From: Candidatus Melainabacteria bacterium SSGW_16
Lineage (GTDB): Bacteria; Cyanobacteriota; Vampirovibrionia; 2-02-FULL-35-15
Assembly: GCA_004769085.1 (NCBI GenBank)
Contig: DUDS01000020.1
Span: forward strand, 1-62,208
Direction: 5' to 3'
Length of the DNA: 62,208 nucleotides
The translations under genes were made by a program, and so were the position numbers. Of the stretch, positions 1 through 62,208 are shown piece by piece (the stretch's first letter is position 1; each line of letters opens with the position of its first letter). Under the pieces are notes generated by a model. It saw nothing but the letters and a program-made list of their open reading frames with translations. It made no database searches and had not been told where the DNA came from.

Positions 1-897
1 AACTTCACTCAGGATGATGAACCAAAATCAATAATAATACCAGTGCCCTATGAATATACACCATCATTTAACAAAGGTACAAAGAACGGACCACAGGCAA
101 TATTAAATGCAAGCACCAGGCTTGAAAAACTTGATGATGAACTCTGGAAAGAAATATCATCAATAGGAATCAATACAACAGGTTTTATAAACTGTGAGGC
201 TGTTAGTGGAAAGTCAAAAGAACCTTTTAAGGAGGTTGAAGAAATTGTAAGAAACACTGCTATTGGAGGATGTGTTCCTGTTCTAATAGGAGGAGAACGT
301 TCTATAACATATGGCTCGATAAAAGCAGTTTATGATTTATTCCCGGATATTTCAGTACTATATCTGGATGCAAAGACAGGACTAAAGAATTCTGTTAATA
401 ATAACAAATACAATCACCAGTGCACCCTGAAAAGAATTCAGGAAACAATGCCTGATCTTAAAATAACACAGATTGGTATTAGATCTGTTTCAAAAGAAGA
501 AGCAGACTGGCTTGAATCAAATGATCACAATATTGAAATCTATTTTGCAAAAGATAAAAACAAATGGATGCTCTCTGAAATGCTAAGCAATCTTACTAAA
601 AACGTTTATATAACTTTTAACTTTAATGTTTTTGACTCAGGTATTATGCCTTCATGCATTGCGCCTGAACCAGGCGGACTTTCATGGGAAGATATTCTTG
701 GAATTATAAGAAATGTATGTGCATTCAAAGAAATTGTAGGCATGGATTTCGTAGAATACTGTCCGATAGCAGGACTTACAGCTCCTGATTTTACAGCAGC
801 AAAACTTATTTATAAAACCCTAGGTTACACATTTGCCAGACAACTTGGTGTATTTGAAGAAGAGAAACCAGCTTTTGCTACAAGTGAGCAAATTTAA
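1..897 (+). CDS. agmatinase/arginase-fold protein, 5' partial, probably non-catalytic
   Basis: The frame is open from the first base of the window, so the true start lies upstream; the GTG at 43 is probably internal because the residues before it (NFTQDDEPKSIIIIP) match the usual beta-strand preceding the PVPYE element of agmatinases. Family features kept are PVPYEYT, GIRSVS, EPGGLSWEDI and the C-terminal DFVEYCP stretch. The manganese-binding residues are largely lost: GGDHS is GGERS, DAHxD is DAKTG, and the SxDxD strand reads FNFNVFD. Five of the six usual ligands are therefore replaced, which argues against ureohydrolase activity. The fold assignment is firm; the function is unknown. It could be a pseudoenzyme or a regulatory partner of a polyamine enzyme upstream. 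Its 3' end overlaps convergent bioD by 20 bp. Confidence 0.85.
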   Translation, partial: NFTQDDEPKSIIIPVPYEYTPSFNKGTKNGPQAILNASTRLEKLDDELWKEISSIGINTTGFINCEAVSGKSKEPFKEVEEIVRNTAIGGCVPVLIGGERSITYGSIKAVYDLFPDISVLYLDAKTGLKNSVNNNKYNHQCTLKRIQETMPDLKITQIGIRSVSKEEADWLESNDHNIEIYFAKDKNKWMLSEMLSNLTKNVYITFNFNVFDSGIMPSCIAPEPGGLSWEDILGIIRNVCAFKEIVGMDFVEYCPIAGLTAPDFTAAKLIYKTLGYTFARQLGVFEEEKPAFATSEQI

Positions 898-1525
898 CAC
901 TTGCAAGATTTGACTTGTCAATTTGTTTTAACTTCATAAGACAATTAATTGACGTAACTTGTGAAATAACCTCAGATGCAGTTTTTATAACAGGATCATT
1001 TGTGCTTTCATCAAATCCCGAGATTACAAAACCTAGAATATCTAATTCTTTCTGCTTTGCAAATTCTATGGTCAAATTTGTGTGATTTATAGTGCCTAGT
1101 GACGGGCGGGCAACTATAACTACTGGATAATTTAGATCTTTAATTAGATCTGCAACTAAATAATTGTCAGTAATAGGCACAGCTATTCCACCAATCCCTT
1201 CAACAATTACATATTCAAACTCCTGCTCAAGTTTTCTTATATTCAGAATAATTTTTTCAATATCAATTTCTCTATTTTCATGTTTTGCAGCTACTAAGGG
1301 TGCTGCAGGAAGGTTAAAGCTATAACTATTAAAAACAGGTATCTTATTCCCTGTAAGCATTGAAAGAAAATCAGTATCTTTTTCAGCACCAGTCTGAACT
1401 GGTTTTGAAATCGCTACTTTTTTGCCCTGGTCATGCCAGTAAAGTGCAAGAAATGCACTAAATATACTTTTCCCTACACAAGTATCGGTGCCGGTAATAA
1501 AAATATGTTTAGCATTAAGCTTCAT
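878..1525 (-). CDS. bioD: dethiobiotin synthetase BioD
   Basis: ATP-dependent dethiobiotin synthetase closes the ureido ring of 7,8-diaminopelargonate in the penultimate step of biotin synthesis (cytoplasmic homodimer). Visible motifs are the P-loop GTDTCVGKS near residue 12, the substrate-binding KPVQTG near residue 41 and the VEGIGG motif near residue 109. Its 215 residues are normal for the family. No other biotin-synthesis gene is adjacent, although bioY lies 2.6 kb away on the same strand. It is separated from upstream ftsZ by an intrinsic terminator, so it should have its own promoter. The 3' end overlaps the ureohydrolase-like gene. Confidence 0.93.
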   Translation of the reverse strand: MKLNAKHIFITGTDTCVGKSIFSAFLALYWHDQGKKVAISKPVQTGAEKDTDFLSMLTGNKIPVFNSYSFNLPAAPLVAAKHENREIDIEKIILNIRKLEQEFEYVIVEGIGGIAVPITDNYLVADLIKDLNYPVVIVARPSLGTINHTNLTIEFAKQKELDILGFVISGFDESTNDPVIKTASEVISQVTSINCLMKLKQIDKSNLASVKFAHL

Positions 1526-1547
1526 GGATAAATTTTAACAACTATAT

Positions 1548-1578
1548 AAAAAAAAGCACCTGGTAATACCAGGTGCTT
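1548..1578 (-). terminator. Rho-independent terminator of ftsZ
   Basis: A perfect 11-bp inverted repeat (AAGCACCTGGT and ACCAGGTGCTT) with a 3-nt loop spans 1554-1578. Read on the minus strand it is followed by a run of eight T (complement of A 1548-1555). It lies 40 bp past the ftsZ stop and before bioD. Confidence 0.9.
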
Positions 1579-1617
1579 CTTCCCCAATTAACCCTGATAA
1601 GGAAAACGAGGAAAGTT

Positions 1618-2772
1618 TTATCTTCTACCTCTCAGGAATTCAGGTATATCTAGAAGGTCAGATGGTTTTCTTCTCACCTTATCATCTACGATTACCTTAG
1701 CTTTTACTTCCTGAGGTTTTTCTTCTGTCTTTTCTGGGGCTCCGCCAAAGAATTCCTTTGTAAATTCCTTTGACTGGGCCTTTTGTTTTTCCATTGGCTG
1801 AGGCACCATTGAGAAGCCTGTTGCAATTACAGTAATCTGGACCTCACTTTGGAACTTAGGATCAATTACAGCTCCGATTATTATATTTGCATCATCCTGT
1901 GATAGTTCATAAATCAACCCTGCGGCTTCATGTACTTCATGGAGTGTCAGATCAGGACCACCAGTAACATTAAATATAATGCCTGAAGCACCATTAATGG
2001 TAGTTTCTAGCAATGGGCTTTCAATTGCTTTTCTTGCAGCTTCTGTAGCTCTGCCTTCACCGCTTGCCCTGCCAATACCCATCAATGCTGAACCAGCAGA
2101 AGACATTATGTTTTTTACATCTGCAAAATCAACATTAATTAATCCCGGAATTGTAATTATGTCAGAGATTCCCTGAACTCCCTGAAGAAGTACATCATCT
2201 GCCTGCTTAAATGCATCATGTACTGATGTTCTCCGTTCAACAACCTGAAGAAGTTTATCATTTGGAATAATAATCAACGCATCAACTTTTTGTTTTAATG
2301 CCTCAATACCTTGTTCTGCCTGGCTAATTCTTCTTCTTCCCTCAAATGTAAATGGTTTTGTGCAGACACCAACTGTAAGAGCACCCAGATCTCTGGCTAT
2401 CTCAGCTACAACTGCAGCAGCACCAGTACCTGTTCCACCACCCATACCACAGGTAATGAAAACCATGTCAGAACCTTCAATTGCACTGGCTATTTCATCA
2501 CGGCTCTCTTCAGCTGCTTTTAAACCCACGCTGGGATTGCCTCCCGCACCAAGTCCTTTTGTAAGTTTGCCACCAATCTGAATTTTATTTGGCGCTGAAC
2601 AAAACTGCAGTGCCTGAGCATCACTGTTTACAGCCCAGAACTGAACATTATTCAGATTGCTCTCAATCATTCTGTTTATTGCATTACAGCCAGCTCCTCC
2701 AACACCAAATACTTTTATATTTGCAATAGAAATATTTAGTTTTGAACTTGAATCAAAAATTTGTTCTTCCAT
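1618..2772 (-). CDS. ftsZ: cell division protein FtsZ
   Basis: Tubulin-like GTPase that polymerises into the Z-ring at mid-cell. The tubulin signature GGGTGTG is near residue 112, preceded by the N-terminal nucleotide-binding [11 protein letters not shown] near residue 25, with the T7-loop region further on. A linker of about 50 residues leads to a C-terminal peptide [13 protein letters not shown], the conserved tail that contacts FtsA/ZipA/SepF-type partners; the FLR ending resembles cyanobacterial and actinobacterial tails. Start ATG is preceded by an AAGGAAA-type ribosome site. No ftsA or ftsQ neighbour is present. The gene is followed by a strong terminator and appears monocistronic. Confidence 0.98.
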
Positions 2773-3093
2773 GTTTCCTTAAACCTCTTTTTTATTCTCA
2801 ATACCTGCTTTTAATTTTAGACCTATCTTTGATATGCTAGGTCCACAATTAAAAAAATGCAAGTGTTTTTTCTAATTAATTTTCTATGACGATACCCATA
2901 CACAAAGCTGTTAAATTCAATTTGGCCTAAAATAAAGGTTTAAGGCCTCAAAAAAGGATTTTGAAGAAATGTGATATATATAAAAAGGTTCCCTGCCTGC
3001 TTTACGATTAGTTATCTTTTGTAAACGATTTGATGGAAACTGGTTTCTGTAATTACATACCTTGACAATTTTAAAGTTATGAGATTAAAAAAA
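2773..3093 (-). other. intergenic leader region upstream of ftsZ
   Basis: AT-rich stretch of 321 bp between the rsgA stop and the ftsZ start, both on the minus strand. It must carry the ftsZ ribosome site and probably its promoter. I see no convincing ORF, terminator or repeat copy in it. Confidence 0.4.
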
Positions 3094-4137
3094 TTATTGT
3101 TTTTCTTCATCAAAATCCTTAATTTTTAAAAGCTTCTGCTTTTGCTTTTTTCTTGATTCAGCTCTCTTTTCCTGATCAATTTTTGGTATAAATTTCTTAT
3201 CTCCTTTAAGTTCGTCTCCTCCTGCATCAGAACCAATTGATTTTAATTTTGTTTCTTCCTTTTTCCCATATTTAATTTCAGACTTTGATTCTTCTATTAT
3301 TTTCAAATAACTTTCATATCTGGTTGCAGAAATCTGACCCTTATGAACCATTTCTTCTGCTAAACAACCCTCTTCCCCACTATGGATACAATTATCAAAT
3401 AAACAATGAATGTTGTTTAAATCCCTGAAAGTATTTAAAATCTTTTCAGGACTTAATGTTGCAAAGCTGAATTGTGTAAAACCAGGCGTATCAGCTATAA
3501 AACTTTGTTTATCATTATCAAAAACAGGTATTAGCTGTATATTCCTTGTAGTGTGTTTCCCGCTTCCCACACTGCTGATTTCTCCTATCTTCAGATCTTT
3601 ATCAGGAGAAATTGCTTTTATCAGGCTTGTCTTGCCTACACCTGAAGGACCTGCAAGCAGAACTGTTTTGCCGGATATTTCATTACACAGCTTTTCAATA
3701 CCCTCACCAGTAAGGGCTGAAAAATAAAAAATTTCATATTCCGTATTTTTGTAGTTTACATCAATATTGATTCTCTCTAAATCAATTTTATTTATACAAA
3801 TGCATACCTTTTCATTTTGAAGCTCATAAGAAATATATGAAAGGTACCTGTCAAGATTATAAAAGTCAAATTCCGGTTCACGGGTAGAAAATATAACCAA
3901 TACTTCATCGACATTTGAAATTGGTGGTTTAAAAAGTTTGTTTTTTCTTGGATAAACATCAGTTATCACGCCTTGTTTCGGATTTGAAATTTCAATATCA
4001 ACTTTGTCACCGACAAAAAGAAGTTTTCCTTCTTTAAGCAGCCGCCCTCTTGCAAAACATTCCCATAGTTTATTTTCACTATCCTGGACATAATAAAAGT
4101 TGGCAAGTATTTTGGTTATTTTGCCCTGGATTTTCAT
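3094..4137 (-). CDS. rsgA: ribosome small-subunit-dependent GTPase RsgA
   Basis: Circularly permuted GTPase that assists late 30S subunit maturation. The order is OB-fold (about 1-65), NKIDL (G4), GPSGVGKTSL (G1, P-loop), DTPGF (G3), then the zinc knuckle CLFDNCIHSGEEGC. The permuted order of G-motifs is diagnostic. An unusual C-terminal tail of about 60 residues is rich in Lys and Glu and goes beyond the usual 290-300 residues of the family; it might bind RNA (inference). It overlaps bioY by 4 bp, so the two are translationally coupled. Confidence 0.96.
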   Translation of the reverse strand: MKIQGKITKILANFYYVQDSENKLWECFARGRLLKEGKLLFVGDKVDIEISNPKQGVITDVYPRKNKLFKPPISNVDEVLVIFSTREPEFDFYNLDRYLSYISYELQNEKVCICINKIDLERINIDVNYKNTEYEIFYFSALTGEGIEKLCNEISGKTVLLAGPSGVGKTSLIKAISPDKDLKIGEISSVGSGKHTTRNIQLIPVFDNDKQSFIADTPGFTQFSFATLSPEKILNTFRDLNNIHCLFDNCIHSGEEGCLAEEMVHKGQISATRYESYLKIIEESKSEIKYGKKEETKLKSIGSDAGGDELKGDKKFIPKIDQEKRAESRKKQKQKLLKIKDFDEEKQ

Positions 4138-4823
4138 TGTTTTCTAAACCTTTTAGAATAAACTCTTTCTGATACATTGTTTCCATCTGAAATCATTTCA
4201 CGAACTGGCACCTCCTGTATTATCATTTCATCCAGGAAGAATGATATAAAAGGAATCACAGGTAGCATTATCAGTGCAAATATCAAATCATAACTTATCA
4301 TGCTAAATGATAAATGCCAGCCAATATTTAACCAGTTTTGCATAAACAAAAGCAGATAAATAATTCCAAATAAGTGCGTGGTTAACATAGGTATAAAAGC
4401 CGAGAGTATTTTTTTATCTCGTGAGTAAAGCCAGCCTGCCATAAAAGCATTAAATGGAAGAGAAATTAAATACCCAAAGGTTAGCTCCTGGTAATAATCA
4501 TATCCACCTCCACCTGCAAATACCGGAAAGCCAAGAAATCCTATTAACAAATACAATAAAACAGTTATAAGTCCGGTTCTGAAACCCAAAACTGCTCCTG
4601 TAAACCAAACCATTAATGTCTGAAGACTATAAATATGAAATTCAAATGTAAATTTAGGCAAGAAACTTATAAAAAAGCTGAATATATCTTCAGTAATGTG
4701 TTTTTTTTCAAAACATATACCGATAAAGGGTAATTCTATAAGAATAAAATTACTTAAATAAATACAAAGCAGAAAAACAATGACTAATACCCATCTGAAC
4801 TGATATACAGCTTTATATCTCAT
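4134..4823 (-). CDS. bioY: BioY-family biotin transporter substrate-binding protein
   Basis: Hydrophobic protein with about six membrane segments and the BioY hallmarks LYLLIGFLGFPVFAGGGG and the following GYLIS...F stretch. BioY is the S-component of an energy-coupling-factor transporter and captures biotin in the inner membrane; no EcfA/EcfT genes occur here, so it may work alone or share a distant ECF module. The N-terminal segment before the core (about 75 residues, including one extra hydrophobic helix) is longer than in compact BioY proteins, and the sequence is divergent. It is the first gene of a two-gene unit with rsgA (4-bp overlap). Confidence 0.8.
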   Translation of the reverse strand: MRYKAVYQFRWVLVIVFLLCIYLSNFILIELPFIGICFEKKHITEDIFSFFISFLPKFTFEFHIYSLQTLMVWFTGAVLGFRTGLITVLLYLLIGFLGFPVFAGGGGYDYYQELTFGYLISLPFNAFMAGWLYSRDKKILSAFIPMLTTHLFGIIYLLLFMQNWLNIGWHLSFSMISYDLIFALIMLPVIPFISFFLDEMIIQEVPVREMISDGNNVSERVYSKRFRKQ

Positions 4824-4978
4824 TTCAGAGTAAATTATTACACAATTAATGCATTATCAAAATAACCCAGGAACATGGCGCAGGATCTTATTATCTATAA
4901 ACACTAGGGTAAGATAAATACAATGACTAAAACTGCTCAACTTAACAGTTTTGATAAAAATAAACCAATCAACAATGA

Positions 4979-5078
4979 AAGATTTTGTCCAATTTATTTG
5001 GCAAAATCTTTACATGTAAATCGGGGCATATTAAAAACTTTTGCAAAGCCCGACAAGCGAAGTATGAGCAAGGAGGGC
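4979..5078 (-). repeat. family A dispersed repeat, copy 1
   Basis: It contains a two-tier hairpin (4980-5009; outer AGATTTTG/CAAAATCT, inner CCAA/TTGG) and the conserved block of the family (5043-5078), here the reverse complement of the copies at 14.1 and 48.1 kb. Its inner stem pairs CCAA/TTGG where the others pair CCGA/TCGG. It lies just before the start of the coiled-coil gene. Confidence 0.75.
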
Positions 5079-5094
5079 TGTTAATAACAAAACA

Positions 5095-5889
5095 ATGCCT
5101 GAAGAATTAATTACACAGAATTCAAGCAGGTCGGAAGGCAAACTTTCGAACAAAAGTAACGTTATTCCAATTACCTCAATCTCTGACTTGGGAACAATTG
5201 TTGGAGATATCCAGAATCAGCTCACACTCCTTATAAATAAACTTAACAGTGAAGTAAGTCCGGAATTTAAGGCCTTAATGGAAGGCTTTATTAATAAAGC
5301 TAATGAAACTGAATCAGTAAAAGTCAGGCTTGAAGATACAACCACTTCATATGATGAAGTAAAGGCAGAAGTTGCAAAAGTACGTGAAACAAACAGAACA
5401 CTTATTAATGAACTTCAAAATGCAAGAGAAATACTTAAAAAACTGGAAAATGAACTAAATACATTCCAGAGCACAGCTAAAAAAACAGAAGAGAGTTACA
5501 AGGATAAGATAAAAAGCCTTACAAAACAAATTCAAGAACTTGAAATAAGTGTTGGCAAATTTGAAGAAGAAAAAGCTGTCCAGGCATTTGAACAGGAAAA
5601 ACTAAGGCAGGAAACACTTGATCAGAAGTATAATTTTCATCAAAAAGAACAACAACTAACAATTGAAAAAGATAATTTAAGGAAGCAACTGGATGAAGCA
5701 GAAAGGCTATTAAAGGAACAAAGTGAAACTCTAGATCTTAAGTCAAAAGAACTCGACTATAAGGACGTACTTCTAAACCAGCTAATTAGACAGACCACCT
5801 CAGACAAGTTAAGACCACTGTCTAATGAAGAACCTGAAAACAACCTAATAAAAACTGAAAAGAAAAGAAAATTCTGGTTTTTTAAGTAA
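5095..5889 (+). CDS. predicted coiled-coil protein of unknown function
   Basis: 264-residue soluble protein. After a polar N-terminus (about 1-30), residues 55-235 are almost uninterrupted heptad-like helix rich in Glu, Lys, Gln and Leu. The C-terminus ends in a basic-aromatic KKRKFWFFK, which could dock to a membrane surface or partner. There is no signal peptide or transmembrane segment. I do not recognise a family; such proteins are often cell-shape or polarity scaffolds, but nothing here proves that. A GGAGGG stretch within the flanking family A repeat lies about 20 bp before the start. A hairpin-rich stretch follows it. Confidence 0.65.
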   Translation: MPEELITQNSSRSEGKLSNKSNVIPITSISDLGTIVGDIQNQLTLLINKLNSEVSPEFKALMEGFINKANETESVKVRLEDTTTSYDEVKAEVAKVRETNRTLINELQNAREILKKLENELNTFQSTAKKTEESYKDKIKSLTKQIQELEISVGKFEEEKAVQAFEQEKLRQETLDQKYNFHQKEQQLTIEKDNLRKQLDEAERLLKEQSETLDLKSKELDYKDVLLNQLIRQTTSDKLRPLSNEEPENNLIKTEKKRKFWFFK

Positions 5890-5963
5890 ATTCCAGAATT
5901 TATAGTTATTGAATTATTAAATTTCTCAAAGGTTAAGATATTTCCTTTTAACCTCTATCAAAT

Positions 5964-5991
5964 TTGACATCTTAACCTCTTTTTATACATT
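5964..5991 (+). promoter_or_regulatory. putative promoter of the sigma factor gene with competing hairpin arms
   Basis: TTGACA (5964-5969) and TACATT (5986-5991) are separated by 16 bp, about 60 bp upstream of the sigma gene. The -35 box lies in the loop between inverted arms AGGTTAAGAT (5930-5939) and ATCTTAACCT (5969-5978). A third arm, TTAACCT (5948-5954), could also pair with the first. The outer hairpin followed by CTCTTTTTA could terminate the upstream gene. Both roles are inferred. Confidence 0.4.
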
Positions 5992-6053
5992 ACAGAGTCA
6001 CGAACTTAGACACCTAAATAATTTACTGATTCTGAACATTAAAGGAGAAAAAA

Positions 6054-7022
6054 ATGGTAATAAGCGGGGGAGTCAAAAAAAGAGGATTTGAAACTAGAAG
6101 AATTCAAAACTCAGATGAAGAAATTATTGAGTCAAATGATAATGAGATTGGTGAAGCTAGTGAAGTTCCTGGAATTCAAGCAGAAACAACATTCACTGAT
6201 GATCTTGTAAAAATTTACCTGAGAGAAATTGGTAAGGTGGATGTATTAAAACAAAAGACTGAACTGGAGATTGCCAGAAAGGCAAAATGTGGTGACCCGA
6301 AAGCAAAACAGGAACTAATTAGGCATAATCTCAGGCTTGTTGTATCAATTGCAAAAAAATATTTGAACCGCGGAATGTCATTCCTTGATCTGATTCAGGA
6401 AGGCAATCTGGGACTAATGAAAGCAGTGGAAAAATTTGACCCTGAAAGAGGTTACAAATTCTCAACCTATGCCACATGGTGGATAAGACAGGCAATAACT
6501 AGATCTCTCTCTGATAAATCAAGGACAATCAGGATACCTGTCCATATGGTTGAAATGCTGAGCAAATTAAAGAAAGCAATAAAAAGGCTAACAGAAAAAT
6601 CCGGACAGGCTCCATCAGAAGAAGATCTTGCAAAAGAAATAGATATCGATGTTTCAAAAGTAAAGGAAATAATCCATATAATGGAAGCCCCGGTTTCACT
6701 AAACTCCCCTGTTAATTCAGAAGAAGAGGGAGACCTGGAAGATTTCATAAGTGATAATGAAAACTTTTCACCAGAACAACTAGCAAACGGAAGCCTGCTT
6801 GGAATTAATATAAACCAGGCTTTAAAATGCTTAACCCTAAAAGAGGCTTCAGTAATCAGGCTCAGATTTGGTCTTGACTGCGGTCATGAAAGGACCCTTG
6901 AAGAAGTAGGAAAAATTCTAGGGGTTACAAGGGAAAGAGTTAGACAACTTGAATTCAGGGCCCTCAAAAAACTTCGCCAGCCAGGCGCATGCGAAAATTT
7001 AAGAGATTACTTTGTAGCATAA
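6054..7022 (+). CDS. rpoD: RNA polymerase sigma factor, RpoD/SigA family
   Basis: Sigma-70 group 1/2 factor of 322 residues that directs RNA polymerase to -10/-35 promoters. Region 1.2 ([17 protein letters not shown]) starts near residue 48. Region 2 contains [20 protein letters not shown], the -10-recognising [20 protein letters not shown] and the following RTIRIPVHM. Region 3 follows, and region 4.2 has the helix-turn-helix [20 protein letters not shown]. Region 1.1 is short, as in cyanobacterial-type principal sigma factors. An AAAGGAGAAAAA ribosome site precedes ATG. The last codons plus stop are repeated downstream around an inserted repeat element. Whether it is the primary or an alternative group 2 factor cannot be decided from this window. 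Confidence 0.93.
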
Positions 7023-7162
7023 TTTAATTCCCTTGCTTAGGTTATTTTTAAAGCGAAGGATGTTCCGGTTAGGAATATCCTGAGCAGCGAAACTCCACAA
7101 GCGAGCCGAGTGTTCGCACGAGGGAAGCGGCATAAAAAAAGAGATTACTTTGTAGCATAATT
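7001..7162 (+). repeat. 24-bp direct duplication of the sigma gene 3' end flanking an insert
   Basis: The 24 bp at 7001-7024 (last codons and stop of the sigma gene, AAGAGATTACTTTGTAGCAT then AATT) recur without mismatch at 7139-7162. The 114 bp between the copies (7025-7138) contain a family B repeat ending in CATAAAAAA. This looks like a target duplication made when the repeat inserted, leaving the protein intact. Confidence 0.85.
7050..7138 (+). repeat. family B dispersed repeat, copy 1
   Basis: It shares AAGCGAAG-ATGTTCCGG and a hairpin with copies at 8.7, 18.4 and 25.6 kb. Here the hairpin arms are GGATGTTCC/GGAATATCC, against GAATGTTCC/GGAATATTC elsewhere, a compensatory change. The right end is GCGGCATAAAAAAA. 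Confidence 0.8.
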
Positions 7163-7220
7163 AATAATTAAACAACTACTCATCTACCTAATAACAAGGA
7201 GTATAACGACTAATTGAAAA

Positions 7221-7320
7221 AGGTTTTGCCCGACTTGTTCGGTAAAACCTGTAAAAAGTTAAAGTTAGTTTACCAAGTACACTATGGAAAGGTGGTGAGT
7301 CTCATTATGAGCGAGCCACC
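7221..7320 (-). repeat. family A repeat, diverged copy
   Basis: Two-tier hairpin at 7221-7250 (outer AGGTTTT/AAAACCT, inner CCGA/TCGG) followed by a second nested hairpin at 7291-7320 (GGTGG/CCACC around CTCA/TGAG), in the same order as copy 1. Primary sequence has drifted but pairing is kept. Confidence 0.6.
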
Positions 7321-7363
7321 TGAGTAAAAACACGGCCGGAAAAAGAATAGTTCTACATAATAA

Positions 7364-7489
7364 GATCCCTAGGAAAAACAAGTCAGAAAGTGTCTTTAGG
7401 GACATTTGACAATAGTTTAATCCATATAGTGGATATCTAAACTTTCTGGTTTAGAAACAACTGGCAACTAAGGGTTTACCCTAGGGGTC
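7364..7489 (+). ncRNA. candidate structured RNA (multibranch fold), unidentified
   Basis: GATCCCTAGG (7364-7373) can pair with CCTAGGGGTC (7480-7489) to close a domain holding three consecutive hairpins: AAGTGTC/GACATTT (7388-7407, extended by GTC/GAC), AGTTTA/TAAACT with inner ATCCA/TGGAT (7414-7443), and TTTCT/AGAAA (7443-7457). The flanking 7163-7658 has no ORF, and a T-rich stretch follows at about 7552. It does not match the conserved cores of RNase P RNA, tmRNA or SRP RNA that I know. Strand and transcription are not established; it may be a leader of the gene at 7659. Confidence 0.25.
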
Positions 7490-7658
7490 TGACAGTAATT
7501 TCTTAAAAGAATATAAGAAAGTATTAGGGAAAGCTATTAGAATAAACCCGCTTTTTTTCACAAATTATAGCTAGGGACATGAAACCATGACTCTGGAAAT
7601 AATCAAGAAATCATGGCAAAAACTAGGAATAGTCCATGAAATCAGGTAAAGAAGCGGG

Positions 7659-8516
7659 ATGAAAAAGTTAAAGAAAACTTTTCTAATACATATTCTGTTC
7701 ACAGTTATACTGTGTCTTGTTTTTAACTGTTCATTTGCATCATTTGCACAGGAGGATTCCCCTGGAGGTAACGCTAAAAACGGACATGAGATGGAAAGAG
7801 AATTAGAGCTAAATGATGACGGAGATGATGATGCAGGACCAGCTGATGCTGATGAAGAACCCGATGCAACAACAATGAAAAGAAAAGAATCCGGGGATCC
7901 TGTATATGAAGTGCTTGGTAGAAAATTAACAAATGCAGAAAAGTCACTTTATGCAGACGCAACAGAAGATGATATTAAAAATGGACTTCTTCACAAAGAA
8001 CAAAGACTTGTAATTGTAAGAGCGTTAGTTGCAATAGGTGAAGGTGACGATGCAAGAAATGTGCTTAGATTAATGACTGTTTCAGAGCTAAAAACATATA
8101 GAGAGCTTGTTCAGTACTTTAAAGTACTAAAAGAAGATTTTGGTTCAGTAGTAGTAGGATTACTGGAACAATCAAATAAAGATCCTGAAACAGCATTCAA
8201 AAATGCAGCTAGTTTTGCATATGAAGGAGTGTATGGAGTAGGAAAAGAACAACAGGATATCCAATCAATTTTAAATTATTTTAAATCACACCAGGTATCC
8301 AAATATTCCGAGATGGTTAACCTCCTTGTAGATTCAATGACACAGGAAGACAGAAAGAAGCTTCTTATAAAAGCTTTAAATGCAGTAGGCAGGATAGATT
8401 TAATCGATAATGAAAACTTTGTCAAAAAAATAGTTGAGCAGAAATTTACTTATGAAAAACTTCTGAAACTCTTAAAACAAATACCCGCACAAGGTTCAAA
8501 GAAAAAAGCTGGCTAG
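7659..8516 (+). CDS. exported alpha-helical protein of unknown function
   Basis: 285 residues. Residues 1-30 form a signal peptide (KKLKK basic start, hydrophobic core ending SFASFA before QEDSP). Then comes a low-complexity acidic linker (about 33-75, Asp/Glu runs), followed by a mainly helical domain (about 85-270) and a Lys-rich tail. The helical part has regularly spaced hydrophobics but I recognise no family. The protein is probably periplasmic or surface-located. An intrinsic terminator follows at 8642. The leader upstream is unusually long and structured. Confidence 0.7.
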   Translation: MKKLKKTFLIHILFTVILCLVFNCSFASFAQEDSPGGNAKNGHEMERELELNDDGDDDAGPADADEEPDATTMKRKESGDPVYEVLGRKLTNAEKSLYADATEDDIKNGLLHKEQRLVIVRALVAIGEGDDARNVLRLMTVSELKTYRELVQYFKVLKEDFGSVVVGLLEQSNKDPETAFKNAASFAYEGVYGVGKEQQDIQSILNYFKSHQVSKYSEMVNLLVDSMTQEDRKKLLIKALNAVGRIDLIDNENFVKKIVEQKFTYEKLLKLLKQIPAQGSKKKAG

Positions 8517-8641
8517 CTATTAATAATTCCGGGTTATCGCTAAAAAGATTTAAAAGCAATTTACATCCTATAGGGCATTGTTATTACCTGGTTTTAACAC
8601 CTTACCGGTAATATAGCATCATTCACAAGTTACCTAGCCCA

Positions 8642-8676
8642 AAACCCCGTACCCCCTACGGGGTTTATTTTTTTTA
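8642..8676 (+). terminator. Rho-independent terminator
   Basis: Perfect 10-bp inverted repeat AAACCCCGTA / TACGGGGTTT with a CCCCC loop, followed by A and eight T. It ends the transcript of the exported protein gene at 7659. Confidence 0.92.
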
Positions 8677-8733
8677 TTCTTGATAACGGCTCGTCGCATA
8701 TTCGCTTTTGTGTAAGCACATCCAAGGATCTAA

Positions 8734-8928
8734 ATACTCAGCTCGCTTATATAGTTACGTCGCTCAGAATATTCCTTACCGGAACATTCTTCGCTTAGAT
8801 TGTTTTTTAGCATATATTAAAGTTTTCGCAAAAGAGTGAGCAGTAGTATGACAGCTGAGCGACGAAGGGTCCGTCAGTTCTTAGATAGAGGAGCGAAGGT
8901 GCATACCCTGCGAACTCAGCGAAAACTT
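8734..8928 (-). repeat. composite repeat (family B plus 108-bp element C), inverted copy
   Basis: Reverse complement of the block at 18308-18523, with roughly 90% identity over element C by eye. Element C (8821-8928) has perfect 9-bp terminal inverted repeats AGTTTTCGC/GCGAAAACT and starts at the stop codon of the patatin gene. A 20-25 bp AT-rich linker (TAGCATATATT) joins it to a family B copy (8734-8803). There is no coding capacity, so it looks MITE-like. Confidence 0.8.
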
Positions 8929-9757
8929 AGCTGGCTTGTAAAGCTAAAAGTGAATGATTGTTCTTTAGGATAAAAGCTTGCTTTGCTGATTCATACCCTT
9001 TTTCAAACAGTTCAAGATGATCATCCGGTTTAACCAGAAAAAGATCCATTTGTGCAATTGAGCTTACATCAGGCTGTATATGTATTATTTCATACTGCTG
9101 TGATTCTTTCGTCTGCATATCATATAAAAAATTAATAGTGGCTTTCTCCACTTCATGAATAAAAGAATGAAAAGGATATCTGCATTTTGTTTTCTTCCCG
9201 GACTTTAGCTGAACAGATATGGTCATGCCTTCATCCCACAAATCATCAGGACAAAACCTGGCAAATATCCCGTCTATATGAAGACCGTTTGAATACATTA
9301 CAGGTCTGAAAAGTCCGGGGATACATGTTGTTGCAGTAAGAATTTTTGACAAATTAAATCCTTCCCCAGTCCATATTTCCTTTTGCATTTTCAGAACATT
9401 AAAGGTAACTATCCATAGATTATCCTGAGGTTTACAGTATCCTGCAATTGTCTCACCAAAAGAACTGTGATCCAAAATACCCCCGGGATAAACTGATGGT
9501 TTGACAAAATATTTCGGGTGTCCAAATTTTAGTGTCAGTTCAAGCAGTTCTCTGGCAGGAAGATTATTTGCTCCCCATGCTGCAACTGCTGCACCACCAG
9601 AGCTCCCTGAATAATTTTTAATTTTTATATTGTTGTCCTGTATATAGGCAAGTACACCTATATGCGCTGCAAACCTTACTCCAGAACTTGAAAATGCAAT
9701 ATTGTATTCCACAAATTTAAATATTAAAACTATCCTAACAGCATGAATTATCTGCAA
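8927..9757 (-). CDS. patatin-like phospholipase
   Basis: Patatin-fold lipid acyl hydrolase with a Ser-Asp dyad. The nucleophile elbow GSSGG is near residue 52, preceded by a degenerate oxyanion loop SSSGVRFAAHIG (instead of GGGxRG); the Asp is in HIDGIF near residue 157. It probably deacylates membrane phospholipids or is an uncharacterised esterase; there is no signal peptide. The start is uncertain: TTG at 9757 gives the longest form, but GTG at 9712 (VEYNIAFSSSG) sits right at the conserved domain start. It is divergent from the LCP gene, and its stop abuts a repeat element. Confidence 0.85.
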   Translation of the reverse strand: MQIIHAVRIVLIFKFVEYNIAFSSSGVRFAAHIGVLAYIQDNNIKIKNYSGSSGGAAVAAWGANNLPARELLELTLKFGHPKYFVKPSVYPGGILDHSSFGETIAGYCKPQDNLWIVTFNVLKMQKEIWTGEGFNLSKILTATTCIPGLFRPVMYSNGLHIDGIFARFCPDDLWDEGMTISVQLKSGKKTKCRYPFHSFIHEVEKATINFLYDMQTKESQQYEIIHIQPDVSSIAQMDLFLVKPDDHLELFEKGYESAKQAFILKNNHSLLALQAS

Positions 9758-9822
9758 TCTGTCTTACTTATGATGTTGTGATAAATTATTTAGTTCCTGC
9801 TGTTATTAAAATGTAAATTATC

Positions 9823-11103
9823 GTGAGTTTTGAAAGATACCCAAGAATATTAAACAACAGAAGAACTAAAGATAAACCATCTTTTACTTTCAATCTGGTT
9901 CTGCTGTCATTGGGATTTATTTTAACACTAATATCCCTGAACATTTATAATCCAAATCTTGTTCCAAGCGAGCTTAGATTACTGAGCCTGACAAAAAAAA
10001 CAAATATAGCCATCCTTGGCTGTGATGAAATATTTCCAGATACAGCCAATGGAAAGCTTTTATGGAAAGGCCGTTCTGATGCAATTGTAATTGTTCATTG
10101 TAATCCTATTAAAAACACTTTTAATGTATTAAACATTCCACGGGATACAAAAATAAAAATCCCTGGTCATGGTGCAGAAAAAATAAACTATCTTAATACC
10201 ATTAGCGGACCCACCTTCACCAGAAAGTATCTTGAAAGATTACTAGGAATTCACATTGATAATTTTGTTATTGTAAATGTACAGGGCATAAACCAGGTTA
10301 TTGATGAACTCGGAGGAATTAAAATTGATGTGCCCCAGAGAATGGAATATCATGACTACACAGCTATGCTTCATATTGATTTACGCTCAGGCAGGCAGAC
10401 TCTGAACGGAAAACAGGTAGAAGGATTTTTAAGATTCAGACACGATATGCTTGGAGATATAGGAAGAATCCAACGTCAACAGGCATTCATGAGAGCACTT
10501 TCAAAAAAACTACTTGATCCTGTAATTTTTACTAAGCTTCCAGAAATTGTTTCTATTTACAGAAAGACTATTCTTACAGATCTCAAGCCAACAGAAATAA
10601 TTAAAATTGCAAACTTTGTAAGAAATGTTCCACTCAACAAACATGTCACTGTAATTCTTCCAGGAGATTTTGGTCAGCACAATCAGGTAAGTTACTGGAT
10701 ACCAAACAAAAAAGAGATTCAAAAATTGGTAAAAAAACTTTTTTATGACAAAGAATATAATCAAAAAGGTTTCTTTAGGTTTGTAAGAGTAAATCCAAAA
10801 CAGTTAAAGATATCGGTTTTTAATGGATCAAGAAAAGACAGGTGGCTTGGTACAAAAGTAGCTAATATATTAAGGGAATATGGATATACAGTTCTGGGAC
10901 CGCAGGATAGTGAAGCAACATCAAAAACTACAAAAATATATGCACAAAAGGCAAACCCTGAAGTTGCTCTGCAGCTTAAATACGACCTTGGTAATCATGG
11001 AGACATATTAATAGAAAATCTGGGTCCACCTGAAGCTGATGTTACTATTTTAGCTGGAGATGATTTGACAAATTTAAAGTCAAGGCTGAAGGCAAAAAAG
11101 TAA
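9823..11103 (+). CDS. LytR-CpsA-Psr (LCP) family cell-envelope protein
   Basis: LCP proteins transfer polyprenyl-linked polymers onto the cell envelope. There is one transmembrane helix near residues 24-42, so the rest faces outside. The LCP domain (about 55-235) contains RSDAIVIVH, NIPRDTKI, GGIKIDVP and the FLRFRHD...GRIQRQQ segment with the Arg residues that bind pyrophosphate-lipid. A LytR_C-type domain follows (ISVFNGSRKDRWLGTKVA, about 326-415). The GTG start gives the basic N-terminus before the helix. The next gene, a processive glycosyltransferase, starts 5 bp after, so the pair plausibly makes and attaches one polysaccharide. Confidence 0.92.
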   Translation: MSFERYPRILNNRRTKDKPSFTFNLVLLSLGFILTLISLNIYNPNLVPSELRLLSLTKKTNIAILGCDEIFPDTANGKLLWKGRSDAIVIVHCNPIKNTFNVLNIPRDTKIKIPGHGAEKINYLNTISGPTFTRKYLERLLGIHIDNFVIVNVQGINQVIDELGGIKIDVPQRMEYHDYTAMLHIDLRSGRQTLNGKQVEGFLRFRHDMLGDIGRIQRQQAFMRALSKKLLDPVIFTKLPEIVSIYRKTILTDLKPTEIIKIANFVRNVPLNKHVTVILPGDFGQHNQVSYWIPNKKEIQKLVKKLFYDKEYNQKGFFRFVRVNPKQLKISVFNGSRKDRWLGTKVANILREYGYTVLGPQDSEATSKTTKIYAQKANPEVALQLKYDLGNHGDILIENLGPPEADVTILAGDDLTNLKSRLKAKK

Positions 11104-11107
11104 ACTG

Positions 11108-12454
11108 ATGTTTTATGACAGGGCATTTTTAGCAGGTTTAATTATAGGCACATGGGCATTGATAAAGCTTTTAGAGGAGTTTCTTCCCGATAAAGCATTG
11201 TATTACCTGCCAAAACCACTTGTATTATATGCAGTAATAGTATTTATCCTGGCAATGCTTGTTCACACTATCTGGCTTGCTATTGCACAAAGAAGAAAAG
11301 GTTTTTTTAAAACAAAATTTGAAACATCTTCAGATCAGATTCCTGTAATCAGCCAATACCCTTCTATAGATATATTGGTTGCAGTACATAATGAAGAAAA
11401 AGTAATTTCATCCACCATTGAAAATCTCCTTGAATTAAATTATCCTGATTTTCATATATACATTGTTAATGATCGTTCAACTGACTCCACGAAAGAAATA
11501 TTGGATAAATACGCTTCTCTTTACCCAAAGAAAATAAAAGCATTTCATAGAATGAACAACAACAGTACAGGAAAAGCAGCAGCTCTGAATTTTGCAATCA
11601 ACCAGTCAAATAGTAATTTAATAGCCATATTTGATGCAGATGCAAAAATTGAAAAAGATTTTCTTCTTAAAATGGTTCCTTATCTTGAAGATCCTATGAC
11701 TTGTGCAGTTCAGTCACAAAAAAGAGTTTCTAACCCAAATGTAAACTATCTAACAAAGCTTCAGGAGAATGAATACTGTCTGGATAACTACCTGCAATGC
11801 GGAAAGGATGTTATCGAAGGAAATGTAGAACTTAGAGGTAATGGACAGATATTAAAAAGGGATATTTTAAAAAGAGTAGGCATGTGGGATGAAGAAGCAC
11901 TTACTGAGGATTTAGAACTTTCTACAAGATTAATTGTTTCTGGTTATAAAATAAGATTTTGTCCTGAAGCTATAACACTTGAGCAGGCACCTGTAAATTT
12001 TCGCTCACTAGTACTTCAGAGACGAAGGTGGGCTGAAGGTAGTCTCAGAAGATATCTGGTAAATTTACCTAAAATTTTTGGAGTAGCAAAAGAAACCTCT
12101 TTATCACAACAATTTGATTCATTTGTCTTTTTAAGTCAGTTTGCAGTTCCAATCTGGATATTCCTGGACATAGTTTCTGAAATAGTGAGGTATTTAAAAG
12201 ATCAGCAAACCCACCTAACAAGCCTGATGTTAATTTCTTTTTCCATCTGGATAATTACATGGGTAAATCTTATATTCGGGATCAGGATTTACAGAAAATT
12301 TTCATGGAGAACCAGCATAAAACGTGCTCTTGAAACAAATCTATATCTCCTTAGTGTATGGCCTTTAATTGTTCTTGTAACTGCAAGAAAAGTGTTGTTC
12401 AGCAGAACAAAAGGTAAATGGCATAAAACAGAACGTTATAATGAAACTAGCTAG
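11108..12454 (+). CDS. processive family 2 glycosyltransferase, membrane-bound
   Basis: GT2 synthase related to NodC, hyaluronan, PgaC and cellulose synthases, with a cytoplasmic catalytic domain flanked by membrane helices (two N-terminal within 1-60; about three C-terminal after 335). The D,D,D,QxxRW signature is complete: NDRSTDS near 121, DAD at 176-178, TEDLE at 266-270 and QRRRW at 304-308. It polymerises and probably exports a beta-linked glycan; the sugar cannot be told from sequence. It is in an operon with the upstream LCP gene (5-bp gap) and the downstream ThDP enzyme. Confidence 0.92.
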   Translation: MFYDRAFLAGLIIGTWALIKLLEEFLPDKALYYLPKPLVLYAVIVFILAMLVHTIWLAIAQRRKGFFKTKFETSSDQIPVISQYPSIDILVAVHNEEKVISSTIENLLELNYPDFHIYIVNDRSTDSTKEILDKYASLYPKKIKAFHRMNNNSTGKAAALNFAINQSNSNLIAIFDADAKIEKDFLLKMVPYLEDPMTCAVQSQKRVSNPNVNYLTKLQENEYCLDNYLQCGKDVIEGNVELRGNGQILKRDILKRVGMWDEEALTEDLELSTRLIVSGYKIRFCPEAITLEQAPVNFRSLVLQRRRWAEGSLRRYLVNLPKIFGVAKETSLSQQFDSFVFLSQFAVPIWIFLDIVSEIVRYLKDQQTHLTSLMLISFSIWIITWVNLIFGIRIYRKFSWRTSIKRALETNLYLLSVWPLIVLVTARKVLFSRTKGKWHKTERYNETS

Positions 12455-12467
12455 AGAGGTAAACACT

Positions 12468-14120
12468 ATGACAAAGCTAATTGATTTTTTATACAACAGA
12501 CTTAAAGCTCATGGTGTTGATCATATGTTTGGGATTGCAGGGGAATCAGTACACCTGCATTTTCACAGGTTGAATAATAGTCCTTTAAAACCAGTATTGA
12601 TGACTCATGAACCCTCCGTAGGTTATGCTGCAGATGCATATTCCAGAATTCGCGGACTTGGTGCTGCACTTGTAAGTTATGGGGTTGGTACATTAAACGT
12701 AGTGAATGCTGTCGGACAGGCATATGCTGAATGTTCACCACTGGTCATTATAAGTGGCGGACCTGGCGTTAATGAAAGAAGAAAATACACCAACCTTCAC
12801 CATAAAGTAAGAACTTATGAAACACACCAGAGAGTAATGAGTGAAATTACTGCTCTCAGCATAATAATTGATAACCCATTAACTGCTGTAAGAGAAATTG
12901 ATAGAGCACTAAGTACTGCTGTTACCCTCAAAAGACCAGTCTATATTGAAATCCCAAGAGATATGAGTGAAATTGAAGTCGAGGAAGAACCGTTCATACT
13001 ACCAAAAAAAACTGTGGATAGCAAAGCATTAAACAAAGCACTTGATGAAATTGTCAGCCTGTTAAATAATGCAAAAAATCCTGTAATAATTGCAGATGCA
13101 GAACTTGCAAGACTCGGACTCCAGAATGAACTTATTACTTTTGCAGAAAAAGTAAATATACCTGTTGCTTCAACAATTCTTGGAAAATCAATATTTCCTG
13201 AAGAACACCCTCTTGCAATGGGAGTTTATTTCGGACAACTAAGCAATTCAAAAGTTGCAGAATATATCCATAATTCCGACTTCAGACTTATGCTGGGAGT
13301 GATTCTAAGTGATATAAATCTTGGGATGTTTACAGCAAAATTTTCTCCTGATGATGCTGTAGTAGCTAATATTGACGGGCTAAAAATTAAAAACCATTTT
13401 CACCCTCAACTATCATTAGATCTGTTTATGAAAGGGCTTCTGGAGAGGACAGATGTTAAAATGCATGATTTAAATTTCCCAAGAATACAGATCCCTAATT
13501 ACCCAACAGGAAAGGATGAAGACCAGATTACTATAAAAGCACTTATGTCATTAACAAATGACTTTATAGATAAAGGTTACAGAGTAATTTGTGATGTAGG
13601 CGACTGTCTTTTTGCAGGACAGGAATTACAAATGCGCGGTGCATCAACCTTTCTCTCACCAGCATATTATTTGAGTATGGGTTTTGCAATTCCTGGTGCT
13701 GTTGGTGCACAAATTGCAGAACCTGCGCGTCGTCCGTTAGTAATGGTAGGCGACGGGGCTTTTCAAATGACAGGGCTTGAACTTATTACTGTAGCAAAAT
13801 TAAAACTGAATCCAATAATAATACTTCTTAATAATGGAATCTATGCTACTCTCCGCTACTGTGAGCCACCAGCAACAATGCAGGAACATAAGATTCCAAC
13901 AATGGATTATGCAAAAATGGCTGAGATTATGGGCGGAAAAGGCATCTCAGTAAGAACAGTGGGAGACTTTAAAAATGCTCTTAAAACAGCAAAAAGCACT
14001 ACTGATACATTTACATTAATTGACGTAAGAATTAAAGATACCGATATATCACCTGCACTTAAAACTTTCGGAGAAAAACTCGGCAGTTTTGTTGAGGCTT
14101 CTGCAAGCGGAAAAGCTTAA
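12468..14120 (+). CDS. thiamine-diphosphate-dependent decarboxylase (pyruvate/indolepyruvate decarboxylase-like)
   Basis: Three-domain ThDP enzyme. The N-terminal Pyr domain has the activating Glu in THEPSVGYAADAY (Glu48 from the start used here), then the central Rossmann-like domain, then the PP domain with the ThDP/Mg motif GDGAFQ...LLNNGIY. Architecture and YEGV-like N-terminus fit the 2-oxo-acid decarboxylase branch better than acetolactate synthase, but the substrate is open. I start at ATG 12468, preceded by AGAGAGGT; an in-frame ATG at 12441 would overlap the GT2 gene by 14 bp with no ribosome site. Its co-location with envelope genes is unexplained. Confidence 0.88.
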   Translation: MTKLIDFLYNRLKAHGVDHMFGIAGESVHLHFHRLNNSPLKPVLMTHEPSVGYAADAYSRIRGLGAALVSYGVGTLNVVNAVGQAYAECSPLVIISGGPGVNERRKYTNLHHKVRTYETHQRVMSEITALSIIIDNPLTAVREIDRALSTAVTLKRPVYIEIPRDMSEIEVEEEPFILPKKTVDSKALNKALDEIVSLLNNAKNPVIIADAELARLGLQNELITFAEKVNIPVASTILGKSIFPEEHPLAMGVYFGQLSNSKVAEYIHNSDFRLMLGVILSDINLGMFTAKFSPDDAVVANIDGLKIKNHFHPQLSLDLFMKGLLERTDVKMHDLNFPRIQIPNYPTGKDEDQITIKALMSLTNDFIDKGYRVICDVGDCLFAGQELQMRGASTFLSPAYYLSMGFAIPGAVGAQIAEPARRPLVMVGDGAFQMTGLELITVAKLKLNPIIILLNNGIYATLRYCEPPATMQEHKIPTMDYAKMAEIMGGKGISVRTVGDFKNALKTAKSTTDTFTLIDVRIKDTDISPALKTFGEKLGSFVEASASGKA

Positions 14121-14130
14121 AATTTTGTCT

Positions 14131-14285
14131 ATCCGCCCTCCTTGCTCATTCTTCGCTTGTCGGGCTTTGCAATGTCCTTACGGTCTACCTTTTGTCACAT
14201 CATTCAAATTTTACCGAATAAATCGGATAAAATCTTATCGTATAAATAGTTCAATTTGACATGTTACTCTAGCTAAGCAGTAATA
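14131..14285 (+). repeat. family A dispersed repeat, full-length copy
   Basis: Near-identical in layout to 48102-48257: conserved block (14135-14170, GCCCTCCTTGCTCATTCTTC then GCTTGTCGGGCTTTGC), about 40 bp of variable sequence, an imperfect two-tier hairpin (14208-14235, inner CCGA/TCGG), and the tail CTAGCTAAGCAGTAA. It sits just past the stop of the ThDP gene, between convergent genes. Confidence 0.88.
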
Positions 14286-14312
14286 AATCTATATTCAAAA
14301 ACAAATTTATAT

Positions 14313-15191
14313 TTAAAACGTAAACTCTCCAAGAATTATCCAGCTCACATAAAAATAAATTGCCCATATAACAAATATATAGCTATCAATTCTGTCAAGT
14401 ATCCCACCATGAGAAAGTAAAACCTTCCCTGAATCTTTTAAACCAGCATCCCGTTTTAAAAGCGATTCAAAAAAATCACCAAACTGACTGAATATACCAG
14501 CAAAAATTCCAATTATAAAACCATGAATTATTTGGTTATTAAAACTCTCTTTGAATAAAAAAACTAATACAACAGATATAGCCATACTTGAAATAAATCC
14601 GCTAACTGCACCCTCAAATGTTTTTTTAGGACTTATTTCCGGTTTAAGTGCAGTTCTTCCAAAAATTCTCCCTCCATAATAAGCACCAACATCACAAAAA
14701 GCAGTACTTACTATTGCAATAAAAGCATATGCAAAACCTGCTTCCCTAAGGAGTATAAGAAAGCTTGGCAAAAGTCCGGTATAAACAAAACCCAGAACAG
14801 AAGCCCCAATATCAGATATAGAAGCAATTGGATCTTTTTTGCCACCACGGAAAATCAGTCTGAAAAAACACCCTATTACACCAAATATAAAAACAAATAT
14901 AAAAAGTTTTATTGGAAGTAATTTAGATAAACCAAATGAGGGTAACGTTGCAACTATAAAAAAAAGCATGCTGACGAACCTAATCCATTTGTTTGAAGGA
15001 TTTATTCCTTTAGTACGAACTATATTTATAAACTCTGTATTTACCTGCCAGAATACAAAAAGCAATATTAAGGTTAATACCCAACCACCAAAATATAATG
15101 CAAGGCATACTGCAAGAAAGACAATTAAACCCACAAGAATTCTTGAGAATTGTTCATTTGATAAAAAACTTTTCTTCTTCTGAACACTCAT
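14313..15191 (-). CDS. cdsA: phosphatidate cytidylyltransferase CdsA
   Basis: Makes CDP-diacylglycerol from CTP and phosphatidate for membrane phospholipid synthesis. It has 292 residues with about eight membrane helices. The family signature is complete near the C-terminus: SLLKRDAGLKDSGKVLLSHG followed by GILDRIDS. Usually cdsA follows uppS/frr/dxr; here it stands alone between a repeat and a divergent FixC-like gene, so it is transcribed on its own. Confidence 0.96.
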   Translation of the reverse strand: MSVQKKKSFLSNEQFSRILVGLIVFLAVCLALYFGGWVLTLILLFVFWQVNTEFINIVRTKGINPSNKWIRFVSMLFFIVATLPSFGLSKLLPIKLFIFVFIFGVIGCFFRLIFRGGKKDPIASISDIGASVLGFVYTGLLPSFLILLREAGFAYAFIAIVSTAFCDVGAYYGGRIFGRTALKPEISPKKTFEGAVSGFISSMAISVVLVFLFKESFNNQIIHGFIIGIFAGIFSQFGDFFESLLKRDAGLKDSGKVLLSHGGILDRIDSYIFVIWAIYFYVSWIILGEFTF

Positions 15192-15266
15192 CTAATTCAT
15201 TCTAGCTTTTTTTTAACTGTATGGTCTATCCTTAAGCGATAAGGTATTATTAAACATGACAAATTT

Positions 15267-16496
15267 ATGTCGAAAAAAAATAAATCTGAAGTATTAATTA
15301 TAGGTGCAGGACCAAGCGGGCTACTAGCAGCTAAGGTATTCTCAGACAATGGAATCAAAGCATCTATAATTGAGAAAGATGCAAAAAACAAAAAAAAATC
15401 ATTTTACAGCAGTATTATAAACATACAATTCTATGAAGAAATTTTTGGTGGTTTTATTAAAAATCAGACCCTAGCTATTGAGAGGGAGATAACAGATTAT
15501 AGGGCATATTTCTTAAAAGAAGGTTCGTTTTCCTGCATAAGCAACCAGAACAATAATCACCTTTGCATAAAAAGAGAATTATTTAACAAAGCATTGACAG
15601 ATATATTAGAAAGCAAAGGCATTCAGATTTTTTATGAAACCATTGGAAGAGAACTGATTCTTGAAAATGGAAAAATAAAAGGAATTAAAACCGATGACAG
15701 TGAACACTACGCTGATGTCATTATTATTTGTGAAGGGGCTAATTCTATTCTTTCAAAACAGGCAGGTTTAAAATCAGGCGAGCTTTCACCGGAAGAAACT
15801 TTTCTTTTCGTAGAAGAAACTATTGAAATACCTTCTGAAGCAATTGAAGAGAGGTTTAATCTTCAGAATAACAAAGGTCTCACAGCAAAGATATTTACTC
15901 ATTCATTTATTGAAATCCCTGGTATCAACTACATGCATACAAACAAGTCTTCTGTAACGATCAGCTCAGGCATTCTTCTTTCTGACTCCATAAAAAACAG
16001 CATAAATATAAATGACTATCATGAAAAAATTAAAACTCATCCTGGGATTAGTCCATTTATTAGTAATGGTACAACCAAAACATATAGCTCTTATATAATG
16101 CCTGCACCGCTAAAATATTCAAAAAGAGCAAACAAAGTAAAACTTTATTCCGACAACTGCCTGGTAGCAGGTGGAGCAGCAATGTTTGTGAATCATTTTA
16201 AGTGGGATATCTCTCTCCTGGCAGCAATCTCAGGAAAGATAGCAGCAGAAACAGTTATTGAAGCCAGAGGAAAAAATGATTATTCGGAAAAATCACTCTC
16301 TATGTATGAATCAAAACTAAGAGAAAATAAAGAGTACAATGACTTTATAAATGATAATCGAGTCCATGCAGAAGGGGTTTTGCCTTTTCAAAAATCACCA
16401 AATGAGCTTGGTATATTATTTTATAATGACTTTGAGGACAAAAATGACAGAAAAGTGCTGGAAAATCTGAGTAATATAGCACTTACAGTAAATTAA
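15267..16496 (+). CDS. FixC/ETF-quinone-oxidoreductase-like flavoprotein
   Basis: FAD-dependent oxidoreductase of the geranylgeranyl-reductase/FixC superfamily. The Rossmann motif VLIIGAGPSGLLAAK is at residue 9 onward, followed by the acidic IIEKD that binds the FAD ribose. The C-terminal FAD site includes NCLVAGGAAMFVNHFKWD. The gene directly precedes a FixX-type ferredoxin (5-bp gap), the arrangement of fixCX, where electrons pass from electron-transfer flavoprotein to quinone or another acceptor. fixA/fixB are not in the window. At 409 residues it is slightly short of typical FixC. Confidence 0.85.
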   Translation: MSKKNKSEVLIIGAGPSGLLAAKVFSDNGIKASIIEKDAKNKKKSFYSSIINIQFYEEIFGGFIKNQTLAIEREITDYRAYFLKEGSFSCISNQNNNHLCIKRELFNKALTDILESKGIQIFYETIGRELILENGKIKGIKTDDSEHYADVIIICEGANSILSKQAGLKSGELSPEETFLFVEETIEIPSEAIEERFNLQNNKGLTAKIFTHSFIEIPGINYMHTNKSSVTISSGILLSDSIKNSININDYHEKIKTHPGISPFISNGTTKTYSSYIMPAPLKYSKRANKVKLYSDNCLVAGGAAMFVNHFKWDISLLAAISGKIAAETVIEARGKNDYSEKSLSMYESKLRENKEYNDFINDNRVHAEGVLPFQKSPNELGILFYNDFEDKNDRKVLENLSNIALTVN

Positions 16497-16501
16497 AAAC
16501 C

Positions 16502-16780
16502 ATGCAAAAAACACTTAAAAAAATTGAAGATAAGCTTTATTTTGTTCCTTTCAAACCAAATACTGAATCACACATAAAAACAAATGCTGCAATCTGTGCA
16601 GGTTGCACAGGAAAAGAATGCACAAAATTCTGTCCAGCAAATGTTTTTCACTGGTCAGAGATTGACAAGAAGCTCTATATCAATTATGAAAACTGCCTTG
16701 AATGCGGGGCTTGTACCATTGGCTGTCCATATCAGGCTATTGAATACAGCCATCCGACAGCAAGTTTTGGCAGAATGTAA
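16502..16780 (+). CDS. FixX-like ferredoxin
   Basis: 92-residue protein with two clustered cysteine motifs: CAGCTGKECTKFCP (about 35-48) and CLECGACTIGCP (about 65-76). This is the FixX/ETF-QO C-terminal ferredoxin pattern, in which one 4Fe-4S site is complete and the first cluster is modified. It ends YSHPTASFGRM. It should be the electron partner of the FixC-like protein just upstream, and the kinase gene starts 13 bp after it. Confidence 0.88.
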   Translation: MQKTLKKIEDKLYFVPFKPNTESHIKTNAAICAGCTGKECTKFCPANVFHWSEIDKKLYINYENCLECGACTIGCPYQAIEYSHPTASFGRM

Positions 16781-16793
16781 CTTTTCAAAATTT

Positions 16794-18275
16794 ATGATTT
16801 TTGAAATTATAAAAAGTTTCTGTTTAATAACTACTGAGGTATTTAAGTCTTATAGACTAAGTGGTTTAAAGCGATTATTTTCGATAATGCTTTTTGGAGT
16901 ACAGATATATGTCTATATTTTACAAAATAACCAAACATCAAAACAATCATTCCTACTCTCATTGCTAAAAAAATATGACCCTTTTTTAGAATTTCCCCCA
17001 GCTGAAAGGGATAAAAGAAAAGCAAAATGGTTGCTTGAAAAAATAATTTCATTTGGAAGCACTTTTATAAAACTAGGGCAGATACTGGCAACAAGAGCAG
17101 ATATAATACCGCTTACGTATATGAAAGAGCTTGCAAAACTTCTGGATGAAGTGCCTCCTTTTGATAGTTCACTGGCATTTGAAATCATAAACTCAGAACT
17201 TAACAGACCAGCTCACAGTATTTTCTCAGAGATAGATTCATATCCAATAGCATCTGCAAGTCTGGGTCAGGTTTACAGAGCTAAATTAATCGATTCAGAT
17301 AGGGATGTAATAATAAAAGTTCAGAGACCAAATCTGAAAGAAATAATTGAAAGAGATGTTTTTATTCTCAAAGCAATTGCAAAAGAAGCAGCAAAATACC
17401 CTGAAATTAGCAGGGGAAATGATTATTGTGAATTATTGGATGAATTTTTAAGGGTAATTAATGAAGAAATTGATTATATAAAAGAGGGTAAAAGCTGTGA
17501 TTTATTCAGAAAGAATTTCAAAGGTTTTTATCAGGTTCATGTACCTAAAGTTTACTGGCAATACACCACAAAAAGGGTAATTACCCTGGAACATATTCAT
17601 GGTTTTAAGATAAGTGAAAAAGAAAAGATACTTAATGCAGGGCTCAGCCTTAAACAAATAACAAAAGAAGGATGCAATGTATATTTAAAACAGTTACTTA
17701 CAGACGGATTCTTTCATGCAGATCCTCATGCCGGAAATCTAAGGATTATGCCTGATGGCAGGCTTGCATTTTTTGATTTTGGCATGGTTGGTTATGTTTC
17801 AAAAGATCTTCAGGTAAAGCTCGTTAACACCTTATTGAAATTAATGAATAGGGATTATGTTGGCGTTATAAATTGCTTTATTTCAATGGGTATTCTGGAC
17901 AAAGACTTCAGCAGGAAAGAAGAGCTTGCCAATGTTTTAAAACCCATTTATGATGAGCGTTTTGGGCATAATGGGAATATATCAACAAACTTTAAGGAAA
18001 TTATTGAAGCACTTGCAAACATTGTATATGAGTATCCATTCAGAATCCCTGTAGAGTTTGCACTTATAATAAGAGCATTGCTTACACTTGAAGGAGTAGG
18101 ACACACGCTTGATCCTGGATTCAATGTAATAAAAGCCTTAATACCATTTATACAAAAATATATTTTTGCAAAGGAAGGCACTTGGCTAAGGGATCATTTA
18201 GTAAGTCAGGTTACAGAAAACAATTTATTTTTTAAAGGTGTAGAAGAATTAACAAAAGCAGCAAGTATAAAGTAG
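16794..18275 (+). CDS. ABC1/UbiB family atypical kinase
   Basis: ABC1K/UbiB proteins are atypical ATP-binding kinases tied to isoprenoid-quinone metabolism at the membrane. Family motifs: KLGQILATRADIIP, the Ala-rich loop PIASASLGQVYRAKL, the ATP-site Lys in VIIKVQRP, the catalytic HADPHAGNL and FFDFGMVG. I choose ATG 16794 (MIFEIIKSF), because the longer frame from 16584 runs inside fixX and its N-terminus has no family likeness. With fixC-like and fixX-like genes immediately upstream, the three genes plausibly form a quinone-reduction unit. Confidence 0.92.
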   Translation: MIFEIIKSFCLITTEVFKSYRLSGLKRLFSIMLFGVQIYVYILQNNQTSKQSFLLSLLKKYDPFLEFPPAERDKRKAKWLLEKIISFGSTFIKLGQILATRADIIPLTYMKELAKLLDEVPPFDSSLAFEIINSELNRPAHSIFSEIDSYPIASASLGQVYRAKLIDSDRDVIIKVQRPNLKEIIERDVFILKAIAKEAAKYPEISRGNDYCELLDEFLRVINEEIDYIKEGKSCDLFRKNFKGFYQVHVPKVYWQYTTKRVITLEHIHGFKISEKEKILNAGLSLKQITKEGCNVYLKQLLTDGFFHADPHAGNLRIMPDGRLAFFDFGMVGYVSKDLQVKLVNTLLKLMNRDYVGVINCFISMGILDKDFSRKEELANVLKPIYDERFGHNGNISTNFKEIIEALANIVYEYPFRIPVEFALIIRALLTLEGVGHTLDPGFNVIKALIPFIQKYIFAKEGTWLRDHLVSQVTENNLFFKGVEELTKAASIK

Positions 18276-18307
18276 GCTATAATATTGAGGACATATTCTT
18301 TATGGAG

Positions 18308-18523
18308 TTTTCGCTGGGTTCGCAGGATATGCACCTTCGCTCCTCTATCCGAGAACTGACGGACCCTTCGTCGCTCAGGTGTCATACCACTGCTCACCCT
18401 TTCGTGAAAACTTCAATATATGCTAAAAAATAATTTAAGCGAAGAATGTTCCGGTGAGGAATATTCTGAGCGACGTAACTATACAAGCGAGTTGAGCATT
18501 CGTGCGAAACGAGCGGTATAAAA
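18308..18523 (+). repeat. composite repeat (element C plus family B), direct copy
   Basis: Element C at about 18308-18412 (ends AGTTTTCGC and GTGAAAACT), then linker TCAATATATGCTAAAAAAT, then family B at 18436-18523 with hairpin GAATGTTCC/GGAATATTC and tail GCGGTATAAAAAA. It is the inverted partner of 8734-8928. The TATAAA of the tail (18517-18522) lies 7 bp before tRNA-Ala, with TTGAGC 19 bp upstream, so the repeat may supply the tRNA promoter (inference). Confidence 0.8.
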
Positions 18524-18529
18524 AAGAAA

Positions 18530-18602
18530 GGGCCTATAGCTCAGTTGGTAGAGCACTTGCATGGCATGCAAGGGGTCAGGAGTTCAAGTCTCCTTAGGTC
18601 CA
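18530..18602 (+). tRNA. tRNA-Ala (anticodon GGC)
   Basis: Full cloverleaf of 73 nt: acceptor GGGCCTA/TAGGTCC with the G3-U70 wobble pair that is the alanine identity element, D arm TAGCTCAGTTGGTAGAGCA, anticodon stem CTTGC/GCAAG with loop ATGGCAT (anticodon GGC), T arm AGGAG TTCAAGT CTCCT, discriminator A. CCA is not encoded. Confidence 0.95.
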
Positions 18603-18684
18603 TAGTTTTTTTAAGTTTCTTTCTTCATTAAAAAGTTCTGCAAGTGCGTCGTAAATACTGAAAGCTCATGAAAAAGGATATATA

Positions 18685-18712
18685 GGCACTGTCCGATTTA
18701 CTCGGCAGTGCC
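18685..18712 (+). repeat. family A-type two-tier hairpin
   Basis: Outer stem GGCACTG/CAGTGCC and inner CCGA/TCGG, the same architecture as the other copies but with a completely different outer stem. Downstream, 18738-18775 carries a palindrome GGGCTTAAGCCC and a family B-like tail GCGATATAAAAAA running straight into the tRNA remnant. Confidence 0.6.
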
Positions 18713-18775
18713 GGTCCAACATTAAAAATTGGCAGAAGGAACGCGAAGGGCTTAAGCCCGGAGCGATATAAAAAA

Positions 18776-18817
18776 CAGGCATGCAATAGGTCGTCGGTTC
18801 GATCCCGATTGGGTCCA
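18776..18817 (+). pseudogene. tRNA-Ala 3'-half remnant
   Basis: GGC anticodon (18778-18780), AT, half-stem GCAAT, variable AGGTC, T arm GTCGG TTCGATC CCGAT, acceptor strand TGGGTCC and discriminator A match the 3' half of an alanine tRNA. No 5' half precedes it; the sequence before it is the A/T-rich tail of a dispersed repeat. Its acceptor strand can still pair with the 5' strand of the intact tRNA-Ala. It is best read as a second tRNA-Ala gene destroyed by repeat insertion. Confidence 0.7.
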
Positions 18818-18820
18818 GTT

Positions 18821-19111
18821 TTATGCAACCTCTACATCATTAACAAGTCTTGGCGCATCACCAATATTTAAAGCACGGATAACATCCTGCCTTGCCAGTA
18901 AATCAAATACCCCATGCTGGGCAAGCTGCTTAACATGATATGTATCTGTTCTTCCTTTTAAAATTACAGCTCCGCTTTTTTCACAAGCTTCTACTGAAAG
19001 TCCTCTTACTCTTCCATGTGATCTTGCATTTGCTTCTCTCTGAATTAATTGCAGTGCATGGCTTCTTTCAACTAAAAATGCACCTGCCTGTGTCAGTCCG
19101 TCAGTTCTCAT
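18821..19111 (-). CDS. small BON-domain protein
   Basis: 96 residues with one BON-like domain at about 35-96: LSVEACEKSGAVILKGRT with the conserved Gly, then a helix and RALNIGDAPRLVNDVEV. BON domains bind phospholipid or associate with membrane channels. It has no signal peptide. ATG is preceded by GAGGT at good spacing, which supports translation. It lies 100 bp downstream of a CmpX-like membrane protein on the same strand, and BON domains often accompany mechanosensitive channels, so a functional link is plausible. Confidence 0.75.
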   Translation of the reverse strand: MRTDGLTQAGAFLVERSHALQLIQREANARSHGRVRGLSVEACEKSGAVILKGRTDTYHVKQLAQHGVFDLLARQDVIRALNIGDAPRLVNDVEVA

Positions 19112-19213
19112 TTAATAAAATACCTCAAATAACATGCATCATTGCAGGACTTACAATTCTATCTGCAATAAAACAGATTGAGGCAGATTTTATAAAAATT
19201 TAATCTGGTATTT

Positions 19214-19900
19214 TTACTTTTTCTTTCTGCTACGAAAATCTTCGTATATCTTTTTCGTAATATCTGCAGCTACATCCTTGCCGCCAAGACCAAAGGAAAG
19301 AACACATGTAGCCACAATACCCGTAAATAGTATCTCTACAAGTGGTCTTGAAATCTGCAACTGATGCAGTGATGCCAATATACCAAATGTATATATGGCA
19401 ACTTTGGCAAGTCCCGAGAAATATCCAAGATCATCTTTTACTAAGGTGCCAACCATATTTGAAACAAATGTTGCAAGCAAAGATGCAACCACAAGAATTA
19501 ATACTGCAACAAAAACATTTGGCAGATAAAAAAGAACCTCATTAAAGAAGTCAGTTACCTGGGTTAGCTTTGCAACATCTGCTGCTGCTATAAATACAAC
19601 GATTAAAATAAACCACTGCACAAGCTCACCAAACACTTTCGAAGTATTTATTTTAATGCCCAGATTTTGTGAGATTGGGTGAAAAATTGTTTTTTCTAAA
19701 GCAGAATCAATTTTTAACTTCTTAATTCCGCTTTCAACAACCCCGGCAATCATCATTGCAATCAATGAACCAACAATCAGTATTAAAATTGCTCCAATTA
19801 TATTAGGCAATATATAAAATATTTTATCCAAAAGTGTAGTTAAAGCTGACTGAAGCGCTGATGTCCAGTCAAGAATTAGTGTTTTTGTTCCTTGCATCAT
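19214..19900 (-). CDS. CmpX-like membrane protein (conserved TM-helix repeats)
   Basis: 228 residues with about five membrane segments. Two copies of the conserved TM-helix motif occur: LPNIIGAILILIVGSLIA (about 34-51) and LPNVFVAVLILVVASLLA (about 125-142). They are the hallmark of the MscS-related TM_helix family (CmpX). The C-terminus has the short MscS-like FGLGGKDVAADITKKIYEDF. The cytoplasmic beta domain of true MscS is missing. It may gate ions or solutes under membrane stress. It is downstream of the EF-hand-like cluster on the same strand (108-bp gap). Confidence 0.85.
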   Translation of the reverse strand: MMQGTKTLILDWTSALQSALTTLLDKIFYILPNIIGAILILIVGSLIAMMIAGVVESGIKKLKIDSALEKTIFHPISQNLGIKINTSKVFGELVQWFILIVVFIAAADVAKLTQVTDFFNEVLFYLPNVFVAVLILVVASLLATFVSNMVGTLVKDDLGYFSGLAKVAIYTFGILASLHQLQISRPLVEILFTGIVATCVLSFGLGGKDVAADITKKIYEDFRSRKKK

Positions 19901-20008
19901 GGTTTTTAATCTCCCTCTTAAAAAAAGAAGATAAGAAGATTAACATGTTCCCAGGTATCAAAACATGGGAATTATCTTTAACTTAAACACTAATCAAATA
20001 CCAAATTC

Positions 20009-22141
20009 TTACTCTCTTATCCTTAATGGTAATTCACGATGTCTTCCTGGCTCATTTCTATACTGCATAGAGAATTCATTACCAGTAGCCCCTGGGCTAA
20101 AGAAGTCAACCTTAATAGACCATACTCCGCCACTAAATACAGGTGTAACTCTTATACCACTGGCTTCTAAAAGCCTTAGAGCAACATCGCTATTCTCATA
20201 CCTTTCCGGAAAGTCACTTCTAGATGTATTCATTAATCTTGGATTTCCTATAATTATTCTTCCGCTGCTATCTATTCCTACTGCAACTACGTTACCCGCT
20301 CTGCCTGCTACAGTCTCTGCATATTGATTTGGTATTCTTATATATAAATTACTGTCAGCATTTACTTCTGTTGTCGAAAGTGGTTCAGTTGTAATGGTTG
20401 TTGCACCAACAGCAGTCGGACTATAATCAGCCCCTACAGTCCTTCTAGGCGGATTAACACCAGCAATACCTGCTACTCTTCTTGTGCCAGGTAAAGGGAC
20501 AGGTGTAACTGTTGCAGTACCTGAAACCCCAGCTGCTTGATAAGAACCATTATCCTCAGGATCAAATGCTCTCCAATAGCGAGCACCTGGTGCGAGGTAA
20601 TATTGATTGCCTGTATTCATATCACTCATAAATCCATAGTTACCAGTGTAGATTTGTCTTCCCGGAAATAATCTTCTTGCTCCAGGTGGCAATCTATCTA
20701 GAACCCTTTGCGCTTCAGCAATTTCAGTTGCTCTTGAAGAAGACGGTTCAGATGATGTTGGCGATGATAGAGTTCTTATTCGTCCTTGAATTATTCCTTG
20801 TAGTCTTCTTATGTTTGTTTTTATTCGCTCAGGAGTTTGAGGAGAATTATTTAAATCTGCAAGAAGGCTTTCGAGGGCTCTGAGTTGATCAATAGTCATA
20901 TCGCCAATACTTGTACTTGCAAAATCAGGTAATCTGCCTATAAGTTCATTAAGCCCTTCGATATTTGCTTCTGTTAGTTCTCTATGTAATCGGGTTATTG
21001 GATTTTGAGCACCAGGTTCTCCCACCCCTCCAAATGCTCCGCCAGGAGGTACATCAATATTTCCTTCTCCTTCTTCAAAAACATAACCAATTTTTCTAGT
21101 GTCTCCATGAGGTGATATGGATCTTTGAATCTCTACTGTTCTTCCATCAGCACCAACTTTTAAAATTACATTATCAAAACCAGGATGTTCAGACTGTCCA
21201 TTATAGGCAGCAATAATATCTCCGGGTCTTAATCCTCTTTCTGTTATTACTGCACTTCCAATACTTTGTCCAAAATTATCAAAGAAGCCCCTGAATCCTG
21301 ATCCATTCTGTCCTAAAAATGCACTGCTGCCTGATGCTTGTGTCCATTGTCTTGCCATAAGATCCATACTGAATGGTGTGTCTTCCCTTACACTTTTTGC
21401 AAAAAGTTCATTAAAGTCCTGCTGGAATTGACCTATATTTTCAGCTCCGTATGCAGTCATTGCCCATTGCCTTATTGCTCCTATTTCCTGGATACTTAAA
21501 AATTTAATACCTCTTCTATCATTGTTCCAGAATGAGTGAAGTATTTTTCTTAGATCTCTTCTGTTACCTTCAAGCCCCTGAAGTTTTGGATCATTATCAG
21601 CTAATCTGGATGACTGAAGTGCTCTTTGTGCAGCACGAGCTAATCCTCCGCTAGGAAGGCTAAATGTATTTCCTACATTTCTAAGTCTCCATCTTTGCAT
21701 TCCATTTTCTATCTGGCTCACTGTTTGTGGTCCACCAGGAAGTCTGCCAGCAAGTCTGTTAACATCAGGAACATCAGTTCTAACTGCATCATTAACTGCT
21801 CCTTCATTTGTAGCAGGTGTAGTCGTAACTATTCCAAGCTGTCTTGCACTATTTGATAATGCCTGCTGAAGTGCTACAAACTCATCACCTGCATTAACAT
21901 TTATTAAATCTCGCAGAAATGTTATTTCATTTGCATCAAGAATGTTATTTCTATTCCCAACACTTCCAGCACCTACGAACTGATCAACATTGTCTATTAA
22001 TATTTGCCTGGTTGTAGCAACATTCAGTGCATTACCATTTAATGCTCCACCGTCTCTAAGAGCATTCAAAACCCTTCTATGGTTATCATTCAGCACTGGT
22101 CGTGGTGCAGGCTGGGGTTGGTTTATATTAAATGGTGGCAT
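20009..22141 (-). CDS. large modular protein of the EF-hand-like paralogue cluster (710 aa)
   Basis: No signal peptide and unknown function. Modules seen: a Pro-rich start; a helical EF-hand-like N-terminal module (about 20-103) with a degenerate loop VGNRNNILDANE; a helical region joined to a beta segment (about 190-356) that aligns with the same module in the 449- and 849-residue neighbours (RPGDIIAAYNG to IGYVFEEG); a helical linker (about 385-460); an about 80-residue domain (472-551) with LFPGRQIYTGNYGFMSD and YYLAPGARYWRAF that recurs in the 849-residue protein; and a unique C-terminal beta-rich domain. It is last of five same-strand paralogues, 17 bp from the next. Confidence 0.75.
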   Translation of the reverse strand: MPPFNINQPQPAPRPVLNDNHRRVLNALRDGGALNGNALNVATTRQILIDNVDQFVGAGSVGNRNNILDANEITFLRDLINVNAGDEFVALQQALSNSARQLGIVTTTPATNEGAVNDAVRTDVPDVNRLAGRLPGGPQTVSQIENGMQRWRLRNVGNTFSLPSGGLARAAQRALQSSRLADNDPKLQGLEGNRRDLRKILHSFWNNDRRGIKFLSIQEIGAIRQWAMTAYGAENIGQFQQDFNELFAKSVREDTPFSMDLMARQWTQASGSSAFLGQNGSGFRGFFDNFGQSIGSAVITERGLRPGDIIAAYNGQSEHPGFDNVILKVGADGRTVEIQRSISPHGDTRKIGYVFEEGEGNIDVPPGGAFGGVGEPGAQNPITRLHRELTEANIEGLNELIGRLPDFASTSIGDMTIDQLRALESLLADLNNSPQTPERIKTNIRRLQGIIQGRIRTLSSPTSSEPSSSRATEIAEAQRVLDRLPPGARRLFPGRQIYTGNYGFMSDMNTGNQYYLAPGARYWRAFDPEDNGSYQAAGVSGTATVTPVPLPGTRRVAGIAGVNPPRRTVGADYSPTAVGATTITTEPLSTTEVNADSNLYIRIPNQYAETVAGRAGNVVAVGIDSSGRIIIGNPRLMNTSRSDFPERYENSDVALRLLEASGIRVTPVFSGGVWSIKVDFFSPGATGNEFSMQYRNEPGRHRELPLRIRE

Positions 22142-22158
22142 TTAAAATTTCTGTCCTT

Positions 22159-22854
22159 TTATTCAACTCTAATATAATAATTTTGTCCATCAACAGTAAT
22201 GCGATATGTCCCTGTAACAGTATCATTAGCTACTTGAATTGTGCCATCTGTATTTATCCACAATCTTTGCACAACTCTTGAACCGTTAATAGGCATCCTT
22301 CCACTTCCAGGACCACCAAATAAACCATAACCGGGTGCACTTACATTAGTCATCACCTGACTTCCTAAGCCTGGTATTCTACCTATAGTCACTCTTCCAG
22401 TAGTGGGTCTTGGAGCTATTGTTGGGGACCCGCTACTAGTACTTATAGTAGGAGGAGGCGGTGTTGGTGGTGTTACAGGAGGCGGTGTCGGTGTTACAGG
22501 AGGCGGTGTTGGTGTTACAGGAGGTGGTGTTGGCGTTACAGGAGGTGGTGTGGTTGTAGGTGGGGGCGGGGTTAATCTTTCTCTAACAATAGTTCTCAAA
22601 AGTGCCTGAGCTCTTTGCAATCTTGCTTTTTCATCATCAGTAAGACCTGTAACTGAAGCTAAATCAACTGTTGTCATTGTCTCAAGAACTGTTCCTCCCA
22701 TTTCTTCACTACTTATAAATGAATCAGAGTTTCTATCTAGTGAACGAAAATTAGATGCAACATATCTTCTTATTTCATCCTGACTAACATCAGCTCTACT
22801 ACCTACTAAACTTAGTAGATTTAAAATTGCTGGGTTGCTTCTATCTATTGGCAT
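22159..22854 (-). CDS. EF-hand-like protein with Pro-Thr repeats (231 aa)
   Basis: The N-terminal module (1-96) has one canonical calcium loop, DRNSDSFISSEE (residues 40-51), and helices on both sides. It is nearly identical to the N-terminus of the adjacent 301-residue protein (MPIDRSNPAILNLLSLVG in both), so the two arose by recent duplication. A Pro/Thr/Val linker (about 96-140) consists of TPPPVTP heptads. The C-terminal portion (about 160-231) is Gly-rich then beta-like (RLWINTDGTIQV). There is no signal peptide. Function unknown; it could bind calcium. Confidence 0.72.
   Translation of the reverse strand: MPIDRSNPAILNLLSLVGSRADVSQDEIRRYVASNFRSLDRNSDSFISSEEMGGTVLETMTTVDLASVTGLTDDEKARLQRAQALLRTIVRERLTPPPPTTTPPPVTPTPPPVTPTPPPVTPTPPPVTPPTPPPPTISTSSGSPTIAPRPTTGRVTIGRIPGLGSQVMTNVSAPGYGLFGGPGSGRMPINGSRVVQRLWINTDGTIQVANDTVTGTYRITVDGQNYYIRVE
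22465..22560 (-). repeat. 21-bp tandem repeat encoding Pro-Thr heptads
   Basis: About four consecutive 21-bp units (GGTGTTACAGGAGGCGGTGT plus one base on the + strand) with few mismatches encode TPPPVTP on the minus strand. This array is prone to expansion or contraction. Confidence 0.85.
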
Positions 22855-22911
22855 GGTTATATTTTTTCCTTTCTATATCACTTACTCTCCCTAAGCAAAA
22901 ATTGTGCAGCA

Positions 22912-23817
22912 TCAATATACATTAATAAACTCTCCAGACCCTACCGATCTTAGAGCTTCATCTAACTGCTCCCAGGTTCTAGCTTCTAGCATACTTCGCG
23001 TAAAGTTTACTTGAGACTCACTTTCAAATCCATATCCCGTTATATCTCCACTTTCAGCATCAAACCCCCCTCGATGATCAAACTGAACTCTAATACTCCC
23101 ATTCTGATTAACGTAAACGTAGTAATCAAGGTTAGACCTCCAAGTGCCTTCTTGATGAGTAATAGTAAAAATATGTCCATAGTTTGGGTTATCCTGAGCT
23201 CTTCTTACTCTGTTTGCAAGATCACGCATTGATCTTATATGTTCTGTCATAGAATCAGTGCAACCATAATAGCTAGCACATGAAACCAAGCTTGTAGCAA
23301 GCATATCAACATAAGCTGGATCGATATTTTCCCCATGCTCCCTTACATGCTCAGCAAATAAACTTTGAACATAAGTTTCAATGTAATCTCTCCCTTCTTC
23401 ACCTGGAATCCTAAGTACTGCATCACGCAATCTTTGATTAATCTGGAATGCAGTCAGTGATGATGTAGTCGTTGTTTCTCCACTAGGATTTGCTTCATCT
23501 GACGGTGTCGCATCTCCTGCCGGTGGAGGTGGAACAAGCCTTTGAGTAATTACTGAGCTTAAAAGTTCTTGTGCTCTCTGCAATCTTATCCTTTCATCAT
23601 CAGTTAAACCGTCTACCGACGTTAAATCTACTGTAGTCATTGTCTCAAGAACTGTACCTCTTGCTTCTTCACTACTTATAAATGAATCACCATCTCTATC
23701 AAGATTGCCAAAGTTTGATGAGACATACCTTTTTATTTCATCCTGTCCAACATCAGATCTATTACCCACTAAACTTAGTAGGTTTAAAATTGCTGGATTG
23801 CTACGATCTATTGGCAT
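22912..23817 (-). CDS. EF-hand-like protein (301 aa)
   Basis: The N-terminal module has a canonical calcium loop DRDGDSFISSEE (residues 40-51) and the segment RGTVLETMTTVDL also found in the 231- and 449-residue neighbours. A short Pro/Ser/Thr linker (about 96-120) is followed by a helical stretch and a beta segment (YVYVNQNGSIRVQFDHRGG to GYGFESE). That segment resembles, in shortened form, the helical-plus-beta module of the larger paralogues. Two to three Cys near 180-187 are unusual for the cluster. No signal peptide. Function unknown. Confidence 0.72.
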   Translation of the reverse strand: MPIDRSNPAILNLLSLVGNRSDVGQDEIKRYVSSNFGNLDRDGDSFISSEEARGTVLETMTTVDLTSVDGLTDDERIRLQRAQELLSSVITQRLVPPPPAGDATPSDEANPSGETTTTSSLTAFQINQRLRDAVLRIPGEEGRDYIETYVQSLFAEHVREHGENIDPAYVDMLATSLVSCASYYGCTDSMTEHIRSMRDLANRVRRAQDNPNYGHIFTITHQEGTWRSNLDYYVYVNQNGSIRVQFDHRGGFDAESGDITGYGFESESQVNFTRSMLEARTWEQLDEALRSVGSGEFINVY

Positions 23818-23829
23818 GGTTTAAACTCC

Positions 23830-25179
23830 TTATCTTGCTGGAGGTGGAGTTGGGATTGTTCTTATATAGCTCTCAAGTTGACCAATTAAAGTTCGAATCC
23901 TATTTGCCAAATTCTCGTTTCTACCATTTGCTAAATTAAGAAGTGTCTGCAAATGTCCTTTTAATGTATTGAGAGCTATCGGATTGTTCATAACAGCTGA
24001 TATAGAAGGTAAATCAGCATATGCATCTAAAGCAGCTTTAGCAACATCATAAGAATTCTGATCAGGAACAGCAGCTAATAGATTTCGAAGATTTGCCGGA
24101 TCGTTCAATACCACTTTAATTTCATTTAATTGATTAAAAAGCTGGTTGTCTGTAAGACTAGCCCCTCCTGCTGCTACAGGTCCTTCTACTATTTGATAGG
24201 TTGTTCTTTTGGTTGGGTCTGATGGATCATGTTCTAAAAACACAATTGATCCATCTGGGTTTCTTTGAACTGCTAAAGAGCCAAAAATACCCCCATCTCT
24301 TGTCCCATCATAATTCCCAACTATGCCAGTTTTTCCAGCAAAAAAAGTTGCATTATCAAGTATTCCCTTTACAACTCCCTTCAAAAAGTTTTTCATGTCT
24401 TCACCACCAATACCAGCATCAAAATTAGTGCTTTGTATAAGGTGCAAAAATGAATCCAAAACAAATTGGGGATCAAGTCCTGAATCTGCTCTATTTAAAT
24501 ACAAACCCATTTCCCTAAAGAAAGACTGCTGAAATGCATCAGCAGCACCTGGATTAGTAGCCCTTAGTTCCTGAATATATTTAAAAACAGCTACAAGTTC
24601 CTCCATTCTAAATACCTTTGTACGCACACCGTCTATATAATCTTCACTAGACCAAAGATCAGCCACCAAAGCACTTACATTGCCGGCGCCTGCCCTTATT
24701 CTGTTTAAGATAGCTGTTATGTTTATTTGTGTGGGAGGCCTTCCACCACCACCTGCAGAACCAACTCTCATTCTTGACCATCTATTAGCAGAGTCTTCAG
24801 AAATTTCATATGGATCAATTATCAAAGGAGCAAACTCATTTGGTGTACCCCTTATTGGATTTGGCGGCACAAGTCTTTCCGTTACAACAGATCTTAATAA
24901 CTCTTGAGCTTTTCTAAGTCTTGTCATTTCTTCAGGAGTAAGCCCTGTAACAGTTGCAAGATCAATAGTTGTCATTTGTTGTAAGACTGTACCTGCAGCA
25001 ATTTCAGCAGGGTCTATTACATCATTTCTGTTTGTATTAAAGGTGTCTTGAGAAATAAATCTTCTTACTTCACCTCTTGTAAGTTCATTGTCTGTTCTGC
25101 CAGGTCCAGCAGGCCTTCCAAAAGCTGAGTTGGATAAATTAAGCAGCTGTACTATTGCTGGATCAGTTCTATCTACCAT
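23830..25179 (-). CDS. EF-hand-like protein with helical/beta module (449 aa)
   Basis: N-terminal module 1-105 with a relaxed calcium loop NTNRNDVIDPAE (48-59). Residues about 120-332 align along their length with residues 127-353 of the 849-residue protein: SEDSANRWSRMR / NETNRWSGVR, LWSSEDYIDGVRTKVFRMEE / LWRNEDYIAGQRRQVFRVEE, LDPQFVLDSFLHLIQSTNFD / LDPQFVMDSFIQVLQSTDFS, and GGIFGSLAVQRNPDGS. The C-terminal 110 residues are helical and end Pro-rich. There is no signal peptide and I recognise no named family. Two family B repeats with TATAAA-like tails pointing this way lie just upstream. Confidence 0.72.
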   Translation of the reverse strand: MVDRTDPAIVQLLNLSNSAFGRPAGPGRTDNELTRGEVRRFISQDTFNTNRNDVIDPAEIAAGTVLQQMTTIDLATVTGLTPEEMTRLRKAQELLRSVVTERLVPPNPIRGTPNEFAPLIIDPYEISEDSANRWSRMRVGSAGGGGRPPTQINITAILNRIRAGAGNVSALVADLWSSEDYIDGVRTKVFRMEELVAVFKYIQELRATNPGAADAFQQSFFREMGLYLNRADSGLDPQFVLDSFLHLIQSTNFDAGIGGEDMKNFLKGVVKGILDNATFFAGKTGIVGNYDGTRDGGIFGSLAVQRNPDGSIVFLEHDPSDPTKRTTYQIVEGPVAAGGASLTDNQLFNQLNEIKVVLNDPANLRNLLAAVPDQNSYDVAKAALDAYADLPSISAVMNNPIALNTLKGHLQTLLNLANGRNENLANRIRTLIGQLESYIRTIPTPPPAR

Positions 25180-25713
25180 TTATATTTAGTTCTGATTTAT
25201 TGGCTTAAAATAAAAAGCTTTAATCAAAACCCCTGTATTTCATCTCACCATTTCACGGCCATTAACCAGCTCATGAAACTCCCACCCACTTATGTAATCT
25301 GATCATCGTTATACTCTTATTAAAAACACTTTCCTGTCTTAATACAAAAGTGGTTAATTTTTTCTTACCCCGAAAAACAAGTAAGTTAAAAGGAATTCAT
25401 AAACCATCCAGATGATTAATATATATACTTCTGGGGGTAATTCTCAGGGTTAACCTATCCTTAATACCGCTCGCTTTGCGCGAACGCTCAGCTCGCTTGT
25501 AGAGTCACGACGCTTTTTGGTGAATGAATCACACAAAAAGCTTAGAGAGTAATTTACTCATTACCTAAATCTTTCCTTTAACTCTTTTTTATACCGCTCG
25601 CCTTGTGCGAACGCTTGGCTCGCTTGTAGAGTTTCATCGTTCAGAATATTCCTCACCGGAACATTCTTCGCTTAGCTTAACAACACATAGACAATTATCT
25701 ATAAATAGACACT
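25180..25713. other. intergenic gap inside the EF-hand-like cluster
   Basis: 534 bp without an ORF, separating the caspase-like gene from its four smaller paralogues. It holds two family B repeats, listed separately, and otherwise AT-rich sequence. No clear terminator is seen. Confidence 0.5.
25462..25676 (-). repeat. two family B repeats in tandem
   Basis: A nearly complete copy at about 25584-25676 (hairpin GAATATTCC/GGAACATTC on the + strand, tail TTTTTTATACCGCTCG) and a truncated one at about 25462-25514 (TTAATACCGCTCGCTTTGCG). Both point to the minus strand, so their TATAAA-like tails face the 449-residue gene. A promoter role is inferred. Confidence 0.75.
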
Positions 25714-28263
25714 TCAGGCAAGTGAACCAAAATATTTTCTTTGTTCATCCGGGTCTATTGCGGTTACTGCAGCACCACTGTAGCAAGCATCAATTATTGT
25801 AATTGTTTCTACACCGTTTAAATATTTCTTATAGAGATTTTTCATATATGTCTCAGTCGGACGCACTCTAAATCCAAATCTACTAAGTCCATATTCAAAT
25901 TCCCTGCTTCCTTGTTTTCCTGAGTTTCTTGCAGCTACTCCTGCTTGTGCTCCAATGTTCGAACCATGTCCACTATAGAAAATATATAATTTTCTACCAT
26001 TTCTTTTTGCACTTTCAGCCCTGGCTTGCAAAGCTTTTTCAAATTCAGCTTGGTTTGGATCATCCAAGATAGTAAAATTTTTACATTTATCTCCGTAGGT
26101 ATTAGTTACAGCATCTTTTGTAACCTCACCATCCAGCCTGAAACAGGTTTTTTGTGTATCCCCGTAATACGTGCCTACTACAAAGAGTACCTCAAAATCT
26201 TTTACTTCTGAATGATTTGCATTTGGATCGGCAGATAGTCTGTATTTTGGACTATGAGGAATAGAACTTTTATTTACAGCTTTATCTGCTGCAAGTGCAG
26301 CATCTTCTATTGATATATTTCCTTTTCCTCTAGCTACCTCACGTGCAATTTCTGTAAAGTATTCACTGCCATATTTATAATCTCTATAAAAATCTGCTCT
26401 CTTTGATCTTACAAATTTTGCCAGATCTCCACTGCTGGGATTGCTAGGTGGGTATTCCGGATATGAAACTCTTGAACCTTTTGTTTGTACCTGGTTTGTA
26501 AAAACACTATGTAGAGATGGATATTTTACATCACCGCTATCCTCCAGAGACAACACATCAGAGCTTTGATTTGTTACAGGGGGCTTTGGACTTCCGCCAC
26601 TTGGTCCTCCACCTGTTACAGGTGGCTTTGGTGAAATTACCACAACTGGTGGTTTTGGCGTTACTACAACTGGTGGCTTTGGCACTGGCGTTGGTGTTAC
26701 TACAACTGGTGGCTTTGGCACTGGTGTTGGTGTTACTACAACTGGTGGCTTTGGTGGCACTGGTGTAGTTAGTGTAACTGTTGCATTTCCTGAAACTCCA
26801 TTTGCCTGGTAAAAAGCATCATCTGCTGGACTAAATGATCTCCAATAGCGAGCACCTGGTGCTAGGTAATATAGATTTCCTGTTCTTTTGTCACTCATAA
26901 ATCCATAACCACCGGTATAAGCCTGTCTTCCTGGATATAACTTTCCTGCAAGTGGCGATCCATTAAGTACACTTAGTGCTTTATCAATTTCAGCTTGCCT
27001 TGGATTTGGTGATGTTGCTGGTGTCACTACCACTGGTGGCTTTGGCACTGGCGTTGGCGTTACTACAACCGGTGGCTTTGGCACTGGCGTTGGCGTTACT
27101 ACAACCGGTGGCTTTGGCACTGGTATCGGTACTGGTGCGGGTGGAACTCCTGATCCCGCTCCAGCTCCACCAGGAGGTGGTAAGGCAGCAGGAGGAGCAG
27201 TGCCGGTAAAAATATATCTTGTTTTATTTACTGGAGATGCAGTCTGATGCTCAACAAATGTAAAAGTACCATCATTTTTTCTAATCAATGCAAGTGAACC
27301 AAAAATTCCTCCGTCTTTGGTGCTGTCATAATTTCCAATAACAACATCTGTAGTTCCAGGGTTTGCAGTTTTATTTTTAAAATAATTAGAATTTTGAGCT
27401 ATGCCAACAGTAAGATCTTTAATAAACTGTCCAAGTTCTCTGCTCTCATTATCAGCCGAAAAATCAGTGCTTTGAAGCACCTGAATAAAAGAATCCATTA
27501 CAAACTGAGGATCCAGATTATTTTTAGGATCATTTATATAATCAGCCATTGACTTTTTAAAGGAAGCAGAGAATTTACCTCTTTCCGTAGAAGGATCATT
27601 AGCATCACCAGGAAGGGTATTCATGTAATCAAGCACACCCTTCATTTCTTCCACACGAAAGACCTGTCTTCTCTGTCCTGCTATATAATCTTCATTTCTC
27701 CACAGTTCAAATACTAGTTTTTGTGTTTTCTCATCTACTGAAGCTGAAGGATTTTTATCTATTATGTCTGTAACAATTTTTTTGGATTTATCTCTGTTAA
27801 TTGTTACTTCTTTCCCCTTGAAATCTTTTCTTACCCCTGACCATCTATTGGTCTCATTGACATCAGGAAGATCATAAGGATTTCTGATTAATTCATCACG
27901 GAATAAATGATTTGTTGAATCAATTTTTGGAGGTGGCATAACAGGGCTTGTCTGCTGAAGGGCAAGCTTAAGTGCTGCCTGAGCCTGTTTTAACTGTTCT
28001 CTTAAAATCGGGTCTCTAACTGTACTCAGATCAGCATTTGCCATTTTTCTGAGATCATCTATTTTAGTAGGATCATCACCAGCATCAATTACACCATTTC
28101 CACTAGTATCAAATCTGTCAGCAGCATCAATTCTGCCATCACCATTTGTATCAAAAGCACCTTTTATATATTCCTGAGCTTCACCAAGAGTTACTTCATT
28201 ATCTTTATCATTCACCCTTGTTGTGTGAATAAGGTTTAATAACCCTGTTATTGCATCACCCAT
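25714..28263 (-). CDS. EF-hand-like protein with C-terminal caspase/metacaspase-like domain (849 aa)
   Basis: Module order: an N-terminal helical module with two EF-hand-type loops, DTNGDGRIDAAD (38-49) and DTSGNGVIDAGD (52-63); the helical-plus-beta module (about 127-353) shared with the 449-residue neighbour; KPPVVVTPTPVP repeats (about 384-415); the about 80-residue domain KLYPGRQAYTGGYGFMSD...YYLAPGARYWRSF (about 425-500) shared with the 710-residue protein; more KPPVVVTP repeats (504-548); and a caspase-like domain (about 690-849) with catalytic His766 in FYSGHGS and Cys827 in IIDACYSGA. The His-Cys dyad is the peptidase C14 pattern. No signal peptide. It is the first gene of the cluster. 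Calcium-dependent proteolysis, as in metacaspases, is a fair hypothesis. Confidence 0.82.
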   Translation of the reverse strand: MGDAITGLLNLIHTTRVNDKDNEVTLGEAQEYIKGAFDTNGDGRIDAADRFDTSGNGVIDAGDDPTKIDDLRKMANADLSTVRDPILREQLKQAQAALKLALQQTSPVMPPPKIDSTNHLFRDELIRNPYDLPDVNETNRWSGVRKDFKGKEVTINRDKSKKIVTDIIDKNPSASVDEKTQKLVFELWRNEDYIAGQRRQVFRVEEMKGVLDYMNTLPGDANDPSTERGKFSASFKKSMADYINDPKNNLDPQFVMDSFIQVLQSTDFSADNESRELGQFIKDLTVGIAQNSNYFKNKTANPGTTDVVIGNYDSTKDGGIFGSLALIRKNDGTFTFVEHQTASPVNKTRYIFTGTAPPAALPPPGGAGAGSGVPPAPVPIPVPKPPVVVTPTPVPKPPVVVTPTPVPKPPVVVTPATSPNPRQAEIDKALSVLNGSPLAGKLYPGRQAYTGGYGFMSDKRTGNLYYLAPGARYWRSFSPADDAFYQANGVSGNATVTLTTPVPPKPPVVVTPTPVPKPPVVVTPTPVPKPPVVVTPKPPVVVISPKPPVTGGGPSGGSPKPPVTNQSSDVLSLEDSGDVKYPSLHSVFTNQVQTKGSRVSYPEYPPSNPSSGDLAKFVRSKRADFYRDYKYGSEYFTEIAREVARGKGNISIEDAALAADKAVNKSSIPHSPKYRLSADPNANHSEVKDFEVLFVVGTYYGDTQKTCFRLDGEVTKDAVTNTYGDKCKNFTILDDPNQAEFEKALQARAESAKRNGRKLYIFYSGHGSNIGAQAGVAARNSGKQGSREFEYGLSRFGFRVRPTETYMKNLYKKYLNGVETITIIDACYSGAAVTAIDPDEQRKYFGSLA
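26641..27126 (-). repeat. 36-bp tandem repeats encoding KPPVVVTPTPVP
   Basis: Two arrays (26641-26757 and 27020-27126) of about three 36-bp units each, with high unit-to-unit identity. They flank the 80-residue shared domain on both sides. The near-identity of the arrays suggests that domain could be excised or swapped by recombination. Confidence 0.85.
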
Positions 28264-28430
28264 TTTTTTATTTTTATTCCTATTGCTATCTAAAATTAGA
28301 AACGAATAGCAATGAGTCTAAAATCCCCTATCAATAGTTAAAAAGTCCTAAAACAAAAGAAATTTATATGTAAGACAGGTCTTACAATATTAAATTTCTC
28401 TCATATATTAAAAGGGGATTAAAACTAAAT

Positions 28431-28871
28431 TCAAAAGGACCTATTTCCAAAACAATAATTTTTTATGTACTGAATAATCTCTCTGAAACCATTGATATTG
28501 TTTGGTTTCCGGATAAACAAATCAGCACCATTCTCATAACAATATTTCATATCAGCCATAGAATCCGAACTTGTAAAAACTACAATTGGAATTGAGCAGG
28601 TGGTTTCTCCATTCTTTATATGTTTTAGCACTTCAAGTCCTGTTACCTTAGGCAAATTTACATCAAGCAGAATCATATCAGGAGGATTTCTTTTACCGGT
28701 CATTATCTCTTCAAGAATCACAAGAGCAGTTTTTCCATTATTTGCAATAACAAAACTGCCATTTATATTACACTCTTTTGCTGCCATTTCAATTAAAAAA
28801 ACATCGTCTTGGTTATCTTCTATAAGAAGAATGTTTATTGTCTTTTCTTTGGCTTTAATTAGTTCAAGCAT
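28431..28871 (-). CDS. Rcp1-like single-domain response regulator
   Basis: Stand-alone receiver domain of about 146 residues: acidic pair in LLIEDNQDDVFLIEMAA, phospho-acceptor Asp in MILLDVNLP, Thr in VVFTSSD and conserved Lys in LFIRKPNN. The EDNxxD...LI.EAL-type opening is that of the cyanobacterial Rcp1 family. I start at ATG 28871 (MLELIKAKEK), which overlaps the kinase stop by 8 bp; the longer frame from 28958 lies within the kinase gene. It is the likely phosphorylation partner of that kinase and has no output domain. Confidence 0.88.
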   Translation of the reverse strand: MLELIKAKEKTINILLIEDNQDDVFLIEMAAKECNINGSFVIANNGKTALVILEEIMTGKRNPPDMILLDVNLPKVTGLEVLKHIKNGETTCSIPIVVFTSSDSMADMKYCYENGADLFIRKPNNINGFREIIQYIKNYCFGNRSF

Positions 28872-30225
28872 CTTTTTTGCCCAAAGGGAGTGTAAAGTAA
28901 AACCTGCTACCTTTACCAACTTCAGAATCAAGCCATATCTCACAACTATATCTTTCAAGAATTTTTTTCACGATAGCAAGTCCTGCTCCTGTTCCTTCAT
29001 ATTCTTCCTGAGCATGCAACCTCTGAAACAAACCAAAAACCTTATCATAATATTCTTTTTCAATTCCAATTCCATTATCCTCAACACATACACATATTTT
29101 ATTGGGATCCAGTCCGGTTTTTTGCATAAGTTTTATATGAAGCTGTGGTTTATCTGATTTATTAAATTTAATCCCGTTTGCAATAATATTTTTAAATACT
29201 GATGAGATTTTTTCCTTACTACAGCATATTACCGGTAAAGTATCATGAATTATAATCTCTGCTTTTCTGCTTTCAATAAATGCAGTAAGTTCAAACTGTA
29301 CTTCTGTTAAAAGAGCATTCAAATCAACCTGCTCATTTTCTTTCCCTTTTGTATCCCTCGTTGCTCTGGCAAGATGAGTAAGATCTTCTATAAGCTTTCT
29401 CATTTTCTGCGTAGCTTTGGCAATTCTAAGCAAATAATCCTGCTGATGAGGGAAAAGATTGTTTCCTAATTTATCCTGAATTATGCTTACAAAACTTTCT
29501 ATTGTTCTTAAAGGTTCTCTTAAATCATGAGATGAAATGTATACAAATGAATCAAGTTCCTGGTTTACCTGCTTTAATACTTCATTTGCCTGTGCAAGTT
29601 CTCTTTCTGACCTTTTTGCAGCCTCAAGAAGATGGTTTCTTTCAATAGTACCGGTTATAACATTTGCCGTAGTTTTCATGAATGAAAGTTCTTCTTCGTT
29701 GAATTCATGAGGTTTTACAAAATAGTTTGTAATTGCTCCAACAGCTTTATTATTTATTACAAGAGGTACCGAAGCTACTGATTTTATCTCGTCAGGATGA
29801 ATGATTTCAGAAAAATATTTTGAAAAGCCAATATTATTTCTGCTTGTATCTTTAATTACCACTATTTTTCTTTTCAGCATGGACCTGACTGAAGGCCAAT
29901 TTTCATGAATATCCTCAGAACTCATACTAGGCATATACTTGTTATTAAATGATTCCATATATCCGTCAGGAAATCCATAAGTAGCTTCAAGATGAATGTG
30001 CTTCCCTGGATTTTTTAAAAGTAAAATAACGCCATAATCTGCTCCTGTAAGTTCACAAAATGGTTTCAAGACTTTATGTGATGCCGTAGCAATATCAGAA
30101 GTAAAAAGATTTGAACAAACATAGTAAATATTTTCAATAGCTTTAAGTTTTTTAAGAGTTCTTTCAATAGCTGTTTCACTGGGTTTTTCCTGTTCTTTAT
30201 GTAGCATGGGTGTTTTAAAAGACAT
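28864..30225 (-). CDS. GAF-domain sensor histidine kinase
   Basis: 453 residues, soluble. GAF-type sensor domain at about 30-200; short coiled linker; HisKA dimerisation domain with phospho-His in YISSHDLREPLRTIESF (about 233-250); HATPase_c with N box FKNIIANGIKFN, G1 VEDNGIGI and G2 GTGAGLAI. The HDLREPLR H-box is typical of phytochrome-like kinases, but there is no PHY domain and I do not see a clear bilin Cys. ATG is preceded by GGAG. It is translationally coupled to the Rcp1-like regulator. Confidence 0.9.
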   Translation of the reverse strand: MSFKTPMLHKEQEKPSETAIERTLKKLKAIENIYYVCSNLFTSDIATASHKVLKPFCELTGADYGVILLLKNPGKHIHLEATYGFPDGYMESFNNKYMPSMSSEDIHENWPSVRSMLKRKIVVIKDTSRNNIGFSKYFSEIIHPDEIKSVASVPLVINNKAVGAITNYFVKPHEFNEEELSFMKTTANVITGTIERNHLLEAAKRSERELAQANEVLKQVNQELDSFVYISSHDLREPLRTIESFVSIIQDKLGNNLFPHQQDYLLRIAKATQKMRKLIEDLTHLARATRDTKGKENEQVDLNALLTEVQFELTAFIESRKAEIIIHDTLPVICCSKEKISSVFKNIIANGIKFNKSDKPQLHIKLMQKTGLDPNKICVCVEDNGIGIEKEYYDKVFGLFQRLHAQEEYEGTGAGLAIVKKILERYSCEIWLDSEVGKGSRFYFTLPLGKKDA

Positions 30226-30626
30226 TGCTTATGCTCCATTCAGTGATTTATAAGCTGTGAAAATTACCATTAATATTATCACCATCCTATTCACAATCAA
30301 AATTATTTTTTCACTAAAAGAAAAAGTAAAATATTCATCAAATTGTTGGTTAAGCTGACTTAATTGATTTACAGTAAAAGTATTTGATCCTTACAAATTC
30401 GCTTACATTCTCCTTTCGTAAGAAATAAAATTACATTGATGCAGAAATAAAATTTCTTTAATTTTTATCTTTCAAAGATTTCACTTAAAAAGGCCTTGCA
30501 GCTTATAGCCTCAAGTTCTATACTCAGGGTAAGTAGTTAAAATTTTTAATTAATCTAACCTTCTGAATATTTCAGATAATAAAAACCGGGCCACAAATTT
30601 AGTTTAATTCCAGTGAGGGAAGAAAA
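30226..30626. other. intergenic region between divergent two-component genes
   Basis: 401 bp of very AT-rich sequence holding the promoters of two divergent signalling genes. I see no ORF, tRNA, repeat-family copy or clear terminator. Promoter boxes are not distinctive. Confidence 0.4.
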
Positions 30627-31826
30627 ATGAAACCCATTAAATCCAGCCCAGAAAAATCAACAAAACCAAAATTGCTCATAGTAGATGACAATAGCAATAA
30701 CCGTGCAGCAATAAGTTACTGGCTTGATGGGGAAAATTATGAAATACTTCACGCTGTTGATGGAGTAAGTGCACTGAAAATTACAGAAACTTTTTTACCT
30801 GACCTAATACTGCTTGATTATAATCTGCCCGGGATGGATGGGATTGAAGTTTGCCAGAGATTAAGATCTAACAAAAAACTTTCTTTTATTCCTATTATTA
30901 TGATGAGCTCTTATGCTCCTGAAGCAAATGTTATGGCTCTTGAACAGGGTGCGGATGAATTTATTGCAATGCCAATCATGCCTACAGAACTAAAATCCAG
31001 ACTTAGAGCAATGCTCAGACTTAAAGAGGCTGTATCAGAATCTACAGAACTTACAAAAGAAAATAAAAAACTACAGGAGCTGGATAAAATAAAATCAAAT
31101 TTTATTTCAAAGGCTTCTCATGAACTTAAAACACCACTTCAGGCAATTTTAGGATACACAGATATCCTTAAGGAAGGTTTGCAGGGAGAACTAACCTATC
31201 CACAGAAACTAATGATTAAACAAATACGTGAAGCAGGCGAACAGTTACTAACATTGATAACCCAGTTACTCGATTTTGAAACCATTGAAAAAGGAGACGT
31301 GGGAATAAGTATTGAAGTTTTCAGCATTGAGTCTGTTTTTAGCTATCTCTCACAGGTTTTAACACCAATGACAATAAAGAAAAACATAAAACTGAAATTT
31401 GTATCAGAATCACAAGACATACAACTTGAGTCATGTAAAAATCTGGTTGAAAGAATTCTTTTAAATATTGTTTCAAATTCAGTTAAATTCTCAAATGAAA
31501 ACAGTTCTGTTTTAATTACTGCAAAAGAGCTTCCTGATGAAATAATCGAATTTAAAATTCAAGACCATGGAAAAGGTATTGAAAAATCAAACATTACTTA
31601 TATCTTTGATAAATTCTGGCAGGAAGATGACTCGATTACCAGAGCACATGGGGGGCTTGGAATAGGACTTTCAGTGGTAGAAAAACTGATTACTATATTA
31701 AACGGACGAATCAATGTAGAAAGCAAACCAAATAAAGGATCCACATTTACTGTTCTTTTACCAAAAGAATTTAAGACCAACAAACCTACATCTTTTAATG
31801 GACAATCCCTGCAAAATGTTGTCTAA
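30627..31826 (+). CDS. receiver-histidine kinase hybrid
   Basis: Receiver domain first (about 14-130: LLIVDDNSNNRA, phospho-acceptor Asp in LILLDYNLPGMDG), then HisKA with SKASHELKTPLQAILGY (about 178-194), then HATPase_c (NIVSNSVKFS, DHGKGI, GGLGIGLSVV). The usual receiver Lys before Pro is replaced: the segment reads EFIAMPIMP rather than xxKPxxP. Signalling through the receiver may therefore be altered. No membrane segment, so input is cytoplasmic. Ribosome site GAGGGAAG precedes ATG. Divergent from the GAF kinase. Confidence 0.9.
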   Translation: MKPIKSSPEKSTKPKLLIVDDNSNNRAAISYWLDGENYEILHAVDGVSALKITETFLPDLILLDYNLPGMDGIEVCQRLRSNKKLSFIPIIMMSSYAPEANVMALEQGADEFIAMPIMPTELKSRLRAMLRLKEAVSESTELTKENKKLQELDKIKSNFISKASHELKTPLQAILGYTDILKEGLQGELTYPQKLMIKQIREAGEQLLTLITQLLDFETIEKGDVGISIEVFSIESVFSYLSQVLTPMTIKKNIKLKFVSESQDIQLESCKNLVERILLNIVSNSVKFSNENSSVLITAKELPDEIIEFKIQDHGKGIEKSNITYIFDKFWQEDDSITRAHGGLGIGLSVVEKLITILNGRINVESKPNKGSTFTVLLPKEFKTNKPTSFNGQSLQNVV

Positions 31827-32081
31827 TTAATAAATTCTCTTTCCATAGCCTCTGATAATGTTCCAGTCTATTGGAATATAATTTCTTGAATTACAGTTCG
31901 GGCAGACATAAATAGGATCATTCTGCCCTACAATTAAAGGTCTCATAAAAGAACTTCTACAGTTTCCACAAATAATAGAAATATCTTTTTTTGATACAAA
32001 TTGAAACTGATTTGGCAGAATTGCATTTCGCCTCTTTGCAATCTCTGTCCATCTGTTTATATCTTCTTCTGTGGGCTGCAT
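31827..32081 (-). CDS. small zinc-ribbon protein
   Basis: 84 residues with two CxxC knuckles, CGNC (about 38-41) and CPNC (about 60-63), about 18 residues apart, as in rubredoxin-like zinc ribbons. The rest is basic and aromatic with a C-terminal RGYGKRIY. It probably binds nucleic acid or a protein partner; no family name is recognised. Its 3' end abuts the stop of the convergent hybrid kinase. Confidence 0.68.
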   Translation of the reverse strand: MQPTEEDINRWTEIAKRRNAILPNQFQFVSKKDISIICGNCRSSFMRPLIVGQNDPIYVCPNCNSRNYIPIDWNIIRGYGKRIY

Positions 32082-32094
32082 TTTTATTTAATAT

Positions 32095-32171
32095 AGCGCA
32101 AAACAAGTTTGCGCTTCCTTCGGCTAATTTTTCCTACTGGACCGGCTTTGCCAGGTGAACTGGTCAAAGCC
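32095..32171 (+). repeat. family A-related double hairpin
   Basis: A perfect 8-bp hairpin AGCGCAAA/TTTGCGCT (32095-32115) is followed by a two-tier hairpin at 32144-32171: outer GGCTTTG/CAAAGCC, inner CCAG/CTGG, with a single bulged T on the 3' side as in the other copies. It lies between divergent genes. Confidence 0.55.
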
Positions 32172-32238
32172 TATAATCTGTAATTCCATAAAATCTTTAT
32201 TATCAAGTATATAATAATACATCATTAATCTCTCAAAT

Positions 32239-33540
32239 ATGGAAGCCAACCTAAGAGACATTGAAAAAAAATATGATTTAAGTGATCTGGAATTATTCAA
32301 CCAGACTATTTCAACCCAAAGATTATCATTTTATGCAAACAAAATAAAGCAATCAGAATCATCTCACCTTTCAGGATCCTGTATAAGACTAATTAAAAAT
32401 AATCAAATAGGCTTTGCTGCAAAATACGGAGAGGTAAATATAGATGAACTAATAAATACAGCTCTTGAATTATACCCATTCTCAACACAAACAAATATCA
32501 GTTTCCCTCCACAGGGTGAAAAACAAAAAGCCACAAATGGTTTTACAGAAAATCACAAGAATATAGTTGGGCTTATGAAAGAGACAGGGAAAGAAATAAC
32601 AGATAAATTGTTAACCGTTGATCAAAATATCCTAACTGATATTTCATTTGAGATTGTAGATATAAAAGAAAATATAAAAAACAGTAGAGGGCTTGATTAT
32701 TCCCACAAAAATGAAATCTACTCAGTATCAATAGGCATAAGACATACATCTGAAAATGATTTTATTGAGATTTATACCGGTGAATATGACAATAAGCCGG
32801 TAAATTATAACAATCTGATTGATGAAATTATTTATCTGTTCAAACCTACAAAAAATCATTCAAAAATAAAAAACGGTGTTTTTCCTATTTTATTTACAAG
32901 CAAGGCAGCAAAAGATTTATTTAATATTATTGAAAGTGCCTTAAACGGAAAAGAAGTTAATAACAGTTCTTCACCCTGGACAAATAAATCAGGTGAAAAA
33001 GTACTCGATAGTAAGCTCTCTATTTCACAGGATCCTTCATTTGGCTGCATTAAAAGATCTCTTGATGACGAGGGAAGCATTATAAAAAAGTTTAATCTCG
33101 TAGAAAACGGGATACTTAAAAACTTTTATTTCGACATTAGTTCAGCAATAAAAAGTAAAACAGAATCCGAGTCTACAGGAAACGGATTCAAAGAATCACT
33201 TACAAGTCAGCCACAGCCTGCTTTATTAAATATGGTAATTTCATCCGGATCAAAAACAAGAGAAGAAATAATAAAAAGCATTGATTACGGACTCTTAATT
33301 GATCAGACAATGGGAGGATTAAGTGCAAACATATCCGGTGATATTTCAGTAAATGTAGATATTGGATTTTTAATAGAAGGAGGGAGAATTACAGGCAGAG
33401 TAAAAGACACTATGGTTAGTGGAAATATTTACAATTCACTAAATAATGTACTTGAAATATCAAACAATCCCCAATGGCATGGAACCAATATATACTGTGC
33501 TGATATTTTACTGGATAAATTTACAGTAATCTCTAGATAG
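32239..33540 (+). CDS. PmbA/TldE-like protein of the TldD/PmbA family
   Basis: 433 residues covering the whole PmbA fold; the opening DLELFNQTISTQRLSFYANK with SGSCIRLIKNNQIGFAA matches the family's N-terminal domain, and the C-terminal GNIYNSLNNVLEISNNPQW is characteristic. TldD/TldE complexes degrade unfolded peptides and mature ribosomally made peptides; TldE lacks the zinc HExxxH, and none is seen here. The expected TldD partner is not in the window. It might process a small peptide product, but no candidate precursor is adjacent. Confidence 0.86.
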   Translation: MEANLRDIEKKYDLSDLELFNQTISTQRLSFYANKIKQSESSHLSGSCIRLIKNNQIGFAAKYGEVNIDELINTALELYPFSTQTNISFPPQGEKQKATNGFTENHKNIVGLMKETGKEITDKLLTVDQNILTDISFEIVDIKENIKNSRGLDYSHKNEIYSVSIGIRHTSENDFIEIYTGEYDNKPVNYNNLIDEIIYLFKPTKNHSKIKNGVFPILFTSKAAKDLFNIIESALNGKEVNNSSSPWTNKSGEKVLDSKLSISQDPSFGCIKRSLDDEGSIIKKFNLVENGILKNFYFDISSAIKSKTESESTGNGFKESLTSQPQPALLNMVISSGSKTREEIIKSIDYGLLIDQTMGGLSANISGDISVNVDIGFLIEGGRITGRVKDTMVSGNIYNSLNNVLEISNNPQWHGTNIYCADILLDKFTVISR

Positions 33541-33552
33541 GACTTTCGCTTT

Positions 33553-34158
33553 TTACAAATTACTTAAAAGCCAGTTTCTTGCTTTTATAGTTAATAGGTG
33601 AATCTTTTTCCCTCTATTAATTACATCTTTCAGTTTCATATTAATAGCCTCAAGCACCCCGGCTTCAAGTCCTTTTTCTTTAAAAACTTTTTTTGCAGAT
33701 CCTGCAAATTTCTTGTCTCTTCCCGGTTCTGTTGCGTCAGCAAGATAAACTACCATCATGATTTTGCTCATATTTGGTTCAGCAAGGGTATGGCATCTTA
33801 TACCACCAAGTACATCTGGATCATTTATGCCGAATTTTTCTTTCGCAAGAATTTCTCCAACCCTTGCATGAAGTATATGTGGATTATCAAGGTCAATTTC
33901 ATCAAATTCTAAATTGTTTGTTTTTGATATTTCAAGGAGCTTTTCATTAGTTAATTCTTTTGCCAGATCATGAAGTAAGCCTGACAACTCAGCCTTATAA
34001 ACATCCAGTCCTAATTTTCTGGCATATTTTTTTGCTGTCTTTGCAACTCTAAGTATATGATTTCGCCTATTTTCACTTACATTTTCTTTTAACCAAAGTT
34101 CTATATCAGGTCTTAATTTCTTAAGTATCTTTTTTATATTTTTGTCATAGGTATCCAT
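33553..34158 (-). CDS. yqeK: YqeK-family HD phosphohydrolase
   Basis: 201 residues with a full HD metal site: His in RNHILRVAKTA, HD in LSGLLHDLAKE, a later His in PHILHARVGE and the terminal Asp in VYLADATEPGRD. These match YqeK, which hydrolyses diadenosine tetraphosphate symmetrically. YqeK genes often sit beside nadD and rsfS; here the neighbour is pheS, 12 bp upstream on the same strand, giving a two-gene operon. Confidence 0.88.
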   Translation of the reverse strand: MDTYDKNIKKILKKLRPDIELWLKENVSENRRNHILRVAKTAKKYARKLGLDVYKAELSGLLHDLAKELTNEKLLEISKTNNLEFDEIDLDNPHILHARVGEILAKEKFGINDPDVLGGIRCHTLAEPNMSKIMMVVYLADATEPGRDKKFAGSAKKVFKEKGLEAGVLEAINMKLKDVINRGKKIHLLTIKARNWLLSNL

Positions 34159-34170
34159 CGGATTTAAAAA

Positions 34171-35208
34171 CTAAAACTGTTTTAAAAATCTTAAATCGCC
34201 GGTAAAAAAGTATCTTATATCAGGGATACGATACTTAAGCATTGTAAATCTCTCAAGTCCTAATCCTGCAGCAAAACCAATCCACTCATCAGGATTAATG
34301 TTTACTGCCTTAAGCACATTAGGGTCCACCATCCCACATCCTAAAAGCTCAAGCCAGCCTCTGTTTCCACAAGTAGTACATCCTTTCCCGTCACAGAAAG
34401 GGCATTCAGCATCAAGCTCTGCACTAGGTTCAGTAAATGGGAAAAAATCCGGTCTGAACCTTGTTTTTATTTCTTTGCCAAAAAATCTTCTAATAAATTC
34501 ATTTAATACCCATTTCATATTCCCAAAAGTAAGTTCCTTCTCAACTGCAAGTATTTCAAGCTGATGAAAAAAAGGCATCTTCCTGGCATTTATCTCCTCA
34601 TTCCTGTAAACCCTGCCATGTGCAAGCACTCGAAGCGGAGGTCTGGTTTTTTCCATTGCTCTTATTTGTACAGTTGAAGTATGACTTCTGAGCAAAACAT
34701 GCGGTGCAACATTTGTATAAAAAGTATCCTGTTCATCTCTTGCAGGATGATCAGGTGGGGTGTTTAAAGCAGTAAAATTATAAAAATCTGTTTCAACTTC
34801 AGGACCTTCAACAGCAGTAAATCCCATCCCATAAAAAATATCTACAATTTCCCTCGTTACTGTACTTATCGGATGCTCATGACCAGTTTCTACTGGTAAT
34901 CCGGGCAGGGTAACATCTATATTACTCTGAGCTAATTCTTTTTCAACCTCTCTTGCCTCAACACCAAACTTTTTATCATCATATATTTTCTGTACATATT
35001 CTTTTAAGTCATTTAATAATTTACCGTAAACAGGCCTTTCCTCTTTTGTGATATTTTTAATATTTTTTTGTTCAGTAATCAGAAAACTTTTATCACCAAG
35101 AAATCGTATCCTGAAACTTTCAAGAGTCCTGACATCATTAATTTCAGCCGATTCTTTTTCTGCTTCCTTTTTAACTTCAGTTATTCTGTTTTCAAGTGTA
35201 TTAATCAT
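34171..35208 (-). CDS. pheS: phenylalanyl-tRNA synthetase alpha subunit
   Basis: Class II synthetase subunit that forms the alpha2-beta2 enzyme with PheT. N-terminal coiled coil at 1-85; the catalytic core starts near 110 (LPGLPVETGHEHPISTV). Motif 2 is the RVYRNEEINARKMPFFHQLE stretch and motif 3 is GLGLERFTML. A Cys-rich insert (CPFCDGKGCTTCG, about 268-280) lies between the ESRP-equivalent EPSAELDAE and GCGMVDP and may be a small zinc knuckle. pheT is not nearby, so the usual pheST operon is split. Confidence 0.96.
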   Translation of the reverse strand: MINTLENRITEVKKEAEKESAEINDVRTLESFRIRFLGDKSFLITEQKNIKNITKEERPVYGKLLNDLKEYVQKIYDDKKFGVEAREVEKELAQSNIDVTLPGLPVETGHEHPISTVTREIVDIFYGMGFTAVEGPEVETDFYNFTALNTPPDHPARDEQDTFYTNVAPHVLLRSHTSTVQIRAMEKTRPPLRVLAHGRVYRNEEINARKMPFFHQLEILAVEKELTFGNMKWVLNEFIRRFFGKEIKTRFRPDFFPFTEPSAELDAECPFCDGKGCTTCGNRGWLELLGCGMVDPNVLKAVNINPDEWIGFAAGLGLERFTMLKYRIPDIRYFFTGDLRFLKQF

Positions 35209-35284
35209 AGGTTTATTACTTAACTATAGCTAATATTATAAGATATAAAGGTGATACAAACAAAAATACAGGGAATTATCATAT

Positions 35285-36517
35285 ATGACACTGGATATTA
35301 AAAAACTTCTGACCCAGATTAAAAATCTTGAAAATAAAGAATCTACAGATGATAATTTGAACAGGCTTGATGCTACATACAGGCTCTTTAAGTCTGCCGT
35401 ACGTGAAGATGAACTGCTGCTAAAAAAGCTTATCGAAACGAAAAATGCTTCAGGGGCAAATTTTTACTTTGGAATGCCAGAAATCGATAAGAGTGAAAAA
35501 CTTGATACCCTGCACCCGTGTCAGGATAATTTCTTACAGCCTCACATTACAATAGCTTCAGATGGCTCACAAATAAATCCTTCAGCACATGAATTTACAA
35601 GTGCATTTCTTATAAATATAGGAATGGTTGCAATACCCTATTATAAAAGCTCGGTCCAGGTATTAATTGGATCAGAACCTACAATTTATTCATCTTCCGA
35701 AGAAATTAACTTATCAAACACTGCCGAAAGAATTCTTGAAGAAGACCTGGTTTCTTATGAAAGGACCTTAAAAGAAATAGAGTCTCTTGTTCAAATCGCA
35801 GAAAACTATAGACAAAATAATATTCCGATGATTGCACTTATTGACGGTACTTTAATTCATTGGCACATAGAAAAATTTAGCGGTGTATACATTGAACAGT
35901 TTATAAAAAGATTTTCAGATGCAATATCAAAACTTAAATCAATGAATGTAGTTGTTGCTGGTTTCTTAAGTAACTCCAGGGCAAATGACCTGATAAACAT
36001 GCTTAAAGTATTCAAATGTCCTTATGAAACCGTGAACTGTAAAAAATATTGTACAAACATTTCATACAGGGATCTGCCATGTAACCCAACATCAAATTAC
36101 AAATCAGTGCTTGACAGAAGAATTATTGAAAGATATTTCAGTGAAGTAAATCCTGAGACTGGTACAAGAACCATCCTGTTCAGATCAAATAGTAAAATTT
36201 TAGACTGTTATCCGGATGATTTAAAAATTTATTTTTTTTACATTAATACAGGAAGGGAAATTGCAAGAGTTGAAATCCCTGCTTACATTGCAAAAGATAA
36301 AACCCTTCTTAATTTACTGCATAATGCTATTTCACTACAGTGCAAGGTAGGATTTGGTTATCCCGTTACATTAAGCGAAGCTCACCTGGCTGCAGTAGTA
36401 ACAAAAAATGACAGAGAGATCTTTTATAATCTTCTCAAAGAGCAGGTTTTAACTAAAAAACAAAATAAGATAAAACTGTCATATAAAGAATTAAAGAAAA
36501 GAATTAGTTTTGTTTAG
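35285..36517 (+). CDS. NurA-domain protein
   Basis: 410 residues. NurA nuclease-domain features: Asp in ITIASDGSQINPS (about 95-110) and Asp in ALIDGTLIHW (about 190-199), the two metal-binding acidic positions of the family; a late His-containing SEAHLAAV stretch also fits. NurA with the HerA helicase resects DNA ends in archaea; bacterial homologues occur in Cyanobacteria and a few other phyla. No herA gene is present here. It overlaps the convergent MCE gene by 14 bp and is divergent from pheS. Confidence 0.82.
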   Translation: MTLDIKKLLTQIKNLENKESTDDNLNRLDATYRLFKSAVREDELLLKKLIETKNASGANFYFGMPEIDKSEKLDTLHPCQDNFLQPHITIASDGSQINPSAHEFTSAFLINIGMVAIPYYKSSVQVLIGSEPTIYSSSEEINLSNTAERILEEDLVSYERTLKEIESLVQIAENYRQNNIPMIALIDGTLIHWHIEKFSGVYIEQFIKRFSDAISKLKSMNVVVAGFLSNSRANDLINMLKVFKCPYETVNCKKYCTNISYRDLPCNPTSNYKSVLDRRIIERYFSEVNPETGTRTILFRSNSKILDCYPDDLKIYFFYINTGREIARVEIPAYIAKDKTLLNLLHNAISLQCKVGFGYPVTLSEAHLAAVVTKNDREIFYNLLKEQVLTKKQNKIKLSYKELKKRISFV

Positions 36518-37484
36518 TTGACTCACTTGTTTTTGTAGTCAGATCCTTTGCTTTTTTTGCTACTTCCTTGACTTTGCTTAAATCGTCCTTAGTTAACTTC
36601 CCATAGAATCCATTCAAACTCACAATATGCTCATTAAAATCTTTTATTTTTCCCCTAAGTACTGGACTCGATATCTCACTATCAATAGCAATAAGTGAAG
36701 CATTAACATTATTTAAATTGTCCAGAATATCCTGCTTAAAACTGTTTATATCTAAATGAAACTGTTCTGATGCAATCTTTTCAGATATTTTTGAAATGCT
36801 CCCTGAAAATTTATTAATACCAGTACCAACCTTATGCTGAAATTCTTTATCAGAAACAATTTGATTTAGTGTTTTTACCGGGCTGTATAACCTCATTAAA
36901 AGTTGACTGGTTTCACTTGTTTTTGAGGCAAATTTTTTATTTACCCGTGATAAGTTCTTCCCATAATCAGACAGTTTTTGCGCAGTCTCAGATAAGGACT
37001 CATTTGCTCTTGTAAATGCAGTTCGTGCTTTCTGAAAATTCTGAGGTGTAACTTCCCGGACAATAATTTTTGAAAAGTCTTTAAGATTTTCTAACAAATC
37101 CAGTGAAGCCTGCAGCCAAGTCTCTGCTGTTACCGGTTCTTGTATAATCCATGCTTTGTTTTCAGGAAGTTCTGTACCAGGAGGAATCACTTCAAGAACT
37201 CTTCCCTGACCTGGTCTGAATGAAGTAATCACAAGCTGGGATCCAGGTTCAGGTCCAGCAAAATATTTATTTGTAATTCTTACTGTTACTATAACCCCAT
37301 CACTTACAGGTTTTGCTTTAATGATTTCACCAATCCTGGTGCCTAGAGCAGTAACTTTTGCACCAATTGGCAGTCCATCAATATTTTTAAATTTTGCCTC
37401 AAATATTTTTTGAGAATTAAAGTAAGTATAAATTCCAAAAAAGATTAGAATCAATACTAATAAATTTAAAAAAAGTCTGAACAT
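36504..37484 (-). CDS. MCE (MlaD-like) lipid-transport protein
   Basis: 326 residues: N-terminal membrane anchor (3-22) and an MCE domain at about 32-115 (FKNIDGLPIGAKVTALGTRI with the conserved glycines). A long predicted helical or coiled region (about 130-310) follows that could form the channel needle seen in MlaD/YebT-like proteins. Such proteins carry phospholipids between membranes, implying an outer membrane. The ATPase and permease (MlaF/MlaE) are not in the window. The gene starts inside the stop of the thioredoxin-like gene (1-nt overlap). Confidence 0.87.
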   Translation of the reverse strand: MFRLFLNLLVLILIFFGIYTYFNSQKIFEAKFKNIDGLPIGAKVTALGTRIGEIIKAKPVSDGVIVTVRITNKYFAGPEPGSQLVITSFRPGQGRVLEVIPPGTELPENKAWIIQEPVTAETWLQASLDLLENLKDFSKIIVREVTPQNFQKARTAFTRANESLSETAQKLSDYGKNLSRVNKKFASKTSETSQLLMRLYSPVKTLNQIVSDKEFQHKVGTGINKFSGSISKISEKIASEQFHLDINSFKQDILDNLNNVNASLIAIDSEISSPVLRGKIKDFNEHIVSLNGFYGKLTKDDLSKVKEVAKKAKDLTTKTSESTKQN

Positions 37485-37981
37485 CAGGTAGAAGGTTGCT
37501 CAAGTGATTTTTCTTTTGTTTTTGCTTCGTTTATTGCCTGAATATAATCCTCAACAACAGAATTATTCTGAAAAACAGAAACTATTTCAAGTGTTGTTGG
37601 TACAAAAACCCCAATTGTTGCGGTTTTGCTCTTGTTTGCATTGTAAAAATCAATGACTTTCAGCTCTTCAGCTTTTTTTGCTGATATTTTTGCCTTTGAA
37701 GGAGTAGAAACATCCAGCTGAACCAATTCAAAATCAGTATTTTCTTTTGTCAGCTGATCAAGGGTTGGCTGAATATTTTTGCACCCTGGACACCAACTGG
37801 CATATATTTGAATAAGCAGAACTTTTTTATTCTCTGCCTTCTGAACAGTCTGAGTGGCAGACTGCTTTTTCTTTGTTTTACCCTTTTTAAAAAAACTTGC
37901 TGTTGCTGGATTTAGACTATTAACCCATAAATTAACTAATAACAGGACTAATAAAAACAATACAGATCTTTTTATAAACAC
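37484..37981 (-). CDS. exported thioredoxin-like protein
   Basis: 165 residues: N-terminal hydrophobic signal or anchor (about 5-25), Lys-rich linker, then a thioredoxin fold whose active site is WCPGC in YASWCPGCKNIQPTL (about 62-76). WCPGC instead of WCGPC suggests altered redox properties. The cis-Pro region reads TIGVFVPTTLEI. It is likely periplasmic and coupled to the MCE protein gene downstream (1-nt overlap); it may keep cysteines of envelope proteins in the right state. Confidence 0.85.
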   Translation of the reverse strand: MFIKRSVLFLLVLLLVNLWVNSLNPATASFFKKGKTKKKQSATQTVQKAENKKVLLIQIYASWCPGCKNIQPTLDQLTKENTDFELVQLDVSTPSKAKISAKKAEELKVIDFYNANKSKTATIGVFVPTTLEIVSVFQNNSVVEDYIQAINEAKTKEKSLEQPST

Positions 37982-38173
37982 TGCTTTTCTCCTAAATATA
38001 CAGCTTCAGAATAAATCATAACATGAAGCACTTTTGAATGAGTATATTTAGGAATACCCTTGTTTTCATATACACGACCCAGCAGCAGTTAACTCCGGGT
38101 AACTAATATTTGCACAATTTCTTGCCAACATGTTTTATTTACTGATAGCATAATAAGATCGTTTTATATAAAT

Positions 38174-38953
38174 ATGCACCTTGAAGAACTAAAAAAAGAA
38201 GACAATACAACTGAGAGTATCAATAACCAGATTGCACAATCAGCTCCTGGGCAAAAACCATCTTTAAAAGATAAGATTTTTGCTTTTATAAAAGAAACTG
38301 TTGAGCTTATAGTTGTAACACTGGTTCTTTTAATAATAATCCGCCAGGGCTTTATAGAAGCCAGATACATTCCGAGTGAATCAATGGTTCCAACCTTAAA
38401 AATAAATGACAGGCTTATAGTTGAAAAAGTAACAAAAAATCTAAGGCTTATTGGTTTTAAGATACCTGTACAAAGAGGAGACATCCTTGTCTTTTATCCA
38501 CCACCTGAAGGCAACCGGGGAAAAGATTTAAGATATGATCCTCTCAGCATTTTTGCCAGATGGACCGGGCTTCCTTTCTTGCCACAGGATGATGCATACA
38601 TAAAAAGAGTAGTGGGTCTGCCAGGTGATACTATTGAAATAAAAAAAGATGAAGGTGTTTATATAAACGGTAGACTGTTAAATGAACCATATATAAATGA
38701 ACTGCCCAAATATAACTGTACAGACCTGAATGACATAGAAGTTTACAGAAAAAAAGGATTAAGCGGCAAAATCATTGTTCCTAAAGGACATTTCTTTTTA
38801 ATGGGTGATAACAGAAACAGAAGCCAGGATAGTCACGTCTGGGGATTCTTGGGTGAAAAGAGAATTGTTGGTAGAGCAGCTGTAATTGTCTGGAGAAGTT
38901 TAATGGACAAGTCTCCTTTATTTCAACAATCACAAACACTAATTAATTTTTAA
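38174..38953 (+). CDS. lepB: signal peptidase I
   Basis: 259 residues with one membrane helix (about 38-58) and the catalytic core outside. Nucleophile Ser is in PSESMVPTL (about 74-82), general-base Lys in KRVVGLPGD (about 146-154), and box E reads GDNRNRSQDSHVWG. It removes signal peptides from exported proteins, several of which are encoded in this window. The stop is followed 1 bp later by the methyltransferase start, so the two are co-transcribed. Confidence 0.97.
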   Translation: MHLEELKKEDNTTESINNQIAQSAPGQKPSLKDKIFAFIKETVELIVVTLVLLIIIRQGFIEARYIPSESMVPTLKINDRLIVEKVTKNLRLIGFKIPVQRGDILVFYPPPEGNRGKDLRYDPLSIFARWTGLPFLPQDDAYIKRVVGLPGDTIEIKKDEGVYINGRLLNEPYINELPKYNCTDLNDIEVYRKKGLSGKIIVPKGHFFLMGDNRNRSQDSHVWGFLGEKRIVGRAAVIVWRSLMDKSPLFQQSQTLINF

Positions 38954-38954
38954 A

Positions 38955-40046
38955 ATGCCTGCAAAACAAACCTCAAAAAATATAATGACCCGGGTAAGGG
39001 ATATCTACAAACCTATAAAACCTTTCGGGCAGTCTGTTTTCTGGCGTGCTTTTAGTCTGTGGCTTCTTGTAAGCCTTTTCATTTTTTTTTATAATATACA
39101 CCCATATTACTTAAATCCTGATTTTAACAATGCCAGAGAACTAATGAAAAAAGCTTATGTAGGCTTTTGCCTGTTGGTTCTGCCCTATACCTGGTTTACA
39201 CTTTCATTCAATTACAGGCTAAAAGATGATTTCAAAGATGCTTCAATAATATTTTTTGTCCTCTTAAAAAGGATAGGTCTTTTAGTTGCCACCAGAGATA
39301 TTAGCCAGGTTAGCGGATTATTCAAAGCAAAAAGATTTAATAATTTTCTTCTTACATGTGCAGTTAAGGGATTCTTCCTTCCAATAATGATGATGTTTTT
39401 GTTTCATCATACTAATGCAGTATCAGGACTTATCTCAAAAGTTTCAACACCAATGGACGGTATTCAGTTATCTCACTGGTTTTTGGATCTTATTTACAAT
39501 ACATTGTTTATTTTTGATACAGGAATTGCAATTATAGGTTATGGGCTTGAATTAAAATGGCTGAACAACAAAACAAAATCCGTTGAACCCACGGGATTTG
39601 GATGGACAGTTGCACTGATGTGTTATCCGCCATTCAACGGTGTAAGCGGGGTTTATTTCCCACTTCAGACAAGACAGGAATACTATGTCCCATTAACCGA
39701 GGAGCAAAAAATTCTTGTTCGTATAATAATAGTTGCATTATATATGGTATTCGTATGGGGAACATTTGCTCTGGGAGTTAAGTTCAGTAATTTAAGTAAC
39801 AAAGGGATTATTGACAGGGGTCCTTACAAATACATAAGACACCCTGCATATGCATCAAAAAATATTGCATGGTGGTTTGAACACCTACAGTATATGAAAG
39901 GATTCAATAATGTGCTTCCTCTCATCTGCTGGAATATTATTTACACACTAAGAGCACTTACAGAAGAAAGACATCTTATGAAGGATCCGGATTACAGAGA
40001 GTATTGCAAGAAAGTAAAATATAGATTTATTCCGGGATTGATTTAG
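38955..40046 (+). CDS. membrane methyltransferase-like protein, ICMT/PEMT superfamily
   Basis: 363 residues, about eight hydrophobic segments. The C-terminal part carries the isoprenylcysteine-methyltransferase signature: RGPYKYIRHPAYASKNIAWW (S-adenosylmethionine-binding RHPxY) and a late ALTEERHLMKDPDYREYCKK that matches the E-E-x-x-L pattern. The substrate is unknown; bacterial relatives methylate lipids or small thiols. It is co-transcribed with lepB. Its 3' end is 10 bp from the opposite-strand tRNA-Trp. Confidence 0.8.
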   Translation: MPAKQTSKNIMTRVRDIYKPIKPFGQSVFWRAFSLWLLVSLFIFFYNIHPYYLNPDFNNARELMKKAYVGFCLLVLPYTWFTLSFNYRLKDDFKDASIIFFVLLKRIGLLVATRDISQVSGLFKAKRFNNFLLTCAVKGFFLPIMMMFLFHHTNAVSGLISKVSTPMDGIQLSHWFLDLIYNTLFIFDTGIAIIGYGLELKWLNNKTKSVEPTGFGWTVALMCYPPFNGVSGVYFPLQTRQEYYVPLTEEQKILVRIIIVALYMVFVWGTFALGVKFSNLSNKGIIDRGPYKYIRHPAYASKNIAWWFEHLQYMKGFNNVLPLICWNIIYTLRALTEERHLMKDPDYREYCKKVKYRFIPGLI

Positions 40047-40055
40047 ATTTAAGAA

Positions 40056-40127
40056 CGCGCCCTGTAGGAATTGAACCCACGACATTTGGTTTTGGAGACC
40101 AACGTTCTACCGCTGAACTAAGGGCGC
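40056..40127 (-). tRNA. tRNA-Trp (anticodon CCA)
   Basis: Minus-strand cloverleaf: acceptor GCGCCCT/AGGGCGC, D arm TAGTTCAGCGGTAGAACG, anticodon arm TTGGT CTCCAAA ACCAA (CCA), T arm with GGGTTCAATTCC, discriminator G as expected for tryptophan. CCA is not encoded. In many bacteria tRNA-Trp precedes secE on the same strand; here it is adjacent but inverted. Confidence 0.95.
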
Positions 40128-40361
40128 ACATGTGATAGCAGAATTTCATGGAATTATTTAGAAAAGATAAAATTACAATTTTCAAATCATCCCGAATTAT
40201 AATTATACTTAGATAGTTTGTGCTAATTTGTGCCAATTAAATGTTCTTATCAAAAGAGGTATTATCGCTTATTAGTGAATATAAGGTACTATTTTAATTG
40301 TATTTATCAAATTAATCACAATCATAGATTACAATTATACTTACCCTAATAAGGTAATAAA

Positions 40362-40619
40362 ATGTCACCAACACAGATGGAACTTGGAAATTATCAAAAA
40401 GGTTCAGATGAACAGCCTGCTTCAAAAGCTGTAAGTATCAAACAGTTTTTAAGCGAGGTAAGGACTGAATTTCTTAAGATTAGCTGGCCATCAAGGGAAC
40501 AAACCACAAGAGAATTTCTTGCTGTAATACTTCTGGTTTTCATAATTACAGGGATAATTTTTCTTATTGATAAGATGCTAGGATTTGTTCTTGCTATGTT
40601 TACCGGAAAAGGATTCTAA
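40362..40619 (+). CDS. secE: preprotein translocase subunit SecE
   Basis: 85 residues with the SecE core: amphipathic FLSEVRTEFLKISWPSREQT followed by one transmembrane helix (about 50-75). It stabilises SecY in the translocon. It starts the secE-nusG operon, 12 bp before nusG. Confidence 0.96.
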   Translation: MSPTQMELGNYQKGSDEQPASKAVSIKQFLSEVRTEFLKISWPSREQTTREFLAVILLVFIITGIIFLIDKMLGFVLAMFTGKGF

Positions 40620-40631
40620 GGAAACGACTCT

Positions 40632-41204
40632 ATGATTAAGCAAAAACAGGTACAAAAGACAAAGACCCAAACAAGAAACTGGTATGTAATTCAGACTGCA
40701 TCTGGTCATGAAAACAAAGTTAAAGAACATATTGAAAAAAGAATAAAGACACTAAATGCAGACGACAGAATATTTAACGTGATTGTCCCGGAAAAAGAAG
40801 TTACAAAAATCCATGATGGAAAAAGAGTTGAAAAGAAAGAAAGGGAATTCCCTGGTTATGTTCTCATTGAAATGATCATGGATGATGCAACCTGGAGAAT
40901 AATAAAAGATACCCCAGGGGTTACCAGATTTATCGGAGCAAATAAACAACCGTTGCCTGTCCCATCTTCAGAAGTAAGAAGAATCCTCAGGAAAAGTCAG
41001 ATATTCACAAAGACAAAAGAAGGAAAGAAAATCATTGATGTCGTTATTGGAGAATCAGTTAAAATACAATCTGGTCCGTTTGAAGACTTTATTGGAGAAA
41101 TTACTGAAATTAACGAAGAAAGAGAAACACTTAAGGCTCTTGTAAGTATATTTGGAAGATCCACACCAGTAGAACTTGCTTTCGATCAGATAGCAAAATT
41201 ATAA
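40632..41204 (+). CDS. nusG: transcription elongation/antitermination factor NusG
   Basis: 190 residues. NGN domain at about 15-125 (WYVIQTASGHENKVKEHIE, FPGYVLIEM, TPGVTRFIG) and KOW domain at about 140-190 (VIGESVKIQSGPFEDFIG). It binds RNA polymerase and suppresses pausing or couples to Rho and the ribosome. Unusually, it is not followed by rplK but by a small membrane protein gene 2 bp later. Confidence 0.97.
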   Translation: MIKQKQVQKTKTQTRNWYVIQTASGHENKVKEHIEKRIKTLNADDRIFNVIVPEKEVTKIHDGKRVEKKEREFPGYVLIEMIMDDATWRIIKDTPGVTRFIGANKQPLPVPSSEVRRILRKSQIFTKTKEGKKIIDVVIGESVKIQSGPFEDFIGEITEINEERETLKALVSIFGRSTPVELAFDQIAKL

Positions 41205-41206
41205 AA

Positions 41207-41572
41207 ATGAATTCCGATTTTCTACTCTCAGCAAAAGTTATTTTATTTGTATTGCTATGGTTTTTTAACCTGGTATTTATTGTCTTTATTTTTAAATCCA
41301 GGAAATTTTATAATCAGCTTACTCAATTTGAATCAATCTGCTCAACAAAAAGAAAAGAAGCTGTCAGCTGCCTTGTACCAGTATTAATTAACATTTCAGA
41401 GAAAAATAAAAAATTAAATTTGTTGTTAAATATCAATAACCAACCGTTAAAAGAAACAATTGCTTTTGCTATATCTTCCTTCTTGCCAATAATTGGTATT
41501 TTTCAAATAATAAATAGTGGTTTTAACCTGACCAAGTTAATGTTTAGTGATTCTCACGCTGATCCTAAGTGA
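41207..41572 (+). CDS. small membrane protein of unknown function
   Basis: 121 residues with hydrophobic segments at about 8-30 and 83-105 separated by a Lys-rich soluble stretch. No motif is recognised. The 2-bp distance from nusG implies co-transcription. It occupies the slot where rplK normally lies. A TAG/TGA-rich AT stretch and then the rimP promoter follow. Confidence 0.6.
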   Translation: MNSDFLLSAKVILFVLLWFFNLVFIVFIFKSRKFYNQLTQFESICSTKRKEAVSCLVPVLINISEKNKKLNLLLNINNQPLKETIAFAISSFLPIIGIFQIINSGFNLTKLMFSDSHADPK

Positions 41573-41633
41573 TATTAAAGTTTTTTGCTGTTTATCTTTA
41601 CATGGATAAGATAAGTTTTAAAGTATTCAAAAG

Positions 41634-41642
41634 TGGTATAAT
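41634..41642 (+). promoter_or_regulatory. extended -10 promoter of the rimP-nusA-infB operon
   Basis: TGGTATAAT: a perfect TATAAT at 41637-41642 with an upstream TG. No good -35 box is seen 17 bp upstream, which suits an extended -10 promoter. The start point would fall near 41649, just before the long leader hairpin. Confidence 0.6.
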
Positions 41643-41657
41643 AAGAACGTTAAGAGA

Positions 41658-41703
41658 AAGCCTAATGTGGCTGGAGTTGCAAAACTACCAGCCACATTAG
41701 CTT
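41658..41703 (+). promoter_or_regulatory. long leader hairpin upstream of rimP
   Basis: Arms 41662-41674 and 41688-41700 form 13 perfect pairs (CTAATGTGGCTGG/CCAGCCACATTAG) around a 13-nt loop, with 3 further pairs below a bulged C. There is no T-run, so it is not a standard terminator. It would sit at the very 5' end of the operon transcript, suggesting transcript stabilisation, RNase III processing or feedback control. Confidence 0.65.
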
Positions 41704-41722
41704 AAAAAGGGTACTTAATAAA

Positions 41723-42067
41723 ATGAAAAAGATGGCTAGCTCTGAATTAACAAGACTTTCAAGCATACTCAAACCAGATGCAGAAAAAATAGTCTCTGAC
41801 ATTGGATTTAATTTGCATGACCTAGTATTTGTGGTGGAAAATAATATAAATTATTTAAGAGTTACAATTTCTCACCTTGATCGAAAGGTCTCACTTGATG
41901 ATTGTGAAAAAATAAGCAGAAGGATTGATAAATTCCTTGACAGCAGAAATCTGATACCTTTTCCATATACACTTGAAGTGCAAAGTAAGGGTGTAAAAAC
42001 AGAAGTGGAAAATGTTTCTGAATATAGTTTTACATTAAGTAAATTAGGTTTGGTAGTTAAATCATAG
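41723..42067 (+). CDS. rimP: ribosome maturation factor RimP, short form
   Basis: 114 residues against about 150 usual. The N-terminal KH-like domain is present (LVFVVENNINYLRVTI, SLDDCEKISRRIDKFLD, LEVQSKGV in place of LEVSSPGL). The C-terminal SH3-like domain is almost wholly missing. The stop is clean with nusA starting 12 bp later, so this is a compact RimP rather than an obvious frameshift. It assists 30S assembly. First gene of the operon. Confidence 0.85.
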   Translation: MKKMASSELTRLSSILKPDAEKIVSDIGFNLHDLVFVVENNINYLRVTISHLDRKVSLDDCEKISRRIDKFLDSRNLIPFPYTLEVQSKGVKTEVENVSEYSFTLSKLGLVVKS

Positions 42068-42079
42068 GAGGGAAAAGCT

Positions 42080-43441
42080 TTGTATAAGATCGGAAATCAA
42101 TTAATTGAAGCAGCAGAACAATTAGAAAATGAAAGGAATATTCCAAAGCAAGTATTTATTAATGCCATCTGTGATGCAATACTTGCTGCCTATAAAAGAA
42201 GAGTTCCTGATCATAATGTTGACGGTGTTCATACCCAGTTTGATGAAGCGACTGGTGAGATAGGCATTTTTGCACCAAAAACAATTGTTGAAGCAGTAAC
42301 AAATGAGCACAGAGAAATTTCAATTGCTGAAGCAAAAGAACTACTTCCTGATGTTGAACTTGGTGAAATTTTGGAAATAGATATTACACCGGATGATTTT
42401 GCAGAATATGGAAGAATAGCCGCACAGGCAGCAAAACAAATAATGACACAGCGTCTCAGAGAAGCAGAAAAAGATCTTATAAAACAGGAGTTTGTCGGTC
42501 GTCAGGGAAGTATGATGACAGGACAAATTAAAAGAATTGAAATTCTTAATAACGGAAAACCAAGCATTGTAGTTGATCTGGGCAGATTTGAAGGTCACAT
42601 TCCTCCAAGAGAACAGCTTCCCGGGGAAACATATAAAGTAGGTTCAAGAGTAAGAGTTTTTGTAAAAGAACTCAGAGAGTCAGGCAGGATACCAACTGTC
42701 ATCGTATCTCATACAAATGAAGAAATTGTAAAAGAATTGTTTGAGCTTGAAGTACCTGAAATTGATGATGGTACTGTTGAGATAAAAGCAATTGCCAGGG
42801 AAGCTGGTTATAGAACAAAAATTGCTGTTCATTCAAATGATTCGGATATAGATCCTGTGGGAGCCTGTATAGGAAGTCGTGGCTCAAGAATTCAGAATGT
42901 TGTTAATGAACTTAAAAATGAAAAAATAGATGTAATCAGGTGGTCAGTTGACCCGATTGATTTTATTTCTAATTCACTTAGTCCTGCAAGAATTACAACT
43001 GTAGCTCTTTATGACGATCCTGCAGGAAGAAGAGCAGAAGTGATAGTTCCTGACGATCAGCTTAGCCTTGCTATTGGTAAGAATGGGCAGAACGTAAGGC
43101 TTGCAGCAAAACTGACAGAGTGGAAAATTGATATAAGAAGTGAAACTCAGATTAAAGGTCAGCCTTTTGGAGTAGGTGCAACCACAACTGTTACGCTTGA
43201 GCCAAAAGAAGACAAAGCCAAAACCTCGGAAGGAAAAGAAAACCAGGAAACCACAACAACCCAAACCAAAGTACAGGAAGAAAACAATGGTGCGGGATCC
43301 GAAAGTGCTGCTACTGAAGAAGTGAAAGAAGTAATTGAAGAAGAAAAACCAAAGAAAAAATCTTCAAGAAAAAAGAAAGAAGTAGCAGTACAAACAGATG
43401 AGGAAAAAGTAAAAGAGGAGATTCTGCCTACAAATGAATAA
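42080..43441 (+). CDS. nusA: transcription termination/antitermination factor NusA
   Basis: 453 residues. N-terminal RNA polymerase-binding domain 1-125 (ALLAAYKR-type segment AILAAYKRRVPDH), S1 domain (about 137-200), KH1 and KH2 (about 230-345; IGSRGSRIQNVVNELKNEKI and LAIGKNGQNVRLAAKLT), then an acidic/basic low-complexity tail of about 85 residues. The tandem C-terminal acidic repeats of E. coli NusA are absent, as in Gram-positives. It starts at TTG, supported by AGGAGGG 8 bp upstream. Overlaps ylxR by 8 bp. Confidence 0.97.
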   Translation: MYKIGNQLIEAAEQLENERNIPKQVFINAICDAILAAYKRRVPDHNVDGVHTQFDEATGEIGIFAPKTIVEAVTNEHREISIAEAKELLPDVELGEILEIDITPDDFAEYGRIAAQAAKQIMTQRLREAEKDLIKQEFVGRQGSMMTGQIKRIEILNNGKPSIVVDLGRFEGHIPPREQLPGETYKVGSRVRVFVKELRESGRIPTVIVSHTNEEIVKELFELEVPEIDDGTVEIKAIAREAGYRTKIAVHSNDSDIDPVGACIGSRGSRIQNVVNELKNEKIDVIRWSVDPIDFISNSLSPARITTVALYDDPAGRRAEVIVPDDQLSLAIGKNGQNVRLAAKLTEWKIDIRSETQIKGQPFGVGATTTVTLEPKEDKAKTSEGKENQETTTTQTKVQEENNGAGSESAATEEVKEVIEEEKPKKKSSRKKKEVAVQTDEEKVKEEILPTNE

Positions 43442-43724
43442 ATCACCTCTGAGACAGTGTATTTCATGTCGAAAACAGCTTTCGAGAAATGGTTTTATCC
43501 GGCTTACGAAGGTTCACGATGATTCATGCAGGATAATTATTAATCCAACAAAATATTTCTTTGGAAGATCTGCTTATATTTGTTCCTCCACTGATTGCAT
43601 AAAAGCAGCTCTTAAACAAAAGAAAATTGAAAAAATGCTCAGGGTTTCCGGAAAAACTGCAGAAGGAATAATTCCTAAACTTGAAAACTATCTAAGTAAT
43701 AGCTGCCTGGGGGTGCCTGCGTAA
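43434..43724 (+). CDS. ylxR: YlxR-family RNA-binding protein
   Basis: 96 residues. The YlxR (DUF448) signature is LRQCISCRKQLSR near the start (CxxC), followed by FIRLTKV and a GRSAYIC motif with a downstream C. YlxR sits between nusA and infB in many bacteria, as here, and binds RNA; some act as nucleoid-associated regulators. It overlaps nusA and abuts infB exactly. Confidence 0.93.
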   Translation: MNKSPLRQCISCRKQLSRNGFIRLTKVHDDSCRIIINPTKYFFGRSAYICSSTDCIKAALKQKKIEKMLRVSGKTAEGIIPKLENYLSNSCLGVPA

Positions 43725-46211
43725 ATGATAAGCACCAAAACAAGAATATATGATCTTGCTCAGGCCTGCACATACAATGAAGCAGACCAGAAGGCACGTA
43801 AGGTAAAACAGACCGAAATAACCAAACAGATAATCTCAATCTGTGAAACCATGGGGTTACAGGTAAAAAGTGGTCAGAGCTCAGTTGAAGAAAACCAGAT
43901 AGATAAAATTATAGGTAAACTCCAGGAACAGGGACTTGGTCTGAGCATGGACATAATAAACAATGAATTAAAGAAACATCTGACTGAAAAAAAATCAAAA
44001 ACACAGGCAAAAGAACCACCACCCCTGGAACCACCTCAACCAGTAAAAAAGCAAATAAAAATTGTAAGAAGGATAAAACCACCACCCCCTCCTGGTACAG
44101 AACAAAAGGAAGAAACTACAGCAATAGAGGTTAAACCACTTACTCAGGAAACAACAATTGCTGAAGGACCTGTTAAAAGAGAGATACATCCTGTCCCATC
44201 TCCAAAAAAAGAAGAAACCACAGTTGTACAAAATCCAACCCAGACAAAAGGGACAGAAAGAGACTTAAAGAAACAACCACCTTCATTAGGATTACCAATA
44301 CAGCCATTCAGAGTTGCAAAGCCAACGATGGTTCCCTCAATGATGGGAAGAACAAAAAGACCATCATTAAGAACGCGGGGACAACATAAAGAAAGAGAAA
44401 AGAAAGAAGAGGTTGTTGTTACTATAACAAAGCCGGTATCTGTTATATTAACTTCGTCACTTACAGCTCAGGAACTGGCACATAAGCTTGAGTTGCCTGA
44501 AACAGAAGTTGTAAAAAATCTTTTTGCCAAAGGAATAGTAAGAACCGTAAATCAGACTCTTGATCTTGATCTTGCAGTTGAAACTGCAAAATCACTTGGG
44601 TACGAGGTTATTACAGAAGTTGAGAAGAAAGAAAAATCTCTTCAACCTGATATATCTACCGAATTGGAAGAAGATCTGGAACCCAGACCTCCTGTTGTAA
44701 CAATAATGGGACATGTTGACCACGGTAAGACAACACTCCTTGATGCTATAAGGGAAACAAAATTTAAAATCACTGAACAGGAATCAGGAGGAATCACACA
44801 ACATATTGGTGCATACCAGGTTGAGGTTACTGACTATGATGGAAACAAAAGAAAAATTACAATTCTCGATACCCCTGGACATGAAGCATTCACTGCAATG
44901 AGAGCCCGTGGTGCTCAGGTAACCGATATTGCAATTCTTGTTGTAGCAGCAGATGATGGTGTTATGCCACAGACAATAGAAGCAATTAACCATGCAAAAG
45001 CTGCAGGAGTTCCAATTGTAATTGCACTAAACAAAATCGACAAACCTGAAGCACAGCCAGACAGAGTTCTTGGTCAGCTTACAGAGCATGATCTATTGAT
45101 TGAAGATTACGGTGGTAAAACAGCATGCTCCAAGGTAAGTGCAAAGAAGAGGCTGAATCTTGATGACTTGCTTACAAAAATTACACTTGTTGCTGATGCA
45201 GAATTATCCCAAAAATTAAGAGCAAACCCAAAAAGCTTTGCTTCCGGTGTAGTTATTGAGGCACAACTTTCAAAGGAAAGAGGACCTGTTGCACATCTTC
45301 TTATTCAGAATGGCACCTTAAAAAAAGGTGATTTTATTGCTGCAAATAAGGTTGCTGGTCGTATCAGAGCAATGTTTGACGATCATGGCAGAGAAGTGGA
45401 AGAAGCACCGCCTTCAATGCCTGTTGAAATTATTGGTCTTCCTGCTGTTCCAAATGCAGGTGATACATTTTTAATTTATAAGACCTACCAGGAAGCAAAG
45501 GAAATTGCACAGCAAAGACAAGTTGCAGATCAGGTTAAAAGAGCATCTTTTGGACTTGTTGATTTTGCTTCAAAAGTCAGAGAGGGTCAAGTTCATGAAT
45601 TAAAAGTGATTATCAAAGCAGACGTTCATGGTTCTGCAGAAGCAGTAGCAAAAGAAATTATAAATCTTTCAACAAAGGATGTTCATGTCAGACCTGTTCA
45701 TATAGGCAGCGGAAATATCAGTGAAAATGATGTTAATTTAGCTTCAAGTACTGACGCTATTGTTATAGGTTTTCACGTAAGCATTGATACAAACGCACAA
45801 AAATTAGCTGGTGAACTAGGTGTTGATATAAGGCTTTATGAAATTATATATAAAATTACCGAAGATCTTGAAAAAGCTGTACTAGGACTGCTTGAACCTG
45901 AAAAAGAAGAAGTCAAACTTGGCATCACTGAGGTTCGTAAAATATTTACCTTTGGAAAAGGACAAAAAATTGCAGGTTGTTATGTAACTGAAGGAAAAAT
46001 CCAAAGAAATCAGATTGCAAGGGTCAAAAGAGCAGGCAAACAGATTTTTGAAGGTAAGATTGACAATTTAAAACGATTCAAGGATGATGCAAGAGAAGTT
46101 CAGGCAGGATTTGAGTGTGGCATATCTTTCGAACAATTCCAGGAAATAGAAGAAGGCGATCTGATTGAATGTTGGACAATAATTGAAAAAGAAAGAACAA
46201 GCCTGGAGTAA
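43725..46211 (+). CDS. infB: translation initiation factor IF-2
   Basis: 828 residues. An N-terminal variable region rich in Pro/Lys (about 1-230) is followed by the IF2_N-type segment. The GTPase domain has [14 protein letters not shown] (G1), DTPGHEAF (G3) and NKIDKPEA (G4), then domains II, III and C2, which bind initiator tRNA. The start ATG directly follows the ylxR stop. It recruits fMet-tRNA to the 30S subunit; fmt, which makes that substrate, is 8 kb downstream. Confidence 0.98.
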
Positions 46212-46265
46212 ACAGGAGGGAATTTACAGTTAAAATCACCAGTCTTGACTATAAATTTAGAAACA

Positions 46266-46625
46266 ATGAAGTCATATAACAGATCAGACAGAATAGGACA
46301 GCAGATAAAAAGAGAGCTTTCAGAAATAATACAAAGGAATGAAATAAAAGATGACAGACTTGGAGGATTAATATCCATTACAGAGGTAGTAGTCTCAGGT
46401 GATTTGAGAAATGTGAAAGTTTACTTTAGTGTTTACGGTGAAGAGGCACAAAAAATCGGCACCCTGGCTGCACTTGAAGCTGCAACCGGTTTTTTAAGGG
46501 GAGAATTATGCAGACGGCTTGGTATAAGGTTTGCACCAGAACTTGTATTTAAACTTGATGATTCACTTGAAAGAGGACAAAGGATTACTGAACTTCTTGA
46601 AAAAATCAAGAAAAAAGAAGTGTAA
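46266..46625 (+). CDS. rbfA: 30S ribosome-binding factor RbfA
   Basis: KH-like cold-shock factor for 16S 5'-end maturation. NRSDRIGQQIKRELSEIIQ opens the domain, VVVSGDLRNVKVYFSVYG follows, and LGIRFAPELVFKLDDSLERG is diagnostic. Start is ambiguous: TTG 46245 gives seven extra residues, ATG 46266 gives the usual RbfA N-terminus. The strong AGGAGGG at 46214-46220 is too far from both. Its stop overlaps the truB start. Confidence 0.93.
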   Translation: MKSYNRSDRIGQQIKRELSEIIQRNEIKDDRLGGLISITEVVVSGDLRNVKVYFSVYGEEAQKIGTLAALEAATGFLRGELCRRLGIRFAPELVFKLDDSLERGQRITELLEKIKKKEV

Positions 46626-47509
46626 TGTTTGGATTTTTAAATATAAATAAACCCACAGGATGCACTTCGCATGATGTAATCAGGGACTTAAAGAAATCGC
46701 TTGGTATTAAAAAAATTGGACACAGTGGCACATTGGATCCGCTCGCATCCGGAGTACTTATAATAGGAATAAATGAAGCTACACGATTATTTGAATTTCT
46801 TAATTCAGACAAAATATACACTGCAAAAATACTCTTCGGACTTGAAACAAATACAGATGATATTAGCGGAGAAGTAATCAAAAAGTACGATTATATTCCT
46901 TCCATTGAAGAAATAAAATTAAAATTAAAAGAATTTACAGGTAAAATAAAACAAAAGCCGCCTATATTCTCATCAGTAAAAATAAACGGTAAAAGAGCAT
47001 ACAGCCTTGCAAGAGAAAATAAAATATCGCTTGATGAAATGAAAGAAAAAACTGTTGAAATATATTCAGTTAAAGTAAATTCTTACATAACCAATGAGCT
47101 TGATCTGACTATAAACTGCTCCACAGGAACATATATCAGATCATTTGCAAGAGATCTTGGAAACTCATTAAATACCGGAGGCTGCCTTTCATCTCTAAAA
47201 AGAATACTGGTCAGCAAGCATTTTTCTATAGAAGGAAGTATTGACCCAAAAACACTCAATATGACAAATATTAATAAATATCTTATACAGCCTACAAATG
47301 TTCTTGAACTTCCTATTTTCCATCTTAATATAGAACAGATAAAAGACATATCTAATGGAAAAGAAATAAAATTTAATGACAATTCCTGTAAAATAAATAA
47401 TCTGCCTGCATATATACAGTTACTAAGTAGTACAAATTCACTTGTTGCAATAGGATTACTACAGAATGAAAATACAATAAAACCACAAAAGGTACTTGCA
47501 CATGGCTAA
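46625..47509 (+). CDS. truB: tRNA pseudouridine(55) synthase TruB
   Basis: 294 residues. GFLNINKPTGCTSHDVI opens the protein; catalytic Asp is in GHSGTLDPLASGVL, followed by KIYTAKILFGLETNTDD and the conserved Lys/Tyr/Leu motifs. It modifies U55 in the T loop of tRNAs. The C-terminal part lacks an obvious PUA domain. Last core gene of the rimP-nusA-infB-rbfA-truB operon; it overlaps the CPBP gene. Confidence 0.97.
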   Translation: MFGFLNINKPTGCTSHDVIRDLKKSLGIKKIGHSGTLDPLASGVLIIGINEATRLFEFLNSDKIYTAKILFGLETNTDDISGEVIKKYDYIPSIEEIKLKLKEFTGKIKQKPPIFSSVKINGKRAYSLARENKISLDEMKEKTVEIYSVKVNSYITNELDLTINCSTGTYIRSFARDLGNSLNTGGCLSSLKRILVSKHFSIEGSIDPKTLNMTNINKYLIQPTNVLELPIFHLNIEQIKDISNGKEIKFNDNSCKINNLPAYIQLLSSTNSLVAIGLLQNENTIKPQKVLAHG

Positions 47510-48086
47510 AGATACCCAGGAAAAAAGTTCACTTACCAAAGACAGGCTTCTGTGGTCTGCACTTATTCCCCAGTTTATTCTTTTACTGCTTTCAATGCTC
47601 TGGATAAACTTCTCTCCAAAAGATAATGTAGTGAATTATTTTAATATAGACTTGTGGGTAATTGTTGAAGGGTTACTTGCTGGCACAGGACTTGCAATTG
47701 CAGGGTATGGATTTTATATTTTCTGTAAAAAAACAAAAAAACTCTATGCTACAGTTGAGCTGTTTGAAAATATACTAGCTCCTTCATTTAGCATTTTAAA
47801 CAGTTTTGATATTATTGTTCTTTCATTATTTGCAAGCTTTTGCGAAGAAATATTTTTTAGGGGACTTGTGCTTCCTAAATTCAGCATCTTTATTGCTAGT
47901 ATTGCTTTTGGACTTCTGCATCTGCCCAGTTGGAAATACTGGATTTATACAGTGTGGGCCACACTGTCAGGATTTGTTTTAGGGTGGTTATTTATAGTAA
48001 GCAATTCACTCTGGCTACCAATTATTGCTCATGCCACAAATAATATAATTGGCATGTTTATGCTTAAGAAGTTAAAACCAAACTAA
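47502..48086 (+). CDS. CPBP-family intramembrane metalloprotease
   Basis: About 194 residues with five or six membrane segments. Motif 1 is EEIFFRG (EExxxR) in SFCEEIFFRGLVLPKF, motif 2 FGLLHLPSW, and the late HATNN motif. These are the Rce1/CAAX-like abortive-infection (CPBP) protease signatures. The substrate is unknown. ATG 47502 is preferred to TTG 47496 because AAAGG lies 10 bp upstream; either way it overlaps truB. Confidence 0.9.
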   Translation: MAKDTQEKSSLTKDRLLWSALIPQFILLLLSMLWINFSPKDNVVNYFNIDLWVIVEGLLAGTGLAIAGYGFYIFCKKTKKLYATVELFENILAPSFSILNSFDIIVLSLFASFCEEIFFRGLVLPKFSIFIASIAFGLLHLPSWKYWIYTVWATLSGFVLGWLFIVSNSLWLPIIAHATNNIIGMFMLKKLKPN

Positions 48087-48101
48087 AATTATGTTTCTGC
48101 C

Positions 48102-48257
48102 TACCGCCCTCCTTGCTCATTCTTCGCTTGTCGGGCTTTGCAATGTGCATTTGGAGCAGCTTCGTGCCACATAATTCAGATTTTACCGAATGAATCGGAT
48201 AAAATCTTACCTTATAAATAGCTTACTCTGAAATGTTATCCTAGCTAGGCAGTAACA
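48102..48257 (+). repeat. family A dispersed repeat, full-length copy
   Basis: Block at 48106-48141, variable spacer, two-tier hairpin at 48178-48207 (AGATTTTA/TAAAATCT outer, CCGA/TCGG inner, one bulged A), tail CCTAGCTAGGCAGTAAC. It closely matches 14131-14285 and again lies just past a plus-strand stop codon. Confidence 0.88.
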
Positions 48258-48260
48258 AAA

Positions 48261-48467
48261 TTATTCGTCTTGATCTTCGACAAGTTCAATAAGTTCATTT
48301 GCAATATCTTCAAGAGCTCCTAAAATATCATCGTCATTCTGAGCCTCAATTGAATCCATTGCATCACTGATTGCCATTAATGCACGACCCATGGCTGCTT
48401 TTAGTTCTCCGGATTCCAGAGACCAGTCCGATGCTATGTCTATAAGATTTGCTTTGCTTAGTCCCAT
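48261..48467 (-). CDS. small acidic protein of unknown function
   Basis: 68 residues, predicted helical and strongly acidic at the C-terminus (ELIELVEDQDE). Ala/Met-rich middle (KAAMGRALMAISDAMDSI). ATG has a GGAGG-like site just upstream. It starts 17 bp after the gcvPA stop on the same strand, so it may be co-transcribed. No family is recognised. Confidence 0.6.
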   Translation of the reverse strand: MGLSKANLIDIASDWSLESGELKAAMGRALMAISDAMDSIEAQNDDDILGALEDIANELIELVEDQDE

Positions 48468-48484
48468 TTATATTAGCCTCCAAA

Positions 48485-49951
48485 CTAAGAAAAAATTTCT
48501 TTTACATTCTGAACAAAAATCTTAATTTGATTCATTGTATTCATCTCAGTTACTGATACAAGTATCTGGTTTGTTTTATATCCGTGAATTCCATTTAAGT
48601 CAAGACCTGGCAGTATATTTTTTTTAGTCAGCTTTTCAATAAATTCTGCTGCACTTATAGGTATTTCCAGAACAAACTCATTAAAGAAAGGGGCTTTAAA
48701 GGGGAGATGACACCCTTTGTTATATTTAGTCTTAATCTTTTCAAGTTCTGAAGCCAGGAAATGAGCCCTGGAAAGGGATATCTCAGCTATACCTCTTAGC
48801 CCATATGGACCCATATAAGTCAGGTATATAAGAACAGCAAGTGCATTAAGCGATTGGTTTGTACAAATATTGCTTGTAGCATGCTCCCGTCTTATATGCT
48901 GCTCTCTTGTCTGAAGGGTTAATGTAAAAGCTCTTTTACCTTCCATATCAGCAGTAAGCCCGACTATCCTCCCCGGAAGTTGCCTTATAAACTCCTTTTT
49001 ACAGCTTATAAATCCAACATGAGGACCACCATAGTTCATGAAATTACCCAGGGCCTGACCATCACCAAAGGATATATCAACACCTGAGTCTCCCGGTGAT
49101 TTAAGTATTGAAAGTCCGATTAAATCGACTCCGGATACAAGCAAAGCCCCTTTTTTATGTACAATCTCTGATATTTTACTTACAGGTTCAATACATCCTG
49201 CAAAATTAGGGCTTGAGATTACAAGACAGGCTACATTTTCATTTAAATGTTTCTCCAGACTGTCTAAATCAACAGTTCCATCCTTAAAATCAACTATTTC
49301 AAGTTCCAGATTTGCACCCCAGCAATAAGTTCTGCAGACAGCAATTGCCTCAGGATTTATATTTTTAGCAATTAGAATTTTCTTTCGTTTGGTAACTCTG
49401 CAAGCCATAAGGGCTGATTCAATAGCAGCAGTAGCATAATCATAAACAGATGCATTTGCTGCATCCATATTTGTAAGGTTACAAATCAATGTCTGAAACT
49501 CAAATACAGCCTGCAATGTTCCCTGACTTGCTTCAGGTTGGTAGGGAGTATATGCAGTATAAAACTCTCCTTTAGAAAGAATTTCACCTACAACACTTGG
49601 AATAAACCTGTTATACACCCCTCCACCGCAGAAAGAAATCTGACTGCTTGCAGGAATATTTTTTTCTGCAATCTCTTTAAAAGATTCAATTATTTCAATC
49701 TCGGATTTTCCTTGTGGAATATTTAAATCAAACTTCCTTAACTCTTTGGGAATCCCTTCCAATAAATCATTAATCGATTTAACTTTGAGAAAATTAAACA
49801 TTTCCTCCCTGTCTTGATCAGTATGAGGCAAATACGGTATATGCCTCATGGAATATGAACTAAGTTCATCTATAAAACCTTTATCTGATGAGCCTTTCAA
49901 ATTTTGCTCACTATCACTTTTTTTACTGGAGTTTTTGGCAACTGTTTCCAT
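48485..49951 (-). CDS. gcvPA: glycine dehydrogenase (decarboxylating) subunit 1
   Basis: PLP-dependent P-protein of the glycine cleavage system, split type. The family N-terminus RHIPYLPHTDQDREEM begins at residue 35; before it lies a polar extension of about 33 residues not usual for the family, and the true start could be ATG 49852. The FCGGGVYNRFIPSVV and AYTPYQPEASQGTLQ stretches are diagnostic. The PLP-binding Lys lies in the partner GcvPB. gcvPB, gcvT and gcvH are not in the window. Confidence 0.95.
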   Translation of the reverse strand: METVAKNSSKKSDSEQNLKGSSDKGFIDELSSYSMRHIPYLPHTDQDREEMFNFLKVKSINDLLEGIPKELRKFDLNIPQGKSEIEIIESFKEIAEKNIPASSQISFCGGGVYNRFIPSVVGEILSKGEFYTAYTPYQPEASQGTLQAVFEFQTLICNLTNMDAANASVYDYATAAIESALMACRVTKRKKILIAKNINPEAIAVCRTYCWGANLELEIVDFKDGTVDLDSLEKHLNENVACLVISSPNFAGCIEPVSKISEIVHKKGALLVSGVDLIGLSILKSPGDSGVDISFGDGQALGNFMNYGGPHVGFISCKKEFIRQLPGRIVGLTADMEGKRAFTLTLQTREQHIRREHATSNICTNQSLNALAVLIYLTYMGPYGLRGIAEISLSRAHFLASELEKIKTKYNKGCHLPFKAPFFNEFVLEIPISAAEFIEKLTKKNILPGLDLNGIHGYKTNQILVSVTEMNTMNQIKIFVQNVKEIFS

Positions 49952-50078
49952 AAATTAAACACTATGAAGCTATACTATAACTCAAATAAACTAAATCGTG
50001 AATACCAGAATATTCTTCGTAAGAAAGTTAAGGGAAAAGTAGATGCTTTTTTCTTTGATTTACGGAATTTACTGGTTA

Positions 50079-51611
50079 CTATGAGGTCTTTGCTGGCACA
50101 CCAATAGTAGTAATATAAACAACTGCCACATTTTCAGGAATACCTAAAACCTCATTTACCTGATCATCAAAAAAGCCACCTATACCACTTACTCCAAGCC
50201 CAAGGTTAATTGCTGCAAGATTCATTCTCTGACCAAGATGGCCGGCATCCAAATGAAGATATCTGTATGCTCGTTCTCCATATTTAAAAACTGCTCTTGA
50301 AAGATTTGCAGTATGAAAAACTACTACACTTGCCTTATGTCCAAGCTCCTGCCCCAAACAAAGGTAATAAACCTCATCCCTGAAATTTTTAAATCTTACC
50401 TGTCGTAAATGAAATTCGTTTTGAGAAAAATAATAACAACCTTCTTCAAGCCCATCAACACCATTAACAGCAATAAATGTCTGAATAAGAGATGAATCAA
50501 AATACACAGGCTTTGAATCAATATTTTTTTCAATCATTAAATCAGGTCTGTAAGTAAATTCAAAGATCGACGCAAGTTCTTCAATGGTTATTGATTCACC
50601 AGTATAAGCTCTGGTTGATCTTCTTCTGAGAATAACAGGAAGGAGTTTATCTTTCCAGCCAAATGATCTGGCATTTTTTTCAAATTCAACTTTTGTAGAA
50701 AACTTGAATTTGTCTTCTATATTCTCAATACTAACATTAGGCACATTAACCAAATTAGTACTTCTTGAACGTTGGTGAAGTTCAAGAAGTCTGTTTCCTT
50801 CAGATGTTTTAATATTTTTATTATCCAGCTTTGAAGGCAGTGCATTAGGAACAGAAAAATTGAGATCGCTATCCTTATCAACAAATGAAATTAATGATAA
50901 AACCTGCTCTTCATTTTCATCAAGCATAAGAAGTTCGTTTATCAACTGATCATTAAATCCACCTATTGGCACTTGTTTTAAACCGCATGAATAGCTGACA
51001 AGTTCCATATTGCCTATAACATGTCCGGTATCCAGACATATTCTTCTGTAAGCTCTGTCCTGATATCTCCAGGAGCTTCTGTAAAACACACCAGTCAGAA
51101 TAAGGATTATTTTACTTTTTTCAACTGCAGGATGATTAAACGCTGCAGAAGAAATTTTGTTCTTAAGATCTCCTTTATAAATCTGAACAAGTGATTGTTT
51201 TAAAGCCTGATAATTATAAAGTCCATTTTCAAGTCCAGGATAATCATGAACATAAACATAAATCTCTGTAGGATATAATCCACCTGCTGAAGGGCTTGCA
51301 CGCATATAAAAAGGTTTGTCTTCAAATGGAACTATTGCAGTAATTCCATTTGAAAAATATAAAATCTTTGAAAGTACAGAAAGTGATTTTTCTTCACTGT
51401 TAAAGCTATCCGGGTTTTTTATACCTGCATCTGAGAAAGGATTTTTATCAAGTGGTAAAAGATGTGAAATATCAATCAGTTTTCTGTTTGGATATTCTTT
51501 AAACAGAGTTGGCTGTTTATTAAAATCAAGCCTGTGCTGATTTGAAGCAATGCCTTCAGGAGTATATTTAGTCAGATCGTGATAGTATTCTGCATATGAT
51601 TCATATGTTTG
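50079..51611 (-). CDS. SagB-type dehydrogenase with two nitroreductase domains
   Basis: About 510 residues made of two tandem FMN-nitroreductase/SagB domains. The first (about 35-255) has RASPSAGGLYPTEIYVYVH and YSCGLKQVPIGGFND. The second (about 310-510) has RRRSTRAYTG and INLGLGVSGIGGFFDDQV. SagB domains oxidise azolines to azoles in peptide natural products, but double-domain relatives occur in genomes without such clusters. No precursor peptide or cyclodehydratase is nearby. I start at ATG 51611 (MQTYESYAEYY, AAAGG upstream), not 51641, which lies inside pyrB. Confidence 0.86.
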   Translation of the reverse strand, partial: QTYESYAEYYHDLTKYTPEGIASNQHRLDFNKQPTLFKEYPNRKLIDISHLLPLDKNPFSDAGIKNPDSFNSEEKSLSVLSKILYFSNGITAIVPFEDKPFYMRASPSAGGLYPTEIYVYVHDYPGLENGLYNYQALKQSLVQIYKGDLKNKISSAAFNHPAVEKSKIILILTGVFYRSSWRYQDRAYRRICLDTGHVIGNMELVSYSCGLKQVPIGGFNDQLINELLMLDENEEQVLSLISFVDKDSDLNFSVPNALPSKLDNKNIKTSEGNRLLELHQRSRSTNLVNVPNVSIENIEDKFKFSTKVEFEKNARSFGWKDKLLPVILRRRSTRAYTGESITIEELASIFEFTYRPDLMIEKNIDSKPVYFDSSLIQTFIAVNGVDGLEEGCYYFSQNEFHLRQVRFKNFRDEVYYLCLGQELGHKASVVVFHTANLSRAVFKYGERAYRYLHLDAGHLGQRMNLAAINLGLGVSGIGGFFDDQVNEVLGIPENVAVVYITTIGVPAKTS

Positions 51612-51621
51612 CATAAGAATA

Positions 51622-52659
51622 TTAGCCTTTCGAAGAAGCAAATATAAGAAGGTATAAAAGGGCCATCCTTACAGCCACACCATTTGAAACTTGTTTGTTT
51701 ATAAGTGAATATGCAGGATCATCAGCAAGCTGTGAAGTAATTTCAACCCCTCGGTTCATAGGCCCGGGGTGAAGAACTTTTACGTTTTTCTTTGCAAGTT
51801 TTATTTTTTCATGGTCAAGTCCGAACAACCTGTGATATTCTTCAAGCGAAGGTATTAATCCTTTATTTTGTCTTTCTGTCTGAAGCCTCAAAACCATTAT
51901 AAGATCTGCATCTTTAATTGCATCCTTAAGATTCCAGCGAATCTTCACGCCAAACTCTGTAAACATTTCAGGCAGCAGGGTAGGTGGGCCGCACACATGG
52001 ACATCCACACCAAGTTTTTGCAATAACCAGATGTTTGACCTGGCTACGCGGCTATGAAGAACATCACCAACTATTACAACTTTTCTACCTTTAAGGTCAT
52101 CGAATACTTCTCTCATTGTATAAAGATCAAGCAGTGCTTGTGTAGGATGTTCATTTGAGCCATCACCTGCATTTATCAGTGAGATTTCCCTGGGCAAAAA
52201 CTGATATAGCTGGTGTGGAACACCTGAATGCGGGTGCCTGATTACCACAGCATCAGCCCCCATCTGGACTAATGTCTGGGCTGTATCCTGAAGTGTTTCT
52301 CCTTTTTTTATAGAAGATGTTGCAACTGTAAAATTAGTAACATCAGCAGATAAATACCTGCCTGCAAGCTCAAAGCTTGATCTTGTTCTTGTACTGTTCT
52401 CATAAAAAAGATTAACTACTACTTTACCTCGAAGCGTAGGAACTTTTTTTACTGCTCTTGTAAGAATTTCAGAAAATGTTCCTGCTGTAGACAGGATAAG
52501 TTCTATTTCTTCTTTTTTAAGATCTTCTGTAGAGAGTAAACTTTTTCTAGTCCAGTTAAAACCTTTTTCTTTTAAGGTATCAAAACTAATATCTTCAGGT
52601 TGTGTATCAGAGACAGGTGAAATTAAGTCAGATAATTTTTCTTCGTATTTTTTAATCAT
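51622..52659 (-). CDS. pyrB: aspartate carbamoyltransferase catalytic subunit
   Basis: Second step of pyrimidine synthesis. The carbamoyl-phosphate motif FYENSTRTRSSFELA is near 84-98, HPHSGVPH near 140, HPTQALLDLYTM near 166, and the aspartate loop LRLQTERQ and HPGPMNRGVEI near the end. The N-terminal extension of about 30 residues is unusual. pyrI is not present. It is followed closely by the SagB-like gene. A -10 box lies upstream within the adjacent gap. Confidence 0.97.
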   Translation of the reverse strand: MIKKYEEKLSDLISPVSDTQPEDISFDTLKEKGFNWTRKSLLSTEDLKKEEIELILSTAGTFSEILTRAVKKVPTLRGKVVVNLFYENSTRTRSSFELAGRYLSADVTNFTVATSSIKKGETLQDTAQTLVQMGADAVVIRHPHSGVPHQLYQFLPREISLINAGDGSNEHPTQALLDLYTMREVFDDLKGRKVVIVGDVLHSRVARSNIWLLQKLGVDVHVCGPPTLLPEMFTEFGVKIRWNLKDAIKDADLIMVLRLQTERQNKGLIPSLEEYHRLFGLDHEKIKLAKKNVKVLHPGPMNRGVEITSQLADDPAYSLINKQVSNGVAVRMALLYLLIFASSKG

Positions 52660-52703
52660 TTATACCTTCCTAGCCTCGCTGGACTAAATTAAAGGTCAGG
52701 TAT

Positions 52704-52709
52704 ATTATA
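52704..52709 (-). promoter_or_regulatory. -10 element of the pyrB promoter
   Basis: TATAAT on the minus strand, 45 bp upstream of the pyrB ATG. No convincing -35 box is seen. The position would put the start point in the gap between the 386-residue gene and pyrB. Confidence 0.45.
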
Positions 52710-52720
52710 CAACTATTTTT

Positions 52721-53881
52721 TTAAGTCTCATTTCTACTCGTAACCAAAGTATCTGGCAAGCTCATCTTCTTCAGATAACCCTGTAACCATGGGTTTGTTA
52801 AACACCATGCAGCTATTGCTGGATTTAGTCTTTCACATATACCTTCAAGTTTGAATGTCTTTTCAGCAAACTCTCTGAGCCCCATTAATTCTGCTGCTGC
52901 TGCAACCCAGGATAATGCAGGTAACAATCTAGAAAAGACTATTCCTCCATTTTTTTGCATATGATAAAGAGCTTTGTTTGTCTTTTCAAGCTTCTCAAGA
53001 TCACTGCCATCTTTTTCACTTGATTTCATAATTCCAAATCTTGCTGCCCATGTACCGTATGAAAAATAACCAAGCGAATTAATAAATCTCTGGGTACCTT
53101 CACCAACACTCATGCCAAACATCCTGAACGTATCAATCCCCCGAGCAATAATATTTGGAATAAATAAAGCTGTGTCAACATACTCAACTGCTGCCTTGGC
53201 TCCGGTTCTGTCTTTATCAACTTCTTTTAACTGCGAAGGATTAAATTCCCTCCTCATTACTACATCAGCATTCATAGATGCAAATACCTGGTTCTGATTA
53301 AGCATGCCTGTTTTATAAACATCTGCTGCCCTATCAAAAAAATCATCGTCGCCTTTTAACCAGCCCCATAACATGCCAAATGCTCCACTACCATAAATAG
53401 CGCTTACCACAGAACCCATTACTACTCTAAAATGCTCATTGAGGTTATATATTCCTTTCCAGACATCTGGTATTTTCTTTGGCGCATTTTCATCTGTTAA
53501 TTTATCCCTGTTTGGCTTCCAAGGTCTGTAGCATGAATAAACAATTGACCAGCAGGCTCCATACCAGGCTCGTGCAAGTTTTTCTGTTCTTTCATTAACA
53601 AGTCCAACAAGCTGAAGCAATGGATAGATAATCCATGCTCCTTTAGCAACATCTCTTAAACAAAAGTGGTTATGTTTACTTCTATCTTCTTCTTCCCCTT
53701 CAACATATCCATTTACAATTCTGCAAAATTTATTGAATCCAGGATGTATTAATTCACCCTTAGTAACTCCGGCATGGCTACCATTTTCAGAATTATCCCC
53801 ACCAAGTAAATGACCATTAGATCTGCCACCAAGGCCTCGATCTGTTTGTAAGCTTCCTATTACTCCGGGAACTGGATTCAT
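52721..53881 (-). CDS. hypothetical protein, 386 aa
   Basis: No family recognised and no signal peptide. Gly/Asn/Ser-rich start (about 1-45), then a mostly helical protein with amphipathic or weakly hydrophobic stretches (KGAWIIYPLLQLVGLV, HFRVVMGSVVSAIYGSGAFG, LPALSWVAAAAELMG) that may associate with membrane without clear spanning helices. It has an unusual number of Trp/Tyr/Cys in the middle (WYGACWSIVYSCYRPWKP). It ends just upstream of pyrB on the same strand. Probably lineage-specific. Confidence 0.65.
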   Translation of the reverse strand: MNPVPGVIGSLQTDRGLGGRSNGHLLGGDNSENGSHAGVTKGELIHPGFNKFCRIVNGYVEGEEEDRSKHNHFCLRDVAKGAWIIYPLLQLVGLVNERTEKLARAWYGACWSIVYSCYRPWKPNRDKLTDENAPKKIPDVWKGIYNLNEHFRVVMGSVVSAIYGSGAFGMLWGWLKGDDDFFDRAADVYKTGMLNQNQVFASMNADVVMRREFNPSQLKEVDKDRTGAKAAVEYVDTALFIPNIIARGIDTFRMFGMSVGEGTQRFINSLGYFSYGTWAARFGIMKSSEKDGSDLEKLEKTNKALYHMQKNGGIVFSRLLPALSWVAAAAELMGLREFAEKTFKLEGICERLNPAIAAWCLTNPWLQGYLKKMSLPDTLVTSRNET

Positions 53882-54039
53882 ATTGTTCTAAAATTACAAA
53901 TTAAAATAAATCTAAAAAGCACAAATACTGTATCTGAGGTATTTTTGCTCTTTAAATTGGTACTAATTATGTTGTATTTAAAGGTATATCAATATATTTT
54001 GTAAATAAATATAATTAATTTTTTCCTAATTATTTATCC

Positions 54040-54139
54040 GCCCTCCTTGCTCATTCTTCGCTTGTCGGGCTTGCCATGTACTCACGGGATACCATTTGTA
54101 ACTACTTTACAGATTTTGCCGAGTAAATCGTCAAAATCT
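54040..54139 (+). repeat. family A dispersed repeat, shortened copy
   Basis: Block at 54040-54073 (lacking two bases of the consensus), variable spacer and hairpin 54111-54139 (AGATTTTG/CAAAATCT around CGA/TCG). The tail is absent. It lies between the divergent 386-residue gene and fmt. Confidence 0.8.
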
Positions 54140-54310
54140 TTCTTTGTTACAGCTTTATTTTCACCTTACGAAGAACCTGAATAGTTGTTTTTTAATGGTC
54201 AAATCTTAAAAAAACATAAATACAAGGTTAACTTCAATGGTTTTCTTAACCAAAGGCTTAATCATAAAAAACAACTTGGTAAATTTGAAGTCTTTAATTA
54301 TAACCTAACC

Positions 54311-55255
54311 ATGAAAACAATTTTTCTAGGCACACCTGAATTTGCAATTCCATCTCTGGAAGTTTTGCTGAAAACTCCATGGATAGAGCTACTTGCTGTT
54401 TGCACACAGACTGATAAAGAAGCTGGCAGAGGAAAGCAAATTAAAAGCCCGCCAGTAAAAGATTTTGCATTGAAAAATAACATTCAAATTATACAAGCAC
54501 AAAAAATTGCAAAAGAAAATGACGCAATAACCAAACTAAAAAGTTTAAATCCGGATATTCTTATAAGCTGCTCCTTTGGACAAATATTAAATGAAGATAT
54601 ATTAAATATTGCACCGCTTGGAGCAATAAATGTTCATGCTTCATTACTTCCAAAATACCGTGGCGCAGCACCTATAAACTGGGCAATATTAAATGGTGAT
54701 AATGAAACCGGGATAACAATAATGAAAACAGTTTTAAGTCTCGATGCAGGACCAACAATATATCAGGAGAAATGTGAAATAGGTGAAAATGAGACTTCAA
54801 CAGAACTATATAAAAGACTAAGTATCCTTGGCGCAAAAACATTAATCAAGACACTTGAATTAATTAAAAGTGGAAAAGCTAAATTTGTGCCACAAGAAGA
54901 ATCAAAAGCCACAAAATCTCCTTCGCTAAAAAAAGAAATGGGTCTTATTGACTGGAATAATAATGCAAAAGATATCCATAATAAAATCCGTGGTTTACAG
55001 CCATGGCCATCAGCATACACACATTTTAATGGCAAAACAATAAAAATATGGGAAAGCAGAATTGAAAAATCAATGCTATCAGAAAATGAAAAATTCGAAC
55101 CAGGAACAATAATTGAAATCACAGACTGCATAAAAGTAAAAACAAAAGATAGTCATATAAACATATATAAACTACAACCTGAAAATAAAAATATTATTAA
55201 TGCAAAAGACTGGATTAATGGTGCAAGAGTAAAAATTGGCGATAGATTTGACTAA
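54311..55255 (+). CDS. fmt: methionyl-tRNA formyltransferase
   Basis: 314 residues from ATG 54311 (MKTIFLGTPEFAIPSLEVL); the longer frame from 54185 adds 42 residues with no family likeness. The catalytic segment INVHASLLPKYRGAAPINWA contains the conserved Asn, His and the Pro-Lys-Tyr-Arg-Gly motif; DAGPTIYQEK follows. The C-terminal domain binds initiator tRNA. No def gene is next to it, unlike the common def-fmt pair. Confidence 0.96.
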   Translation: MKTIFLGTPEFAIPSLEVLLKTPWIELLAVCTQTDKEAGRGKQIKSPPVKDFALKNNIQIIQAQKIAKENDAITKLKSLNPDILISCSFGQILNEDILNIAPLGAINVHASLLPKYRGAAPINWAILNGDNETGITIMKTVLSLDAGPTIYQEKCEIGENETSTELYKRLSILGAKTLIKTLELIKSGKAKFVPQEESKATKSPSLKKEMGLIDWNNNAKDIHNKIRGLQPWPSAYTHFNGKTIKIWESRIEKSMLSENEKFEPGTIIEITDCIKVKTKDSHINIYKLQPENKNIINAKDWINGARVKIGDRFD

Positions 55256-55283
55256 TTTTACGTTATTTATGGTTATTACTACC

Positions 55284-55318
55284 ACCTTCTTTGCTCATTC
55301 TTCGCTTGTCAGGCTTTA
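55284..55318 (+). repeat. family A block fragment
   Basis: ACCTTCTTTGCTCATTCTTC then GCTTGTCAGGCTTTAC matches only the conserved block of the family with four or so changes; no hairpin follows. It lies just past the fmt stop. Confidence 0.7.
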
Positions 55319-55382
55319 CAGTAACTATTTATGCTAAAAATAGAGAGTTCGTATAATATTAATACCAGGAGGTTTTGATTAT

Positions 55383-56072
55383 ATGCTCACACTACTTTGG
55401 ATTTCAGGACTTTTACTTGTAATTCTTCCACAACTCTGGGTAAGAAGTACTTTAAATAAATATGCATTAGAACCAGCATCAGTTGGAAAAACAGGGGCTG
55501 AAGTTGCAAGGGAAATACTACAAAGAAACGGTTTAAATAATGTAAGTGTAGAAACCACTCATCAGGGAGATCATTATGATCCGATTAGCAAATCAGTAAG
55601 GCTTTCACAGGATTACTACCAGGGTAATTCGCTTACAGCTGTAACAGTAGCTGCACATGAATGCGGACATGCAATTCAGGATGCAGAAAATTATGGTTTT
55701 ATGAAGCTCAGAACTTCACTTGCACCAGTGATCCAAATCTGCCAGTTTGGACCAATGCTTCTTGTTATAAGCCTTATGCTTACAGCACTACTTGCAAGCT
55801 CTATATGGAAACTAACTGCAATCGTAGGACTTTTAATGTATATTGGAATATTTTTCTTTCAGATGCTTACTTTACCGGTTGAGCTTGATGCGAGTTTTGC
55901 ACGCGCAGTACCAGTGCTCGAAGGGGCAGGATATATTTCTCCTGATGAAAAACAAAAAGCAAATAAAATTCTTCAGGCATGCGCCTTCACATATATAGCA
56001 GCTGCTCTTTTCAGCCTGATAGAAATTTTAAGATGGGCATTAATTCTTTTTGCAAACAGAAATCGTAATTAA
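55383..56072 (+). CDS. membrane zinc metallopeptidase (YugP-like)
   Basis: 229 residues. Zinc site HECGHAIQDAE (HExxH, about 97-101) after VTVAAHECGH; N-terminal anchor (1-22) and three further helices after the catalytic part; late MLTLPVELDASFARA is typical of the Zn_peptidase_2 family. Function unknown, possibly membrane protein quality control. A clear CAGGAGG ribosome site precedes ATG. It overlaps the convergent charged-protein gene by 4 bp. Confidence 0.92.
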   Translation: MLTLLWISGLLLVILPQLWVRSTLNKYALEPASVGKTGAEVAREILQRNGLNNVSVETTHQGDHYDPISKSVRLSQDYYQGNSLTAVTVAAHECGHAIQDAENYGFMKLRTSLAPVIQICQFGPMLLVISLMLTALLASSIWKLTAIVGLLMYIGIFFFQMLTLPVELDASFARAVPVLEGAGYISPDEKQKANKILQACAFTYIAAALFSLIEILRWALILFANRNRN

Positions 56073-56341
56073 TCTAGTTCAAGTACCGGCTCTTTTCCAG
56101 GAGTTTCACCCCTGATAAAACTATCAGGCTTATCTTCTGAGTCGCTATCATTGTCGTCTTTATCTAAATTCTTGTGCTTTTTCCCTTTATGCTTTTTATG
56201 TTTATTTGATTTTTTGTCACTATCTGTATCATCTGCACTTTGAAGCTGATCTTTATCTGAGTCATGTTCATCACAGGAGTACACAGGGGTGCTCGCTAAC
56301 AAAACGAGAAACGATAACAAACATAAAAAACTATTTCTCAT
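56069..56341 (-). CDS. secreted highly charged small protein
   Basis: 90 residues. Signal peptide 1-22 with a lipobox-like end (STPVYSC), so Cys23 could be lipidated. The mature part is almost entirely Asp, Glu, Lys, Ser and His, with a basic core KSNKHKKHKGKKHK between two Asp-rich stretches; it is likely disordered and may bind metal ions or polyanions. No family recognised. Same strand as the Cys-rich secreted protein 50 bp upstream. Confidence 0.6.
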   Translation of the reverse strand: MRNSFLCLLSFLVLLASTPVYSCDEHDSDKDQLQSADDTDSDKKSNKHKKHKGKKHKNLDKDDNDSDSEDKPDSFIRGETPGKEPVLELD

Positions 56342-56390
56342 AAAATATTTTCACATCCTGAAAATGTTATCTGGTTTTTCAGATCAATGG

Positions 56391-56663
56391 TTATTCGCCA
56401 CCACCGACACATTCCTGATCTGAGCAGGTAAGGCAATCAACCATACTGCACTGATAATCATCACATTTTTTACAGATGACAGTTACATTTATAGTAATTA
56501 CTGCGCATTCAGAACAGACTCTGCATGCATGTCCTTGTGACGCAGCAGTATTACATTCATCCTGTGGTGTTAAAGCAAATGCAGCACTAGATAAAAACAA
56601 GGAAGCTACTGAAACTAAAAATAAAGTTTTAAATAACTTTAAAAGCATACTATTCTCCTTCAT
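56391..56663 (-). CDS. secreted cysteine-rich small protein
   Basis: 90 residues: signal peptide about 1-30 ending SSAAFA before LTPQDE. The mature part of about 60 residues contains 10 cysteines (for example CRVCSEC, CKKCDDYQC, CLTCSDQEC), most in CxxC-like pairs. This pattern fits a disulfide-rich or metal-binding miniprotein. No known family is recognised. A GGAGAA site lies upstream of ATG. An extracellular thioredoxin-like protein is encoded elsewhere in the window, but a link is only speculative. Confidence 0.68.
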   Translation of the reverse strand: MKENSMLLKLFKTLFLVSVASLFLSSAAFALTPQDECNTAASQGHACRVCSECAVITINVTVICKKCDDYQCSMVDCLTCSDQECVGGGE

Positions 56664-56895
56664 AAAGGGTTAAAAGGTACCAATTTATTTATTGACAAAA
56701 GTAATAAGGTCTAATCACTTATAGGTATAAATAAGATTAATTCCTTCTAAGGATCGGAGTTAAAAGCCTGTAATTCAAGGGAAATTCCACAGTTAAGAAA
56801 GTTAATTTTATTTTAATCCACCAAAAGGTGGAGAGATAGTTATAAAATAGTTTCGACTATAAAAAGCTCATTTATAAACACTAAGGAGATATAAA

Positions 56896-57546
56896 ATGAT
56901 AATTTCAGGAGATTTTACAGCACTTGGCCCAGATATACCATCACGGTCCAGAAGAGGATTTGGACCCAGAGTTTATCATAAGTTTCCTACTCTTGATGAT
57001 CTAAGAGGAGGCGGAGGACTTGCAAAATCAGCTCCTATAAGTGATTTACCAGCACCACCTGATTCTTCAGGTGGCAGATGGAGAATAATTAGACCTGATG
57101 TCAGCATACTTGATAACAGGATTATAGTAGCAACTATTGATGAAGATATATTCCAGGCATTTTGGTCTAACAACAAAACAGCAGACGCTGCTAGTAGAAC
57201 AAAAGCTAAATTAAAAGGTGTTGCCTCATGGGTAAATGATTACCCAAGAATACAAAGACCAAATGAAATAGATGAAACTTCATACCAAATATTAAAAGCT
57301 GAGTTAAGAGCATTACACCAGGCAGAAGGCTACACATTACTAAGTCTGGGAGAATCATCTAGTCCACCATTTGTAAACAATGTACTTTGCAGAGCTTTGA
57401 TTGGGTTACATAAAGAAGGGATTCACCCTGTACTATGTGATGTAGACAAAGATTTAATTGAATCATTTGAAGTAAAAAAAATTGATAAATTATTTCCACT
57501 TTATGAATCACAAGAAGCTGCAGTAAAAGCATTACAAGCTACATAA
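56896..57546 (+). CDS. divergent STAS-domain protein
   Basis: 216 residues. The N-terminal 70 are low in secondary structure and Gly/Pro-rich. Residues about 80-216 resemble a STAS (anti-sigma-factor antagonist) fold, with the typical ending CRALIGLHKEGIHPVLCDVD, then FEVKKIDKLFPLYESQEAAV. The usual phospho-Ser position (DSSG-like) reads GESSSPPF. It could regulate a sigma or signalling protein. The leader carries a CCACC-AAAA-GGTGG hairpin (about 56818-56831) and an ATAGT-TTCG-ACTAT hairpin (56847-56860); AAGGAG precedes ATG. Confidence 0.65.
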   Translation: MIISGDFTALGPDIPSRSRRGFGPRVYHKFPTLDDLRGGGGLAKSAPISDLPAPPDSSGGRWRIIRPDVSILDNRIIVATIDEDIFQAFWSNNKTADAASRTKAKLKGVASWVNDYPRIQRPNEIDETSYQILKAELRALHQAEGYTLLSLGESSSPPFVNNVLCRALIGLHKEGIHPVLCDVDKDLIESFEVKKIDKLFPLYESQEAAVKALQAT

Positions 57547-57614
57547 CCCTTATGTCTAGATTACTTTGTTAAAACAACAATACCAAATTAACATTTTTGC
57601 GAAAGTTAATTTCA

Positions 57615-57739
57615 TTTAAGAATTCAAAATTGTTAAAGCCAACTTTCATTTTGTTTTAAGAATTCAAGACTCAGATTTTAGATTACTTTATCTATAATAA
57701 TAAAAATCTGTTAATAGAAATATATTTAAGAATTTAAAA
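57615..57739 (+). repeat. three direct TTTAAGAATTYAARA repeats
   Basis: Near-identical 15-mers at 57615-57629, 57655-57669 and 57725-57739, in the 220-bp gap upstream of the triple-repeat protein gene. A TATAAT (57693-57698) lies between the second and third. They may be regulator-binding sites. A strong chance component is possible in such AT-rich DNA. Confidence 0.4.
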
Positions 57740-57767
57740 ACTAAAAATTATAGAAAGGAAAATACAT

Positions 57768-58643
57768 ATGTTTGTTACAGAAGCTGGTCAAGAGGCAGCA
57801 CAACGGTTAGCACAGCAAAGAAGAGCTGCTCAATTACATAAAGGGCAAAACCATGGAAATGGTGGTAACGGTTCAACTCATAAAGCAATTTTAAGAGTCG
57901 TTGAAGCACTAAAAGGTATACAGCCAGGAAACTGGGAATACAGCCAGGGAGGAGCCGGCACAAATATTAACTACAATGGATTACCGGTTTGTATAGTGAC
58001 TTCAGGCTTACATGTTTTAACTTCAGGAGCTATGTCAACAAAAATCAGGCTTAAAAATTCAGAAGATGAAGGTTTTGTAGATCCAAGTATTGTTGCCGGA
58101 CAAATAGAAAAGCTCATTCCACCTGCTGCAATTCTTTTGAATAATCTCAATGCACTTGGTCTTGGTGAATGGGATATAACCTTTGAGCATAACAGTACAC
58201 AAATTCGAAACAATGGTAATACCCTCTTTCTTTTAAAAGGGAACAGCATTTCAGCTCCTTATAGCAAAACCCCTTTTGCTGAACTTTCAGCAGATCGCTC
58301 AAATTTAGATCAGGTTGGAACGCAACTTGCTGTTTTAAAAGTACTAAATGACGGTGTTGACGGTGCAAATACTCTAAGTCGCGGCTGGACTTTTACACCA
58401 GGAATAAATGGAAGTGAAACTACTGTTTCATATGGTGGAAACCCGGCTTTTGCACTGGACGCTGATACAAATATAGTAAAAATAGCTGACAGGAGTAAAA
58501 TAGGTGTCCAAATCAGAACAAATAATGGAGCATTTGCAGATCCTGAAAATGTAGCATTAGTTCTTGATGAAAACAAACCAAATGTACAAGCTGGCGGACC
58601 ATCACAAGCAGGATTTGCAGCAAGAAGAAGATTTTTACCTTAA
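57768..58643 (+). CDS. triple-repeat protein of unknown function
   Basis: 291 residues built of three repeats of about 75-80 residues (roughly 42-115, 119-190 and 192-262). Each has an Ile/Leu-rich helix, a G-x-W core (PGNWEYSQ, LGEWDITF, SRGWTFTP), a beta hairpin with T-x-x-x-x-N/G-G (INYNGLPV, IRNNGNTL, VSYGGNPA) and an Ile/Lys-rich strand. N-terminal Ala/Gln/Arg helix and a Gly/Pro/Arg tail. No signal peptide; no named family. AGAAAGGAAAA precedes ATG. Confidence 0.68.
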   Translation: MFVTEAGQEAAQRLAQQRRAAQLHKGQNHGNGGNGSTHKAILRVVEALKGIQPGNWEYSQGGAGTNINYNGLPVCIVTSGLHVLTSGAMSTKIRLKNSEDEGFVDPSIVAGQIEKLIPPAAILLNNLNALGLGEWDITFEHNSTQIRNNGNTLFLLKGNSISAPYSKTPFAELSADRSNLDQVGTQLAVLKVLNDGVDGANTLSRGWTFTPGINGSETTVSYGGNPAFALDADTNIVKIADRSKIGVQIRTNNGAFADPENVALVLDENKPNVQAGGPSQAGFAARRRFLP

Positions 58644-58650
58644 GAATATT

Positions 58651-60258
58651 TTATTCCCACTCAATAGTGGCAGGTGGTTTGGATGTTATATCATAAACCA
58701 CTCTGTTTATACCTGGCACTTCATTTACAAGTCTGTTGCTGATTTTTTCCATCACTTCATAAGGCAATTTTGCCCAGTCAGCGGTCATCCCGTCTTCACT
58801 TGTAACCGCCCGTAAGACAACAGGATTTGAATAGGTTCTTTTATCTCCCATAACACCTACACTCTGAATCGGGAGAAGTACACCAAAGACCTGCCAGACA
58901 GAGTTATATAAACCAGCTTTATTTATTTCATCCCGGATTATTGAATCTGCTTCACGAAGAGTTTCAAGTCTTTCTTCTGTAACCTCACCTATTATTCTTA
59001 TAGCAAGACCAGGACCAGGAAAAGGATGTCGTTCAATAATTCTCTTTGGAACAGCTAACTGTTTTGCAATTTTTCTTACTTCATCCTTAAATAATTTTCT
59101 AAATGGCTCAACAAGTTTAAATTGAAGATCTTTCGGGAGTCCACCTACATTGTGATGTGATTTGATTTTTACAGCAACACGTTCCCCTGTTTTTGGATCA
59201 ATATTAGAATCTGCAGATTCAATGACATCAGGATACAAAGTACCCTGAGCCAGGTAATCAAAAGGACCTATTTTTGCTGATTCTTCTTCAAATACCCTTA
59301 TGAATTCATTTCCGATGACTTTTCTTTTTTGCTCAGGATCAATAACTCCACTAATTGCTTTTAAAAACCTGTCCTTTGCATTTATATAGTGAACCTGTAT
59401 ATGAAACTCATTCTGGAATGTCGTTAAAAGTCTTTTAGGTTCACCTTTCCTCATAAAACCTTGATCTATAAACATACAGGAAAGATTATCTCCAATAGCC
59501 TTATGAAGTAAAAAAGCAAGTGTTGAACTGTCAACGCCGCCTGACAGAGCAAGAAGGATTTTCTTATCACCAACTCTGGCTTTTACCTGACTTATTGAAT
59601 CTTCGATGAAACGATCCATTGTCCAGGAAGGTTTTGCACAGCATATATTCAGAACAAAATTTCTGAGTATTTCAATTCCATTCATGGTATGAACCACTTC
59701 AGGATGAAACTGCACACCATAAAGCTTTTTATCATTATTTGAAATAGCTGCAGAAGGTGAGTTTACAGTCTTCGCACTGATTTTAAACCCAGATGGTAAC
59801 TCTGCCACATTATCACCATGACTCATCCAGCTTATAAATTTACTTTCAAGATCCAAAAACAGTTTATCTTTTGGATCAATTTCAAGCACTGCTTTGCCAT
59901 ATTCTCTTTTATCAGCCTGTACAACTTTTCCTCCAAGAACTTTTGCCATAAGCTGCATCCCATAACAAACACCAAGTATAGGAACACCCATATTAAATAT
60001 TTCAGGATCACATATTGGCGCATCATTATCATAAACACTGCTTGGTCCTCCGGATAAAATTATTCCCTTTGGATTCATTTTTTTAATTTGCTCAGCAGTT
60101 GTCCTGTATGAAATTAATTCTGAATAAACATTTAGCTCTCTGATTCTTCTGGCAATCAGTTCTGAATATTGTGAACCAAAATCAATTACAAGCACTGAGT
60201 CAAAAAACTCTATGCTGTTGTCAGATAAAGTCTTATTTAATAATTCTGAGTGCTGCAT
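58651..60258 (-). CDS. guaA: GMP synthase (glutamine-hydrolysing)
   Basis: 535 residues. Class I glutamine amidotransferase domain (about 20-210; nucleophile Cys in [10 protein letters not shown], His-x-Glu in FHPEVVHT), ATP pyrophosphatase domain with [13 protein letters not shown] (about 240), and the dimerisation domain ending [15 protein letters not shown]. It converts XMP to GMP. N-terminus has about 18 extra residues. Convergent with the triple-repeat gene (7-bp gap). No guaB nearby. Confidence 0.98.
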
Positions 60259-60350
60259 ATTTGGGAATATTTTACTCTCTGGGTACTTCTTCAGGTAAAA
60301 TTACTCAGATTATTTAACAATCTAAAAAAGTAGATACATTAAAACCAATT

Positions 60351-61769
60351 TCAATACTCACAAACAGAAGGTATTCCATTAGAATTATCATCTGTTAAAA
60401 GCAAAACTCCAATCTTTATAACCGGAAGTAAAGTCATGGTTATATAACCTTGAACATCATCTTCCGTAATACAGCCAGGAATTAATTCAGAACCTACACA
60501 TCTAAGACTATCAATTTGTTCAGCTACCTTAGCAAGATTACGGTAACCCTTAATCAGACCGTTTACACATTTTATTCTGTTTTCTGCTTGCAATGAATTC
60601 TCTATATCAAATAAAGCAATAGTTATTTTTTTATCAATCCTCTCTATATCGTTGGATAAAGCCAAGGTGTTTTTTGCATTTGCTATTTCATTAATGGCTT
60701 CCTGAAATCTGGGTATTAAATTGGTTTTATCTGCCACATAATTCTTTTCATCATTTATTTTTGAATCAATTACTGTTAGATTACCCGCAAGGTTTTCATT
60801 TAATATCTGGGTAATATAAGTTTTACTATTTACCAAATCAGTACCTATATCAATTGGTAAATTATTTAGCACCAGAAAATCAATAATTCTGAGGGTTTCA
60901 GCATCAGCAACGTATAAAATAGGAATCTCTCCAAGAGTATTATTAATGGTAGTTATATAGACCTTATTTGAAGCAGGATTCACAGTAATTGCAGTAGGAA
61001 ATCCCGGGACTGAAAACTTAACATTGGTTTTATCATCAAGAGTCAGTGAATCATTTATCACAGCAATAAAACTATCTCTGGAATTTTTTCTGGATTTGTT
61101 TTTTCTATTGGTTGCAATAAAAACTTTATTTGTTTCCAGATTAACAGCTACATCAACAATTTCACTTCCAGGCACAGTATAAGTTTTAATTACCTGATTT
61201 GTACTTCCATCTATAACACTTAAAACATCAGATGTTCCTGTAACAAATATATGATTAGTGTTTGGATTTACAGCTATCTGGACAGCACCGTCAGGAATAA
61301 AAATCTGATTAATTAAAGTATCAGTATTCCCATCAATCACAGATAAGATATTTGTCGGGTCACTTGCAGTATAAATCAAATTAGTATCAGGGTTAACAGC
61401 TACTCCAGCACCATCACCTCCTATATTTATTGTTTTTTCAACAGTATTAGATCCTCCATTAATTACTGAAAGAGTATCTATGTGAACAGTATATATTTTA
61501 TTTGTTTTACTGTTCAGATCGATTCCATATGGCTCTTTGCCTATCTGAACAGTAGCTGTGATTTTGCTAGTAGAGGAATCAATTACAGAAACAGTATCTG
61601 ACTGATTATTGGTTACATAAATCCTGTTTGTATTTGAATTTATTGCAACACCAATAGGATTAGCTTCTACAATAATGTCACCTGTAATAGTTTCAGCAAA
61701 TACAAATGAAGTATTTGCTGAAAACAACAATAATAAAATTCCGATTAGTAACTTAAAAATTTTATTCAA
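60351..61769 (-). CDS. exported YVTN-type beta-propeller protein
   Basis: 472 residues. Signal peptide about 1-25 (LLLFSANTSFVFA). Residues about 30-350 are YVTN repeats of about 43 residues (NRIYVTNNQSDTVSVID, NKIYTVH...LSVING, NLIYTASDPTNILSVIDG, NHIFVTGTSDVLSVIDG), enough for a seven-bladed propeller. The C-terminal part (about 370-472) is helical with four Cys. It is likely surface or periplasmic and mediates protein interaction. Divergent from the last gene. Confidence 0.88.
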   Translation of the reverse strand: MNKIFKLLIGILLLLFSANTSFVFAETITGDIIVEANPIGVAINSNTNRIYVTNNQSDTVSVIDSSTSKITATVQIGKEPYGIDLNSKTNKIYTVHIDTLSVINGGSNTVEKTINIGGDGAGVAVNPDTNLIYTASDPTNILSVIDGNTDTLINQIFIPDGAVQIAVNPNTNHIFVTGTSDVLSVIDGSTNQVIKTYTVPGSEIVDVAVNLETNKVFIATNRKNKSRKNSRDSFIAVINDSLTLDDKTNVKFSVPGFPTAITVNPASNKVYITTINNTLGEIPILYVADAETLRIIDFLVLNNLPIDIGTDLVNSKTYITQILNENLAGNLTVIDSKINDEKNYVADKTNLIPRFQEAINEIANAKNTLALSNDIERIDKKITIALFDIENSLQAENRIKCVNGLIKGYRNLAKVAEQIDSLRCVGSELIPGCITEDDVQGYITMTLLPVIKIGVLLLTDDNSNGIPSVCEY

Positions 61770-61876
61770 AACAGGTAACAGTATAAATCGACTTCCTTAA
61801 TAAATTAAAAATATTCAAAATTATTACTTCAGCTTTCAAATAACCAGGAAATAATTAGGTATTAGCAGTTAAAGGC

Positions 61877-61905
61877 TTGAAAATACTATCCAATTCATAT
61901 ATTCT
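61877..61905 (+). promoter_or_regulatory. putative promoter of the last gene
   Basis: TTGAAA (61877-61882) and TATTCT (61900-61905) with a 17-bp spacer, about 33 bp before the start codon at 61938. Confidence 0.45.
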
Positions 61906-61937
61906 CTTACCAATTCACATAAAAGGTTAAGTAGTCA

Positions 61938-62208
61938 ATGTTTATAAGCTTTGATCAAGGCAATATATCCACCTTACCAGCTAGAACAACTCGTTCACAG
62001 GCTGCACCCCCTATAAGCAGGACATTACATTCAACTGGACTCAATAAACTTGTTGGAGAAGCAACCCTACCTGGCGAGGAAGAGAACAAAATTTCTATTA
62101 AAACCGGGACAAAAGATCCAAACAAATACTATTTTATAAATGATTCCGGTAAAAAGTTGGGATATATAGAACTCACTTCTTCAAGTGAAAGTTATGGTCC
62201 GGACAACA
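61938..62208 (+). CDS. hypothetical protein, 3' partial
   Basis: ATG at 61938 opens a frame that runs to the window end without a stop (90 codons). It begins MFISFDQGNISTLPARTTRS and has no signal peptide. AAAAGG lies about 13 bp upstream. The opening resembles that of the STAS-like protein at 56896 (M-I/F-I-S-x-D ... P-S/A-R-S/T). Function unknown. Confidence 0.6.
   Translation, partial: MFISFDQGNISTLPARTTRSQAAPPISRTLHSTGLNKLVGEATLPGEEENKISIKTGTKDPNKYYFINDSGKKLGYIELTSSSESYGPDN

Follow-up and report, generated by a model that had tools for sequence, protein, structure and literature searches.

A predicted p10-first caspase on an EF-hand-like carrier in a hypervariable gene cassette of Candidatus Melainabacteria

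Five consecutive open reading frames (ORFs), encoding proteins of 849, 449, 301, 231 and 710 aa, occupy the minus strand at positions 20009-28263 of the window, that is, the whole 62,208-nt stretch analysed here, which is contig C26 of the 2.25-Mb draft genome of Candidatus Melainabacteria bacterium SSGW_16; the ORF listing agrees in this with a preliminary description of the DNA. The locus raises the question of what kind of enzyme forms the caspase-like end of the 849-aa protein, and how this end relates to the modular proteins encoded beside it. With a confidence slightly above even, we favor the interpretation that the 849-aa protein is an effector-type protease made of an EF-hand-like carrier and a p10-first, circularly permuted caspase, the carrier being the constant part of a hypervariable cassette. 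The preliminary description mentioned neither the segment preceding p20 nor the stop soon after the catalytic Cys, and neither the conservation of the flanks nor the scarcity of lysine. The features are collected in Table 1. The 849-aa gene is set apart from the other four cassette genes by a 534-bp gap, in which a 39-bp element occurs twice (25464-25502 and 25591-25629); no further copy was found in its own genome at up to 2 mismatches, and its fold was not clearly above shuffles (z -0.8 and -1.6).

Table 1. Coordinates of the cassette genes, their modules and the conserved flanks in the window.
Feature	Position	Strand	Basis
849-aa protein: EF-like module, core, Pro-rich linkers, YYLAP domain, p10-like segment, p20 caspase	25714..28263	-	ORF and domain searches
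EF-hand-like N-terminal module, aa 4-104 of the 849-aa protein, calcium-type loops at aa 38 and 52	27952..28254	-	profile, pattern, HMM
Core module, aa 136-354 of the 849-aa protein, helices and C-terminal strands	27202..27858	-	model and HMM
YYLAPGARYWR domain, aa 422-503 of the 849-aa protein	26755..27000	-	sequence comparison and HMM
p10-like small-subunit segment, predicted, aa 567-688, ahead of p20	26200..26565	-	model and profile
p20 caspase domain, aa 689-849; chain end 22 aa past catalytic Cys	25717..26199	-	Pfam, model, comparison
Catalytic His766 codon	25966..25968	-	
Catalytic Cys827 codon	25783..25785	-	
449-aa cassette protein: EF-like module and core (aa 129-332), lysine-poor (11 Lys)	23830..25179	-	
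301-aa cassette protein: EF-like module and own C-terminus, 1 Lys	22912..23817	-	
231-aa cassette protein: EF-like module and own C-terminus, 1 Lys	22159..22854	-	
710-aa cassette protein: core aa 145-357, YYLAP aa 472-551, without EF loop, 8 Lys	20009..22141	-	
GAF histidine kinase, conserved flank on the upstream side	28864..30225	-	Pfam and neighbourhood comparison
Receiver-only response regulator, conserved upstream flank	28431..28958 (ORF; 28434-28838 = part given to Pfam)	-	
MscS-type conserved-TM-helix protein, conserved downstream flank	19214..19900	-	

The caspase-like domain with a His766/Cys827 dyad, proposed earlier for the 849-aa member, is borne out: the positions are exact, both residues are invariant in seven aligned sequences (window protein included), and structure prediction gives a caspase fold for this part. 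The Pfam C14 match covers aa 731-830, scoring 24.0 bits for the domain alone and 24.5 in the genome search against a cut-off of 21.4, and slightly below it, 21.0, for the whole protein. Judged by its sequence, with a His-Cys dyad in p20 order and a score above the curated cut-off, the domain fits peptidase family C14. A word-based search of a 5.8-billion-protein set, limited by protein length, retrieved 5 homologous proteins with the caspase profile. No continuation of the caspase was found in the gap after the stop codon and most relatives stop at the same place, so that the chain end 22 aa after the Cys does not look like damage. A family-profile search matched 18 of 289 class genomes, and chain ends were surveyed at 22 loci from matched genomes, omitting second copies of the same place and contig-end fragments. 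Three surveyed proteins (G055, G094 and G132) are of the conventional kind, their chains running on for 158-510 aa beyond the Cys; 17 of the 20 non-conventional ones, window included, end 6-22 aa after it, and the Cys-terminal enzymes span four family groups (f1, f3, f4 and f9). The exceptions are a second G036 protein, cut off in the survey with no Cys found and having 28 aa after it in the full reading, and two further divergent caspase-like proteins of G062 (loci L182 and L173), one with 60 aa after the Cys and the other without a Cys motif recognised by the pattern. In G022, G072 and one of the G062 proteins, the profile match extends past the stop.

A p10 after p20 is absent from the window protein; instead, a p10-like segment is predicted ahead of p20. 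Engineered permuted caspase-2 entries align with the 849-aa model from this upstream block on (13% identity over 192 residues), with Z values far above the rest. In class relatives a recognisable p10 occupies the same position before p20, and by sequence the p10-first order appears in three genomes of two family groups. For the window's own group, this order is predicted from the structural model together with a profile link, the latter tested on five segments cut by hand, of which G056 fails in leave-one-out with conventional p10s. The direct profile comparison with conventional p10 was weak, with 14 of 400 shuffles as good, or 2 of 150 when relatives were added; in HMM searches the window's own protein gave no p10 match, and PDB and Pfam searches with the window-family p10 rows found no caspase. 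Model confidence in the segment was middling (pLDDT about 47-87 by blocks, from a 12-row alignment), and no acidic residue near the block start is invariant (type III metacaspases have a calcium-binding one at the start of p10), the register to eukaryotic p10 being unfixed. At locus L190 (G036:C3), two adjoining caspases carry p10-like segments before p20 and lipoprotein-like starts, their p20 parts being 37% identical.

A p10 placed N-terminal to p20 is the defining order of type III metacaspases of algae (e.g., GtMC2), which the window protein is predicted to share, together with the His-Cys dyad. According to a passage in PMC6426788, type III metacaspases have not been detected in prokaryotes. 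In contrast to the algal enzymes, the window enzyme is bacterial and most of its relatives stop 6-22 aa after the Cys; furthermore, the likeness is one of described domain order, and comparison of the window-family p10 rows with Pfam and PDB gave no caspase. The engineered circularly permuted caspase-2 (8vp4, 9c2y; cpCasp2 of PMC7760212) has the order and fold predicted for the window protein and, like it, a C-terminus soon after the Cys; however, it was man-made from the human enzyme, unlike the natural window protein. Orthocaspases and bacterial metacaspases (C14) likewise have a p20 with His and Cys, but in the ordinary order or with p10 missing; other class genomes hold up to 13 C14 matches each, and most of the strong ones among those listed span nearly the whole p20-p10 profile. 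Polymorphic toxin and effector families resemble the window protein in a constant N-terminal carrier, exchanged C-termini and a caspase in last place, whereas neither an immunity gene nor a known secretion leader nor a neighbouring secretion gene was identified here; for the first two, searches of the window cassette against Pfam, NCBIfam and PADLOC gave nothing convincing. Among the papers listed in literature searches, none describes a system with this layout, as the preliminary description had supposed.

Regarding the carrier, an EF-hand-like N-terminus had been attributed to all five proteins; this stands for four of them and is not borne out for the 710-aa protein, whose N-terminus is degenerate. 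A 12-residue DxDxDG-type loop pattern was found in the first 110 aa of the 849-aa protein (DTNGDGRIDAAD at 38 and DTSGNGVIDAGD at 52), the 449-aa protein (NTNRNDVIDPAE), the 301-aa protein (DRDGDSFISSEE) and the 231-aa protein (DRNSDSFISSEE), and zero times in that of the 710-aa protein; as a control, 5 to 34 of 2000 shuffles per protein hold one such loop. An HMM of the N-terminal module (E<=0.01) matched the same four, all of which belonged to its training set, and missed the 710-aa protein. The EF-core profile matches solved EF-hands over its EF-like part (polcalcin 2opo, E 1.8e-4), and the same word-based, length-limited search of the 5.8-billion-protein set gave 4 homologues of it among the best 7995 word-sharing candidates scored. 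The Pfam EF-hand cut-off was reached by no window protein, the best score of the 849-aa protein being 16.2 of 25.9 bits (18.6 for the N-terminal part alone), and pLDDT is below 50 at aa 1-39 and 43-68 of its model.

The core module of the 849-aa protein is modelled mostly at pLDDT 75-97, and no convincing solved or viral fold match was found for it. As described earlier, modules are reused in different combinations: sequence comparison places the core in the 849-, 449- and 710-aa proteins (with the HMM agreeing by its training) and the YYLAPGARYWR domain in the 849- and 710-aa proteins, at 60% over 90 aa. The YYLAP domain is also found by HMM in a 711-aa protein of G004 and a 609-aa protein at L068; the module HMMs map rather than test, every listed carrier except the L068 609-aa protein being a training member.

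The carrier also occurs on other C-termini. P0006 (703 aa) is 63% identical to the first 353 residues of the 849-aa protein, with no caspase domain seen, and P0007 (677 aa) is 58% identical to its first 363 residues and constitutes a second EF-core-caspase fusion, so that the same N-terminus stands on exchanged C-termini in the three proteins, as in polymorphic toxins. The Cys-terminal caspase of P0007 is only 33% identical to that of the window and lies apart from it in a tree of 11 p10-p20 domains; a single clade of the window domain, P0003 and P0007 is disfavoured (AU p 0.014), a result to be read with caution given the long branch of P0007 and the unusual residue composition of both P0007 and G003. 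The divergent, separately grouped caspase of P0007 suggests that the carrier was joined to such caspases on two occasions. Cassette proteins are Cys-poor, with Pro-rich and collagen-like linkers and repeated small domains. Two side observations concern related genes: in G003 (L062, 8012-9238 and 9523-11127), a 534-aa caspase and its 408-aa neighbour are 95% identical over their first 42 residues with no further listed match beyond, another C-terminus exchange, and at L066 (1-4414), four neighbouring G004 paralogues, mostly lysine-poor and with MFILQ at or near the start, carry tandem SFSRPGYTG/DGSIFY repeats that are present in cassette proteins too.

The cassette occupies a conserved site. 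The kinase is present in 11 of 11 family genomes, the best match of the other ten being 59-74% identical, the MscS-type gene is found at ortholog level in ten (not G001), and a core-bearing cassette gene adjoins the same kinase in nine. In seven genomes, a single contig carries the kinase, the MscS-type gene and, between the two, one or more core-bearing genes; these comprise the window (in the order 849-449-301-231-710) and G002, G004, G005, G006, G009 and G010, whose closed cassettes hold three, four, one, five, one and three genes, respectively. By Pfam, the response regulator has a receiver domain only; its ORF was not seen at the cassette of G005. In G003 and G007, a core-bearing gene beside the kinase-receiver pair is followed by the contig end; in G008, the receiver is followed by MscS, with a 10-N run near the MscS start, and in G001 a 95-aa low-lysine ORF, unsupported by the module HMM, lies beside the pair near a contig end, the core gene of both genomes being on another contig. 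Identity to the window is mostly 45-80% for matched flank genes and 23-41%, over the matched part, for cassette members. In one G004 cassette gene (L054, 7393-7905; 170 aa), a match to adenosine deaminase stays below threshold (E 4e-4, 20.0 of 27 bits).

Lysine is strikingly scarce in many of these proteins: Lys/(Lys+Arg) is below 0.2 in 19 of 244 ORFs of at least 150 aa from the window and relatives' loci, with a median of 0.68, in a count where loci were chosen around such genes, overlapping shadow ORFs were partly removed and gene classes were assigned by reading. All 19 are cassette or carrier-family genes, three of the four G004 SFSRPGYTG-repeat genes, or neighbours at the G003 and G008 caspase loci, one caspase itself among them. 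Examples are proteins of 371 aa (G003) and 163 aa (G010) with 0 Lys and one of 506 aa (G010) with 1 Lys, and arginine is raised in the lysine-poor proteins. Lysine-avoiding loci include window positions 20009-25179, L051, L053, L055, L056, L062, L064, L066, L067 and L073; the carriers of G002, G004, G006 and G007 show ordinary lysine levels. The depletion is not accounted for by base composition, because the 849-aa gene has similar GC and normal lysine. Lysine deserts have been discussed for proteins exposed to ubiquitin or pupylation (PMC10665810, PMC10169902); low lysine as a way of hiding from host ubiquitin is our conjecture. A eukaryotic partner is conceivable, given that Vampirovibrio is described as predatory (PMC4451040).

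These observations bear on several other explanations. An ordinary orthocaspase, in which the caspase is p20 alone and the upstream block an unrelated prodomain or autoinhibitory segment, seems unlikely to us: prokaryotic p20-only enzymes are common and MaOC1 is active, as stated in parts of PMC6426788 and PMC5756287, and the direct sequence searches miss p10 in the window's protein; however, conservation of the upstream block comes close to that of p20 (mean column identity 44% vs 48%), and both the alignment of permuted caspase-2 from that block on and the p10 of class relatives argue against it. The joint system suggested by the preliminary description, a calcium-triggered caspase with the other four genes as adaptors or substrates, we regard as decidedly improbable. 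Its members share modules in a single one-strand run, and in G003 and G008 caspase genes adjoin other lysine-poor modular genes; nevertheless, the caspase is present in one of the seven closed cassettes, that of the window. Elsewhere, related caspase genes map to contigs other than that of the cassette, both where the cassette is closed (G002, G004 and G006) and where it is broken or gapped (G003 and G008). Conserved co-localisation of the caspase with the small members, the test set beforehand, was not found in relatives, the gap before the remaining genes also speaks against the system, and P0007, as a second fusion, rescues it in part.

That the cassette encodes structural or adhesive surface or matrix proteins, with the caspase end processing its own chain, is another doubtful reading; it would accommodate the linkers, small domains and Cys-poor make-up, and part of PMC3482391 describes caspase domains as peptidases that process surface proteins and polymorphic toxins. 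In the same source, however, versions with that role are usually followed directly by one more domain at the C-terminus, while here the caspase stands last, in the position given there to effectors. Highly improbable, in our assessment, is an anti-phage defence protease, suggested by weak PADLOC matches (the 849-aa protein to a caspase model at E 0.0095, the receiver to PDC-M60B at E 3.1e-5): in Pfam the receiver is an ordinary response-regulator domain, the remaining cassette proteins give nothing better than E 0.04 in PADLOC, and the conserved neighbours are signalling and MscS-type genes.

According to the permuted-caspase interpretation, the p10-like part ahead of p20 represents a natural circular permutation, by which the enzyme would fold directly into a cutting-competent form; the activating cut between p10 and p20, on which animal caspases depend, would be dispensable. 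The carrier, formed by the EF-like module and core and encoded between the kinase-receiver pair and the MscS-like gene, bears C-terminal ends that vary among proteins and genomes (caspase, YYLAP domain, SFSRPGYTG-type repeats or helical ends). It would deliver the protein to the site where it acts, which is probably extracytoplasmic, and calcium bound by the EF-like loops may gate the protein or set its position. Cleavage of target proteins would then fall to the caspase end, with location and calcium as the controls instead of a cut between the domains. Protease activity, calcium binding, export and targets are what we infer for the 849-aa protein, export from the Cys-poor, Pro-rich make-up and from lipoprotein-like starts in relatives: lipoprotein- or membrane-like starts were recognised by eye in P0002, P0004, two G036 proteins, G032 and G056, visual inspection of the 849-aa protein itself showed no signal peptide, and the window's genome yielded no VirB4. 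A further-reaching version, in which these non-photosynthetic relatives of cyanobacteria evolved a born-cut caspase whose chain stops at the cleavage site of animal caspases, and in which one family uses it as the exchangeable end of calcium-sensing, often lysine-free carriers from a kinase-controlled locus, sent against eukaryotic partner cells and evading ubiquitin through their lack of lysine, appears rather improbable.

If our interpretation is true, a p10-first caspase, known from algae and from protein engineering, would occur naturally in one bacterial class, would be a candidate bacterial counterpart of the type III enzymes, and would offer a natural test of why caspases need a cut between their parts. 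Moreover, a nearly lysine-free hypervariable cassette beside a conserved kinase would give a handle on how uncultured bacteria treat their neighbours.
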